A stretch of 54,673 nucleotides of DNA from Sphaerobacteraceae bacterium (GTDB lineage Bacteria > Chloroflexota > Chloroflexia > Thermomicrobiales > UBA6265), in the NCBI GenBank assembly GCA_016781925.1, contig JADDPH010000093.1:1-54673 (forward strand), given 5' to 3'. The position numbers and the translations under genes were made by a program. Each line of letters begins with the position of its first letter. Within the stretch, counting starts at the first letter, position 1. The notes under the pieces were generated by a model. The model saw nothing but the letters and a program-made list of their open reading frames with translations. It had not been told where the DNA came from and ran no database searches. Of the stretch, positions 1 to 54,673 are shown one piece after another.

Positions 1-471
1 GCCCGGCGCGCAAGCCATGACACGCTCCCTATGGGCGGAGGCTCTAAATGGAGGGAGGGACCGGTTGGACAACATCCTGTCCCTCCCTGGCGCTGTTAAC
101 CGGGACGACGAGAGCGCCGTTCTTCGCCAGACGCGAACGTGTTCACGCTCATGTAACCACGAGTGCCTCAGGCGGACAGACCCGATGGGGAGCCAGAGGT
201 CAGACTCTGCCGGCGAGGAGCGGAAGGGGAGACTCTCATCCAACCCCAAGGAACGGTCCTATTGCACCAGGAGGCGCTGGAGCATCCCGGCATTGGCGGT
301 GGCGTCGGCGCGACAGTGGTTGTCGACCTTCAGATGGTTTGGCGCCATCCGACAGGTCTCTCGTCTGGGATCATACGCGGCTGCCTCTCGCCTCAACCCC
401 GAAGACTTAAACCTGCTGGTTGTGCCGGCCTCTGGCGCGGCTCCGCGCGGTGCCGGGGCGTGTGACGGTGC

Positions 472-2523
472 TCAATCGGCCGTGGCTCGACGGTCGGGGA
501 TAATGGTCCTCCAGGTGTCATCGAGGCCCTCCTCGCTGACCCCATAAAAGACGCGAAGATCCCCATCGCCCCGGTAGACAAGGTTGTACCGTTGCTCGCC
601 ACCGCGCGGCTTGTGGCTCTTGAGGAATCCGAAGTCGCCTTTCCATCGCACATGACCCGGTTCGATCTGCTTGGCCGCTCGCTGGCTGATGGCGTAGCGC
701 CAGAGGCGCTTCGGTGTATCGGCGGTGACATTGTGGACGTACTTGTGGTGCCGCAGGTCGTGCATCGTGAAGTAGGTGATCCCGTCCTGCTGGTAGGCGT
801 CGATCACCTCGACGCCGTTCCCTGGAGCGATGTCATCATGCGGGGCGTCCTCTTCCACCTCCTCAAGTCGCTCGATGGGTTCCGCGGCCACATCTGAACT
901 GAGCCCGGAAGATGTCACTGCCGGGGAACCGGCAGTCGTCGGCAGTTGTCGTGAGGTCTCCTGGAGCGATACCGCGAATGAGGGATCCTGGGGACTCTCC
1001 GGCACCAGTGGAACTGTGGCGGCGAGCGGTCGCCGCCCTCGACGTCGACCGTTCCGTCGCCCTGCTCCGCCCGGACCATCGGGATCGGACCGCCCATCTT
1101 CTCCGGGGGAAACCTCGGGTTCTACGGCTGGGCTCGCGGGCTTGCTCACTCCGCGGACCATGGCGACGATCTCATCGCGGTGAGCCTGTGCCGACTCGCC
1201 GCCTCGGCGGACGTAGATCGCTCCCGGGGCAAGGGCATACGGCTTTTCGGCCCCTGGCGACACCCGAATGACCAGTACCGACTTCCCGTCGGATTCCAAA
1301 ACCTCCGTTTCCACCTCCGGGGCAGGCGTGATCTGAGTGGCAACCTCGCGCTGGAGTTCGGCGATCGCCTTTTCAGGATCGGGCACGCCGACCACCGACC
1401 GCTTCTCGAAGGGACTCGCGCCCACGAACACAGTGCCGCCGTCCGTGTTCGCGAACGCGACGACATCTTTGAGGAGGTGGGAGACCCCAGTGCGTTTGGT
1501 GCGGAAGCTCTCGTGAAAAGCCTGGACGGCGGTATTGCCCTCGGCCCGCGCCTCCTTGACGACGTCGGCGATCTCGGACTCGGGGAAGTAGGGTCGGGTG
1601 CGTGCGAAGTCGTCCCCAAGGAAGAGGCTTTTGAGAGCGGCAAAGGTGATCGTGGGCAGGAGCACCTCGGTTGCTCGGTCACCGATCCCCAGGTTGGTGT
1701 CGCGCTGGGGATCGCGGTCCAAGCGATGCGCGTCGGACCCCTGGATGCAATGCATCCGGCGGGGATACTCCGGCTTGGTGCCGTTGAAGAAGCGAGCGGT
1801 GGAGCGACGATGCGCCCCCAGCGCGAGGTCGGTGACCTCCAGCGCGTGAAGGTGTTCATCCTGGGTGTAGGCAATCTTGGTCTGCCCGCCGAAGCGGAGA
1901 CCTTGCATGGCCACGCCATGGGTGGAGTTCGCGTGGGCGCCAATCACCAGGGCGCCGTGGTCGCTAAGAACCTCGTAGGCGCGCAGGACATCCGTTGTCG
2001 CGCCTACTTCGCCACTCCCGAACCGGTCTTCCGGGACCCCAAGGAGCATCAGCACATGCTCCATCAAGCGGACCGATGTGGGTTCCGGGAAGATGGCAAG
2101 GATGTGAAAGCCGAAGGTGGCGGTGAATTCGAATCCAGGGAGCACGAGCATGCTGCCGAGAAGGCGACGGTATTCCTGGAGACGTTCGGCCTCCTGAGGT
2201 TGAAGTCGCTCAAGATACTCCAGCAGCTCCAAATCCTCAATCTCTCGCCAGAGGTTGGCGTAACCACGGACCGAGTTGTGGTCCGTGAAGGCGAGGATGT
2301 CGAGCCCTCGCTCCTCCGCCTTCTGCAGGATTTGGAGAGGTGAGACATGCGGCTCCTGGTAATCGGATGATGCCGGCGTGTGGAGGTGAAGATCCATCCG
2401 CCGCCAAGTCATCTCCGTTGCCTGAGGCTGCTCCTTATCCCGCTTTGGCCCGGAACGACGGCCGTTGGTGCCCATCCGCGGTGAAGCGCCGGTCTCACGC
2501 GGCTGCGTCACGGAAATAGTCAT
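472..2523 (-). CDS. PHP-domain phosphoesterase fused to AlbA_2/Schlafen-like divergent AAA-type domain
   Basis: DLHLHTPASSDY, FTDHNS, GAHAN, SDAH PHP motifs, then VSHLLKDVVAFANTDGGTVFVGAS...YVRRGGE typical of AlbA_2. ORF open to 2664; ATG 2523 has GAGAGGAGC upstream. Confidence 0.8.
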   Translation of the reverse strand: MTISVTQPRETGASPRMGTNGRRSGPKRDKEQPQATEMTWRRMDLHLHTPASSDYQEPHVSPLQILQKAEERGLDILAFTDHNSVRGYANLWREIEDLELLEYLERLQPQEAERLQEYRRLLGSMLVLPGFEFTATFGFHILAIFPEPTSVRLMEHVLMLLGVPEDRFGSGEVGATTDVLRAYEVLSDHGALVIGAHANSTHGVAMQGLRFGGQTKIAYTQDEHLHALEVTDLALGAHRRSTARFFNGTKPEYPRRMHCIQGSDAHRLDRDPQRDTNLGIGDRATEVLLPTITFAALKSLFLGDDFARTRPYFPESEIADVVKEARAEGNTAVQAFHESFRTKRTGVSHLLKDVVAFANTDGGTVFVGASPFEKRSVVGVPDPEKAIAELQREVATQITPAPEVETEVLESDGKSVLVIRVSPGAEKPYALAPGAIYVRRGGESAQAHRDEIVAMVRGVSKPASPAVEPEVSPGEDGRSDPDGPGGAGRRNGRRRGRRPLAATVPLVPESPQDPSFAVSLQETSRQLPTTAGSPAVTSSGLSSDVAAEPIERLEEVEEDAPHDDIAPGNGVEVIDAYQQDGITYFTMHDLRHHKYVHNVTADTPKRLWRYAISQRAAKQIEPGHVRWKGDFGFLKSHKPRGGEQRYNLVYRGDGDLRVFYGVSEEGLDDTWRTIIPDRRATAD

Positions 2524-2934
2524 GCTCCTCTCATCGTCGGGGAGACCAATCGGTAACGGTGCGGTGAGCGACCGCCTCAGCACGGATGCTACCACAGGCA
2601 CCTCCGCTATTGACAATAACCAGCGATTCCCGCCGGTTAGGATGAGCTGTTGTGCTAGACTCAATTGTCGTGCCGTTCACGTCGTTCTGTGTTGCCGCTA
2701 ACCCCGCAGCGGTTTTGGCCCCGTCACACGGTAGTCCGGTCTGTGCCGAGGAGCGGCGGCCCGTGGAAAAGACGCGGGAGCTCACCGCGAACCTCCGCGC
2801 CGCCGGTGACTCTGGAGCCTAGCAACGTCGCCCCTGTCCAGAGCGCCGCAGCATGCCGCGATTCCCCGTCCAAATCCCGTGCACCGGCCGTTGGTGACGT
2901 TCTCCAGGGGCGCATCTGAGGCAACGACTGCGTC

Positions 2935-4170
2935 ATGAGCTCCTCATTGCTGCTGGACGGCCTGCTCCTTCTCGTCGTCCTTCTGTTCATCCCCATCGGC
3001 CTCTGGAGGGGCGGGGTGAGAGAGGCCATCGTCGCTGGGGGCATCGTGCTCGGCGGAGCGCTGGCAGGATCCTGGGCTCGGCCGTGGGGTGATGACCTCG
3101 CGAGTCAACTAGATCTTCGTCCCCAGACGGCGCGATTTTTGGTGGCGCTCGCCGCCCTGCTTGGGGCAACCCTCTGCGTCGGGTACGCGGGAGGCGCGGC
3201 GCTGCGACCGGGCGCACCCGGTCTGCTGGGCCGCGTGGCCGGTGGACTGCTCGCCGGACTGAATGGTCTCCTCCTCCTCGGCTACGGACTCGGATTTCTC
3301 GACCAGTACGTTCTTGAGCCCAAGACCGTCCCGGCTCTATCCGATGGGCTTGTGTCCCGGTTCCTCATGCATCAGTTGGGATGGGTCCTTCTTGCCCTCG
3401 TCGTCCTCATCGTGGTCGGCATCCTAACCGCAGTCGCGGCTTCGGCAGCGCGGCGGGACCACGCTGAGGAGCTGGAGGAGGACATCGTTGGCGACGCTGC
3501 CATGGTAGGCGGCGCGGTGACACGGCCGCGTCCTGTCCGGGTCCCGCACTTGGCCGACGCGGGGAAGTTTGAGCCCCTGCAGCGCGCCGGGATGCCGTCG
3601 GACGCCGGCCAGAAACTCGGCGCTCGCTTGTCGGACACGACGACGACAGGACTGCGCGCCAGCGATCTCTCCATGTCCGACCGGCCGCCTCCTTCCTTGC
3701 CGCCAATGGAAACGAAGCCCGATCGGTCGACGGTCTCGCGTGACCCCGAGCGGGTGGAGCCAGGGGAGTCGGCACGGGCAGGAGTCGCGATTGTCGACGA
3801 ATGGCTCCGACGGGCAGCCCGGCCACCGTCCGCACTCGCTGATGAACATGAACCTGGCGATGCTGCGCGGGCGGAGTCCGCCTGGGAGCAGCATACTCAG
3901 CGGGACGCCCCGATGGCCGGTCCGTCGGCGCCTGAGCCATGGCCAAACTCGGCAGGCAGCAAAAACGTTGGTCAACCTTCGCTTCATGTTGTTGGCTCGT
4001 TCCAATCGGATGGACCAGAGGAGATTGAGACCGGGCGGACATTGCAGGATGGCGGGGCACCGGACAAGGAGGCGGGGCGCGCTCGCAGGGCCCGGCGGTG
4101 CCGTTCATGCAACGCTCGGATCGCTGCAGCGGACGCTTACTGCTCGACGTGCGGCTCCTTCGCCTCTTAG
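2935..4170 (+). CDS. CvpA-like membrane protein with disordered linker and C-terminal zinc ribbon
   Basis: N-terminal hydrophobic helices with CvpA-like LPIGLWRGGVREAIV pattern; C-terminal CRSCNARI...YCSTCGS. Confidence 0.6.
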   Translation: MSSSLLLDGLLLLVVLLFIPIGLWRGGVREAIVAGGIVLGGALAGSWARPWGDDLASQLDLRPQTARFLVALAALLGATLCVGYAGGAALRPGAPGLLGRVAGGLLAGLNGLLLLGYGLGFLDQYVLEPKTVPALSDGLVSRFLMHQLGWVLLALVVLIVVGILTAVAASAARRDHAEELEEDIVGDAAMVGGAVTRPRPVRVPHLADAGKFEPLQRAGMPSDAGQKLGARLSDTTTTGLRASDLSMSDRPPPSLPPMETKPDRSTVSRDPERVEPGESARAGVAIVDEWLRRAARPPSALADEHEPGDAARAESAWEQHTQRDAPMAGPSAPEPWPNSAGSKNVGQPSLHVVGSFQSDGPEEIETGRTLQDGGAPDKEAGRARRARRCRSCNARIAAADAYCSTCGSFAS

Positions 4171-4273
4171 GACCACGGAGACTGTACTATCGTTGCAGTC
4201 CCGGTTGACGTGGTGCGAGCGCGACGCTCGTATGTTCGTCATGTCATCCCTGTTTTCAGGAGGAGGAACCTTC

Positions 4274-5503
4274 GTGGTCCAGGCCGAGGCCGTCGATCTC
4301 TCCGCGGTTCAGGAAAACGTTGTCGCCGCGATCGAGGCAGAGCGGGACGATTTGATCGCCCTCTCACGATTTATTCACGCTCACCCCGAGATCGCGATGC
4401 AGGAGACGGCATCGAGCGCCGCCTGCGCCGCCTTTCTAGAACGACGCGGATTCGCGGTGGAGCGGAACGTGGCGGGGTTACCGACGGCGTTTCGGGCGTC
4501 AGTGGCTGGCTCAGGAGAGCGGCCCACCATCGCCTACCTCGCCGAGTACGACGCGCTCCCAGGGCTTGGCCACGGCTGCGGGCACAACCTCATCGCGATC
4601 GCGGGGATTGGGGCCGGGATCGGTCTACGCGCCGCGCTCAACTCAGTACCAGGTACCGTCACCGTGTTCGGGACGCCGGCCGAGGAGGCTATCGGCGGCA
4701 AGGCCATCATGTCCGACGCGGGTATCTTTGACGGCATCGACGCGGCCATGGGGGCGCATCCAGGGACGGTAGAGGCGGTCTGCCCCACGGTCGAGGGCAG
4801 CGGCCAGGCGCTGGCCTGTCAGGCGGTGCGGATTGAGTTTGTGGGCCGCCCTGCCCACGCTGCTGCTGATCCATACAACGGGATCAACGGGCTGAACGCT
4901 CTGATCGAGACGTTCAACGGCATCAACGCGCTTCGCCAGCACATTTGCAGCGACGCCCGGATTCACGGCATCATCACGCATGGCGGAGAAGCGCCAAACG
5001 TGGTTCCCTCCTTCGCCGCCGGCGACTTCCTAATCCGAGCTCAAACCATGGCGTACATGAACGAATTGGTGGAGAAGGTCCGCCGGGTGGCTGAGGGGGC
5101 GGCGGCGATGACCGGGTCGGAGGTTCGCTACCTCCTTCCGGAGCGCGCCACCTTCGACATGATCACGAATCACACACTCGCCCGGCGCATCAAGACGCAC
5201 CTTGACGCCCTTGGCCTCGCAATGCCAGAGGCTGTGCCCGAGGAAGGATCAGGGTCCACCGATTGGGGCAACGTCAGCTACGTGGTGCCGTCGGTGGAGA
5301 CCGGGTTTCCCATCCTCGACCGCGTCTGCACCTGGCACTCCCCGGAGGTTGTTGAAGCGGCGGACTCGGCGATGGGCTATGAGAACACCATCACCGTGGC
5401 GAAGGCCCTTGCGCTCGCCGGGCTCGACCTCCTCACCGATGCAGCGCTCCTGCGAAGGGTCAAAGGCGAGTTTGCCGAGACGCGCGCCGCCCGTGGTGGC
5501 TGA
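4274..5503 (+). CDS. M20 family amidohydrolase/peptidase
   Basis: HAHPEIAMQE, EYDALPGLGHGCGHNLI, GTPAEE, GRPAHAAADP, HGGEAPNVVP. GTG 4274 preceded by AGGAGGAGG. Confidence 0.88.
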   Translation: MVQAEAVDLSAVQENVVAAIEAERDDLIALSRFIHAHPEIAMQETASSAACAAFLERRGFAVERNVAGLPTAFRASVAGSGERPTIAYLAEYDALPGLGHGCGHNLIAIAGIGAGIGLRAALNSVPGTVTVFGTPAEEAIGGKAIMSDAGIFDGIDAAMGAHPGTVEAVCPTVEGSGQALACQAVRIEFVGRPAHAAADPYNGINGLNALIETFNGINALRQHICSDARIHGIITHGGEAPNVVPSFAAGDFLIRAQTMAYMNELVEKVRRVAEGAAAMTGSEVRYLLPERATFDMITNHTLARRIKTHLDALGLAMPEAVPEEGSGSTDWGNVSYVVPSVETGFPILDRVCTWHSPEVVEAADSAMGYENTITVAKALALAGLDLLTDAALLRRVKGEFAETRAARGG

Positions 5504-5530
5504 CGGCTGGCGCGTCCTACTCCCCAGCGG

Positions 5531-6493
5531 TCATCCGGTTGCCGTCTCGGCTGTCGTACCAGTTCCGCCCGTCAGCATCTCGTCCCTCTGCCGTTGATCG
5601 TCTGTGGCCATGAGTGGCAGGCCGGATGATATTGAGGCAGCGGCGGGTGGCGGCGAGGGTTCGACCAAGGTGGCGTGCGCGGGCAGGCGAAGACCGCCCG
5701 ATACAAACTCCAGCCGGGTGACCTCCCCCGGGAAGGATCGGATCGTCCACACCTTCTCGCGGATCGACGATCCCAGATCTCGCCGCAGGTCCTTCCCGTT
5801 GATGGCCGTCGCCGGCACGACGAGCGCCCCGGCTGCCGGTCCCTCCGGTCCCGTGGTTAGGGTGCCGGCCGCGACCACGAGCGCAGCCACCGGCCCGATG
5901 TCCGGGAACCGTCCCGCGTCTTCCCCACGCGAGAGGATGACCACGGTCGTAGCTCCGTGCCGAACGATGAGCCGCCACGCTTGCTCGGCATCAGCATCAG
6001 TGGCACTGCCGGCATCCGCGATCTCGACCTCGACCTGGATGCCGCTCCCGAGATCGATGACCCGTGGGCACGCCAGCACGGGCACCATCGCCCCTAGAAG
6101 GGCGTCCCGCTCGGGGGACGGAGGGATCGCACCAAGTAACGCGACGTAGCGCGGATGGACCGTCTCCCTTGCCGCAATCGGCACCAGGAGGGAGCGGCCA
6201 CGACCCGCCACAAGGAGGATGTCGATCCGAGGGGTGGTCGGGTGTCGAACCTGCGCCAAGGCATTGGCGAACGCGACCGGGTCGTCCCCGGTGGCTAAGA
6301 GGAGCCTGGCCTTGCCGGCTGTGATTAGCACAGAAAGGGCATTTCCGCTGCCCAGCACATTGAGGCGGGGTTGTCGCGTCTCGTTCGCCCAGGCAGCGCC
6401 CATCCCGCCCCCCAACACCGTGGAAGCAAGGAACACCGCTGCGAAGATGGTGGTGCCGCGAGACGACAACAGCCGACCCGCCAGAGCCATCAT
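5531..6493 (-). CDS. Secreted hypothetical protein, possibly degenerate metallo-beta-lactamase-like fold
   Basis: Open 320-aa ORF with N-terminal signal-like helix; LNVLGSGNALSVLITAGKARLLLATGDD pattern resembles MBL N-terminal strands without HxHxDH. Confidence 0.5.
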   Translation of the reverse strand: MMALAGRLLSSRGTTIFAAVFLASTVLGGGMGAAWANETRQPRLNVLGSGNALSVLITAGKARLLLATGDDPVAFANALAQVRHPTTPRIDILLVAGRGRSLLVPIAARETVHPRYVALLGAIPPSPERDALLGAMVPVLACPRVIDLGSGIQVEVEIADAGSATDADAEQAWRLIVRHGATTVVILSRGEDAGRFPDIGPVAALVVAAGTLTTGPEGPAAGALVVPATAINGKDLRRDLGSSIREKVWTIRSFPGEVTRLEFVSGGLRLPAHATLVEPSPPPAAASISSGLPLMATDDQRQRDEMLTGGTGTTAETATG

Positions 6494-6598
6494 AGGCTGA
6501 CCCGCAGCGCCATCGCCTGACGATGCGATGGAGTGGACGCGCGGTAATGTGGGCGGTGCAAAGGATCATAACGGCTGACGGGCGATAGAGCGACATCG

Positions 6599-8527
6599 TC
6601 AACCACGACGGTTGTCACCCGCGTCCGCGGTTCCGGCTTCATAGTAGATAAGTGTCACGGTAGCACCGCGAGGAAGCCATTGTCCGAGCACGTCCGCCCC
6701 GTCCTCGCCCGAGATGCCGACGACATCGTCATTCTCGATCCCAACACCAGTCGACCCGGCCACCCGCTCGAGTGCCGCTTCGTCCGCTGGAACCTGGTTT
6801 GTCACGCTGAGGCCCAGACCCTCAAGTTGGCCGGCAACTACGGCGCGCGGCTTGCCAATCGTCTCCTCCGGCACGCGCACCGCGTCTCCCTGACTGATGA
6901 GCAGCGTCACCGTCTCACCGACCATCGCCGATCCGGCAGGCTGAAAACCGGACACCTGACCAGCAGGAATGTTGGGACTGGCGACGGGTTCCTCGGTCAC
7001 GCTCAAGCCGGCCTCCTGCAGGGTCGCGCGGGCAGCTGCAGCGTCCTGGCCAACCAACCCTAAGGCCGTCAGGTCGACGATGCCTGATCCCCGGCTCAGT
7101 TTGATGACCACCTCGATGCCTTGCTCGACCTCCGTGCCAGCGGGCGGATCTTGCTCCGCGACGTTGCCGGCCGGGACCTCTTCGTTAAAGACCTGATCAC
7201 CTTCCTTCACCCGGAGACCGACCGACGTGGCGCCGTCAACGGCCTCCTCATAGGTGCGACCGATCAAATTGGGGGCGGCAACCACTCCGACGACCGGTGG
7301 TTGGTCCTCCAACGCCCGCGTGGGAGGGACCGATCTGACATTCGCGGTCGGGGTGGGAGGCGGGGGTGGGGTCGGCTCCTCCTGAGAGGGCGTCGCCGTG
7401 GTCCGGTCATCCTCGGCGAGATCCGCGAGTCCGGGGGAGAGCCGGAACCCGAACCACACGATGGCGATCAGCACCACCACTGCCCCTGCGCCGACGAGCC
7501 ACGTCACGAACCCGACATCGTCCTGCCGCCTCACCGGCTGAGGACTTGGGGTCGGCACCGATCTCTTGACACTGGACGAGGTTCCCTGGTGCCCGGGCGG
7601 TCCTCCCGCGGGCAGAGGTTGAGCGCCTTCCTGAGGTCGATGTGGCGGTGCTACCCCGACCGGGGCTGTTCTCCTGGCCGCCGATGCAGGGGATGGAGAG
7701 GACGTCTCAGGAATCGTTCGCCAGTTGGTCATGGCCGTAGCGAACGCGCCCGCGGACGCATATCTGGTTGTCGGGTCCTTTGCCAGCCCCCGGAGGACGA
7801 GGGCGTCCACACTCGCCGGCACGGATGGAACGATCGAAGACGGGGCCGGCGGAGGATCGTGGACGTGACGCATCGCAACGCCAACCGTCGAGTCCGCGTC
7901 GAACGGTAACGTCTTGGTCAGCATCTCGAAGGCGACCACGGCGAGTGCATAGATGTCGGATGAGGGAGTGGCCATGAGGCCGCTGGCCTGCTCCGGGGAG
8001 ATGTAGTGGACGGTGCCGAGCCCGGTGCCGACTTCAGTCAAGTGATTGTCGGCCAGGCCCTTGGCAATCCCGAAGTCCACCACCTTGGCAAGCCCCTGGC
8101 TATCGACCAGGATGTTCTGTGGCTTGATATCGCGATGCACGAGGCCCCGGTCGTGAGCGTAGTCGAGGGCAGCGCCAACCTGCTCGAGTAGCGACGCCAC
8201 GTCGTCGGCGTCGAAGGGACCTTCCTCCTCAATGATGGTCTTGAGGGTGTCGCCGCGGACGTACTCCATGACGATGTAGGGGGTCCTGCCCTCTTCCCCG
8301 ACATCGTAGATATCGATGATGTTCGGGTGCGTGAAGCCCGCGGCCGCCTGGGCCTCGCGCTCGAAGCGAGCGCGAAACAAGGGGTCGGACGCGTATTGGG
8401 AACGGAGCACCTTGATGGCGACCGCACGATTGAGGAGGAGGTCATGGCCGAGGTAAACCTCTGCCATTCCCCCTTCGCCGATCCGGCGGTCGACCCGGTA
8501 GCGTCGATTGACCGTGGTGTGTTCCAC
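6599..8527 (-). CDS. Serine/threonine protein kinase with C-terminal PASTA domains
   Basis: YRVDRRIGEGGMAEVYLGHD, HRDIKPQNIL, VVDFGIAKG, transmembrane segment, PASTA repeats (VVAAPNLIGRTYEEAVDGATSVGL...). Confidence 0.93.
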   Translation of the reverse strand: MEHTTVNRRYRVDRRIGEGGMAEVYLGHDLLLNRAVAIKVLRSQYASDPLFRARFEREAQAAAGFTHPNIIDIYDVGEEGRTPYIVMEYVRGDTLKTIIEEEGPFDADDVASLLEQVGAALDYAHDRGLVHRDIKPQNILVDSQGLAKVVDFGIAKGLADNHLTEVGTGLGTVHYISPEQASGLMATPSSDIYALAVVAFEMLTKTLPFDADSTVGVAMRHVHDPPPAPSSIVPSVPASVDALVLRGLAKDPTTRYASAGAFATAMTNWRTIPETSSPSPASAARRTAPVGVAPPHRPQEGAQPLPAGGPPGHQGTSSSVKRSVPTPSPQPVRRQDDVGFVTWLVGAGAVVVLIAIVWFGFRLSPGLADLAEDDRTTATPSQEEPTPPPPPTPTANVRSVPPTRALEDQPPVVGVVAAPNLIGRTYEEAVDGATSVGLRVKEGDQVFNEEVPAGNVAEQDPPAGTEVEQGIEVVIKLSRGSGIVDLTALGLVGQDAAAARATLQEAGLSVTEEPVASPNIPAGQVSGFQPAGSAMVGETVTLLISQGDAVRVPEETIGKPRAVVAGQLEGLGLSVTNQVPADEAALERVAGSTGVGIENDDVVGISGEDGADVLGQWLPRGATVTLIYYEAGTADAGDNRRG

Positions 8528-8692
8528 CTGGCAGGGGCCTCCGTGCTCCCGATTCTAGGTGTCGCTCAAGAGGGGCGTCAAATACCCTGGGGCCACCGGA
8601 GCAGGCGCGATCATCTCCGGCGGGAGTTCCTGGGGGCTTCTAGGCTTACGTCTCCGGGAGCAATGCGGTCGCGTTTGGACTCCCTCGACCGG

Positions 8693-9577
8693 TCAGGTTT
8701 CGACCGGCCCCGGCAGGTGATCTAGCGGCTGGCACGTGAAGACGGCGGTGCCCGCATCGACATGGAGGGCGAGACCCCGGACGATGGCTCTGGCAGTCGT
8801 CTCGCAGTCGACGGCGGTGTAGTGGCTTGGTCCGGCACCGGAGAGGGCAACGAATGGGGCACCCGCTTGGCGGAAGGCATGAGGAACCTGCTCAAGCGCC
8901 GGTTGGAGCCGATAGAGCGGAGCATAAAAGGCATTGCCGAGAAGCGCCGGATCGAGCGATCCCGTCGAGTACAGCAGCGCGGCTTGCTGTCGCACCCGGG
9001 CCCCCGAGGAAAAGTCCGCAGGGGTCAGCGAGCCGTAGAGGGTACCCGTCTTTCGCGGGATCGCTACCGGGGGCGTCGCGACCACGAACCAGGGTGCGTT
9101 CGGAGAGGGGATCGGTTCCAGCCGCTCCCCACGTCCGGAGGCGAGTGCCGTGCGGCCCCCGAGAAAGAAGGGCACGTCGCTGCCGAGGGAGGCCGCAATC
9201 GCCGCGAGCCGCTCGTCTCCGAGGGTAGGTGCCCAGCAGTGCCGGGCGAGACGAAGCGCGGCTGCCGCATCGCTGCTGGCTCCACCAAGACCAGCAGCGG
9301 CCGGGATCGTTTTGTCGAGATGAAGCCAACCCCCATGGTGCACGCCCGCTTCAGCTTGGAGGGCGCGCAGTGCGGCGAATGCCAGGTTATCGTCTCCCTC
9401 CAGCGCCGGATCGGAGCAGGTGAAGCGGAGCGAAGGGAACGGTTGCAGCGTCAGACGATCGGTCAACGCGATAGCCTGCAGGATGGTGACAATGTCATGG
9501 AAGCCGTCGGCTCGCCGGCCGACCACTTCAAGGCCGAGGTTGAGCTTCGCGGGCGCCAAGAGGGCGAGCCCCGTCAC
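8693..9577 (-). CDS. ispE: 4-diphosphocytidyl-2-C-methyl-D-erythritol kinase
   Basis: APAKLNLGLEVVGRRADGFHDI, KTIPAAAGLGGASSDAAAAL, SDVPFFLGG. Probable GTG start at 9577 overlapping ksgA stop (GTGA); ORF open to 9619. Confidence 0.92.
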   Translation of the reverse strand: MTGLALLAPAKLNLGLEVVGRRADGFHDIVTILQAIALTDRLTLQPFPSLRFTCSDPALEGDDNLAFAALRALQAEAGVHHGGWLHLDKTIPAAAGLGGASSDAAAALRLARHCWAPTLGDERLAAIAASLGSDVPFFLGGRTALASGRGERLEPIPSPNAPWFVVATPPVAIPRKTGTLYGSLTPADFSSGARVRQQAALLYSTGSLDPALLGNAFYAPLYRLQPALEQVPHAFRQAGAPFVALSGAGPSHYTAVDCETTARAIVRGLALHVDAGTAVFTCQPLDHLPGPVET

Positions 9578-10452
9578 CCCTCCACCAAGGCCGGCGCTTG
9601 CTCGGTCAGCATCACCCACTCCGCGACGGACAGGGTTTGGGCGCGCCGCATTGGGTCGATGCCTGCCTCCGTCAGCCAGCGGTTAACTTCCTCCTTGGGA
9701 AGCGCCAACTCCGCGGCGAGTGAGTTGGCGACCTGCTTGCGCTTCTGCCGGAATCCGGCATTGACCACCTGGAAGAAGCGCCGGTGGTCTTCCTCCGGAA
9801 GCAACGGACGGGGATGGACATCGAGGATGACGACGGACGACTCGACCTTTGGCGGCGGGATGAAGACCGTCGGTGGGACATCGAACGCGATCCGCGCCGC
9901 CGCGTAGAACTGGGCGGCGACGCCCAGGATGGTCAGATTTGGCGGAGTCCCAACGAGTCGCTCGGCCACCTCCTTTTGCAGCATCAGGGCGAGGCGACGG
10001 GGACGGTGTGGCTGCTCGAGGAGATGCCGCAGCACGGCCGACGCGACCGCGTAGGGCAAGTTCGCGGCGACCATGAAATCCCGGTCGGCCGGGATCACGT
10101 CGGCGGTCGGGATCTCAAGGGCGTTCCCTTCGATCAAGGCGAAGTTCGGGCGGTCTCCGAAGGCGATCCTCAGGTGCTCAGCGAGGCGCCTGTCCAACTC
10201 GATCGCCGTCACAGCGCCAGCCCGGATCAGCAACTCGTCGGTGAGGATGCCAAGACCCGGTCCAATCTCCAGCACGAGGTCTTCCCGACCAATGCCAGCA
10301 GCCCGGACCATTCGCTGGACGATGCCGCGTTCGTAGAGAAAGTTTTGCCCCAAGCCCTTGCTCGGTCGGACGCCAAGGCGGTCGAGGAGCGCCGTCCACT
10401 CCCTCCGAGAGGTCGGCAGGGGAGAGCCAGCGGCTGGGCTCGGCGCGCTCAT
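9574..10452 (-). CDS. rsmA: 16S rRNA (adenine1518/1519-N6)-dimethyltransferase
   Basis: KGLGQNFL, LEIGPGLGILTDELL, NLPYAVASAVL. Confidence 0.94.
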   Translation of the reverse strand: MSAPSPAAGSPLPTSRREWTALLDRLGVRPSKGLGQNFLYERGIVQRMVRAAGIGREDLVLEIGPGLGILTDELLIRAGAVTAIELDRRLAEHLRIAFGDRPNFALIEGNALEIPTADVIPADRDFMVAANLPYAVASAVLRHLLEQPHRPRRLALMLQKEVAERLVGTPPNLTILGVAAQFYAAARIAFDVPPTVFIPPPKVESSVVILDVHPRPLLPEEDHRRFFQVVNAGFRQKRKQVANSLAAELALPKEEVNRWLTEAGIDPMRRAQTLSVAEWVMLTEQAPALVEG

Positions 10453-11378
10453 CCTGCGAGGACCAGACGGCGCGGTTCGACAGTGAAGGTGACCGGCGTG
10501 CGGCCGACGACCTCCCCGTCGAGTTGAACGAGCGCCGGTTGGGAGGGGGGACCTTCGACCCGAATGGAGCGGACCTTCGCCGTCGTAAACTTTGGGTGGC
10601 CAAGGTGGGTGCCGCGGTAGACCTTCGGCACATTGCGGAGGAGGTCCGCTTTGGAGAGGTCACCGAGGATCGCCAGGTCGAGCAAGCCGTCCTCGGGGTC
10701 CGCCATCGGAGCGATAAGCATCCCGCCGCCGAAGTAGCGACCGTTCGCCGCGAGGACTGAGCAGACGGGTCCTGTCAGGCAACAAACATCCGCGACCACG
10801 GAGACCTCGATATTGCGGTATTGAGCGAGGGAAGCGCCGACGCTGGCGAGGTACGCGAGGGTTGCTCCGGGCAGCCGGGATTGAGCCGCCCGCTGCGCCA
10901 CGACGGCGTCGAATCCGAGACCGGCCACGTTGACGAAAGCGCGAGATGAGCCATCATCGAAGGTGGCTCGTCCGATGTCGACCCCGCGGCGTCGCCCACC
11001 GATCAGTCGCTCCAACGTCAGCTCTGTTCCGTCACCACGACCGGTACTGCGCGCGAAGTCGCTTCCTCGACCGGCCGGGAGGACTCCCAGGGCGGTATTA
11101 CTGCCATCGTCCAGGAGGCCATTGGCCACCTCATTGACCGTGCCATCGCCCCCAACCGCGATCACCAAATGGTAACCACGATCGGCAAACACGCGCGCTA
11201 CTGACGTGGCCTCTCCTGGTGCGGCGGTGACGTGGACATGGTGGAGGCAGCGCAGGCGGGACAGCGTGGCCACGATCAGAGGGAGCTGGGTCAAGGCTCG
11301 GCCGCTCCCAGCCGTGGGGTTAAGGATCACGCCGATCCGATGCTCGCCCTCGCGGGAACGGGAGCCGGAAGCCATCAC
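10449..11378 (-). CDS. Diacylglycerol kinase / YegS-type lipid kinase family protein
   Basis: ILNPTAGSGRA, VAVGGDGTVNEVANGLL, PAGRGSDFARS. Confidence 0.9.
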   Translation of the reverse strand: MMASGSRSREGEHRIGVILNPTAGSGRALTQLPLIVATLSRLRCLHHVHVTAAPGEATSVARVFADRGYHLVIAVGGDGTVNEVANGLLDDGSNTALGVLPAGRGSDFARSTGRGDGTELTLERLIGGRRRGVDIGRATFDDGSSRAFVNVAGLGFDAVVAQRAAQSRLPGATLAYLASVGASLAQYRNIEVSVVADVCCLTGPVCSVLAANGRYFGGGMLIAPMADPEDGLLDLAILGDLSKADLLRNVPKVYRGTHLGHPKFTTAKVRSIRVEGPPSQPALVQLDGEVVGRTPVTFTVEPRRLVLAG

Positions 11379-12424
11379 TCGACGAGGACGCCCACGCCGG
11401 GCACGATGTCACCGATCTCCCACAGTGGAAGATCGACCGCGGCAAATGCGGAGCGCAGTGCAGCGCTCCGCTCGACCGGCACGGTCAGGAGCAGGCCGCC
11501 GGAGGTCTCGGGGTCGTAGAGGAGGGCGTTCAAGTCCGCGCCGACGCTTGGCAGAACCGTCACTGCGCCGCCCGTCTCTACCCCGAAATGGGTCCGATTG
11601 CGCTGCATCCCACCCGGTAGATGTCCTGCGGCGGCACTTTCTACAGCGCCCGGCAGGAGAGGCACAGCCGCCGCCTGAATACGAAGGCGAACGCCGCTCT
11701 TCGCGGCCACCTCGGAGGCGTGGCCCAGCAGACCGAACCCGGTAATGTCGGTGCAAGCGTTGATGCCGACCTGGCGCACCGCCTCACTCGCCGCCAGGTT
11801 GAGGGTCAGCATCGACTCAATCGCCGCCGCCGCGTGCTCCGGAGCCGCCGCGCCGTTTTTCATTGCGGTGGTGATCGCACCAGTGCCCAGCGGTTTGGTG
11901 AGGAAGAGCGCATCCCCTTCCTTCGCCCCGGCCTTCGTCAAAATCTGATCGGGGTGGATGGAACCGGTCACGCAGAGGCCGTACTTGGGCTCGGGGTCAG
12001 TGACCGTATGGCCCCCGGCAATGATGCCGCCGGCCTCGCCGACCTTGCTGGCGCCGCCCTCGAAGATCGCCGAGAGAATCTCGCCCGGCAGATCGGACGG
12101 GAACGCCGCGATGTTCAGCGCGAGCAGCACCTCCCCGCCCATGGCGTAGACATCGCTCATGCTGTTGGCGGCGGCAATAGCTCCGTACGTAAACGGGTCA
12201 TCGACGACGGGGGGGAAAAAGTCCACGGTTTGGATGATCGCGCGGTCGGCGGACAGCCGGAAGACGGCCGCGTCATCACTGGTCTGCAGGCCGACCAGGA
12301 GATCCGGATGGGTGTGGGGCGTCAAGGGGCGCAGCACCTGCGCCAGGGCCGCGGGGCCCATCTTGGACGCTCAGCCGGCGCTCCGGGCCAGCGTGGTGAG
12401 GCGAATCTCGTCCCTCGTTTGCAC
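11375..12424 (-). CDS. selD: Selenide, water dikinase, probable selenoprotein with TGA(Sec) at 12371-12373
   Basis: Provided ORF (11375-12361) starts after TGA; upstream in frame: GTG(12424) QTRDEIRLTTLARSAG-TGA-ASKMGPAALAQVL, matching SelD N-terminal LT...GAG(C/U).(A/C)K. RBS-like AAGGA before GTG. Confidence 0.88.
12328..12344 (-). promoter_or_regulatory. Candidate bacterial SECIS hairpin downstream of SelD TGA
   Basis: GGCGCAG-GTG-CTGCGCC perfect 7-bp stem; apical loop starts with G, 33 nt after the TGA. Confidence 0.65.
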
Positions 12425-12629
12425 GGCCGTTCCTTCTGGTCCATCGATCCACCGCCCGCGGCGCCCCGGGCAAGGTACCATCGGTCGATAGTAGGCGCCG
12501 ACTTGCAGGACGTCAAACTGAGTCGCGGCCGCCTCGTGGTGTCTGTCTCGGCAAAGAAGGATAACGAAGGCGGCACATGGGAGCACGGTTGCTCCAAGTG
12601 GCGCGACGCCGCAAGGCAGGGAGGACTCG

Positions 12630-13469
12630 ATGGTCGGTCCAGGGCTCACCACCGACGACGTCATGACAGTCGCGCTGGAGATGGCTGGGATGCAGCGGAT
12701 CCCCGACGATAGCGCGATCTACGTCGCGGGACAGGGTCTGCGGCGGGTGCTGATGGGGGTTGACATCGGCGCGGCGGAATTGCTCCTAGCCCGCCAACTC
12801 GGCGTGGACGGGGTGATCGCGCACCACCCGGCCGGTAGCACGGCGACCCTGCGATTTCCGAGGGTGCTCGGTCGACAGGTTGAATTCATGGTTGAGGCAG
12901 GAGTCCCGGCCGAAGAAGCTCGGAATGTCGTTCAGCCGGCGATCTCCCGCGGGATGTTGCGCGCCCAGGCGGCCAACTTCGACCACACCCCTTCGGCGGC
13001 ACGACTCCTCGGGATGCCGTTCCTCAACGTTCATCTACCGTTGGACGAGGTCGGACGCCGGATCATGGTCGAGGCAATCGAGCGTCACACGGAAAGCCTT
13101 GGGCGGGAGCCGACGGTGGCCGACATCGTGGACGCTCTCAGCACCATCCCGGAAATTCGGGATGCACCAACCGGGGTGATGGTTCCCGTCGGCCGGCTGG
13201 ACCGTCCCGCTGGCCGGGTCGTCGTCTTCCACGGCGCCGGGACGAATGGCGGGTTTCCGGTGGCTCAAGCCCTGGCCAGGGCCGGCGTGGGCACCGTCAT
13301 CTATATCCATGTCGCCGCCGAGGAAGCCGATCGCCTGCGCGCTCTAAAGCTCGACACGTTCAGCCTGGTCGTCTCCGGGCACATTGCCTCCGATCTGATC
13401 GGTATCAACCTCTTCGTCGCTGAGCTCGAGCGGCGGGGGGTCGAAGTCATCCGGATGAGCGGGCTGTAG
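12630..13469 (+). CDS. NIF3-like (YbgI/DUF34 family) protein
   Basis: GVDIGAAELLLARQLGVDGVIAHHPAG, MPFLNVHLPLDEVG, VSGHIASDLIGINLFV metal-ligand-like motifs. Confidence 0.7.
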   Translation: MVGPGLTTDDVMTVALEMAGMQRIPDDSAIYVAGQGLRRVLMGVDIGAAELLLARQLGVDGVIAHHPAGSTATLRFPRVLGRQVEFMVEAGVPAEEARNVVQPAISRGMLRAQAANFDHTPSAARLLGMPFLNVHLPLDEVGRRIMVEAIERHTESLGREPTVADIVDALSTIPEIRDAPTGVMVPVGRLDRPAGRVVVFHGAGTNGGFPVAQALARAGVGTVIYIHVAAEEADRLRALKLDTFSLVVSGHIASDLIGINLFVAELERRGVEVIRMSGL

Positions 13470-13596
13470 ATGACGGTTCTGAGCGAGACCGCGACGCAGG
13501 CCCCTGATCTACCTGGCATGGTCTGTGCAGCACAGACTGACGCCGAATGCCGATCGTTTGATTGGCTGGCACCGCAACCGAGGTAGGAGGACCTTC

Positions 13597-13899
13597 ATGG
13601 AGGAACGCGATTCGGCGGGCAAGGCGACCGTGCCGACACCCGGTACGCCTGCAGCTCCAGTCCAACTTGACCCGTTGGCAGGTCAGGCTGAGCCGGCTGA
13701 TGTGCCCGCGCCTATGGCATCGGGCGGAATCGGCGGTGTTAACGACGGGACCCAGGTCACCCACCATTCGCCCACGCCTGTTCCGGGCAAACCAATGGCC
13801 CCGATCGCCACGGACCCGGCCGGCAATGACACCCTGGAAGGTCAGGCGATGGATCCGCCCGCCGGCAGCGCGCATGCTGAACGGGGTGGCTCCGGTTGA
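13597..13899 (+). CDS. Small Pro/Ala/Gly-rich hypothetical protein
   Basis: ORF from ATG 13597 after AGGAGG-like sequence, overlapping downstream TTG start by TTGA. Confidence 0.5.
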   Translation: MEERDSAGKATVPTPGTPAAPVQLDPLAGQAEPADVPAPMASGGIGGVNDGTQVTHHSPTPVPGKPMAPIATDPAGNDTLEGQAMDPPAGSAHAERGGSG

Positions 13900-14258
13900 A
13901 CGAGGAGCGTCCATGGCCCGAAGCCAGCAACGAGGCCTTCCACCTCACCCCAACTAAGGTCTGGGAGCGCCAGGCGGACGCGGACGGGTATCTCCCGGAG
14001 GCGTACGACGTGGACGGCTTCATCCATCTGACCATCGGTGAGGTCAATCTCCTCGCCGTGGCCAACGCCTTCTATCAGAACGACTATCGCGCCCACGTGG
14101 TCCTGGTGTTGGACCTGGGCCGGTTGACCGCCCCCGTCCGGTTCGAGGACGAGGGACACATCTACCCCCATGTCTATGGTCCGCTCAATCGTGATGCGGT
14201 GGTAGATGTGCGGCGAACGATCAGGCTGGCTGACGGCTCGTTCATCGGGATTGAGTAA
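13896..14258 (+). CDS. DUF952 family protein
   Basis: FHLTPTKVWERQADADGYLP..DGFIHLT...VLVLDLGRL..PVRFEDEGHIYPHVYGPLNRDAVV is the typical DUF952 pattern. Confidence 0.8.
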   Translation: MNEERPWPEASNEAFHLTPTKVWERQADADGYLPEAYDVDGFIHLTIGEVNLLAVANAFYQNDYRAHVVLVLDLGRLTAPVRFEDEGHIYPHVYGPLNRDAVVDVRRTIRLADGSFIGIE

Positions 14259-14476
14259 GAGACTCAGCTTCTGAATCGGCACTGTGGTTCGGGCCAATCT
14301 CCCTGCTGTAGCTGACAAGGTGTGGCGAGTGTGCCGCATCGCGAAGGTTGCCCCACGGTAGCCTCGCGATTGGCCGCGCACGCATGGACGAACGATGATT
14401 GCTTCCGCGGCACTGGCAACCAGGGACGCGGGCGTCTTTGGTTGCTGTCTGGGCCCCTTTTGATGTGGGAGGATCC

Positions 14477-16720
14477 TTGTTCGCGTTCCTCGGCGGGTTT
14501 GCCTATCGATGGCGGTGGTTCGTCGTCAGCGCATGGGCGCTCTTGTTTCTTGCTGCCGTGCCCGTGTTGCCACATATCGAGCGGCCACTCAAGGTGGGCG
14601 GCTTCTCCTCCCCGGAGATCGAATCGGCTCGCGCGCGGGAGATCTTGGAGCGGGAGTTAGGTCTCGCCCCCTCAACCCTGGTGATCATCTTCCAGAGCGA
14701 GCGCCTGGTCGCGAGCGAGCCTGCATTCTTCGCGCAGGTGGAGGACGCACTGGCCGGCCTACCCTCGCTGCCCCACGTAACGGACATTCTGCTGCCCGCC
14801 GACGATCGCCATCTCGTCTCCCCGGACGGCAGGACCGCCTACGCCCTCGTCGGGATTGACCTTCCGCCGGAAGAAGCCCAGCGTGACGTCCCGGCCTACG
14901 AGGCGTCGCTGCGCCCGCAGCCTGATCTCTCGACCTTGGTGGCGGGGGCGCCGGCCTTCTACGCCGACATCGAGACGGTCAGCCAGCGGGATCTCCGGCG
15001 GGCGGAGTTGATCGCTTTTCCGTTTGCTCTCCTCGCCCTGCTGCTTGTCTTCGGGTCGGCAGTCGCCGCGGTGGTGCCGCTGGCTGTTGGTGGTCTCGGG
15101 GTGGCGGCCGTGTTGCTGTCGCTCTATGGAATCGCCCACATCATCGACCTCTCGATCTTTGTCCTCAACCTGGCGACGATGCTCGGGCTCGGCTTGGCGG
15201 TGGACTATTCGTTGTTCGTCACCAGCCGTTTCCGGGAGGAGCTGGTCGCGCAACGAGGTGATGTCCCCCGGGCGGTCGAGCGGGCGATCGCGATGGCGGG
15301 TCGGGCCGTCTTCTTCTCAGGCCTGACCGTGTTGATTGGCCTGTCCGGATTGTCGTTCTTCTCGTTCATGTTTTTGCGGTCGGTCGGCATCTCCGGCGTC
15401 GTGGTGGTGTTCTTCTCGACCCTGGCCGCGCTCACGTTGCTCCCAGCCATTCTCGGAATCGTCGGCACCCGGATCGACCGCCTCCGCATCGTTCGATTCC
15501 GGGGCTCGGGCACCGACCGTGACGTCGAGGATGGTTTCTGGGCCGCCCTCTCCCGGCGGGTCATGGCGCGTCCGGTCCTGGTGCTCATCCCCACGCTGGC
15601 CCTCCTGCTCCTGCTCGGTGCTCCGTTCCTCGGTGTGAACGTCTCATCGCCCGATGGGACGATCCTGCCGAAAGACCTCCCCTCGCGTCAGGGGTTTGAC
15701 ATTCTGACGGAGGAGTACGGCGCGGGTGAGATCTCGCCCTTCGTGATCGCCATTCAATCGCCGACGTCTGTGTTCCGGCCGGAGAACGTGGCGGCGATCT
15801 ACGATTTCACCACCAAGCTCGCGCAGGACCCGCGAGTGACGCGGGTCCAGAGCATTACCTCGTACGAGCGACCGGTCAGCCGGGAGCAGGCGGTAGCCCT
15901 CCTTGGCGCGCGACGCGCGTTGGACCGTTTTGGCGTCGACACCAGCGTGGGTCAGCTGGCCAACGACCGGACGGCTTTGGTCCTTGCCTACACCCGATAC
16001 CTCGCCAACGATGACCGCAACCACGATCTGCTTGCCGAGGTTCGTGGAACAACGCTCGGTGGGGATCTGACAATGCTCACGGACGGCGGTACGGCCGAAA
16101 TTGTGGATATCGTGGATCTGATGTATCGCGACTTTCCGCGGGCAGTTGCCCTGATCGTCATCGCGACCTATCTCGTGCTCCTCATCCTCTTTCGGTCAGT
16201 GTTGCTGCCCCTCAAGGCGATCGCGATGAACACTCTGTCTATCCTGGCCTCCTATGGGGCGCTGGTCTGGGTCTTCCAGGAGGGCCACCTGAGCGGGCTG
16301 CTGCGATTCACGCCGCTGGGATTCGTCGAAGCCTCCTTGCCGGTGATCATGTTTTGCGTCTTGTTCGGCCTCAGCATGGACTACGAGGTCTTCCTCCTCT
16401 CCCGGGTGCGGGAGGAGTGGGAGCGGACAGGGGACAACGAGCGGAGCGTGGCCTTGGGGCTCCAGCGGAGCGGCAGGATCATCACGAGCGCTGCCCTGAT
16501 CGTGGTGGTGGTGACCGCATCCTTTGTCACGGCGGACGTCATCTTGATCAAGGCGCTCGGTCTTGGCATCGCGCTCGCGGTCTTCCTGGATGCGACGGTC
16601 GTGCGGGCGCTGCTCGTGCCGGCAACGATGCGCTTGCTCGGCCGCTGGAACTGGTGGATGCCGTCGCGGCTGCAACGCGCCCTGCCTGGACGGTCACTGA
16701 TGGAGAAATCGGTATCGTGA
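14477..16720 (+). CDS. MMPL family transporter
   Basis: Two sets of RND-type transmembrane clusters, LGLGLAVDYSLFVTSRFREEL and FGLSMDYEVFLLSRVREEWERTGD. Likely TTG start with GGGAGGA. Confidence 0.92.
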   Translation: MFAFLGGFAYRWRWFVVSAWALLFLAAVPVLPHIERPLKVGGFSSPEIESARAREILERELGLAPSTLVIIFQSERLVASEPAFFAQVEDALAGLPSLPHVTDILLPADDRHLVSPDGRTAYALVGIDLPPEEAQRDVPAYEASLRPQPDLSTLVAGAPAFYADIETVSQRDLRRAELIAFPFALLALLLVFGSAVAAVVPLAVGGLGVAAVLLSLYGIAHIIDLSIFVLNLATMLGLGLAVDYSLFVTSRFREELVAQRGDVPRAVERAIAMAGRAVFFSGLTVLIGLSGLSFFSFMFLRSVGISGVVVVFFSTLAALTLLPAILGIVGTRIDRLRIVRFRGSGTDRDVEDGFWAALSRRVMARPVLVLIPTLALLLLLGAPFLGVNVSSPDGTILPKDLPSRQGFDILTEEYGAGEISPFVIAIQSPTSVFRPENVAAIYDFTTKLAQDPRVTRVQSITSYERPVSREQAVALLGARRALDRFGVDTSVGQLANDRTALVLAYTRYLANDDRNHDLLAEVRGTTLGGDLTMLTDGGTAEIVDIVDLMYRDFPRAVALIVIATYLVLLILFRSVLLPLKAIAMNTLSILASYGALVWVFQEGHLSGLLRFTPLGFVEASLPVIMFCVLFGLSMDYEVFLLSRVREEWERTGDNERSVALGLQRSGRIITSAALIVVVVTASFVTADVILIKALGLGIALAVFLDATVVRALLVPATMRLLGRWNWWMPSRLQRALPGRSLMEKSVS

Positions 16721-17850
16721 TGCGTTTGGTGGCCGTCCGAGGACCCCGGGAGCGCTCCGTCCGCGCCCTGGCGTGTGTTGTCCTTGCCTGCCTGCTTCAG
16801 GAAGCGATTGCGCCGGGCTTGGGAGTTCTAGCCTCTGCCGGCCGGGTGGAAACGCCGTTGCCGGAAGCGGAGCCTGGGATCAATGACGCGCCGATGCCCG
16901 TCACGTTCCCCCGGGACGACGGTCCCCACGATGTCCCGCTGGAGTGGTGGTACTACACCGGGCATCTCTGGACAGAGGACGGTCGGCGCTTTGGGTTTGA
17001 GCAGGTGTTCTTCAAGGCGCAGCGAGCCTCTGGAGATGGGGTCGGCCTCGTCTCCCACGTCGCCATCACCGACAACGAGCGCCGCGTCTTCCAGTACGAC
17101 CAAAGGATCTCCATCCTCCCCGCCCTGCGAACACCGGATACCGGCTTCGATCTCGCGATTGGCAACTGGTCGATGCGCGGCGCGAATGGCGAGGATCGGC
17201 TCGTCGCCAGCACAGAAGCGTACAACCTGGTTCTCGCGTTGCGGTCGACTAAGCCGCCGGCCCTTCACGACGGCGATGGCTACATCGACTACGGCAACGG
17301 ACAGGCGTCCTATTACTACTCCCGGACCCGGATGGCGGTGACGGGCACGCTGGCGGTCAACGGCAAAGGAGAGCGGATTACCGGTGAGGCGTGGATGGAT
17401 CACCAGTGGGGTGACTTCACGACGTACCAGGACGGTGGCTGGGACTGGTACAGCCTCCAACTGGAAGACGGGACAGACGTGATGCTCTATGTGATCCGGA
17501 CCCTGGATGGCAGCCCCTTGATCGTCGACGGTTCGGTGGTGGATGCCAAAGGAACGCTGACGGTCCTCGACCGTGAGGACTTCCGGGCGGTCTCGACCGG
17601 GACCTGGACCAGCCCCGCGACGGGCATCACCTACCCCTCTGGATGGACCGTGGATGTGCCCGTTGTGGGATTGTCACTGACCCTCGAGCCCTCTATGGAA
17701 GATCAGGAACTAGATACCCGCCAAACCACCCAGGTGGTCTACTGGGAGGGTGAGGTTGTCGTTCAAGGCACGCGCAACGGACACCCGATCCGCGGCTTCG
17801 GTTACGTGGAGCTCACGGGCTACGACCACCCCGACGACCTCGTGGCATGA
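16720..17850 (+). CDS. Secreted lipocalin-like / CrtC-AttH family hydrolase
   Basis: Signal peptide; HDVPLEWWYYTGHLW..GRRFGFEQVFF, GEAWMDHQWGDF, DWYSLQLEDGTDVMLYVIR. TGATG overlap with MMPL gene. Confidence 0.85.
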   Translation: MRLVAVRGPRERSVRALACVVLACLLQEAIAPGLGVLASAGRVETPLPEAEPGINDAPMPVTFPRDDGPHDVPLEWWYYTGHLWTEDGRRFGFEQVFFKAQRASGDGVGLVSHVAITDNERRVFQYDQRISILPALRTPDTGFDLAIGNWSMRGANGEDRLVASTEAYNLVLALRSTKPPALHDGDGYIDYGNGQASYYYSRTRMAVTGTLAVNGKGERITGEAWMDHQWGDFTTYQDGGWDWYSLQLEDGTDVMLYVIRTLDGSPLIVDGSVVDAKGTLTVLDREDFRAVSTGTWTSPATGITYPSGWTVDVPVVGLSLTLEPSMEDQELDTRQTTQVVYWEGEVVVQGTRNGHPIRGFGYVELTGYDHPDDLVA

Positions 17851-17868
17851 CAAACTGTTGATCCAGAC

Positions 17869-19044
17869 GTGATGAGAGACGAGGGAAGCATGGCCAAGAA
17901 GCCAAAATTGGAGATCCCCGGCCTCGATATCGCCAGGGCGAAACAGTACAGCCGCGTTCGCCTTGGCGTGCTCTTGCTTGGAACCGCGTGGTCCATTGGA
18001 CGGATGGCCTGGCTCGGACTCGGCGGGCGATCCGCTCGACTGCGAGATGTGACCCGCAACCGCGTCCCGGACGAACGCCTGGCGACCCCGACGTTCGTCG
18101 CCGCGATGGCACTGGGCTCCTGGGTCTCCGGGTTGCCCCTCTCCTACCTCGGCGGCCATCGAATCGAGCGGCGGTTCGGGCTCACCAAGCAGACCTCCCG
18201 GGGCTGGTTCTTGGACAGTCTCAAGGGGTTCCTGCTGGGATTGGTGTTCGAGGTGCCGTTGACCACGGCGGCGTACGCCGTCATACGCCGCCGACCGCGT
18301 GATGGATGGGCCATTCTGGCAGGCGCCGCGGTGCCCCTCTCCGTGGCCTTGAGCAACCTGGCTCCGGTGCTGATCCTGCCGCTCTTCAATCGGTTCGAGC
18401 GCCTGGAGGACGAGCCGCTCGTGGGGCGGATCAAACGTTTGGGCGAGCGAGCGGGGGTACCGATCGCCGACGTCTACCGGATGGATATGAGCCGCCAAAC
18501 GCAGAAGGCCAACGCATTTTTCACGGGATTGGGTAACACGAAGCGGATTGTGCTCGGCGACACGATGATTGACCAGTTCACACCGGAGGAGATTGAGGGC
18601 GTCGTGGCTCACGAGCTGGGGCACCAGGTTCATGGAGACATCTGGCGGCTCGTGGCGCTGGGAGGCGCCTACGGGTTTGGGGGAGCCTATGCCGTGCACC
18701 GCCTAGCGCCCCCGTTTATTGCCCGCACTGGGCAACAGAGCCGGATCAAGGGGATAGACGACGAAGCCTCTTTGCCACTCATCGGCTTGGTGACAACGCT
18801 GGTTGCGTTCGCCGCCGCGCCAATCCAGGCTGCGATTAGCCGCGCCATCGAGCGGCGGACCGACCGTTTCGCTCTGGCGCTGACTGGGTCAGGGAGAGCC
18901 TACGCGGCCACGATGCGGCGTTTGGCAACCCAAAATCTGGCCGACCCCGACCCGCCGCGCCTCGTCGTCTTCTTTCTAGGAAGTCACCCGCCAATTGCGG
19001 AGCGCATTGCCACGGCCGAGGCGTTCACCTCCGACGGAGGGTAG
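17869..19044 (+). CDS. M48 family zinc metalloprotease (Ste24/CAAX type)
   Basis: FTPEEIEGVVAHELGHQVHGDIW plus N-terminal transmembrane segments and FNRFERLED. Confidence 0.9.
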   Translation: MMRDEGSMAKKPKLEIPGLDIARAKQYSRVRLGVLLLGTAWSIGRMAWLGLGGRSARLRDVTRNRVPDERLATPTFVAAMALGSWVSGLPLSYLGGHRIERRFGLTKQTSRGWFLDSLKGFLLGLVFEVPLTTAAYAVIRRRPRDGWAILAGAAVPLSVALSNLAPVLILPLFNRFERLEDEPLVGRIKRLGERAGVPIADVYRMDMSRQTQKANAFFTGLGNTKRIVLGDTMIDQFTPEEIEGVVAHELGHQVHGDIWRLVALGGAYGFGGAYAVHRLAPPFIARTGQQSRIKGIDDEASLPLIGLVTTLVAFAAAPIQAAISRAIERRTDRFALALTGSGRAYAATMRRLATQNLADPDPPRLVVFFLGSHPPIAERIATAEAFTSDGG

Positions 19045-19199
19045 AGGCTCGTGAGCGATCACCTGTCGCCAGCCGGAAGATTGCGGTAAACTCCTCTCCT
19101 CGACTGGTCGCCCTTCGCGCGACGCGCTTTCCTGCACTGGTTTGCGTCAATCCTCGCTCCTGCCCGCCTGTGCTGGGTCGTCTCCTGCTGTGCCAATCG

Positions 19200-19410
19200 G
19201 GGCAGGGGATGAGGTGTCGTCGACACGCGATGGAACGTCGATTTTGGGAAGGATCGGCGGAGTGCGGGCCAGGCGAGCACCTGAGGTGAGCAGTTACCTC
19301 GGGTGCGACGAACGGGGGAGGGGAACCCTGTAGCCCGTGGAGACCAGCATCTTGGGATCACGGGTTTCGAGCCGTGGCGAATCCCCGGGGGATTTCGTCT
19401 TCCCGGGGTG
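19200..19410 (+). ncRNA. Candidate structured leader/cis-regulatory RNA (unclassified)
   Basis: Coding-poor; GCACCTGAGGT/ACCTCGGGTGC hairpin (wobble on plus), and mutually exclusive ACGGG/CCCGTG/CACGGG/CCGTG pairings. Confidence 0.35.
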
Positions 19411-19509
19411 TCCCTGAGGTTTACGCTGCGATGATGAAGGTGCGATACGTCACCGCCACGGCGTCGCGGGGAAGCGAACTGCCGTAGGCGGAGCGTTGGG
19501 TGGGGGACG

Positions 19510-19896
19510 ATGACTGACCTTCTCGTAAGGTGGGCTTGGCGTGGAGCCGAAGACGTGCCGATCCAGATCCGGCAGGATGGCGGAGGGGGGCTGGTGGGGA
19601 GCTTCTCCGGCGGCAAGGCTGACGTAGAGTCGTTTGTCTGGCGGCAAGGGCGGGCGGAGGTGACACTCCAGCGGGAGGGCAAGGAGTGGAGCGTCGTCTA
19701 CACATCCGTAGGACGACTCCTCGGGCCGCGCCAGGTCATCTACGCGCAGAAACACCGGCGGGCCACACATGCGGCTTGGGATGTGATGGCCAGAGTGATC
19801 CGGGCATCCCGCGACGAGGAGGAAGGCTTGCGGGTCGCTCGGAGCGCAGCCCAGTGGATGCGCTCCGCTAACCTTCCGGACGAGACGGACGACTAA
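19510..19896 (+). CDS. Hypothetical protein
   Basis: Single 128-aa ORF, coding-like composition. Confidence 0.5.
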   Translation: MTDLLVRWAWRGAEDVPIQIRQDGGGGLVGSFSGGKADVESFVWRQGRAEVTLQREGKEWSVVYTSVGRLLGPRQVIYAQKHRRATHAAWDVMARVIRASRDEEEGLRVARSAAQWMRSANLPDETDD

Positions 19897-20088
19897 CGGA
19901 ATCCCGCCTTGGCCGATCGCAGGCGCTGAGGCCACAGGTTTTCGTGACGGGTGGCCTCCCTGGAGACAGGTCGAACGGGGCCCGATCCTAGCCGCGGCGA
20001 CGTTGAGTCCTCGGGTTCAGCGACCGACGGGAACGAATGGGGATGCCCTCGGCGACCCGGCGGAGGGAAGTTAGGGAGTTAGGGTGCC

Positions 20089-20955
20089 TTGCCGGAGCTA
20101 CCGGAGGTTGAGACGATCCGCCGGATCGTTGAGCGAGGGTTGGTCGGTCGCGAGATCGAAGCGATCGATCTTCGCCTGCCCAAGCTGCTCCGCACCTCGC
20201 CACTCCCGACGCTCGAACCACTCATCGGTCAGCGTGTCCTCGCGGCTAGACGGCGGGCCAAAGTCCTGGTGATCGACTACTCCGGTAGTCTCAGCCTGAT
20301 GATCCATTTCAAGCTGGCAGGGCAACTGTCGGTCCACACCGAGGGGGGAGATCGTCATACCGCCGGTCATCCCGTCCCGGACCCGTTAGGACCATACCCC
20401 CATCGAACGACCCATCTGATCGTGCGGTTCTCCGGCGGAGCGATCGCCTATCTGAGCGATGTGCGTCAGTTCGGGTGGCTGCGGCTGCTTCCGACGCCTC
20501 AGGTCGAATGGGCCCTTGACGGCTTTGGCTTCGGCCCGGAAGCGGTGGGCGACGGCTCGATCGGCCGTGAGGATCTTGCGGCGCGGCTCGCGCGCCGGCG
20601 CATCCCCGTGAAACTCGCTCTGCTGGACCAGGGCGTGCTTGCCGGGCTCGGCAACATCTACGTCGACGAGGCACTTCACCGCGCTCGCCTCCATCCTGAG
20701 CGCCCGGCCAACAGTCTCCATGATGACGAACTGGACCGTCTCCATGCTGCCATCTCCTGGTCGTTGGAGCGCGGGATCGAGCAGGGCGGCGCCAAGATCG
20801 TTCACAACCGGGCCTACCCGCGCGATGGCTTCCCCCAGGTCCATGCCCGGGTGAACGAACCCTGCCCAACATGCGCCACCCCGGTCGTCAAAATCCGTGT
20901 CGGCGGTCGCGGCACCTATCTTTGTCCGGGTTGCCAGCAACTGGCTGGTCGCTAG
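20089..20955 (+). CDS. mutM: Formamidopyrimidine-DNA glycosylase
   Basis: PELPEVETIRRIVERGLVG, GLGNIYVDEALHRARLHP, C-terminal zinc finger CPTCATPVVKIRVGGRGTYLCPGCQ; TTG start. Confidence 0.95.
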   Translation: MPELPEVETIRRIVERGLVGREIEAIDLRLPKLLRTSPLPTLEPLIGQRVLAARRRAKVLVIDYSGSLSLMIHFKLAGQLSVHTEGGDRHTAGHPVPDPLGPYPHRTTHLIVRFSGGAIAYLSDVRQFGWLRLLPTPQVEWALDGFGFGPEAVGDGSIGREDLAARLARRRIPVKLALLDQGVLAGLGNIYVDEALHRARLHPERPANSLHDDELDRLHAAISWSLERGIEQGGAKIVHNRAYPRDGFPQVHARVNEPCPTCATPVVKIRVGGRGTYLCPGCQQLAGR

Positions 20956-22010
20956 GGGCGAAAGTCGGACTCCGGCGTGATGGTACGGGCGAACTCGGCG
21001 ATCAACCGGGCAGCATTGTCCAGGTCGGTCAAACTGACAACCTCGTTGGGGGAGTGCATGTAACGGTTCGGGATGGAAACGAGGCCTGTCGCCGTGCCGG
21101 CGCCGGATCGAATCATCGCATCGGCGTCGGTCCCGCTAGAGCGGCCTGCTCCCTGCACCGGACAGGTAAGCCCGAGCCGCTCCCCGGCTGCTTGGAGCCC
21201 CTCAAAGACGATGGGATTGATCGACGAGCCGCGCGTCAGCACCGGCCCGCCCCCAAGCTTGACGTCGCCGTCGGACTTCTTATTGGCCCCGGGGTAGTCC
21301 GTCGCGTGCGTGACGTCGATCGCGATTGCCACATCGGGCGCAATCCGGAATGACGCGGTAAAGGCGCCGGCGAACGAGATCTCCTCCTGGGTGGCCGCGA
21401 GGGCGTAGACATCCACGTCTGGCCGTTCGTCCGCGAGCAGCCGTGCGGCCTCCAGGGCGACGAAGGCGCCAACCCGGTTATCCATGCTGCGGGAGACGCT
21501 AAGGTCATCCGTGAGGGTCACGAACCCCGCGTCGATTACGGCGGCGTCGCCGACAGCCACCCGAGCTTTGGCAGCCTCACGACCGGCGGCTCCGATGTCG
21601 AACCAGAGGTCGCGGGTCTCGGTCACCTTCTTCCGGTCATCGTCGCGAAGGAGGTGGGCCGCCTTCTTGCCAACCACCCCAAGCACCTCCCCGTTCCGGG
21701 TGGCGATGCGCACCCGCTGGCCGATTACTACTTGGTCATCCCAGCCGCCAATCTGCTCGAACCAGAGAAAGCCCTCCTCGTCGATATGGGTGATGAGGAA
21801 CCCGATCTCGTCGATGTGCCCCTCGATGACGACCTTGGGACGGCCATCCCGCCGGAGACGAGCGTAGGAATTGCCGAGGACATCACCGTAGACCTCGTCA
21901 GCGAAGGTCTCAGCTTCCTGGCGCCACACCCGCGCCGGTGCGCGCTCGTAGCCAGAAGGGCCGGGGGCGTCGAGCAGGCGCCGAAGGAAGTCGGAGGCTC
22001 GCTGGTCCAT
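20952..22010 (-). CDS. M42 family aminopeptidase
   Basis: LLDAPGPSGYE, VVIEGHIDEIGFLI, SRSMDNRVGAFVALE, QEEISFAGA, YMHSPNEVVSLTDL. Confidence 0.9.
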   Translation of the reverse strand: MDQRASDFLRRLLDAPGPSGYERAPARVWRQEAETFADEVYGDVLGNSYARLRRDGRPKVVIEGHIDEIGFLITHIDEEGFLWFEQIGGWDDQVVIGQRVRIATRNGEVLGVVGKKAAHLLRDDDRKKVTETRDLWFDIGAAGREAAKARVAVGDAAVIDAGFVTLTDDLSVSRSMDNRVGAFVALEAARLLADERPDVDVYALAATQEEISFAGAFTASFRIAPDVAIAIDVTHATDYPGANKKSDGDVKLGGGPVLTRGSSINPIVFEGLQAAGERLGLTCPVQGAGRSSGTDADAMIRSGAGTATGLVSIPNRYMHSPNEVVSLTDLDNAARLIAEFARTITPESDFRP

Positions 22011-22151
22011 CTCGTGAAGGTCCTTTCTCAATTGCTCACTTGCGATGTATGACGGCTTTCGCTTGTCGGGTGGTCCGCCTGTGGGTCCACCGCCGACCGG
22101 CGTAGGCCCGGCGGATGATACAACCCGGCGTGCCACGCTGACCGTGAGCTG

Positions 22152-22880
22152 CTACCGGTGTTCGCCTAGGGCGCGCCGAATGGGAGGAGCGAGGAGGTCG
22201 GCGAGGCGGGCGTGGCCGCGTGCCGAGAGGAGGATCTCCGGGTCGTCCAGGTACTGAACATGCACCGCGATGTCTTCGGGTCCGACGCGGTCATCAATCA
22301 CCACTGCGCCAAGTGCCGACCCTAGCCGCATGATGGAGGCGTTCCAGCGCTCCACATGAAGGCGAAGGAGTTCCTGGGAGAAGCCGATGGACTCGAGCTC
22401 TGGCTGGCCCGTGACATCCGGCACCGTGGCAAGGACGAGTGCGCATCCCGCGGCCGAGAGCCGTGCGAGGACCGCGAGAAGATCCTCCTCGAAGGCGTCA
22501 ATGGAGATTCCACCTAGCAGATCGTCCAGCCCGGTCCAGAGGGCAGCCACATCCGGTGCAGAATCGAGGCCCTCCGGGAGCTGGTCGCGTCGGACCTCGG
22601 CGACCGTCGCGCGGGGAGTTGACAGGTCGTACCCGACGGCTTCCGGCGGGAGCCTCTCGCTCAACAGGGAGACCCATGTGGCGGGCGGCTCATCCTGGTC
22701 CGCGCGCTCCATTGTCCCAGATGAGCCCAGGGCGAGCCAAACTTGGCGTTTTGGGTTAGGCGAGCGACGCGGCGGCGGGTGGAGATCGGCCTCGGGCTCG
22801 GGCGTCTCGGTCGCGTAGGCGGCAACTACCGCGACCAAAGCGCACAGGACCATCGCGAGGACGAGCCAGTACCCGATCAA
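22152..22880 (-). CDS. Membrane-anchored SGNH-like hydrolase fold protein
   Basis: N-terminal TM, WLALGSSGTMERAD (block I-like), LWTGLDDLL (block III-like), SARGHARLADLL (block V-like). Confidence 0.55.
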   Translation of the reverse strand: MIGYWLVLAMVLCALVAVVAAYATETPEPEADLHPPPRRSPNPKRQVWLALGSSGTMERADQDEPPATWVSLLSERLPPEAVGYDLSTPRATVAEVRRDQLPEGLDSAPDVAALWTGLDDLLGGISIDAFEEDLLAVLARLSAAGCALVLATVPDVTGQPELESIGFSQELLRLHVERWNASIMRLGSALGAVVIDDRVGPEDIAVHVQYLDDPEILLSARGHARLADLLAPPIRRALGEHR

Positions 22881-23035
22881 GAGTAAGCTGCCAAACGAAC
22901 AAAAGGCTTTCCGGCCGAATGCTGTCGTGGACCGGTGACGCTTCGAATTCCATGTTCCAAGCGCGTTCCTTGGCGGCGGTCACCGGCAGATGTCTGCGGA
23001 AGATTGGTAGCGCGGGTAAGCCGCACGGCCATCAG

Positions 23036-23932
23036 CTAGGCCGGTGCCGGATGGGACGATGCCATCCGCAAGGCAGCGACCGCGGAAGTCACCTTGCCCG
23101 TGTCGACCCCGGTCCCGATGCCGCGATGTTCGAGATGGGAGACGAGGGTTTCGGTGGCGAGATTGCCCGGCGCGCCGGGTGCAAAGGGGCACCCCCCGAG
23201 GCCACCGGCGGAGCTGTCAAAGGTTCGGATGCCGGCGTGAAGTCCGGCATCAACGTTCGCCAACGCCATCCCTCCGGTGTCGTGGAAATGGAGCGCCAAG
23301 CGATCGACGGGCACATCCGCAAGGAGGTCGTCCAGAAGCGCATCGACCTCCGGCGGCGTCGCGGCCCCGATCGTGTCGGCAATCGCCACCTCGTCGCAGC
23401 CGAGGTCGAGAAGGCGATGGGCCACGGCCACGACGGCGTCCGGGAGAACGGAACCGCTGTAGGGGCAATGAAAGGCGACGGAGATATAGCCGCGGAGCCA
23501 GAGACGATCGGACCGGGCGCGGGAGGCGATGGCCGCAAACCGCTCGAACGTCTCGTCGATCGATCCCCGCAAATTGGCCTGGCTGAACGCCTCAGTGGCC
23601 GATGCGAAGACGGCGATGGCATCGGCTCCGGCCGCCAATGCTCGGTCCAGACCTCGGAGGTTTGGCACCAGCACCGGATACCGGACACCTTTGCGCCGTC
23701 TGACACGGCTCAACACCTCCGCGGCGTCCACGAGCTGTGGAACGGCCGAGGGGCTGACAAAGCTCGTGACCTCAACGACGGGCAGACCGGCGTCCGCGAG
23801 TGCCTCGACGAAGGCGACCTTCACCTCGGTCGGAACGAGCGCCGGTTCGGTCTGCAGGCCGTCCCGGGGACCAACTTCGACGATGGTCACCCGCCGAGGG
23901 ATCTCCTCTTCAGTCAATTCAGGCATGGGCAT
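23036..23932 (-). CDS. Hydroxymethylglutaryl-CoA lyase-like protein
   Basis: TIVEVGPRDGLQTEP, VEVTSFVSPSAVPQLVDAAEV, LHFHDTGGMALANV, GGLGGCPFAPGAPGNLATE. Confidence 0.92.
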   Translation of the reverse strand: MPMPELTEEEIPRRVTIVEVGPRDGLQTEPALVPTEVKVAFVEALADAGLPVVEVTSFVSPSAVPQLVDAAEVLSRVRRRKGVRYPVLVPNLRGLDRALAAGADAIAVFASATEAFSQANLRGSIDETFERFAAIASRARSDRLWLRGYISVAFHCPYSGSVLPDAVVAVAHRLLDLGCDEVAIADTIGAATPPEVDALLDDLLADVPVDRLALHFHDTGGMALANVDAGLHAGIRTFDSSAGGLGGCPFAPGAPGNLATETLVSHLEHRGIGTGVDTGKVTSAVAALRMASSHPAPA

Positions 23933-24354
23933 CCCTCTGCTTCAGGCACGTGTAATCGAGAGGACCGACGGACTACCTCCGTACAGCCGGGCACCCGTCT
24001 CGCCGACGACCAGACCCACGGGCGTAGCGGAAGGCTATCTTGTCGGCCCAGGGATGGGGACGGTCCAGGGCCCTGGTTCCTCTCCTGTCACCAAGGAAAG
24101 GATACGGGATAGAGACTTCTGAGAGACCTCCTACCGCACCCACGACCTCGTCTTAGTCGCGCCGATGGTGCTCACCGCTGCTGGGGCGGACGACACCGTC
24201 AAAGGCATCTGGATGCGGACGATGGGAATGGCCGCGCTGCTCGGTGCAGGGGTCGGCGCTCCGCAGTTGGTCGTTGACGCCGTTGGTGATGTCAGCCTGG
24301 GCACCGGATCTGGCGAAGTTGTTGCAATGACGGCCGGCACACGGGTCAACCGGC

Positions 24355-25227
24355 TCAGTGTCCTTTGGGTCGCCGATGAGACCAGGGCGGCGGTGGGATG
24401 ACACCAGCGGTGCGTGCCAGCATCACGGTCGATGCCGCGGTGGGAGACGGACTTGGGGACGGGGTGAAGGTAGCGGTCGGAGCAGGTGTTGGGGTGAGGG
24501 AGGGGGCCGCGGCAAAGAGCGGGGGTGCTGGAACTGCTCCGGAAGTCGGTGCGGGGATCGGTGTCGATGCCGGTTGCATGGTTGGAGACTGGGTAGCCGT
24601 TGGAGGCGGCGGCGCGGTCGCTACTGAGGTGGCCGTAGGCCCGGGAGTTGCCGTTGGTGACGGCACCGGCGTGGGTGACGGGGTAGGAGACAGGAGCATG
24701 ACAGCCGTTGGCGGCAGCGGGATTACACCCCTCGTCGGTGCCGGTGCAATGGTAGGCGTTGGGGTTGGCGCAGGCGTCGCGGTCCTGGTGGGCGGCGCCG
24801 TCACGCTCACCGCTGGGCTTGGCACCGGCGTGGCCGTGTCCAGGGGCACGAGCGTGGGTGGCAGCATCAAGAGACCGCTGGTTGGCGCGGGGCCGGGCGC
24901 CGAGGTGCCGGGGGCTTGGGCTGCTGGCGAGCCCTCGCCCGCGGACTCTTCAAGCGGCGAAGCACCCGCTTCTAATGTTGCGGTTCCGGCCCGCGTTGGC
25001 GTTGCGACCGCCGCCTCTGGTGTTGGGGAAGCGTTGCCTGGGGTAGTGGCTTCGATCACGGGGGCGGTCGTGGCGACCGCTTGGGCTGCAGGAGCAGCCG
25101 GAGCGACTGTGGGAGGAGCGGTGGGGTTGGGCTCTTCCCGATCTCCGCAAGCGGCCAGCACAAGCGGAACCAAGAGGCCAAGAAGCACCAGCCGGGTCAG
25201 GCGTTGGGCAGCTTGTCCACGTTGCAT
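24355..25227 (-). CDS. Pro/Thr/Ala-rich lipoprotein with degenerate internal repeats
   Basis: Lipobox LVLAAC after hydrophobic leader; long P/T/A low-complexity region. ATG 25227 with AGAGGA upstream. Confidence 0.6.
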   Translation of the reverse strand: MQRGQAAQRLTRLVLLGLLVPLVLAACGDREEPNPTAPPTVAPAAPAAQAVATTAPVIEATTPGNASPTPEAAVATPTRAGTATLEAGASPLEESAGEGSPAAQAPGTSAPGPAPTSGLLMLPPTLVPLDTATPVPSPAVSVTAPPTRTATPAPTPTPTIAPAPTRGVIPLPPTAVMLLSPTPSPTPVPSPTATPGPTATSVATAPPPPTATQSPTMQPASTPIPAPTSGAVPAPPLFAAAPSLTPTPAPTATFTPSPSPSPTAASTVMLARTAGVIPPPPWSHRRPKGH

Positions 25228-25504
25228 CCGTCCTCTTTGTTGCGTGGAGCCGGAAGTCACCCCGCCTGCCGGTCCGCGGCTGCCGATTCCTCCCCAGCTG
25301 CTGGGGATCCCTTTGGAATGCGGTCATCCAGGGGCGGTTGAAGCATCCGCAACGAAGGTATTTGGTGGGGAGAACAGTCGACGCCCAATATTTGAATCCC
25401 GCTACCCTTCCTCCCGAAAAGGACGTGGGTCGATCAGCTCGGCCTTGGCAGAATGGCTCGGTAGACCAGCATCGGGCTGCGCGATGGTGGCTCCGGGGAG
25501 GAAG

Positions 25505-25554
25505 GGATGGCCGAATCCCGGCCCTCAAGCCTGAGGTCCGGGGTTCGGCCATCC
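25505..25554. repeat. Long near-perfect inverted repeat / hairpin
   Basis: GGATGGCCGAATCCCGG-C-CCTCA-AGCC-TGAGG-T-CCGGGGTTCGGCCATCC: 22 pairs, one mismatch, one G.T wobble on plus. Confidence 0.85.
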
Positions 25555-25622
25555 TCACACCATACCTGCCCACCCGAAACCTTAGAGGCAGCTACGCACC
25601 TGAGGAGGAGAAAACCGAGACC

Positions 25623-25704
25623 GGACACGGATGCCGCGGAAGGGAGTCCTCGAGGTCTCCATTCCCTCATGCTCGCCGGGTCCCTGGCGAGCGGCCGCGT
25701 GTCC
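25623..25704. ncRNA. Candidate three-way-junction structured RNA
   Basis: GGACACG/CGTGTCC closes GCTCGCC/GGCGAGC hairpin and GGAA.GGAG.CC(TCGA)GG.CTCC.TTCC hairpin. Confidence 0.45.
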
Positions 25705-25720
25705 TTGGCCTCGTACGTAC

Positions 25721-25749
25721 ACGATAGAACGGGCGTTCGTATTTGTCAA
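25721..25749 (-). promoter_or_regulatory. Promoter-like element with SOS-box-like palindrome in spacer
   Basis: Minus strand TTGACA-17 nt-TATCGT; spacer contains GAACGCCCGTTC. Confidence 0.5.
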
Positions 25750-26346
25750 GAGGCAGCGCGAATCAACCCACCGTATCCGGCCCGGGATGCCGTTCCATGT
25801 GCTTTGCAGGCACGGTTCTTCGACGTGAAGCTTGCCTGCGCCTCGGGCCATTGAAACGGGTCCGGTCGCCAGGCCCGGCACTCCCCTCCGACCGACGCGT
25901 GTCTGCGATAGCGACCAGGGAGCCGGCGAACATGCACCCTCTCGGGGCAGTGGACGGAGTCAGCAACTCCCGCTCCCCTCGTGAATGGGACGCATGTGCC
26001 ACGCCGGACCACCCGCGTGTGCAGCATCGGCGTTATGGACCCTGCGACCAGGTGGCGTTCCCCATCAAGGGGGACAACGCGGGCGATCCTGTCCCGCCGC
26101 CTGCGGCGGCATCCCGCCAGCCGGACCCAGCGGGTCGCCCGGGCCTGCCAGCCGGTCCAGGAATGGCTTGGGCCGCTTCGCACCGCACCGCCAGGCGGGC
26201 CTCACAGTCGGTCTCGATCTGGTTCCCGGCGGTATGGAGAGGGTCCGCGCGTCAGACGCGCACCACCACAAGGCCGACTCGGACACCGACCGGCCACGCT
26301 TGCAAAGCCGGTGGCCGCCGGGCCGCCGCTTTGCTAAACTGACGAG

Positions 26347-26435
26347 GGAGAGGTGTCCGAGTGGTTGAAGGTGCCGCTCTCGAAAAGCGGTGAGGTGTTG
26401 AGCCTCCGTGGGTTCGAATCCCACCCTCTCCGCCA
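26347..26435 (+). tRNA. tRNA-Ser(CGA)
   Basis: Acceptor GGAGAGG/CCTCTCC, anticodon loop CTCGAAA, long variable arm, GGTTCGAATCC, encoded CCA. Confidence 0.96.
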
Positions 26436-26466
26436 CATGGGTCCACTGTGGTCTACACCCACTCCC

Positions 26467-26556
26467 GGAAGGGTCGCATAGCCTGGCCTAGTGCGCGCGA
26501 CTGGAAATCGCGTAGGCGGTAACTCCGCCTCGAGGGTTCGAATCCCTCCCCTTCCG
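26467..26556 (+). tRNA. tRNA-Ser(GGA)
   Basis: Acceptor GGAAGGG/CCCTTCC, anticodon stem CGCGA/TCGCG with loop CTGGAAA, long variable arm, GGTTCGAATCC; no encoded CCA. Confidence 0.95.
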
Positions 26557-26598
26557 CCCCCCTCATCCCCCGTTGCGCCAAGAGCAGGACCGCTCACG

Positions 26599-26654
26599 CC
26601 GTGGATCCTCCATCCTATCCGGCCCTGCCCGGATCGCCGGAACGCTATCCACGG
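26599..26654. repeat. Nested hairpin downstream of tRNA-Ser pair
   Basis: CCGTGGAT...ATCCACGG enclosing ATCCGG-CCCTGC-CCGGAT. Confidence 0.6.
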
Positions 26655-26791
26655 CCGTCGCTCTTAGCCGCAAGTCCAAGAAGTGATGCACACTCGGCTG
26701 GCGATTCATTGAACGATGAAAGCCCCTGCAAGATCACATTAAATCGGGTAATGGGCCTACCCTGTTGCCTGCCCCTTCCCCACGGTGTCGA

Positions 26792-28240
26792 TTACGGAGC
26801 CACCGAGTCCCGCTCAACAGGAAGACTTCCGGCAAGGTCTGCACAGCGGTCCGCGAGTGTTTCATAGGGAGCTGCCCGAGCGAAATCTGTGACCGCATGG
26901 CTATATGCCTGCAAGCCCAATGCAACCGCGGATCGGTCGCTCTCGAGGTCGTATCCGTCCCTTCCAGCCTCCGAGAAACGATTCATGGCCGTCTCCAACT
27001 CCGCGAACACGGAGATTAGGAGGTCATTGAGCTCCTCAGCCGCCCCCGGTGGACTACTCTCACGCTGCTGTTCAGCTAACTCTCCGAATCGGGAACCGAA
27101 GCTCGCACTAGTTTGCGGTGACTGGACAGACTTCGGACCCACTTGACCGAGAAGGACCATCAACGCTTGAGCCTCCCGCCTCCGCTCCGCCGTCTCTGAC
27201 CACCACCGCTCTACGTCGGAGCAGTCGGTTGTGTCCGGACCAGGCGTGGGCGTGGGCTTGGCGGGTTGATCGTCAGCCCCCCCGGGCAGCTCCTCCGTCA
27301 CTAACTCCACGAGCTCCGGTACCGCCTCAGGGTCGTTCTGATCCTCCGGGGCGCTGAGTGTACGCAGGAGCACTGCCTCGCCGGGAGCAAGGGAGCGCAC
27401 CGTCATTGTTTCCACCATGGCGATCCCGGTGGCGGTGGTGTATCGAAGGAGCAGGGTGGTTGACGCCTGTTCCTCCGCGTCGACGCTCTCGATGGTCGCC
27501 CCGGGGGTGTTCAGCCGCCGATCCTCGCCGTACGCTTGCAACGCTTCCTCCTCACTAAGGTCGGTGAAGAGGCCACGGTACTCAAGGTAGATATCTCCGG
27601 CCGTCAGACGGAAGTCGTCTCTATCGTTCGGCACGGATGTCGTTGCCCCCGGATCCCATGGTGCTTGCCATGTGACCCGGTAGCCAAACTGGGGGCTCGT
27701 GTAGGTGTTGCCGCTGATCGGCTCCTCTGTTGTCGCCGGCGGAGCCGCCTCGTCCTCCGGCGCGTCAGGCTCCGGCTCTCCGCCGAAGCGAGCGATTTGA
27801 GCATCGACGAACGCCCTGTCCCGCCCGAAGAACCATCGCCATTCGCCGCCGCTCTCGACCAGGCGGAGGACACCCTCCGTAACGGTGCCATCCGCGTAAG
27901 GCTGTGAGAAGGTAACCTCCGCGGTGCCCGGATACGTGACTCCGGTGACCCCCCATGTCCAGTCGACGAAACTCACTGAGAGTACGGTGATCACGCCCGG
28001 TCCAAGGGGCGCCGACTCCGCTTCGTACCATCCGACCACAGCTTGACGCGGCACGACTGCCTGCGCATCCGGGTGCATGCGGTCGTAGAGGGCGTCATAC
28101 CCACCTTCGGCTTCCAAGCGGGAAAGGTCCACCGCGGCCGCCGCGGCGTCGGCCGCACGATCCTGAGCAACGGCTGGATGAGGCAAGCCGCCTAGGAGGA
28201 GAAGCAGACTCAGGAACGGGACGAGGGGAACCCGGTACAT
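26792..28240 (-). CDS. Secreted multi-domain hypothetical protein
   Basis: Signal peptide MYRVPLVPFLSLLLLLGGLPHPAVA; globular segments separated by low-complexity linkers. Confidence 0.65.
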   Translation of the reverse strand: MYRVPLVPFLSLLLLLGGLPHPAVAQDRAADAAAAAVDLSRLEAEGGYDALYDRMHPDAQAVVPRQAVVGWYEAESAPLGPGVITVLSVSFVDWTWGVTGVTYPGTAEVTFSQPYADGTVTEGVLRLVESGGEWRWFFGRDRAFVDAQIARFGGEPEPDAPEDEAAPPATTEEPISGNTYTSPQFGYRVTWQAPWDPGATTSVPNDRDDFRLTAGDIYLEYRGLFTDLSEEEALQAYGEDRRLNTPGATIESVDAEEQASTTLLLRYTTATGIAMVETMTVRSLAPGEAVLLRTLSAPEDQNDPEAVPELVELVTEELPGGADDQPAKPTPTPGPDTTDCSDVERWWSETAERRREAQALMVLLGQVGPKSVQSPQTSASFGSRFGELAEQQRESSPPGAAEELNDLLISVFAELETAMNRFSEAGRDGYDLESDRSAVALGLQAYSHAVTDFARAAPYETLADRCADLAGSLPVERDSVAP

Positions 28241-28551
28241 CACGGCCTCCGTGAGTGGAAAAGGTCGGTGCGCAGGCAAGCCTGCAGCCGAATCATACTC
28301 AAGCGACCGATGAGGGCATGACGGAGCCCCGCCTTGCTCCGGTCCTTCCTAGCCAAAGGTGACCTGTGGTGGTCAACGCTGTGAGCGGCCAGCCGCGATG
28401 TGACAACCCCGCGCTGATCCGTCCGCGAGGAGGGCAGATCCGACAACCCGCCGAGATGGCCGATCCAGCGGTCATAGGACAGCCGCTGGAGCCCCCAGTG
28501 TGGCCTCGAGCATCGACACCGGCGAAGACCACGGCGTTCGGAAGCACGTCC

Positions 28552-29484
28552 TCAGCGGGTCGTTTCGACCAACCGGTCGATCTCCTCCCGGTGCGGCATC
28601 GACGGTTGGGCACCCGCCTTCGTGACCGCGAGCGACCCCGCCGCGACGCCTACCCTGGCGGCCTCGATGGGGTCAACTCCCTCCGCGAGGCGCGCTGCCA
28701 TGGCTCCGCAGAAAGCGTCTCCTGCTCCGGTCGTGTCCACGACCTCGACCGGCGGTGCCGCGATTCGCTCCATGCGCTGCCCGTCTCGAACCACAGCACC
28801 GGCGGCACCGAGGGTGACAACAACGCACCGCGGGCCCAGCGCGGCTAATGCCTCTGCCACATCCACCCAATTGGGAGATCCATCAGAATGTTCCGATAGG
28901 CTGACCGCCTCGCTCTCGTTGACCAACAATACGTCCGCCAGCGGCACCAGCGTCCGCCCGTTTTCTGGCTCGGGCGTCGCGTTCAACATCGTCACAGCCC
29001 CCGCCTCTCGGGCGGCCTTATAGAGGCGCTCCAGCGTCGGAATCGGGAGTTCCAGGGTTGTCAGCACGACGTCCGGTCGCACCTGATCGAAGGCCGTGGC
29101 CGCCTGTTCCGGCGTCACCGTCAGCGTAGCCCCAGGCACGTACAGGATCCGATTCTCCCCACTCTCCTCTACAGCGATCAGCGCCACGCCCGACGCCATC
29201 GAGGCATCGATGGTCACCGCGGCCACGTCCACCCCCTCGCGTTGAAGGTCGGCGAGTCGTTGGCGCCCAAAGTCGTCCTGCCCCACGGCCCCCAAGATCG
29301 CGGTCCGCACGCCCGACCGGGCGGACGCGACTGTCTGGTTTGCGCCCTTACCGCCGCCGAAGACGTTGAAGTCGGACCCTGTCACCGTCTCCCCGGCTTC
29401 CGGTGCCCGCGTGGTCCGCGCGACCAGATCCGTGTTGATGGCGCCGCCCACCAGGACCGCGTTTCGGGCGTCGTTCTCTGGCAC
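28552..29484 (-). CDS. rbsK: Ribokinase (PfkB family)
   Basis: VLVGGAINTDLVARTTRAPEAGETVTGSDFNVFGGGKGANQTVASAR, DTTGAGDAFCGAMA; GTG start. Confidence 0.9.
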   Translation of the reverse strand: MPENDARNAVLVGGAINTDLVARTTRAPEAGETVTGSDFNVFGGGKGANQTVASARSGVRTAILGAVGQDDFGRQRLADLQREGVDVAAVTIDASMASGVALIAVEESGENRILYVPGATLTVTPEQAATAFDQVRPDVVLTTLELPIPTLERLYKAAREAGAVTMLNATPEPENGRTLVPLADVLLVNESEAVSLSEHSDGSPNWVDVAEALAALGPRCVVVTLGAAGAVVRDGQRMERIAAPPVEVVDTTGAGDAFCGAMAARLAEGVDPIEAARVGVAAGSLAVTKAGAQPSMPHREEIDRLVETTR

Positions 29485-29512
29485 GTAGCCCCCCTCTGGG
29501 CTCACCGCTCGA

Positions 29513-32077
29513 TCACGACCGCCGGCGCAGAAGTTTCGATCGCAGCAGGGCTCTTCGGAGCTGCCGCCAGGCAAATCGCCCCTCTGCACTGGGAAGGACT
29601 GGACGGCCACCGTACCGCTCGGCAGCGTAAAGATCCGCCACGAGCCGTGCCGGCGTTCCCGCGGCTGGCACGGCTCGTCCGATCTCCGCCGCATACTCAG
29701 CTGGCGTCATCACCGGCGTCGGTCGCACCCCAAGCCAGCGTCCCATCCGGACAGCCCTCGCGTAAAGGGAAGCAGCGGGGCTCAATCCTCGAAGTCCCCA
29801 TCGCCACGCCCCAACTGCCGCCAGCGCCAGCGCCGCCAGGGCGAAGACAACCAGCGCCGAGAGCATGCCGACGTTCTTCTGCGTTCGGTCCAGGAGCGAG
29901 GGCTGCTGCCCGGACTCCGTCGTCGCAGGCGGCACCGGCGTCGACTCAGCGCCTGTCGCTGGAGTCGACGCTGGGGTCGGAGTCGGTGTAGGTGTGGGCG
30001 CCGGGTCACTCGTCGCTTGCGGCCGGTCCGACCCGTACTCGATCAGTGGGCGGGAAGCCGTCGGCTCAAAGGGCACCCAGCCATACTTCGGAAAGTAGAC
30101 CTCCACCCAGGCGTGAGCGTTCCGTTCACGATAGACGTAGGCACCGGTTCCGTCATCGTAGGGTACGGGATAGTATCCAACAGCGACCCGGGCGGGAATG
30201 TCGAGAGACCGCACCATCACCGCCATGGCGGAGGCATAGTACTCACAGTACCCCTCCTTGCTGTCAAAGAGCACGTAGTCGACCACGTCCTGGTCATCGG
30301 GCGGCGCCTTGATATTCTCCTCGTAGGTGATCCGTGCTCGCACCTCATCCTGAATCGCTGTCGCGATGTCGAAGGGGTTGTCCTCTCCCTCAGCCACCGC
30401 GGCTGCGAGATCCCGCGTCCGGTCCGTGATGGTCGTCGGGAGTTGCAGGTAACGGTCACGCACGTAGTCCGGAAAGTCGGTGCCCGCGACTCGCAATTGC
30501 CCGGGCGACGCCGTGCTTCGCAAGCCTTCAACCTCGTAGGCGGCTCCCACCCCGACCGGCTCCCGACCAAAGACGGCCTCCACATCGTCGTAGACTGGGA
30601 CCTGCCCGCTTACCGAGAGGGTTACGGCGCCGTCGTCCCCCACAGTCCACCGCGTGCGGAGAAAGCGGCCGCGCTGCGTCGCCTGTTCCGCCTCCACCCG
30701 GGCGGCCAGCCCTGGATCAGTGATGACGGGCTCACCGTCAGGACCCGGCGCGAAGGTGGCCTGCCCCAGCAAGTCTGCGAGGCCGAGCAGATCTGGCGGA
30801 AGGGCAGCATCGTCCTCGCCCAGCACAAATCGCTCCCCTTCGAGCTGGCGCCAGGAGAGCTGCACGCTGGTGGGCTGGTCACTCTCTTCGTAGGTCTCCA
30901 AGGTGAGGAGCAGGTCCCCCTTCGGCCGCAACACGGTCAGCTCGCCGGCAACCTCCGCCCGCGCCTGCGTCACCTCTGGCGAGAGGCTAACGTTCTGCTT
31001 CGGCTGAAACGTCATCTGGGGGGAGTACCGGCCGCCGTCGACGCCCCGCTCATCGAATGTCCGTTCGACATCACTGCGCCAGCCTCGGCCATCGTACCGA
31101 TCGTAGCGCCGGCCGACGAGATACGCCGGGTCTTCCGCCTGGAGTGCGATCACCGGATCGTCACTCAGGTTCAGCGGTCCACCTAACTCGAACGCATCCC
31201 GGAAAGCGGAGTACGAGCCACCGCTATTGCCGTTTGAACCAGACAGCGACCCGAACCACCGCTCCCACTGCCGCTCAACCGTCTCCCACCGGCCATCCAC
31301 CCGCTCCCAAGCCGCATCGAGAGCATCTCCGCCCGCATTCGTCGGTAGCGTCCAAGCCAGCAGGACCACTGCCAACGCCACGTTGGCGCCCACGCCCAGG
31401 AAACGCCAGGGCAGCCGCTCCGGGGCCGGGATGTGAAACCTGGACCACTCCTCCTGGCGTCGAAACGCGAAATGGCGGGCGGAGAGGGTGCACGCCGCGA
31501 CGAGGTAGACAACGAGAGGGCCCGAGCCATCGTCCGGCGAGTAGCCGAGATTGATCATGATCACGAAGCCGGGCAGCAGCACGGACGCCATCAGCCAGCG
31601 CCGTCGAAACAGTGTCCAGGCCGACATGTATGCCACCAGCCAGACGGTGACCCCCAGGAGCACGACGAACAGGTAGCGATCATCACTCTGACCGCCCTCC
31701 ATGTTCAGATCCCACCACCGCTCAGCGCGGTCCCAGAGGGCCAGCAGCCGCGCTCTCCGGTCCGCCCCAAGTTGCTCGGACACCGAAGCCACTTGAACGG
31801 CGACAAATCCCACCCCTACCCCGAAGGCGACGAGATGGGCGATCACATCTGGCACGGTCGTCTTCGCGAGTCCAAGTCCCACCAGAGCGGCGACCGCGGC
31901 GACGACGGGAAGGATCCTCAGCCCCTCGTCCCAGTCCGCTCGCTGAATGGACCACGCGGCCGACAGTACCAGGACGAGATGCAGCGCGACGGTCGTCCAG
32001 CCTTCGGCCGGTCGTAGCCCACGGATCCAGGCGCCCCCGTGCAATCCGCGTCGGCGGGGCGCTACCACGCTAGCCAT
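29513..32077 (-). CDS. Transglutaminase-like membrane protein (DUF3488/TgpA type)
   Basis: N-terminal TMs; SKEGYCEYYASAMAVMVRSLDIPARVAVGY...RNAHAWVEVYFPKYGWVPFEPT catalytic triad motifs. Confidence 0.92.
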   Translation of the reverse strand: MASVVAPRRRGLHGGAWIRGLRPAEGWTTVALHLVLVLSAAWSIQRADWDEGLRILPVVAAVAALVGLGLAKTTVPDVIAHLVAFGVGVGFVAVQVASVSEQLGADRRARLLALWDRAERWWDLNMEGGQSDDRYLFVVLLGVTVWLVAYMSAWTLFRRRWLMASVLLPGFVIMINLGYSPDDGSGPLVVYLVAACTLSARHFAFRRQEEWSRFHIPAPERLPWRFLGVGANVALAVVLLAWTLPTNAGGDALDAAWERVDGRWETVERQWERWFGSLSGSNGNSGGSYSAFRDAFELGGPLNLSDDPVIALQAEDPAYLVGRRYDRYDGRGWRSDVERTFDERGVDGGRYSPQMTFQPKQNVSLSPEVTQARAEVAGELTVLRPKGDLLLTLETYEESDQPTSVQLSWRQLEGERFVLGEDDAALPPDLLGLADLLGQATFAPGPDGEPVITDPGLAARVEAEQATQRGRFLRTRWTVGDDGAVTLSVSGQVPVYDDVEAVFGREPVGVGAAYEVEGLRSTASPGQLRVAGTDFPDYVRDRYLQLPTTITDRTRDLAAAVAEGEDNPFDIATAIQDEVRARITYEENIKAPPDDQDVVDYVLFDSKEGYCEYYASAMAVMVRSLDIPARVAVGYYPVPYDDGTGAYVYRERNAHAWVEVYFPKYGWVPFEPTASRPLIEYGSDRPQATSDPAPTPTPTPTPASTPATGAESTPVPPATTESGQQPSLLDRTQKNVGMLSALVVFALAALALAAVGAWRWGLRGLSPAASLYARAVRMGRWLGVRPTPVMTPAEYAAEIGRAVPAAGTPARLVADLYAAERYGGRPVLPSAEGRFAWRQLRRALLRSKLLRRRS

Positions 32078-33347
32078 CGTGCGTTCGCCCTCCGACCGGG
32101 GAACCCGGCCCGTGCGTCGATGACAGCGCGATTCCGATGTCGTCGCCGTGCTTCACGAGGTGAGTGGGGATGCCAGCGGCCACCAAACCGCTGACCACAA
32201 GAAGCGAGCCGTCGGCCGGCGCGAAGGTGGCTGGCTCGACGACGATCGCCGCTGCCGGGACCTGGCGCCCGACGATCCCGACCATCGCAGCGACCCATGC
32301 CTCGTCGGTGGATGGGGTGATCGCGATGAGGCCGCTCTGCCGGCCGAAGCGCCGTCCCTCCACCATCAGCACCTCGGCAAGCGGACGATTCCCATCCGCC
32401 CGCACAACCGCGAGTGTCTCCAAAATCTTGATGTACTGACGGTCTGACCGATCAGCAGGGATCACCTCATGAAAGCCACCGCTAGCTATGAGTCCCACGC
32501 TCCGGCCCTCATCAAGGCACCGCCGAGCTAGCGAAGCGGCAATCGTGACTGCATACTCCGCGGTGGAATCGAGCCACCCGTGCAGCCCCATCCCATCCGG
32601 ACCCGCCGCGGCTGCGCGGACCTCGCCGGCAGCCCGGTGTTGCGTCTGCTCCAGGTCCAGGACGAGCCAGACGTCGGCACTTGGATCGAAGTCAAACTCT
32701 TTGATCATCAACTTCCCAAGACGTGCCGTGGCCGCCCAACTGATCCGGTTAAAGGCATCCCCGGTGGTGTAATCGCGAACCCCGGCGATGCTCGGGGTCA
32801 CGAACGGATTCCGCTGCGGGGTCGCCTTCCCTCCAGAGATGTTCCCCCGTGGCAGAGAAAACCTGCTGACATCAACGGTGGCTGGATAGACGATGAGCTC
32901 GTGGGAACCCGGCACCCGCATCGACCGCGGGAAGAGGCCGAACGGGTCGCCGGAACGGACCATCAACGGTCCAACGCGGTACCGTCCGCGTCGCACGCAG
33001 AGGGTCTCCACCCGCCACTCGGTCCGACCCCGCCCTCGCACATGCACCACCCGGCTCGCCTGGTGCACCGGCAACGTCGAGTAATCCCGTACCTCGAGCC
33101 AGAGCTTCGGAAACCACCCCCGGTTCCGAAGCTCAATCCGCTCCGCCACAGGCTGCCCGACCTGGGATCGGTCGGTTGACGTCTCTCGCGTAATGGACAC
33201 GGACCGAAGGCTCAACCGGCTCCACACATAGGCGACAATGAGGAGGCCGACGAGAGCGACAACCAGTTGATTGAGAAACGGCCAGTCGTTGACCTGGGCC
33301 AGGACCACGATCCCGAGGATCAGCAGGATAACCTTGAGCGCGTTCAC
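32070..33347 (-). CDS. DUF58 domain-containing protein
   Basis: RDYTTGDAFNRISWAATARLGKLMIKEFDFDPSADVWLVLDL. Confidence 0.92.
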   Translation of the reverse strand: MNALKVILLILGIVVLAQVNDWPFLNQLVVALVGLLIVAYVWSRLSLRSVSITRETSTDRSQVGQPVAERIELRNRGWFPKLWLEVRDYSTLPVHQASRVVHVRGRGRTEWRVETLCVRRGRYRVGPLMVRSGDPFGLFPRSMRVPGSHELIVYPATVDVSRFSLPRGNISGGKATPQRNPFVTPSIAGVRDYTTGDAFNRISWAATARLGKLMIKEFDFDPSADVWLVLDLEQTQHRAAGEVRAAAAGPDGMGLHGWLDSTAEYAVTIAASLARRCLDEGRSVGLIASGGFHEVIPADRSDRQYIKILETLAVVRADGNRPLAEVLMVEGRRFGRQSGLIAITPSTDEAWVAAMVGIVGRQVPAAAIVVEPATFAPADGSLLVVSGLVAAGIPTHLVKHGDDIGIALSSTHGPGSPVGGRTHDG

Positions 33348-33353
33348 CGCCGG

Positions 33354-34373
33354 TCAGTCCGCCGCACGTCGCCCACCCCACCCGCTGCCGGCTCGGCCAA
33401 CGGGCTGGGCGCCGGGTACGGGCACCTGTCGCAGCAAATCCTCCACGACCCCCCGGCTGTCGCTGTTCTTCATTCGGGCGGCCGGGCTGACAATCACCCG
33501 GTGCGCCAGGGTCGGCTCCGCTAGCCCTTTGACGTCGTCGGGAATGACGTAGTCGCGCCCGCTCAACGCGGCCCAGGCCCGAGAGGCGTTATAGAGCGCC
33601 ACGGAGCCCCGGGGGCTGGCCCCAAGGTAGACATCCCCATGGTGCCGGGTCGCCTCGACGAGGGCAACGATGTACTCCTTCACCGGCTGCGCCACATGGA
33701 CTTCCCTGATCGCCGCCTGGGCCGCGACCAGATCCTCCACGCGCACCACCTGGGCCAAACTCTCCAGCGGGTGAGCCCGGTGCTGCCGGTCCAGCATTTC
33801 CAACTCCCCAGCCCGGCCCGGGTAACCGAGCGACAACCGGATCAGGAACCGGTCTAACTGCGCCTCCGGCAACGGAAAGGTTCCTTCGTACTCAATCGGG
33901 TTCTCCGTCGCCAACACCACGAAGGGAGACGGGAGCGGGTGCGTCACCCCGTCCACCGTCACCTGCGCCTCCTCCATCGCCTCCAGCAGTGCCGCCTGGG
34001 TCTTGGGGGTGGCCCGGTTGATCTCGTCCGCGAGAACCATCTGGGCGACCACTGGGCCGGGCCGAAAGACGAACGTTCCGCTCCGTTGGTCAAAGACGTT
34101 GACACCGGTCACGTCGCTCGGCAGCAGATCGGGGGTGAACTGAATCCGCTTGAAGGTGCTCCCGATGCTGCGGGCGATCGCCTTGGCAAGGACCGTCTTG
34201 CCGACCCCCGGCACATCCTCAATCAGGACGTGGCCGCGGCAGAGCAGCGCCACCAGGACGAGTTGAACTTCTCGCCGCTTGCCGACGATGACCCGCTCGA
34301 CGTTGTCGCTCGTCATCCGGGCGACGGCTTGGACGGTGCTCGGGTCCATCGGGCCTAAGGCTCCTCCCCGCAC
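33354..34373 (-). CDS. MoxR family AAA ATPase
   Basis: [60 protein letters not shown]. Confidence 0.94.
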
Positions 34374-34633
34374 CGGCCCTACCGGGACGCGGGTTTCGGT
34401 CTATGTACGAAACTGGGGAGAGGGCGGTTTTGGCCTGGCCCAGAGCGGATTGCCATCATCAGCACACCTGCTTACGGCCATCGCGGTGGTGCGACGCCCC
34501 AGGCGCGTTGAACCGTCACAGCAACGTGAAAAGTATAGCAATCCTTGCTGCCCGATGCCCGTCCGCGCGGGACGATTGGCCGCGCCGCATCGACCCGCCA
34601 GGGCACTATACTCGCGTCACAAGGAGGCACACT

Positions 34634-37411
34634 TTGCCGAACTCAGACACTCCACCGACCGACAGCGAGCGCCCGACGCTGATGCTGGTCGATGGCTATG
34701 GGCTAATCTTCCGGGCCTATCACGCCCTCCCATCGACGCTCGCCACCGCCAACGGCGAGCAGACCAACGCCGTCTTCGGCTTTGCTTCGATGCTCCTGGA
34801 TGTCCTACGCAGCCAGCAGCCGGACTATGCCGTGGTCGCGCTAGAGGGCGGACGCACCTTCCGCCACGACAGCTTTGCCGACTACAAGGCGAACCGCGCC
34901 TCGATGCCGGACGACCTGCGGAAGCAGGTTGATCGGGTCCAGCAGTTGATCGACGCGCTCAACATCCCGATTGAGCGACGAGACGGCTACGAGGCAGACG
35001 ATGTCATCGGGAGTCTCTCGACCCGATGCGCAAGCGAGGCTCACCTCCGCGTCCTCATCGTCACCGGCGACACCGACCTGCTCCAACTCGTGGACGACGA
35101 TGTCCACGTGGTGCTGCCAGGTGCCAAGCGGTTTGGCGAGTTGCGCTTGTTCGACCGTGCGGCCGTGATGGAGCGCTATGGTTTCGGCCCGGAACGAGTG
35201 CCCGATTACAAGGCCCTGGTCGGCGACACCTCGGACAACATCCCTGGCGTGCCCGGCATTGGGGACAAGACCGCGAAGGCGCTCATCGCGCAATTCGGTT
35301 CACTCGAGCAGATCCTTGCGCATGTCGCCGACGTAACCCCGACCCGGGCCCGCAACGCCCTGGAAGCGAATGCAGGGCAGGCCTTGGAAAGCAAGCGCCT
35401 CGCCTCGATCGTGCGGGATCTCGATGTGCCCCTGGACCTCCATCACAGCGCGGTCGGCAACTACGATCGCGAGCGCGTCCTCGCGCTCTTTCGCGAACTC
35501 GAGTTTCGCAACCTTCAAGGCCGTCTTCCCGAACCGCGCCGGACGGCCTCCCCGTCGCCGCCCGAGGAACGTCAGCCGTCGCAGCGTGTCATCGTTCGGT
35601 CACCTGAGCAGCTCGACGCCTTAGATGAGCGTGTGCGGGCAGCGGGCGCGTACGCGCTCGATGTCGAAACCACCTCCACCGATCCGCTTGCGGCTGGCTT
35701 GGTCGGCATGGCGATCGCTGTCAGCCCCCATGAGAGCTTTTATCTACCCGTCGGACACGTCGGCGACGGCAACCTCGATCCGGCGCTGGTTCGTACCAGG
35801 CTGGAAACGATCTTCTGCGACGCGGGCCTGAAACGGATTGCGCACCATGGCAAGTACGATCTCCAGGTCCTGCGCCGGCACGGCTACGACCTGGCGAACA
35901 TCGACTTCGACACCATGATTGCCGCCTACCTCCTTGGCGAGACATCGCTCCGGCTCAAGGACCTGGCCTTCACGCGCCTCGGCATTGAAATGACCGAGAT
36001 CACGGAGTTGATCGGCACGGGTCGTGGCCAGATCACGATGGATCACGTCACCGCCGACGCCGCGGGCGACTATGCCTGCGGCGATGTGGAGGCGACCTTC
36101 GCCCTTCTGGAGCCCCAGCGAGAGCGACTCCAGGAGCAGGGGCAAGAGGCGCTCTTCCGTGAGATCGAGCTACCCCTAGTCCCAGTCCTGGTGGACATGG
36201 AGCGGGCGGGGATTGCGATTGATGTCTCCTACTTACAGGAGCTGTCGGCCGAGATCACGCAGAGGTTCGGGGAACTGGAGGCATCCATCCACGCGATGGC
36301 GGGTCGAGAGCTGAACATCGGCTCCAACAAGCAACTCGCCACCCTTCTCTTCGAAGAACTGAAGCTCCCGTCCGGCCGCCGGACAAAGACGGGTTACTCC
36401 GTCGACTCCGACGTGCTGGAGAACATCCGGGACCGTCACCCAATCGTCGAGGCGGTACTGGAATACCGCTCGCTTGGCAAGCTGAAGTCCACCTATGTCG
36501 ACGCCCTTCCTCAGCAGGTCAACCCTGCAACCGGCCGTGTCCACACCTCCTATAACCAGACCGTCGCCGCCACGGGCCGGCTCTCGTCCACGAATCCGAA
36601 TCTTCAGAATATTCCCGTCCGCACAGAGTTGGGCCGCCGTGTGCGGCAGGCGTTCGTCGCGGACAACCGGCCCGAGCACCGGCTCTTCGACGATGCGGTA
36701 CTCCTCTCGGCTGACTACTCGCAGATCGAGCTGCGTCTCCTCGCCCATATGAGCGGCGAACCGTTCCTTGTCGAAGCGTTCCGAACGGGGGAGGACATCC
36801 ACCGCGCCACTGCCGCGGTGGTCAACGGTGTGCCCCCGGAGGCAGTCACGCCGGAGATGCGTCGCGTTGCCAAAACGGTCAACTTCGGTGTCATGTACGG
36901 GATGCAGTCCTACGGCCTCTCACGGGACTCCGGCCTAAGCCGCGCCGACGCCCAGTCGTTCATCGACCAGTACTGGGCCCGCCTCCCGCGCGTCCGGGCC
37001 CTTTTCGATGACATCATCCGTTTCGGCGTCAACCACGGTTACGTCCAGGCGCCCAGCGGCCGGCGTCGCTACCTGCCGGACCTTGTGTCCAGCAACGGTG
37101 CCCGCCGCCTCGTGGCGGAGCGAATGGCCATCAACATGCCAGTGCAGGGAACCGCTGCCGACATTATCAAGATCGCGATGATCCGGCTTGCGGACGCGCT
37201 CTCCACCGGCAGGTTGCGAGCCCGGCTTCTCCTCCAAGTCCATGACGAACTCGTCTTGGAAGTGGACCGCCCGCATCTTGCAGAAGCTGCCGACCTCGTC
37301 GTCACGACCATGGAAGCAGCGTACGATCTCGCTGTCCCGCTGGTGGCCGACGTCCGCGCTGGCCAGAACTGGGACGACCTAGCCCCGCTCGCGCTTGCCG
37401 GTCGCCTCTGA
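34634..37411 (+). CDS. polA: DNA polymerase I
   Basis: 5' nuclease, DVETTS 3'-5' exonuclease motif and polymerase motifs (SADYSQIELRLLAHMSG, RRVAKTVNFGVMYG, QVHDELVLEV). Likely TTG start after AAGGAGG. Confidence 0.97.
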   Translation: MPNSDTPPTDSERPTLMLVDGYGLIFRAYHALPSTLATANGEQTNAVFGFASMLLDVLRSQQPDYAVVALEGGRTFRHDSFADYKANRASMPDDLRKQVDRVQQLIDALNIPIERRDGYEADDVIGSLSTRCASEAHLRVLIVTGDTDLLQLVDDDVHVVLPGAKRFGELRLFDRAAVMERYGFGPERVPDYKALVGDTSDNIPGVPGIGDKTAKALIAQFGSLEQILAHVADVTPTRARNALEANAGQALESKRLASIVRDLDVPLDLHHSAVGNYDRERVLALFRELEFRNLQGRLPEPRRTASPSPPEERQPSQRVIVRSPEQLDALDERVRAAGAYALDVETTSTDPLAAGLVGMAIAVSPHESFYLPVGHVGDGNLDPALVRTRLETIFCDAGLKRIAHHGKYDLQVLRRHGYDLANIDFDTMIAAYLLGETSLRLKDLAFTRLGIEMTEITELIGTGRGQITMDHVTADAAGDYACGDVEATFALLEPQRERLQEQGQEALFREIELPLVPVLVDMERAGIAIDVSYLQELSAEITQRFGELEASIHAMAGRELNIGSNKQLATLLFEELKLPSGRRTKTGYSVDSDVLENIRDRHPIVEAVLEYRSLGKLKSTYVDALPQQVNPATGRVHTSYNQTVAATGRLSSTNPNLQNIPVRTELGRRVRQAFVADNRPEHRLFDDAVLLSADYSQIELRLLAHMSGEPFLVEAFRTGEDIHRATAAVVNGVPPEAVTPEMRRVAKTVNFGVMYGMQSYGLSRDSGLSRADAQSFIDQYWARLPRVRALFDDIIRFGVNHGYVQAPSGRRRYLPDLVSSNGARRLVAERMAINMPVQGTAADIIKIAMIRLADALSTGRLRARLLLQVHDELVLEVDRPHLAEAADLVVTTMEAAYDLAVPLVADVRAGQNWDDLAPLALAGRL

Positions 37412-37439
37412 CTGGGCTCAATACTTCCCTTCGGAAACC

Positions 37440-37468
37440 TTGAGTTAAACGACTCAATTCGGTAGAAT
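37440..37468 (+). promoter_or_regulatory. Sigma-A-like promoter with dyad overlapping -35
   Basis: TTGAGT-17-TAGAAT; TTGAGT-taaacg-ACTCAA inverted repeat. Confidence 0.5.
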
Positions 37469-37516
37469 CGACACGTAACTTGCCCGTGGTGTGAGATCCG
37501 AGGAGACGAGCGTCCG

Positions 37517-37858
37517 ATGCCGACCTACGCGTACCGGTGTACCGCCTGCGAGCACCGCTTTGAGCAGTTTCAGCGCATGGCGGACGATCCACTGACCGAG
37601 TGTCCCGTCTGTCATGGCTTGGTCAAGCGCGTTATCCACCCGGTCGGAGTCGTCTTCAAGGGCTCCGGGTGGTACATCACCGACAGCCGCAAGACGTCAA
37701 GTGACAACGGCACGTCGGACAAGAAGCCTGAGACGACAGCGGGTGAGAAGCCGGCTGAGACCGCTAAAGCCGCCAAGACGGAGACAGCCAAAAGCAGCGA
37801 GAGCAGTAGCTCGGAGGCTAAATCGACGGCACCGGGCAAGCCGCTAGCAGCTGATTAG
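37517..37858 (+). CDS. FmdB family zinc ribbon protein
   Basis: MPTYAYRCTACEHRFEQFQRMADDPLTECPVCHGLVKRVI. Confidence 0.93.
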   Translation: MPTYAYRCTACEHRFEQFQRMADDPLTECPVCHGLVKRVIHPVGVVFKGSGWYITDSRKTSSDNGTSDKKPETTAGEKPAETAKAAKTETAKSSESSSSEAKSTAPGKPLAAD

Positions 37859-38023
37859 GGACCGAGGACGACACCGTGACGGACCGACGGCAGCCCTGCT
37901 GCTTCTTCCATCCGGAGCGCCACGGCGTCGGGGTGGGTGGCTTTCCCGGCTGTCCGTAGGGGTGCGGCGTTGTCGCGCTGACCGCTCCGTCCCGTCCCGT
38001 CGTCCATCGAAACGAGCAGCCCT

Positions 38024-38689
38024 ATGTCCCTGTCTGGCACCCTCCGCGCCATCCGTGAGCGAGACCCTGCGGCTCGCTCCAATCTGGAAGTTCTCCTCAC
38101 GTACCCCGGCCTGCACGCGCTCGCCATCTACCGCGTCGCCTCCTGGCTCCACCGCCGCCGGCGGCGGCTGCTCGCTCGCCTAGCCTCCCACCTCGGTCGC
38201 TTCCTGACCGGCATCGAGATCCATCCCGGCGCAACAATCGGTCAGCGCCTCTTTATCGACCACGGTATGGGTGTGGTCATCGGAGAGACCGCCGTCGTGG
38301 GGAACGATGTCACCCTGTATCAAGGCGTCACCCTGGGTGGGACCGGGAAGGAGCGCGGCAAACGTCATCCGACAATTGGCGACAACGTCACGATCGGCGT
38401 CGGCGCGAAAATTCTGGGCGCTGTCCAGGTCGGTGAAGGTGCCAAGGTTGGCGGGGGCGCGGTCGTCCTGCATGACGTTCCTCCCCGCAGCACCGCCGTT
38501 GGCGTTCCGGCTCGGGCGGTCCGACTCCCAGCGCCTTCGATGCCTGAGCCGAGCCGCCTAGAGCGACTGCCCGACCCGGAGCGGGATACGTTGATTGCGC
38601 TTGCTCGCCGGATCGAGGACCTGGAGCAGAAGGTGCACGATCTGGAAGCGTCTCACGCCTCACCTGACGCCCACCATGCTCTCGCCTGA
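38024..38689 (+). CDS. cysE: Serine O-acetyltransferase
   Basis: [43 protein letters not shown] hexapeptide repeats. Confidence 0.93.
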
Positions 38690-38768
38690 CTTGGGCGCCA
38701 GTCGCTCAGTTCCCACCCGGCCCGACGCTCGACGTGATTGACATCATCAATAGGAGTGATCGCCCGCA

Positions 38769-40192
38769 TGGCCGTCGATGCCCCACTCCAGGTCTACAAC
38801 ACGCTCACCCGCCGCAAGGAGCCTTTTGAGACCATCGAGTCCGGTCGGGTGCGCATGTATGTCTGTGGCGTGACGGTCTACGACAGCGCCCATGTGGGGC
38901 ATGGCATGTCCGCGATCGTCTTCGACGTCATTCGTCGGTATCTGGAGCACCGTGGCTACGATGTCCGCCACGCTCAAAACTTCACGGACGTCGACGACAA
39001 GATCATCCTCCGAGCCCATAGGGAGGGCATCACCCCAGATGCGTTGACGGAGCGGTTGATCGACGAGTGGCTTGCCGATACCGACGCGCTCGGTATCCAG
39101 CGCGCTACCGTCTACCCGCGCGCTACCCAGGAGATCGGCCCGATCGTCGCGATGATCGAGGGGCTCATCGAGCGCGGCCACGCCTACCCGGTCGATGGCG
39201 ATGTCTACTTTCGCGTCCGCTCGTTCTCCGACTACGGCAAACTCTCCCACCGTCAACTCGACGACCTCCTCTCCGGCGCCAGGATCGAGGTCGACGAGCG
39301 GAAGGAAGATCCGCTCGACTTCGCGCTGTGGAAAGCCGCGAAGCCCGGCGAGCCAAGCTGGGAGAGCCCTTGGAGCGCGGGGCGACCCGGCTGGCACATC
39401 GAGTGCTCCGCGATGTGCAGCACCCATCTGAATGGTGTGGTCGACATCCACGGCGGCGGTGCGGATCTGATCTTCCCCCACCATGAGAACGAAATTGCCC
39501 AATCGGAGGCATTCCTTGGCCAGGAACCCTTCGCGCGCTACTGGATTCACAACGGCCTGCTCCGTCTGGGCGACGAGAAAATGTCCAAGTCCCTCGGCAA
39601 TATGGTCCGAATCCGGGAGATCTTGGATCGGGGGCTCGGCCCCGCCTTCCGCCTGATGGTCCTCCAGTCCCACTACCGCGCCCCGCTCACCTTCAGCGAG
39701 GAAGGCCTGCAAGCGGCCGAGCGCGGCCTGGCACGGCTTCGGACCGCCGCCTCGGACGCCGCATCTCCCCTTGCAAGCGAGGACAACGCGGAGACAGCCT
39801 CCACCGACATCCTCCCGCTGGTCGCGGAAACGCAGTCGCGCTTCCACGCCGCGATGGCCGACGATTTCGACACGCCGGGCGCGGTGGCCGCCCTCTTCGA
39901 CCTTGGGCGGGCCATCAACCGGGTGCGTGGTACCGGTGTTGCGTCCCCGGAGGTGGAGGCGGCCCGGGTGACCCTCGTTGAGCTGGCGGGAATCCTCGGG
40001 CTGACCCTGGAAGATGTGGCCGTTCCCCTTGCCGGGGACGCCGCCCCGTTCATCGACCTGCTTGTGCGGGTTCGGGACGATCTGCGCGCCGCGAAGCAGT
40101 GGGCGCTCGCCGACACCATCCGCGACGGGCTCGTCGCCCAGGGGATCGCCGTTGAAGACGGACCGACCGGTTCCACCTGGCGCCGGGCCTAA
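38769..40192 (+). CDS. cysS: Cysteinyl-tRNA synthetase
   Basis: MYVCGVTVYDSAHVGHG, GWHIECSAM, GGGADLIFPHHENEIAQSE, KMSKSLGN. Confidence 0.96.
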
Positions 40193-41051
40193 CCGTTCCG
40201 ATCCGCGACAGGATCGCCGCCGGCCACCCGCCGGGCCTTCCGGTCGCCCGTCCCATAGCGGCGGGCGCCGCCGTGACCAACGCCCCACCGCCCCGGGTGG
40301 ACCGCCGATCGCCATCCGCGGCGACCTGCTCTACGGCCGCAACGCCGTTCACGAGGCCCTCCGGGGACCGCGCAAGGCGATCCGCCTCCTCCTGGCCGAA
40401 GGGGTCCGCGAAGACGAACGGCTCCGCTCCCTTGAAGGCGCGGCCGGCGCGGCGGGCATCCCCGTGGAGCGAGTGCCCCGTCCCATGCTGGACGACCTCA
40501 CCGCGGGCGCTAACCACCAGGGCGTCGCCCTGGAGACCTCGCCCTTTCCGTACGCCACCCTGGACGATCTGCTCGAGCGCACCGGCACCGTCCTCGCGCT
40601 GGACCACCTTCAGGACCCGCAGAACTTCGGCACCCTCCTCCGCACCGCCGAGGCCAGCGGCGTCGCCGGGATCGTCCTGCCCCAGGACCGGGCGGTCGGC
40701 ATCACCCCGGCCGTCGTGAACGCCTCGGCCGGTGCCGTCGAGCACCTCCTCGTCGCGCGGGTTCCGAACTTGGCCCGCGCCCTCGACAGCCTCAAGGAGC
40801 GCGGCTGGTGGGTGGTCGGCCTCGTCGCCGGTCCCGAGTCGGTCGACCTCTTCACGGCCGACCTCCCGACCCCGGTCGCCCTGGTCGTCGGCAGCGAGGG
40901 CAGCGGCATCGGACCGAACGTGGCCCGCCGCTGCGACCTCATGGTGTCGCTGCCCATGCGCGGCTCCGTCGCCTCCCTCAACGCCGCCACGGCGGGGTCA
41001 ATCGCCCTCTTCGATCTGCTCCGCCGTGACCCGCACGCCTCCGCGCCGTAA
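40152..41051 (+). CDS. rlmB: TrmH/RlmB family 23S rRNA 2'-O-methyltransferase
   Basis: LLYGRNAVHEALRG, LDHLQDPQNFGTLLRTAEASG, VVGSEGSGI, SLPMRGSVASLNAATAGSIALFD. Start uncertain. Confidence 0.88.
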   Translation: MKTDRPVPPGAGPNRSDPRQDRRRPPAGPSGRPSHSGGRRRDQRPTAPGGPPIAIRGDLLYGRNAVHEALRGPRKAIRLLLAEGVREDERLRSLEGAAGAAGIPVERVPRPMLDDLTAGANHQGVALETSPFPYATLDDLLERTGTVLALDHLQDPQNFGTLLRTAEASGVAGIVLPQDRAVGITPAVVNASAGAVEHLLVARVPNLARALDSLKERGWWVVGLVAGPESVDLFTADLPTPVALVVGSEGSGIGPNVARRCDLMVSLPMRGSVASLNAATAGSIALFDLLRRDPHASAP

Positions 41052-41359
41052 TTCCGCCCCTCGACCGCTGGGCCGCGCCCCACCCACGCTTCCCTCATCG
41101 CCGCGCCCTCGCGCAGAACCGGAACCCCGCCACCCAAACCGGTTGACGCCCCGGACGGTCAAGTGCTACGTTGATAACACCCGTACGTACACCCCGTCAT
41201 GGTGCTCCCAAGGGCTTGACCCCGGTCCGTGCTACCCCACGACGCCGGCTTCGCGTTCTCTGGGAGTGGCCGCCGAGGTGCCGTGCTGCGCGGGGACGCA
41301 AATAGCCGGGCCGGCATCGTTGCGGCGATGTCGGCCCCGGATCGGGGTGGAGGGAAACG

Positions 41360-43423
41360 ATGCACGAGTCCCTGCCGCGCTTCGGTGAAGCGCTGTCGCG
41401 GCGCGTCGATCGCCGTGTTGTCCTGAAGGCAACGGCGGCCTTCGGCGCCATGTCCGCCGTTGGGGCTGCCCGGGTGCGGCCGGGTCGCGCCCAAAACGCC
41501 GAAACCATCGCCGGCACCTGGTCGGAGACCGGCGGTACCGGGTCGTCCGACTCGGGGGAGGGCGTCGTCTTCAAGGCCGACTTCCCCTTCTATGCCGTCG
41601 GCGCCCATTGGGGGGGCGACACCGACCTGGTGCCGCGGCTGGAGATGAGCTTCAGCGCGGACGGCGTCTCCTTCACCGAACCGGTCGCCGTCGGCGCGGC
41701 GGTGGAAGATGCCGGGCGGCCCGAACGGGACGGCCGCGTCTTCAGCGACCTCGTCTTCACCGACGAGGCCCGCTTCGTCCGCTACCGAACGCTGGACGAC
41801 GCCGGGGAACCGGTCCAGGTGCCGGACCTGGCCCTGACCTACATCAATGCCGCGGCCGGCCCCACCATCGATGACGTCTACGCCGCGGCGCTGGAGCCGG
41901 CCCTCTCCCCGCCCCCGATCATCTCCCGCGCCGCCTGGGGCGCCAACGAAACCTACCGCTACAACGCCAACGGCGTGATCTGGCCTCCGGAGTACCGCAC
42001 CGTCGAGCACGTGATCATCCACCACACGGACACCGCCAACTTCCAGGATCCGCTGGTCGCGATGCGCTCCATCTACTACTACCACGCGATCACCCGCGGC
42101 TGGGGCGACATCGGGTACAACTACCTGGTCGACTACATGGGCAACGTCTACGAAGGTCGTGCCGGCGGCGAGAACGTGGTCGGCGGCCACGCCTACCAGT
42201 ACGCCTACGGCAGTACCGGCATCGGCACCATCGGCCGCTTCAGCTTCGAATCGGAGACCCCCGAGGCGCAGGCTGGGCTTGTCTGGATCACCGCCTGGGT
42301 CGGGCGGAAACTGGATCCCCTCGGAAGGGCCGACTTCCACGAGACGCCCAACCTCCCGACCATCTGCGGTCACCGCGACGTCAACGAGAGCACCTGCCCC
42401 GGTGACTACCTCTACGGCGACCTGCCGACCATCCGGCAGTACGTCAACGCCGTGCTCAATGAAGGTGCCAGCCCAGAGCCGGCCTCCCCTGCCTTCGCGG
42501 CCGGGGATGTCGTCTCCGTGGTGGTTCCGGATGGCAATCTTCGCAGCGGGCCGGGCCTCACCTTCCCAGTGATCGCGGAGATGGCCCTGGGTACCCTGCT
42601 GACGGTGGTCGACGGACCAACGACGCACGACGGCCACACCTGGTACGCCGTGACCGGGAGCTACGGGGACGGCTGGAGCGCCTCCTTCCTGCTCCAGGCG
42701 ACCGGCAACGGTGCCCCAGCACCTTCGTCATTCCGCACCGGTGACTCCGTCGTGGTCGACACGGACGTGCTGAACCTTCGCAACTCCCCCGGCCTGGCCG
42801 GCGGCGTGATCGCGCGCCTTCCCTTCGGCACCCAGGGCACGGTGGTCGGCGACCAGCGCGTGGCCGATGGGTACGGTTGGACCCAGCTCGAGACGGACCA
42901 GGGAACGGGCTGGGCGGCGTCAAGCTTCCTTGCCCCGGCCTCCTCCTCCGCGCCGCCGTCTACACCCGCCGGAGGTTTCAGCGTCGGCGACAAGGTGGTG
43001 GTGAATACGGACGCCCTCAACCTCCGTTCCGGTCCCGGCTTTGGCCAGACGGTGATCGCCACCATGCCCACCGGCACCCCGCTGGACGTCACCGTCGCTC
43101 CGCAGCAGGTGGACGGCTCCGTCTGGTACGGGGTCAATTCCGAGCGCTACGGCGGCGGCTGGGTCGCGGGCGAGTTTCTTGCGCCGGCCGGCGGCTCCGG
43201 GGGCGGGCTCCAGGTCGGAGACACCGTCCAGGTGATCGACGGAAGCCTCAACTTCCGGTCCGGTCCCGGCACCTCGGCCTCCATCGTCAACGTTGTCCCC
43301 GAGGGGACGCGATTCACCGTGGTCGGCGGTCCTGTCGTCGCAAACGGCTACTCCTGGTACCAGGTCGAGAACGGCTCGTACGGCGCGGGCTGGTCCGTCG
43401 GAACCTTCCTGCGGCCGGTCTAA
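41360..43423 (+). CDS. Tat-exported N-acetylmuramoyl-L-alanine amidase (PGRP type) with four SH3-like repeats
   Basis: RRVDRRVVLKATAAF twin-arginine leader; HVIIHHTDTANF...GWGDIGYNYLVDYMGNVYEGR; four LN(L/F)RSGPG repeats. Confidence 0.92.
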   Translation: MHESLPRFGEALSRRVDRRVVLKATAAFGAMSAVGAARVRPGRAQNAETIAGTWSETGGTGSSDSGEGVVFKADFPFYAVGAHWGGDTDLVPRLEMSFSADGVSFTEPVAVGAAVEDAGRPERDGRVFSDLVFTDEARFVRYRTLDDAGEPVQVPDLALTYINAAAGPTIDDVYAAALEPALSPPPIISRAAWGANETYRYNANGVIWPPEYRTVEHVIIHHTDTANFQDPLVAMRSIYYYHAITRGWGDIGYNYLVDYMGNVYEGRAGGENVVGGHAYQYAYGSTGIGTIGRFSFESETPEAQAGLVWITAWVGRKLDPLGRADFHETPNLPTICGHRDVNESTCPGDYLYGDLPTIRQYVNAVLNEGASPEPASPAFAAGDVVSVVVPDGNLRSGPGLTFPVIAEMALGTLLTVVDGPTTHDGHTWYAVTGSYGDGWSASFLLQATGNGAPAPSSFRTGDSVVVDTDVLNLRNSPGLAGGVIARLPFGTQGTVVGDQRVADGYGWTQLETDQGTGWAASSFLAPASSSAPPSTPAGGFSVGDKVVVNTDALNLRSGPGFGQTVIATMPTGTPLDVTVAPQQVDGSVWYGVNSERYGGGWVAGEFLAPAGGSGGGLQVGDTVQVIDGSLNFRSGPGTSASIVNVVPEGTRFTVVGGPVVANGYSWYQVENGSYGAGWSVGTFLRPV

Positions 43424-43430
43424 CCCAGCA

Positions 43431-43487
43431 CGGCGACAACCCGTGGCGCCCTCGGTGCCGGGCAGGGGGCGCCACGGGTTGTCGCCG
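43431..43487. terminator. Perfect 21-bp inverted repeat after amidase gene
   Basis: CGGCGACAACCCGTGGCGCCC / GGGCGCCACGGGTTGTCGCCG, 15-nt loop, no T-tract. Confidence 0.75.
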
Positions 43488-43645
43488 CCCGGACCCCACC
43501 GCCACTCCCGGCGTTGCACCAGGGTCCCGGGGAACGTATAGTTGATGCGGACTATTGGTGGTGTTCGTACACCCTACGGCCTCGCATGCGTGGACCTCCA
43601 CGCGGCCGAGCGTGGCGAGCGAACGGAAGAAGGTAACCGCAGGCC

Positions 43646-44164
43646 ATGAAGATCGTGCTCCGTCAGGACGTGCCCAAGCTGGGCGAGAAGGGCACCGTCC
43701 AGACCGTCAAGGACGGCTTCGCGCGCAACTACCTCATCCCGCAGGGGATGGCGGTGCTCGCGACTCCCGGCGAACTGAAGATGGTCGAAGAGAACGGCCG
43801 AGTGCAGGCCCGCAAGATCGCCAAGCAGGAGCAACAACTCCAGTCCCTCGCGGACCGCATCGCCGGCCAGCGCCTTGAGTTCACCGCGAAGGCGGGTGAC
43901 CAAGGGCGGCTCTACGGTTCGATTACTGCCGGGGATGTCGCGGAGAAGCTGGGAGAGCTGGTCCGGGAGGAGATCGACCGCCGCAAGGTGGCGCTCGAGG
44001 ATCCCATCCGGACCCTCGGCGAACACAGCGTGACCATCCATCTCGTTGGCCGGCTGCGGCCCCAGGTCACCGTCGTTGTCCGGGGCGATGCTGACTCCAG
44101 CGAGGAGGCCGACACTAACTCGGCCGCGACAGCGTCTGACGACAACGCGGGCGAGGGGGCCTAA
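43646..44164 (+). CDS. rplI: 50S ribosomal protein L9
   Basis: MKIVLRQDVPKLGEKGTVQTVKDGFARNYLIPQGMA. Confidence 0.96.
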   Translation: MKIVLRQDVPKLGEKGTVQTVKDGFARNYLIPQGMAVLATPGELKMVEENGRVQARKIAKQEQQLQSLADRIAGQRLEFTAKAGDQGRLYGSITAGDVAEKLGELVREEIDRRKVALEDPIRTLGEHSVTIHLVGRLRPQVTVVVRGDADSSEEADTNSAATASDDNAGEGA

Positions 44165-44391
44165 TGGGTCACATGGATGAGAGCAAGCGCGGCAAGGGCA
44201 GCTCGGGTCACCCGGAGCCGGGCAGTGGGCACGACGACAGCAAGACCGAAACGATCGCCGAGGGACCCGATGTGCCCGAGGTTGACGGCGTGCCGGGCGC
44301 TCATGGCGACGTCGAGGTGCGCGGCGGCGCCGTGAACGAATCAGCGTCCGATGGCAAGGCCGTCGAGGTCATTGAGGAGATGGGCAGCTAG
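44164..44391 (+). CDS. Small hydrophilic acidic hypothetical protein
   Basis: 75-aa ORF abutting rplI stop, D/E/G-rich. Confidence 0.4.
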   Translation: MGHMDESKRGKGSSGHPEPGSGHDDSKTETIAEGPDVPEVDGVPGAHGDVEVRGGAVNESASDGKAVEVIEEMGS

Positions 44392-44435
44392 CGTCGATCA
44401 CTCGGAGCCCAGCGCGGCCCGAGAGCACCTACGAA

Positions 44436-44469
44436 GACCGGCGCTCGCCCCCCGAAGCGAGCGCCGGTC
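44436..44469. terminator. Perfect 13-bp hairpin before dnaB
   Basis: GACCGGCGCTCGC-CCCCCGAA-GCGAGCGCCGGTC. Confidence 0.65.
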
Positions 44470-44542
44470 CGTCTCTGATCCCGATCTGTCGCACTGGTCC
44501 GCCGCCCCCGCCGGCCGATCCGCGAGCTAAGGAGCCCGCCGG

Positions 44543-45883
44543 ATGGTCATGGCTGTCGAGCGCCTGCCTCCCCACAACCTCGAAGCCGAGCAGTCCGTGC
44601 TCGGGAGCCTCCTCATTGACCGCGATGCGATCATCAAGATCGCCTCCTACGTCAAGCCCGAGGATTTCTACCAGGGCGCCAACGGCACGATCTATCAGGC
44701 CATCGTTGACCTCTACAACCGGCGCGAACCGACCGATTTCATCACCCTGTCCGACGAGCTGGCCCGGCGGGACAAGCTGGATCACGTGGGCGGGGTGGCT
44801 TACCTCTCTGCCCTCCTCAACGCGGTCCCAACCGCCGTCCACGTCGAGTACTACGGCAAGATCGTCGAACGCACCGCCACACTCCGGCGCCTCATCGACG
44901 CCGGCTCCCAGATCGTCGCCATCGGCTATCGTGATGGTGTCGATACCGAGGACGCCCTCGATGCCGCTGAGCGGGCGATCTTTAATGTCTCGGAGAAGCG
45001 CGCGACCAAGGACTTCCAGTCCATCTCGGAAGTCCTCGACCGGTTCTTCGACCAGATCGACTACATGCAGCAGCACCGCGGCGACGTCGTCGGCGTCGCC
45101 ACGGGTTACACCGACCTCGACCAACTCACCGGGGGTCTTCAGAAATCCGACCTCATCATCCTCGCCGCTCGGCCTGCGATGGGGAAAACGGCCTTTGCTC
45201 TCGGCATCGCCCACGGAGCCGCGGTGACCCACGGCAAGACGGTTGGCATCTTCAGCCTCGAAATGTCCGCGGAGCAACTCGTTCAGCGGCTCCTCTCCAC
45301 CGAAACGGGGGTTGACTCCCACCGCCTCCGTCTGGGTCACATCGATGATGGCGAATGGGACCGCATCTCCCGCGCCTTTGGCCGGCTCGCCGAGGCCAAC
45401 ATCTTTATCGACGACACCGCTGGTGCGGGGATCATGGATGTGCGCAGCAAGGCGCGGCGCCTCCAGGCCGAGCACGGATTGGACTTGGTAATCATCGATT
45501 ACCTGCAGCTCATGTCCGGCCGCCGGAGCGAGAACCGAGTCCAGGAGGTGTCAGAGATCTCTCGCGGCTTGAAGGGTCTGGCGCGTGAGCTCAACATCCC
45601 GGTGATCGCACTCTCCCAGCTCTCCCGGGCCGTGGAAACCCGAGCCGAGCACAAGCCGATGCTCTCCGACCTCCGGGAGTCGGGGTCGATTGAGCAAGAC
45701 GCCGATATCGTCATGTTCATCTACCGGGAAGAGAAGTACGACGAGAACACCGAGAAGAAGGGCATCGCCGAGATCATCGTCGCCAAACACCGCAACGGAC
45801 CGGTTGGGGAAATCAACCTCCGCTTCTTCGACAAGACTGCCCGTTTCGCGGATCTTGAGTTGTACCGGGAGCCAGGGCTGTAA
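44543..45883 (+). CDS. dnaB: Replicative DNA helicase
   Basis: LPPHNLEAEQSVLGSLL, LIILAARPAMGKTAFALGIA, IDYLQLMSGR, SQLSRAVETR. Confidence 0.96.
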   Translation: MVMAVERLPPHNLEAEQSVLGSLLIDRDAIIKIASYVKPEDFYQGANGTIYQAIVDLYNRREPTDFITLSDELARRDKLDHVGGVAYLSALLNAVPTAVHVEYYGKIVERTATLRRLIDAGSQIVAIGYRDGVDTEDALDAAERAIFNVSEKRATKDFQSISEVLDRFFDQIDYMQQHRGDVVGVATGYTDLDQLTGGLQKSDLIILAARPAMGKTAFALGIAHGAAVTHGKTVGIFSLEMSAEQLVQRLLSTETGVDSHRLRLGHIDDGEWDRISRAFGRLAEANIFIDDTAGAGIMDVRSKARRLQAEHGLDLVIIDYLQLMSGRRSENRVQEVSEISRGLKGLARELNIPVIALSQLSRAVETRAEHKPMLSDLRESGSIEQDADIVMFIYREEKYDENTEKKGIAEIIVAKHRNGPVGEINLRFFDKTARFADLELYREPGL

Positions 45884-45907
45884 CGTGACTCGCATTCCCC
45901 TGGGCAG

Positions 45908-46588
45908 TTGCTGGTGAGCCGCCGCTTCAACGGTTTTGTGGTAGCGACCGAACCGGCCGTCGGCGTTCCCCGAGCTTTTTTCGTCGATGTCCTGCCGCAG
46001 CTCCAGGATCCGGCGGAGATCCAGGTGACATTGACCGCCTTCCGGATTGCGGCGGACGGTGGCGGCATTGAAACGCCGATCAGCGAGGACGCCCTCCTGC
46101 GAGATCGACCCCTACGCTCTGCCCTGCGAGTCGTCGGCAGTCCGCGAGAGCCGGACCACCGAATTGGCGTGGGGCTCGATCTGGCGGTTGGTCGCGGGAC
46201 GCTCCTCCGCTTCGCTTCCGAGCACGCCGCCGAGCGGCGGGTCTGGTACTATGTCAACACGCCCGTGAATCAGGCCCTCGTCGCCGCCATGGCACGTGGG
46301 GCCGTCGCGCCGCCGCTGGCGATCTGGCATGACGATGTCATCCCCACCGTGGAGCCGGAGCGGCCGAATGTCTTCCGCCTCTACGAGCAGAACATCGGCC
46401 TGCTTACCCCCCTGATCGCGGACCATATCGTGGACGCCCTGGAGACGTATCCCGTCGAGTGGATCGAGGACGGCATCGCTGAGGCGGTGACCTATAACCG
46501 CCGCAGTTGGCGTTACGTTCAGCGCATTTTGGAGAAATGGGCAACCGAGGGCCGGGGAGTCGGAGTGACGGGGAACAGGGAGCGATGA
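45908..46588 (+). CDS. DnaD-like replication protein
   Basis: C-terminal FRLYEQNIGLLTPLIADHIVDALETYPVEWIEDGIAEAVTYNRRSWRYVQRILEKWATEG is the DnaD/DnaB_2 helical domain. Confidence 0.82.
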   Translation: MLVSRRFNGFVVATEPAVGVPRAFFVDVLPQLQDPAEIQVTLTAFRIAADGGGIETPISEDALLRDRPLRSALRVVGSPREPDHRIGVGLDLAVGRGTLLRFASEHAAERRVWYYVNTPVNQALVAAMARGAVAPPLAIWHDDVIPTVEPERPNVFRLYEQNIGLLTPLIADHIVDALETYPVEWIEDGIAEAVTYNRRSWRYVQRILEKWATEGRGVGVTGNRER

Positions 46589-47367
46589 AGCGCATCGGCG
46601 ACGTCATGCAGCACATCTCGATCCCGATAGCACGGGGCCCGGTCGCGTCGGAACCGAAGGCGCCCGATTGTGCCATTTGTCAGGACGCCGGCTTCGTTCG
46701 CGGGGACTTCCCGGTTGGTCATCCGAAATTTGGCAGCATCTTCCCCTGCGAGTGCCGGGTTCGGGAACGCGCGGAGCGACAACGCGAGCAGCTGAGCAGC
46801 CTCACGAACTTGGATGCCTTCCAGGACAAGACGCTCGACAGGTTCGATCCGACCGTCCCGGGCGTGGTCAAGGCGTACCAAGAAGCGTTGGACTTCGTCG
46901 AATCACCAACGCGATGGCTCTTCCTTCACGGCGGCTGCGGCGTGGGCAAGACACACCTCGCGGCTGGGATTGCCATTGAAGTGTTCCGGCGGGAGCCACG
47001 TTGGACGGTCATCTTCCAGGTGGTCCCGGACCTGCTGGATCACCTACGAGCCACCTTTGATCCGAGCGCCGGTAGCGGCTACGACGATCGCTTCAACGCC
47101 TTCCGGAACGCCAACCTCCTCGTGCTCGACGACCTTGGCACGGAGAACACCACCCCGTGGGCGAGGGAAAAGCTCTACCAACTCTTCAACCACCGCTACA
47201 ATCAGCGTCTCGCCACCGTCGTCACCTCCAACCAGGACCTTCGCCACATCGAGGAGCGCGTACGCTCCCGGCTCCTGGACAGGGAACTCACCCGCTACAT
47301 CGAGATCGACGCGGATGACTTCCGCACCCCCCATCTCCCCCGCCAAATCAGCCCTCGTCGTCGCTGA
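46585..47367 (+). CDS. DnaC/DnaI-like helicase loader ATPase
   Basis: CAICQDAGFVRGDFPVGHPKFGSIFPCEC zinc site; LFLHGGCGVGKTHLAAGIA; NLLVLDDLGTENTTPWAREKLYQLFNHRY. Confidence 0.88.
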   Translation: MKRIGDVMQHISIPIARGPVASEPKAPDCAICQDAGFVRGDFPVGHPKFGSIFPCECRVRERAERQREQLSSLTNLDAFQDKTLDRFDPTVPGVVKAYQEALDFVESPTRWLFLHGGCGVGKTHLAAGIAIEVFRREPRWTVIFQVVPDLLDHLRATFDPSAGSGYDDRFNAFRNANLLVLDDLGTENTTPWAREKLYQLFNHRYNQRLATVVTSNQDLRHIEERVRSRLLDRELTRYIEIDADDFRTPHLPRQISPRRR

Positions 47368-47536
47368 TCACACCCACCGCTCCAAAAACGCTCCCGTGCA
47401 GGTCCCCATCCCGGCAGCGTCATCGCCGGTGATCCCCCAAGAGTATGGAACCGACGCCGATAGTACCGTCCTTGGCGAGCGGCAGAGTGTAGAATCAGGG
47501 GGCAAGGGTTCGCCTTGCAGAACTCACCGGTGAATC

Positions 47537-48445
47537 ATGCCCGACCTCACATGGCTCCTCTCCCGGCTGGCTGACCCGCGGGTCATCCTCGATATCCTCG
47601 TGGTCACGCTGATCATCTACTGGTTGCTCTGGGTGGCTCAAGGCACCCGTGCCACGCAGCTGATCCGCGGCATCATCACCTTGTTCGCGTTCGTCTTCCT
47701 CCTCGGGACATCCCTCCAACTCTCGACCCTCAACTGGATCCTTGGGCGCACCTGGCCCGCTCTCGTCGTCGCGCTGCCGGTCATCTTCCAGCCGGAACTC
47801 CGACGGGCACTCGAGCAGATTGGTCACACCGGCGCATGGCTGCGTACCTCCTTCCCCAGCGGCACCGAGCAGGACCTTGAGCGAACGGTCGACGAGGTGG
47901 TCAGAGCGGCGACACAGCTCGCGCGTCAACGATACGGTGCGCTCATTGTCATTGAGCGCGAAACCGGACTTCAGGACTTCGCAGATCGCGGCGTCTTGCT
48001 CGATGCGGCCCTGAGCCGGCAGTTGCTGATCAACGTCTTCTTTCCCAACTCTCCCCTCCACGATGCCGCGGTGATCGTCCGCGGAGACCGGATCGTGGCT
48101 GCCAGCGTGGTCCTGCCGCTGACAGACAACATCTCCGCCTCGGGGCAGTTGGGCACCCGACACCGGGCGGCGATTGGCGTGACCGAAGAGTCGGATGCCT
48201 TGGCGGTCGTCGTCTCTGAGGAAACCGGCCAGATGGCTGTTGCCCACAACGGGCGGCTCATCCGCAATCTCGACCAGGACCGCCTCCGCCGTGTTCTTCG
48301 CTCGCTGCTGCGTCTGGACCGGACCGACAGTCGCACCCCCGCGGGCAACGGCCGGCTCCACTTCCCTCTTCGCTCGATGGTCAGGAACGGGGTTGGGGCC
48401 GGGACAAGCACACGCCGGGATGCCGAGGCCCCGACACGACGATGA
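47537..48445 (+). CDS. cdaA: Diadenylate cyclase (CdaA type)
   Basis: N-terminal TMs, FQPELRRALEQIG, NSPLHDAAVIVRGDRIVAA, LGTRHRAAIGVTEESDALAVVVSEETG. Confidence 0.93.
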   Translation: MPDLTWLLSRLADPRVILDILVVTLIIYWLLWVAQGTRATQLIRGIITLFAFVFLLGTSLQLSTLNWILGRTWPALVVALPVIFQPELRRALEQIGHTGAWLRTSFPSGTEQDLERTVDEVVRAATQLARQRYGALIVIERETGLQDFADRGVLLDAALSRQLLINVFFPNSPLHDAAVIVRGDRIVAASVVLPLTDNISASGQLGTRHRAAIGVTEESDALAVVVSEETGQMAVAHNGRLIRNLDQDRLRRVLRSLLRLDRTDSRTPAGNGRLHFPLRSMVRNGVGAGTSTRRDAEAPTRR

Positions 48446-48466
48446 TCAGGTGGGGACGGCTCTCCC

Positions 48467-49765
48467 GTGGCTAACCGGCTCCCACTCACATTCGGCCCCG
48501 GGACCGTCCTGCGCCTCCTGACCTCCCTCGTCCTCGCTCTCCTGCTCTGGGGATGGGTCACCAACGTTCAGGATCCGGAGGAAACCGAGGTGTACGCCGG
48601 CATCCCCATTGCGGAGGGGACGCTCCCGTCTGGCTACGAGATCGTCACCGCCCTGCCCATGGCCACCGTTCGACTCACTGGTCCCAGCTCAGTCTTGGCC
48701 CGCATCGATCAATCCAACGTGAAGCTTCAGCTCAGCACCGACGACATTCAGGGCCCCGGGGAGTACCAGCTCCGGGTGGACCTCGTTGAGCCTGACAATG
48801 TACGGGAACATGAAGTGACGCCCTCGGAGGTCGCGGTCAACGTCGAAGAGACCATGACCCGCTTGTTTCCGCTGGATTACCGCCTGCCGGAACTCCCACC
48901 GGAAGACACACGGCAGGTTGGCGATCTTCGCCCCGATGTCTCTGAGGTCACCGTCAGCGGAGCTCGGTCGCTGGTGGATCGTGTGGCGACTGTCACGCTG
49001 CCGATTGACATCGGCGAGAGGAGTGGTGATTTTCGCGCCGCCTTCGAGCCTCGAGCGATCGACAGCGAAGGGAACGAGATCCGGGAAGTGACCATTGAGC
49101 CGAGATCAGTGCCGGTCTTGGTCCCCATCTCGGCGCGCGGCAAGAGCGTTGCGGTCATCACCCAGGTTGTCGGCGAGCCCGCCGAGGGCTACGAGGTGGT
49201 GGACCGCACGGTCAACCCGGCCACGATCCTCGTCGACGGACCCCGTGACGTGCTAGAGAACACCATCTCCGTCTCGACGGGTCCGGTGGATATCTCTGGG
49301 GCCACAACCAACGTGGCACGGCGGGTGCAGATCGAATCGCCCCCCGCGGGCCTGCGTATCCTCGAGCCATCCGGGGGGAACGTAGACGTGGTGGTGCAAA
49401 TTCGCCGACGGGGTATCCAGCAGTCGTTGCCGAGCCAACCAGTAGACGTGGTCGGGGTGGCGTCTGGGCTCCAGGTCACTGTCTCCCCAGCGGAACTGGC
49501 CCTCGTCGTTGTGGCGTCCGAGGAAGAGATTGCCGCGCTTAGTAGAGAAGACCTCAAGCTCCAGGTCGATGTCTCAAATCTCGGCCCGGGGACCTACGAG
49601 CGCACACCCAACGTCTCGCTGCCCCCGAACGTGGAGTGGATTACGACCGAGCCATCACGAGTCACCGTCACCCTGTCAGCCACAGTCCCGGGTGCTTCAC
49701 CCGGCGTGCAAGCACCCATCGCGTCCGCGACACCGCCCGCATCGCCAGCGGCGTCGGATCCGTAG
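48467..49765 (+). CDS. YbbR-domain CdaA regulatory protein (CdaR-like)
   Basis: Single N-terminal TM (SLVLALLLWGWV), repeated YbbR units, immediately downstream of cdaA. Confidence 0.88.
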   Translation: MANRLPLTFGPGTVLRLLTSLVLALLLWGWVTNVQDPEETEVYAGIPIAEGTLPSGYEIVTALPMATVRLTGPSSVLARIDQSNVKLQLSTDDIQGPGEYQLRVDLVEPDNVREHEVTPSEVAVNVEETMTRLFPLDYRLPELPPEDTRQVGDLRPDVSEVTVSGARSLVDRVATVTLPIDIGERSGDFRAAFEPRAIDSEGNEIREVTIEPRSVPVLVPISARGKSVAVITQVVGEPAEGYEVVDRTVNPATILVDGPRDVLENTISVSTGPVDISGATTNVARRVQIESPPAGLRILEPSGGNVDVVVQIRRRGIQQSLPSQPVDVVGVASGLQVTVSPAELALVVVASEEEIAALSREDLKLQVDVSNLGPGTYERTPNVSLPPNVEWITTEPSRVTVTLSATVPGASPGVQAPIASATPPASPAASDP

Positions 49766-49783
49766 CAGAGGCCGGACGGCGGT

Positions 49784-50428
49784 TTACTCTGCAGGACTAC
49801 GGGAGCCCGCCGAGTTCTCGCTCCCGAAGTCCATCTCATGGGTCAGGAGAATCGCCTCTGCCACTTCCTTCATGGACTTCCGGGCGTCCATACTGGTGCG
49901 ACGGATGCGGTGAAATGCTTCCGCCTCGCGCAGCCCGTGGACTTCCATCAGCACGCCCTTCGCACGCTCGATGAGCTTCCGGGTCTCTAGAGCTTCCTTG
50001 AGCCCGCCGACCTCTCGCTCCAGGGAACGAAACTCCTCGAAGCGAGCCATCGAGAGTTCGATCACCGGCATCAGCTCAGTCTCGCGGAAGGGCTTGACCA
50101 CGTAGCCCACCACCCCCGCCTCTTTGGCCCGGTCAACAAGGCCCTGGTCGGAGTAGGCAGTGAGCAGGACAACCGGCGCGATCTTCTCACGCGTCAGTTC
50201 CTCTGCCGCGGAGATGCCGTCAACGTCCGGCATCTTGATGTCCATGATCACCAAATCGGGCTGGAGTTTCCGGGCGAGGTCGAGCGCGCTGCGCCCATCT
50301 CCCGCTTCGCCGATAACGTCATAACCGAGGTGGCTGAGCATCTCCCGGAGGTCAAGGCGAATCAACGACTCATCGTCGGCGATGATGATCCGCCATGGAC
50401 CAGCGCTCACGGGGGCGGAGTTCCTCAT
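49784..50428 (-). CDS. ANTAR-domain response regulator
   Basis: IIIADDESLIRLDLREML, VIMDIKMPDVDGI, VKPFRETEL; C-terminal ERAKGVLMEVHGLREAEAFHRIRRTSMDARKSMKEVAEAIL. Confidence 0.93.
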   Translation of the reverse strand: MRNSAPVSAGPWRIIIADDESLIRLDLREMLSHLGYDVIGEAGDGRSALDLARKLQPDLVIMDIKMPDVDGISAAEELTREKIAPVVLLTAYSDQGLVDRAKEAGVVGYVVKPFRETELMPVIELSMARFEEFRSLEREVGGLKEALETRKLIERAKGVLMEVHGLREAEAFHRIRRTSMDARKSMKEVAEAILLTHEMDFGSENSAGSRSPAE

Positions 50429-50537
50429 GGGCGTCCACACGCGAAGCCGAACCGCAAGCGGATGGGTTCGGCGAGCCACCGACCGGGGGTCGTCCGAATT
50501 GGCACGATCAAGGTCGAAGGGACGACAGGAGGAAAAC

Positions 50538-50613
<76 letters not shown>

Positions 50614-50787
50614 CAGAACCCGATTATACGTTAGCCGCGAACCGTCAGCAATCGGCGCGACGGCCCTAACGACCGGTCCGGCGGGTATCAGCCACCAGCT
50701 CACCGGTCCCGAAGGTAGGCCGGCGCAGTCGACCGTACCTTTCGAGAGCGCGTGTTGAGCCGATGGCTGACATCCGCACGTTCCTAC

Positions 50788-51189
50788 CTACTTGACCTCA
50801 GCCTTGGCGCCTGCATCTTCGAGCTTCGCCTTGGCGGCCTGGGCCTCCTCCTTGGAGATTCCCTCACGCACCGGCTTCGGCGCCCCGTCAACGAGGTCCT
50901 TGGCCTCCTTGAGGCCGAGGCTGGTCAGTTCGCGGACCGCCTTGATGACTTGGATCTTGTTGGCGCCGACATCCGTGAGGACGACGTCAAACTCCGTCTT
51001 CTCCTCTTCCTCGACCGCCGTGGCCGCACCACCACCCGCAGCCCCGGGCATCATGCCCATGGCCATCGGCGCCGCCGCCGAAACGCCCCAGCGCTCCTCG
51101 AGATCCTTGACGAGCCCGTTCAGCTCCAGGACCGTCATCTGCTCAAGCTGGGCGATTAGCTGCTCTCGATCCACGGTATCCTCCCTCAT
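50788..51189 (-). CDS. rplL: 50S ribosomal protein L7/L12
   Basis: [71 protein letters not shown]. Confidence 0.97.
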
Positions 51190-51277
51190 CTCTCAGCGCC
51201 CGCCACCGCGGGCACCGTGCCTTGTTCAATGGCTTGCTGTACCACGCGCTCCATTCCGGTGGAGCGCCCAGCGACCG

Positions 51278-51826
51278 CTACTCAGCGGCCGCTTCCTCTG
51301 GGGAGTCTCCCCCGCCAAGCTGATCTGCGCGAGCCTGGAGCAGGTAGGCAACAGACCGGTTTGGTCCTCCAAGCACGCCGAGCGTGCGCGAGATCGGCGA
51401 GACGAGCATCCCGACCAAGCGGCCGAGTAGTTCTTCCCGCGGCGGCAACGACGCGATCGCTTCCACGTCCGGCGCTGCCAGCAACCGGTTGTTCATCACG
51501 CCGCCGCGGACCGTCAGAATCCGCGACGTGCGTGCAAAGTCGCTTACCGCCTTCGACACGCCGACCACATCCCCGTACGCCATCACGAGCGCCGTAGGAC
51601 CCGCCAGCACGTCGTCCATGCCCTCGATGCCGACCCGATTCGCTGCGATCAAGGTCAGCGTGTTCTTGGAGACACGGCACTCCGCGTCGAGCGGTCGTAG
51701 GACGGTCCGAAGTCCCTGCAGGTCGGTGACCTTCAGTCCCCGGTAGTCCGCCACAATGGTAAGTTGTGAGCGGTCGAGCTGCCCGGCTAACTCATCGATC
51801 ACGGCCGCCTTTTGGGCAGTTGGCAT
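51278..51826 (-). CDS. rplJ: 50S ribosomal protein L10
   Basis: MPTAQKAAVIDELAGQLDRSQLTIVADYRGLKVTDLQGLR; gene order rplA-rplJ-rplL; RBS GAGGAGGTG. Confidence 0.95.
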   Translation of the reverse strand: MPTAQKAAVIDELAGQLDRSQLTIVADYRGLKVTDLQGLRTVLRPLDAECRVSKNTLTLIAANRVGIEGMDDVLAGPTALVMAYGDVVGVSKAVSDFARTSRILTVRGGVMNNRLLAAPDVEAIASLPPREELLGRLVGMLVSPISRTLGVLGGPNRSVAYLLQARADQLGGGDSPEEAAAE

Positions 51827-51839
51827 TCTTTTCACCTCC

Positions 51840-52020
51840 TCTCTCTGTGAGACATTGAGCGGGCAACGACCATTGAACCGTCTCTGGCTGGGAACGCAAA
51901 ACGCCCCGGGCCGGTGTCGACCCAGGGCGTTACACAAGGCAGGAGTTGCCTGGTGTTGCTCCTCGGGCCTCGGTCGGGAATTAAGCGGCGAGCCGCACCG
52001 ACGGTCTTCGGCCTATTGCG
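51840..52020 (-). ncRNA. L10 leader (rplJL autoregulatory leader)
   Basis: Minus strand CCGAAGACCGTCGG...CTTAATTCCCGACCGAGG core, followed by ACGCCCTGGG...CCCGGGGCGTTTTG attenuator-like hairpin before rplJ. Confidence 0.8.
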
Positions 52021-52061
52021 CGTTGTATTGTCACCCGCCGGGGGTTTCCCGTCGGGCGAAC

Positions 52062-52784
52062 CTACGCCGCCGAAGCGGCGTTCGCCAGCGTCGAGGGTAC
52101 GTCCAATGGGACGCCAGGACCCATCGTGCTGGTCAACGTGAGTGTACGGCAGTAGACACCCTTCGCGCCAGCAGGCTTCGCCCGCAGCAGCGCATCCACC
52201 ATCGCGTAGAGGTTGTCCCGGACCATCTCATTGGAGAAACTCTTCCGCCCGACCGTGGTGTGGACGATGCCGGTGCGGTCGTTTCGGAACTCGACCCGTC
52301 CGCCCTTCAGCTCGCGGATCACCCCTGGTAGGTCGTCCGGGTTGCGGACCACCGTGCCCGAGCGCGGGTTCGGCATGAGACCACGGCGCCCGAGGATGCG
52401 GCCGAGACCGCCGACCTTGCCCATCTGGTCGGCCATCGCGATCGCCGAGTCGAACTCCAACCAGCCGCCCTGAATCTGCTGCACCAGCTCATCGGTGCCG
52501 GCGTAATCCGCGCCTGCCTCCCGAGCGATCCGCTCGGCATCCCCGGCGGCGAAGACGAGGACGCGCACGACCTTGCCAGTCCCGTACGGAAGCACGACGG
52601 TCGAGCGGACGTTTTGGTCCGCCTGGCGGGGGTCAACACCCAGCCGCGCGTGCAACTCGATCGTCTCGTCGAAGTTGGCGAAGGCTGTCCGCTTCACGAG
52701 GTCGATCGCCTCGTCGGGCAGGTACATGCGCTCCGGATCAACCTGCTTCAATGCGTCGACAAACTTTTTACCGTGCTTCGGCAT
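52062..52784 (-). CDS. rplA: 50S ribosomal protein L1
   Basis: MPKHGKKFVDALKQVD..Y.PDEAIDLVKRTAFANFDETIELHARLGVDPRQADQNVR. Confidence 0.96.
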   Translation of the reverse strand: MPKHGKKFVDALKQVDPERMYLPDEAIDLVKRTAFANFDETIELHARLGVDPRQADQNVRSTVVLPYGTGKVVRVLVFAAGDAERIAREAGADYAGTDELVQQIQGGWLEFDSAIAMADQMGKVGGLGRILGRRGLMPNPRSGTVVRNPDDLPGVIRELKGGRVEFRNDRTGIVHTTVGRKSFSNEMVRDNLYAMVDALLRAKPAGAKGVYCRTLTLTSTMGPGVPLDVPSTLANAASAA

Positions 52785-52848
52785 GTTCTCTCCTCCAGTG
52801 GTCCTAGCGGAGCCGTTCGGGCTCCTCCCACCGCTCCAGCACCAGCGC

Positions 52849-53274
52849 CTAGCTGGCGATCTCGATGCCCATGCTCTTCGCCGTGCCCTCAACCTGCTTG
52901 ATCGCTCCAGCCAGGTCCACCGCGTTGAGATCCTTCAACTTCAGTTCCGCGATCTCACGGACCTGATCAGCGCTGACCCGACCAGCCTTGGTGGCCTTCG
53001 GGTTCCCCGAGCCCTTGTCCACACCTGCAGCCCGCCGCAGCAAGTCTGCCGCGGGTGGCGTCTTGGTGACGAAGGAGAAAGACCGATCCTCATAGACGGT
53101 GATCACCACGGGGACGATCTGACCCGCCATCGCCTGCGTCCGCTCGTTGTACTCCTTGCAGAAGTTCATGATCGCGACGCCATGCTGACCGAGGGCCGGA
53201 CCGATCGGAGGCGCCGGGGTCGCCTTTCCGGCCGCAATCTGCAGCTTCACATACGCGCGTACCCGCTTCGCCAT
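52849..53274 (-). CDS. rplK: 50S ribosomal protein L11
   Basis: [38 protein letters not shown]. Confidence 0.97.
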
Positions 53275-53394
53275 GAATCACCCTTTCCCACTCACTGCCA
53301 ACCCACCGTCAGCAGTCTGCTCTCAACAGTTCTCGTCCCACCAATGCGAGCCGAGCCTACCAGAGGCCGACGGCCCGGCTCGGACGACGCGCCG

Positions 53395-53994
53395 CTACGT
53401 TTCCCGCTCCGCCTGAAGGAAGTCCAGCTCCACCGGTGTTTCGCGCCCGAAGAAGGAGACCAAGACCTTGATCTTTCCCTTCTCCTGATTGATCTCGTCG
53501 ATCTCGCCGCGAAAGTCCGCAAACGGCCCGTCGATGATCCGCACCGTGTCGCCCATCGCGAACGACACCTTAACCTTGGGCGCCTCGGCAGCCATCCCCT
53601 TCAAGATGGACTGCACCTGCGCCTCATCCAGGGGAACAGGTTTGTTGTTGACGTTGACGAACCCGGTCACACCCGGCGTATTCCGAAGGGCATACCAGGT
53701 GTCGTCGTCCAGGGACATGCGAACCAGCACATAGCCCGGAAACGTCTTCCGCTGAATTGTGTGTCGCTGGCCGCTGCGAATCTCGATTTCTTCCTGCGTC
53801 GGGACGACCACCTCAAAGACACGGTCCGTGAGATCAAGCGCCTCAACCCGGCTCTCGATCGACTTCTTCACCTTGTTCTCATAACCGGAATAGGTGTGGA
53901 GGACGTACCAGCGCCCTTCGGGCGTCTCGGTCACCTCTCCCATTTCAGCGGCCCGCTTCGCGGCGAGCCGCTCGCGCAACGTCGGGCGTCCCAT
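53395..53994 (-). CDS. nusG: Transcription termination/antitermination protein NusG
   Basis: WYVLHTYSGYENKVKKSIESR, FPGYVLVRMSLDDDTWYALRNTPGVTGFV, KOW domain. Confidence 0.96.
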   Translation of the reverse strand: MGRPTLRERLAAKRAAEMGEVTETPEGRWYVLHTYSGYENKVKKSIESRVEALDLTDRVFEVVVPTQEEIEIRSGQRHTIQRKTFPGYVLVRMSLDDDTWYALRNTPGVTGFVNVNNKPVPLDEAQVQSILKGMAAEAPKVKVSFAMGDTVRIIDGPFADFRGEIDEINQEKGKIKVLVSFFGRETPVELDFLQAERET

Positions 53995-54051
53995 ATCGGT
54001 GTACCTCCCTGACCCGCGCCACGATGGGGCGCTGGCGCCGCCGTCAAGCCG

Positions 54052-54417
54052 TTAGGTCAGTGCCTGGAATATCTGGAACAGGATGAAATCGATTCCGCCG
54101 AGGAGCAAACCCAACGCGACGGAGATCGCGATGACCACAATCGTCAGGTTCCTGGTCGTCTCTCGGTCGGGCCAAGAGATCTTGCGCATCTCTGCCCGGG
54201 TATCGCTGTAGAGTTTGCGGATGCCTTGAGTCCGGTCCGCAAGGACGCTGCGGCGCTCAGGTGCGCCTGCCCGACCTCGCTCAGAGGCTGGACGCTGGGC
54301 TCGGGGAGCCGTTGCAGCTTCAGCTGGTCGCACCGGCCTCGGGGGCGCTGCAGCCCCTGGGCTTTCCGCCGCCGCGTTGCGCTTCGTTGTGCCCGCCGTT
54401 CGCCGCTGAGCGCTCAT
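54052..54417 (-). CDS. secE: Preprotein translocase subunit SecE
   Basis: RAEMRKISWPDRETTRNLTIVVIAISVALGLLLGGIDFILFQIF; long A/P/R-rich N-terminus; upstream of nusG. Confidence 0.92.
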   Translation of the reverse strand: MSAQRRTAGTTKRNAAAESPGAAAPPRPVRPAEAATAPRAQRPASERGRAGAPERRSVLADRTQGIRKLYSDTRAEMRKISWPDRETTRNLTIVVIAISVALGLLLGGIDFILFQIFQALT

Positions 54418-54598
54418 CCGATCGGTCCTTCCCGTGATGGCTCGGGCGGTGACCCCACCATGGTATTTGCCGCCCCCCGGAGCCACCTGCTACGACTGCG
54501 CGCCGGCCCCGATCGCCCATTTTCGCATCGTCTGACACACAGAAGTGGGGCGTGCCAGCTTGGCGCCGCCCCACAGCCGCTCCGAGTGGCCTTCTACT

Positions 54599-54673
<75 letters not shown>

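Follow-up and report, generated by a model that had tools for sequence, protein, structure and literature searches.

Does the TGA triplet that interrupts a selD-like reading frame in a Sphaerobacteraceae bacterium mark a broken or misannotated gene, or does it encode selenocysteine (Sec) at the catalytic position of selenophosphate synthetase? The frame lies in a window of 54,673 nucleotides (the whole stretch of DNA that was analysed, contig JADDPH010000093.1). Among prokaryotic selenoproteins, only one is more widespread than Sec-containing SelD (PMC13188914, PMC1794560, PMC4561486), and in a reference set of prokaryotes about 19% of the SelD genes carry Sec, always at this position (PMC4561486). 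We consider it very probable (about 97%) that the gene is selD and that its product is itself a selenoprotein, where both Sec insertion and enzyme activity are predicted from the sequence.

Gene structure and the catalytic position

Mechanical ORF calling splits selD at the TGA 12371-12373, so that one ORF (12371-12664) stops there and a second one (11375-12361) starts late. The first-pass annotation had described this split, had claimed that the second ORF lacks the conserved N-terminus of SelD, and had quoted the codons that precede it. Indeed, the minus strand from 12424 to 12359 reads, letter for letter as quoted, GTG CAA ACG AGG GAC GAG ATT CGC CTC ACC ACG CTG GCC CGG AGC GCC GGC TGA GCG TCC AAG ATG, and the ORF listing contains the separate ORF that ends at the same TGA. 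When the TGA is read as Sec, a frame of 349 residues results, with U as residue 18 and a second TGA as terminator (Table 1). The read-through protein matches the selD family TIGR00476 with 359.6 bits (curated cut-off 125 bits) over profile positions 1-309 of 311, and this full-length match, which extends upstream of ATG 12361, bears out that the called ORF begins too late. That an internal TGA truncates SelD under standard gene callers is already known; here, the uncorrected call would leave an enzyme central to selenium metabolism without its active site.

Table 1. Features of the selD locus (window coordinates) and formate dehydrogenase (FDH) genes of the same genome G000 (contig coordinates).
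Feature	Location	Strand	Remarks
Predicted selD CDS, GTG start to terminal TGA, internal TGA as Sec	11375..12424	-	349 aa, Sec18; read-through protein compared with TIGR00476
TGA at the catalytic Cys/Sec position, predicted Sec codon	12371..12373	-	alignment; 38 TGA and 4 TGC in the order
GTG start codon	12422..12424	-	homologues also begin (M/V)-(Q/H)-(T/S)-R-D-E-I
Shine-Dalgarno-like AGAAGGA, 6 nt 5' of GTG	12431..12437	-	read from the sequence
ATG of mechanical gene calling, internal Met and not the real start	12359..12361	-	Leu frequent in homologues
Putative bacterial SECIS hairpin GGCGCAG-GUG-CUGCGCC	12328..12344	-	stem 7 bp; loop 3 nt, first bases GU; UGA-to-loop distance 33 nt
FDH alpha L101, in-frame TGA in QARI-U-HSS	C52:6778-9398	-	likely selenoprotein
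FDH alpha L102, in-frame TGA in QARI-U-HSS	C51:19057-22809	+	likely selenoprotein

Comparison with solved structures places the TGA precisely. The protein matches E. coli SelD (3u0o, E 8e-77), to which it is homologous over its residues 4-345, and Aquifex SelD (2yye, E 2e-58). In both alignments the TGA is matched to the Cys within the AGC/SGC motif, i.e. to the catalytic Cys of the two enzymes, which upholds the earlier proposal that it occupies the Cys/Sec position of the Gly-rich segment. The catalytic loop G-U-A-S-K is aligned with GCGCK of E. coli, and the conserved Lys follows three residues after U. Where E. coli SelD is a Cys17 form, the window protein would carry Sec. Furthermore, Ser takes the place of Cys19, the other loop Cys of the E. 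coli enzyme, which implies that the loop of the window SelD has a single redox residue; in Sec-SelD of relatives, Ala, Ser and Gly are frequent in this second-Cys column.

Conservation of the TGA codon among homologues

Among 61 genomes of the order, 42 contain a SelD gene that covers the site. The catalytic codon is TGA in 38 of these and TGC in the other four (genomes G054, G046, G051 and G037), with no other residue found. A broader sample of 80 SelD loci drawn from many phyla (Chloroflexota, Clostridia, Acidobacteriota, Photobacterium and others) contains 70 genes with TGA, nine with Cys and one that is truncated. Pairs of U and C are found in relatives at exactly this codon. On a tree of the U/C states (56 rows), which is itself weakly supported, six changes are needed.

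These counts bear on the view that the TGA arose by a sequencing error, or by a recent nonsense mutation of a Cys codon that turned selD into a pseudogene. Such an origin would suit a metagenome-style draft assembly and a triplet that is one base away from TGC and TGT, and an error for one of these codons had been named at the outset as the result that would overturn the selenoprotein reading. However, 38 genomes of the order, each assembled separately, share this TGA, as do 70 of the 80 loci across phyla, and the remaining selD frame is intact and under constraint. We regard an error or pseudogene as exceedingly improbable.

The homologues also speak to the true start of the gene. According to the mechanical call, translation would begin at ATG 12361, the frame upstream of it would be due to chance, and the resulting short SelD would lack the N-terminal catalytic loop. 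Yet in the 38 TGA genes the residues R, R, L and T at positions -14, -10, -9 and -8 are invariant with 4-6 synonymous codons. As the amino acids of the upstream segment, RDEIRLTTLA, are conserved while their codons vary, this segment is coding. Moreover, the Met at ATG 12361 is Leu in many relatives, and the segment that would be lost holds the catalytic residue. A late start is thus highly improbable; indeed, the TGA/Cys pattern of the homologues rules out both this start and a sequencing error, and SelD with an internal Sec codon stays the preferred reading.

A putative SECIS hairpin downstream of UGA

If the UGA is decoded as Sec, a bacterial SECIS (bSECIS) element is expected 3' of it. The published model allows loops of 3-9 nt and stems of 4-16 bp, sets the UGA-to-loop distance at 16-37 nt, and requires a G within the first two positions of the loop, with G or U as the usual next base (PMC13188914). 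The hairpin listed in Table 1 lies within every one of these limits: its loop has G then U, its stem comprises 7 bp, and its UGA-to-loop distance of 33 nt is near the upper limit. The selenoprotein reading is thereby strengthened. Folded alone, the hairpin reaches -11.3 kcal/mol.

Folded by itself, the window segment forms a strong structure, though one that does not surpass its shuffles (z -0.71), and covariation in a 60-nt alignment is small because the primary sequence is nearly fixed. In the homologue alignment, 90% of the cells are paired for a six-pair stem, compared with 8-67% when the partners are slid. Since the lone fold is unexceptional, we relied on codon constraint and on the comparison with the Cys forms.

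Codon usage provides the strongest evidence for the hairpin. Its codons CTG GCG CAG GTN CTG (+9 to +13) fall within the most synonymously constrained region of selD, and the lowest entropies of any five-codon windows are reached between codons +7 and +15. Among conserved residues of the 38 TGA genes, Ala +10 has the lowest codon entropy gene-wide (first of 13 columns, GCG in 36/38). Leu +13 and Leu +9 rank first and second of 11 columns (CTG in 35/38 and 34/38, respectively), and Gln +11 ranks first of two (CAG in 36/37). These four codons make up the stem; at Val +12, in the loop, the third codon base is free to vary. Furthermore, the hairpin motif is gone in all four TGC homologues. The set of 38 Sec and four Cys forms, with the hairpin lost in each of the latter, also offers clean data on the relaxation of SECIS after replacement of Sec by Cys, a principle that is established already.

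One genome of the order, G008, departs from this picture: its SelD gene (L054, 1938-1997, minus strand) has the TGA and lacks the near-invariant CAG-GTN-CTG hairpin. This might mean that, in this order, the UGA can persist after the SECIS of SelD has disappeared or shifted, a relocated or divergent SECIS being used by the same SelB, which we think rather unlikely.

Sec machinery and other probable selenoprotein genes

A selenoprotein reading implies a functional SelA/SelB/tRNA-Sec system elsewhere in the genome, as the first-pass annotation had stated. This held for the two proteins, with the tRNA gene not found in an incomplete assembly. The genome (G000) is a metagenome-assembled genome of 2.23 Mb in 132 contigs and is 82% complete. 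It contains selA (C55:71649-72986, 510 bits) and selB (C8:6397-7476, 319 bits), both above cut-off and confirmed as whole proteins. The gene selC was not found in this 82%-complete assembly, where a covariance model and a search with a sibling's sequence returned tRNA-Ser, other tRNAs and short chance matches. The flanks of the sibling's selC have no syntenic place in the assembly, so that the missing gene is not assignable to a contig gap. A stretch of about 110 nt near the sibling's selC (L088:1049-1159) matches G000 at C112:4238-4347 and C127:48836-48935 with 78-79% identity.

Given the completeness of 82%, we take the absence of selC as weak counter-evidence. The congeneric genome G056 has a tRNA-Sec (66 bits) with TCA anticodon, and strong selC matches occur in 34 of the 61 genomes of the order. 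Of the 38 genomes with TGA-SelD, 36 have selA, 37 selB (counting a partial gene in G056) and 28 a strong selC; selA or selB is present in every one. The window organism presumably has a tRNA-Sec as well.

The own genome also has two TGA-interrupted formate dehydrogenase alpha genes, L101 and L102, which are likely selenoproteins (Table 1). In an alignment of L101, its TGA falls on the Sec position of selenocysteine-containing FDHs of known structure. Each of the two TGAs is followed by a hairpin with a GGUC-type loop, at a shorter spacing than in selD and with a stem sequence unlike that of the selD hairpin. A third FDH-like protein, L100 (on C55), has no TGA.

With these genes in hand, two other ways of reading the UGA can be weighed. 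In the first, the organism would lack selC, as its assembly does, and insert Cys or a near-cognate residue at UGA, giving a functional Cys-SelD. Against this stand the incompleteness of the assembly and the selC of a genome of the same genus, the retention of selA, selB and two TGA-containing FDH genes, and the constraint on the SECIS-like hairpin, which together make it a very slim prospect. In the second, the genetic code would be altered and TGA read as an ordinary amino acid such as Trp or Gly. An in-frame TGA that is read through would fit such a code, but selD itself terminates in TGA, and homologues without TGA have Cys at the site rather than Trp or Gly. The genome also encodes SelA and SelB, and the other TGA-interrupted genes examined are only the FDHs, whose TGA occupies the known Sec position. 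An altered code therefore deserves next to no credence.

Decoding of UGA as selenocysteine remains the preferred reading, and the SelD finding indicates that the window lineage decodes it in this way. The proposal that SelD is a selenoprotein is supported by the TGA/TGC exchange, the alignment with the catalytic Cys, the constrained hairpin, selA, selB and the two TGA-FDHs, from which Sec insertion is inferred. No selenouridine synthase (YbbB) turned up in the own genome, which suggests that SelD works for the Sec trait; the caveat here is that the assembly is 82% complete. In the Cys-SelD genome G046 (SelD locus L049), which is 78% complete, none of selA, selB and selC was found; possibly, the Sec trait was lost there and SelD kept for another use.

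Proposed mechanism and relation to known Sec-SelD

We propose the following sequence of events. Translation would start at GTG 12424. When the ribosome reaches the UGA (12373-12371), SelB with Sec-tRNA(Sec) would bind the hairpin 33 nt downstream, and selenocysteine would be inserted as residue 18 of SelD. Sec18 is predicted to lie in a flexible N-terminal loop and is thought to handle selenide during the ATP-dependent formation of selenophosphate. Selenophosphate would then supply SelA for the synthesis of Sec-tRNA(Sec), which would make SelD partly dependent on its own product.

This arrangement agrees with the Sec-SelD, or SPS2, of Clostridia, Deltaproteobacteria and Pasteurellales in having a full-length SelD with UGA at the same codon (PMC1794560, PMC4561486). 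The downstream bSECIS and the presence of SelA and SelB in the genome are likewise shared, and there is no essential difference. Exchange of Sec and Cys in SelD, and SECIS remnants after conversion to Cys, were also described earlier (PMC1794560). As such, the window selD, with its presumed Sec, is a solid but ordinary new example of a well-documented and common selenoprotein.

Other features of the window

The gene divergent from selD (window 12630-13469, plus strand) has no NCBIfam match; its product may be a NIF3-type protein. At window 51887-52029 (minus strand), a ribosomal protein L10 leader (Rfam RF00557) was detected with 45.5 bits, just above cut-off.
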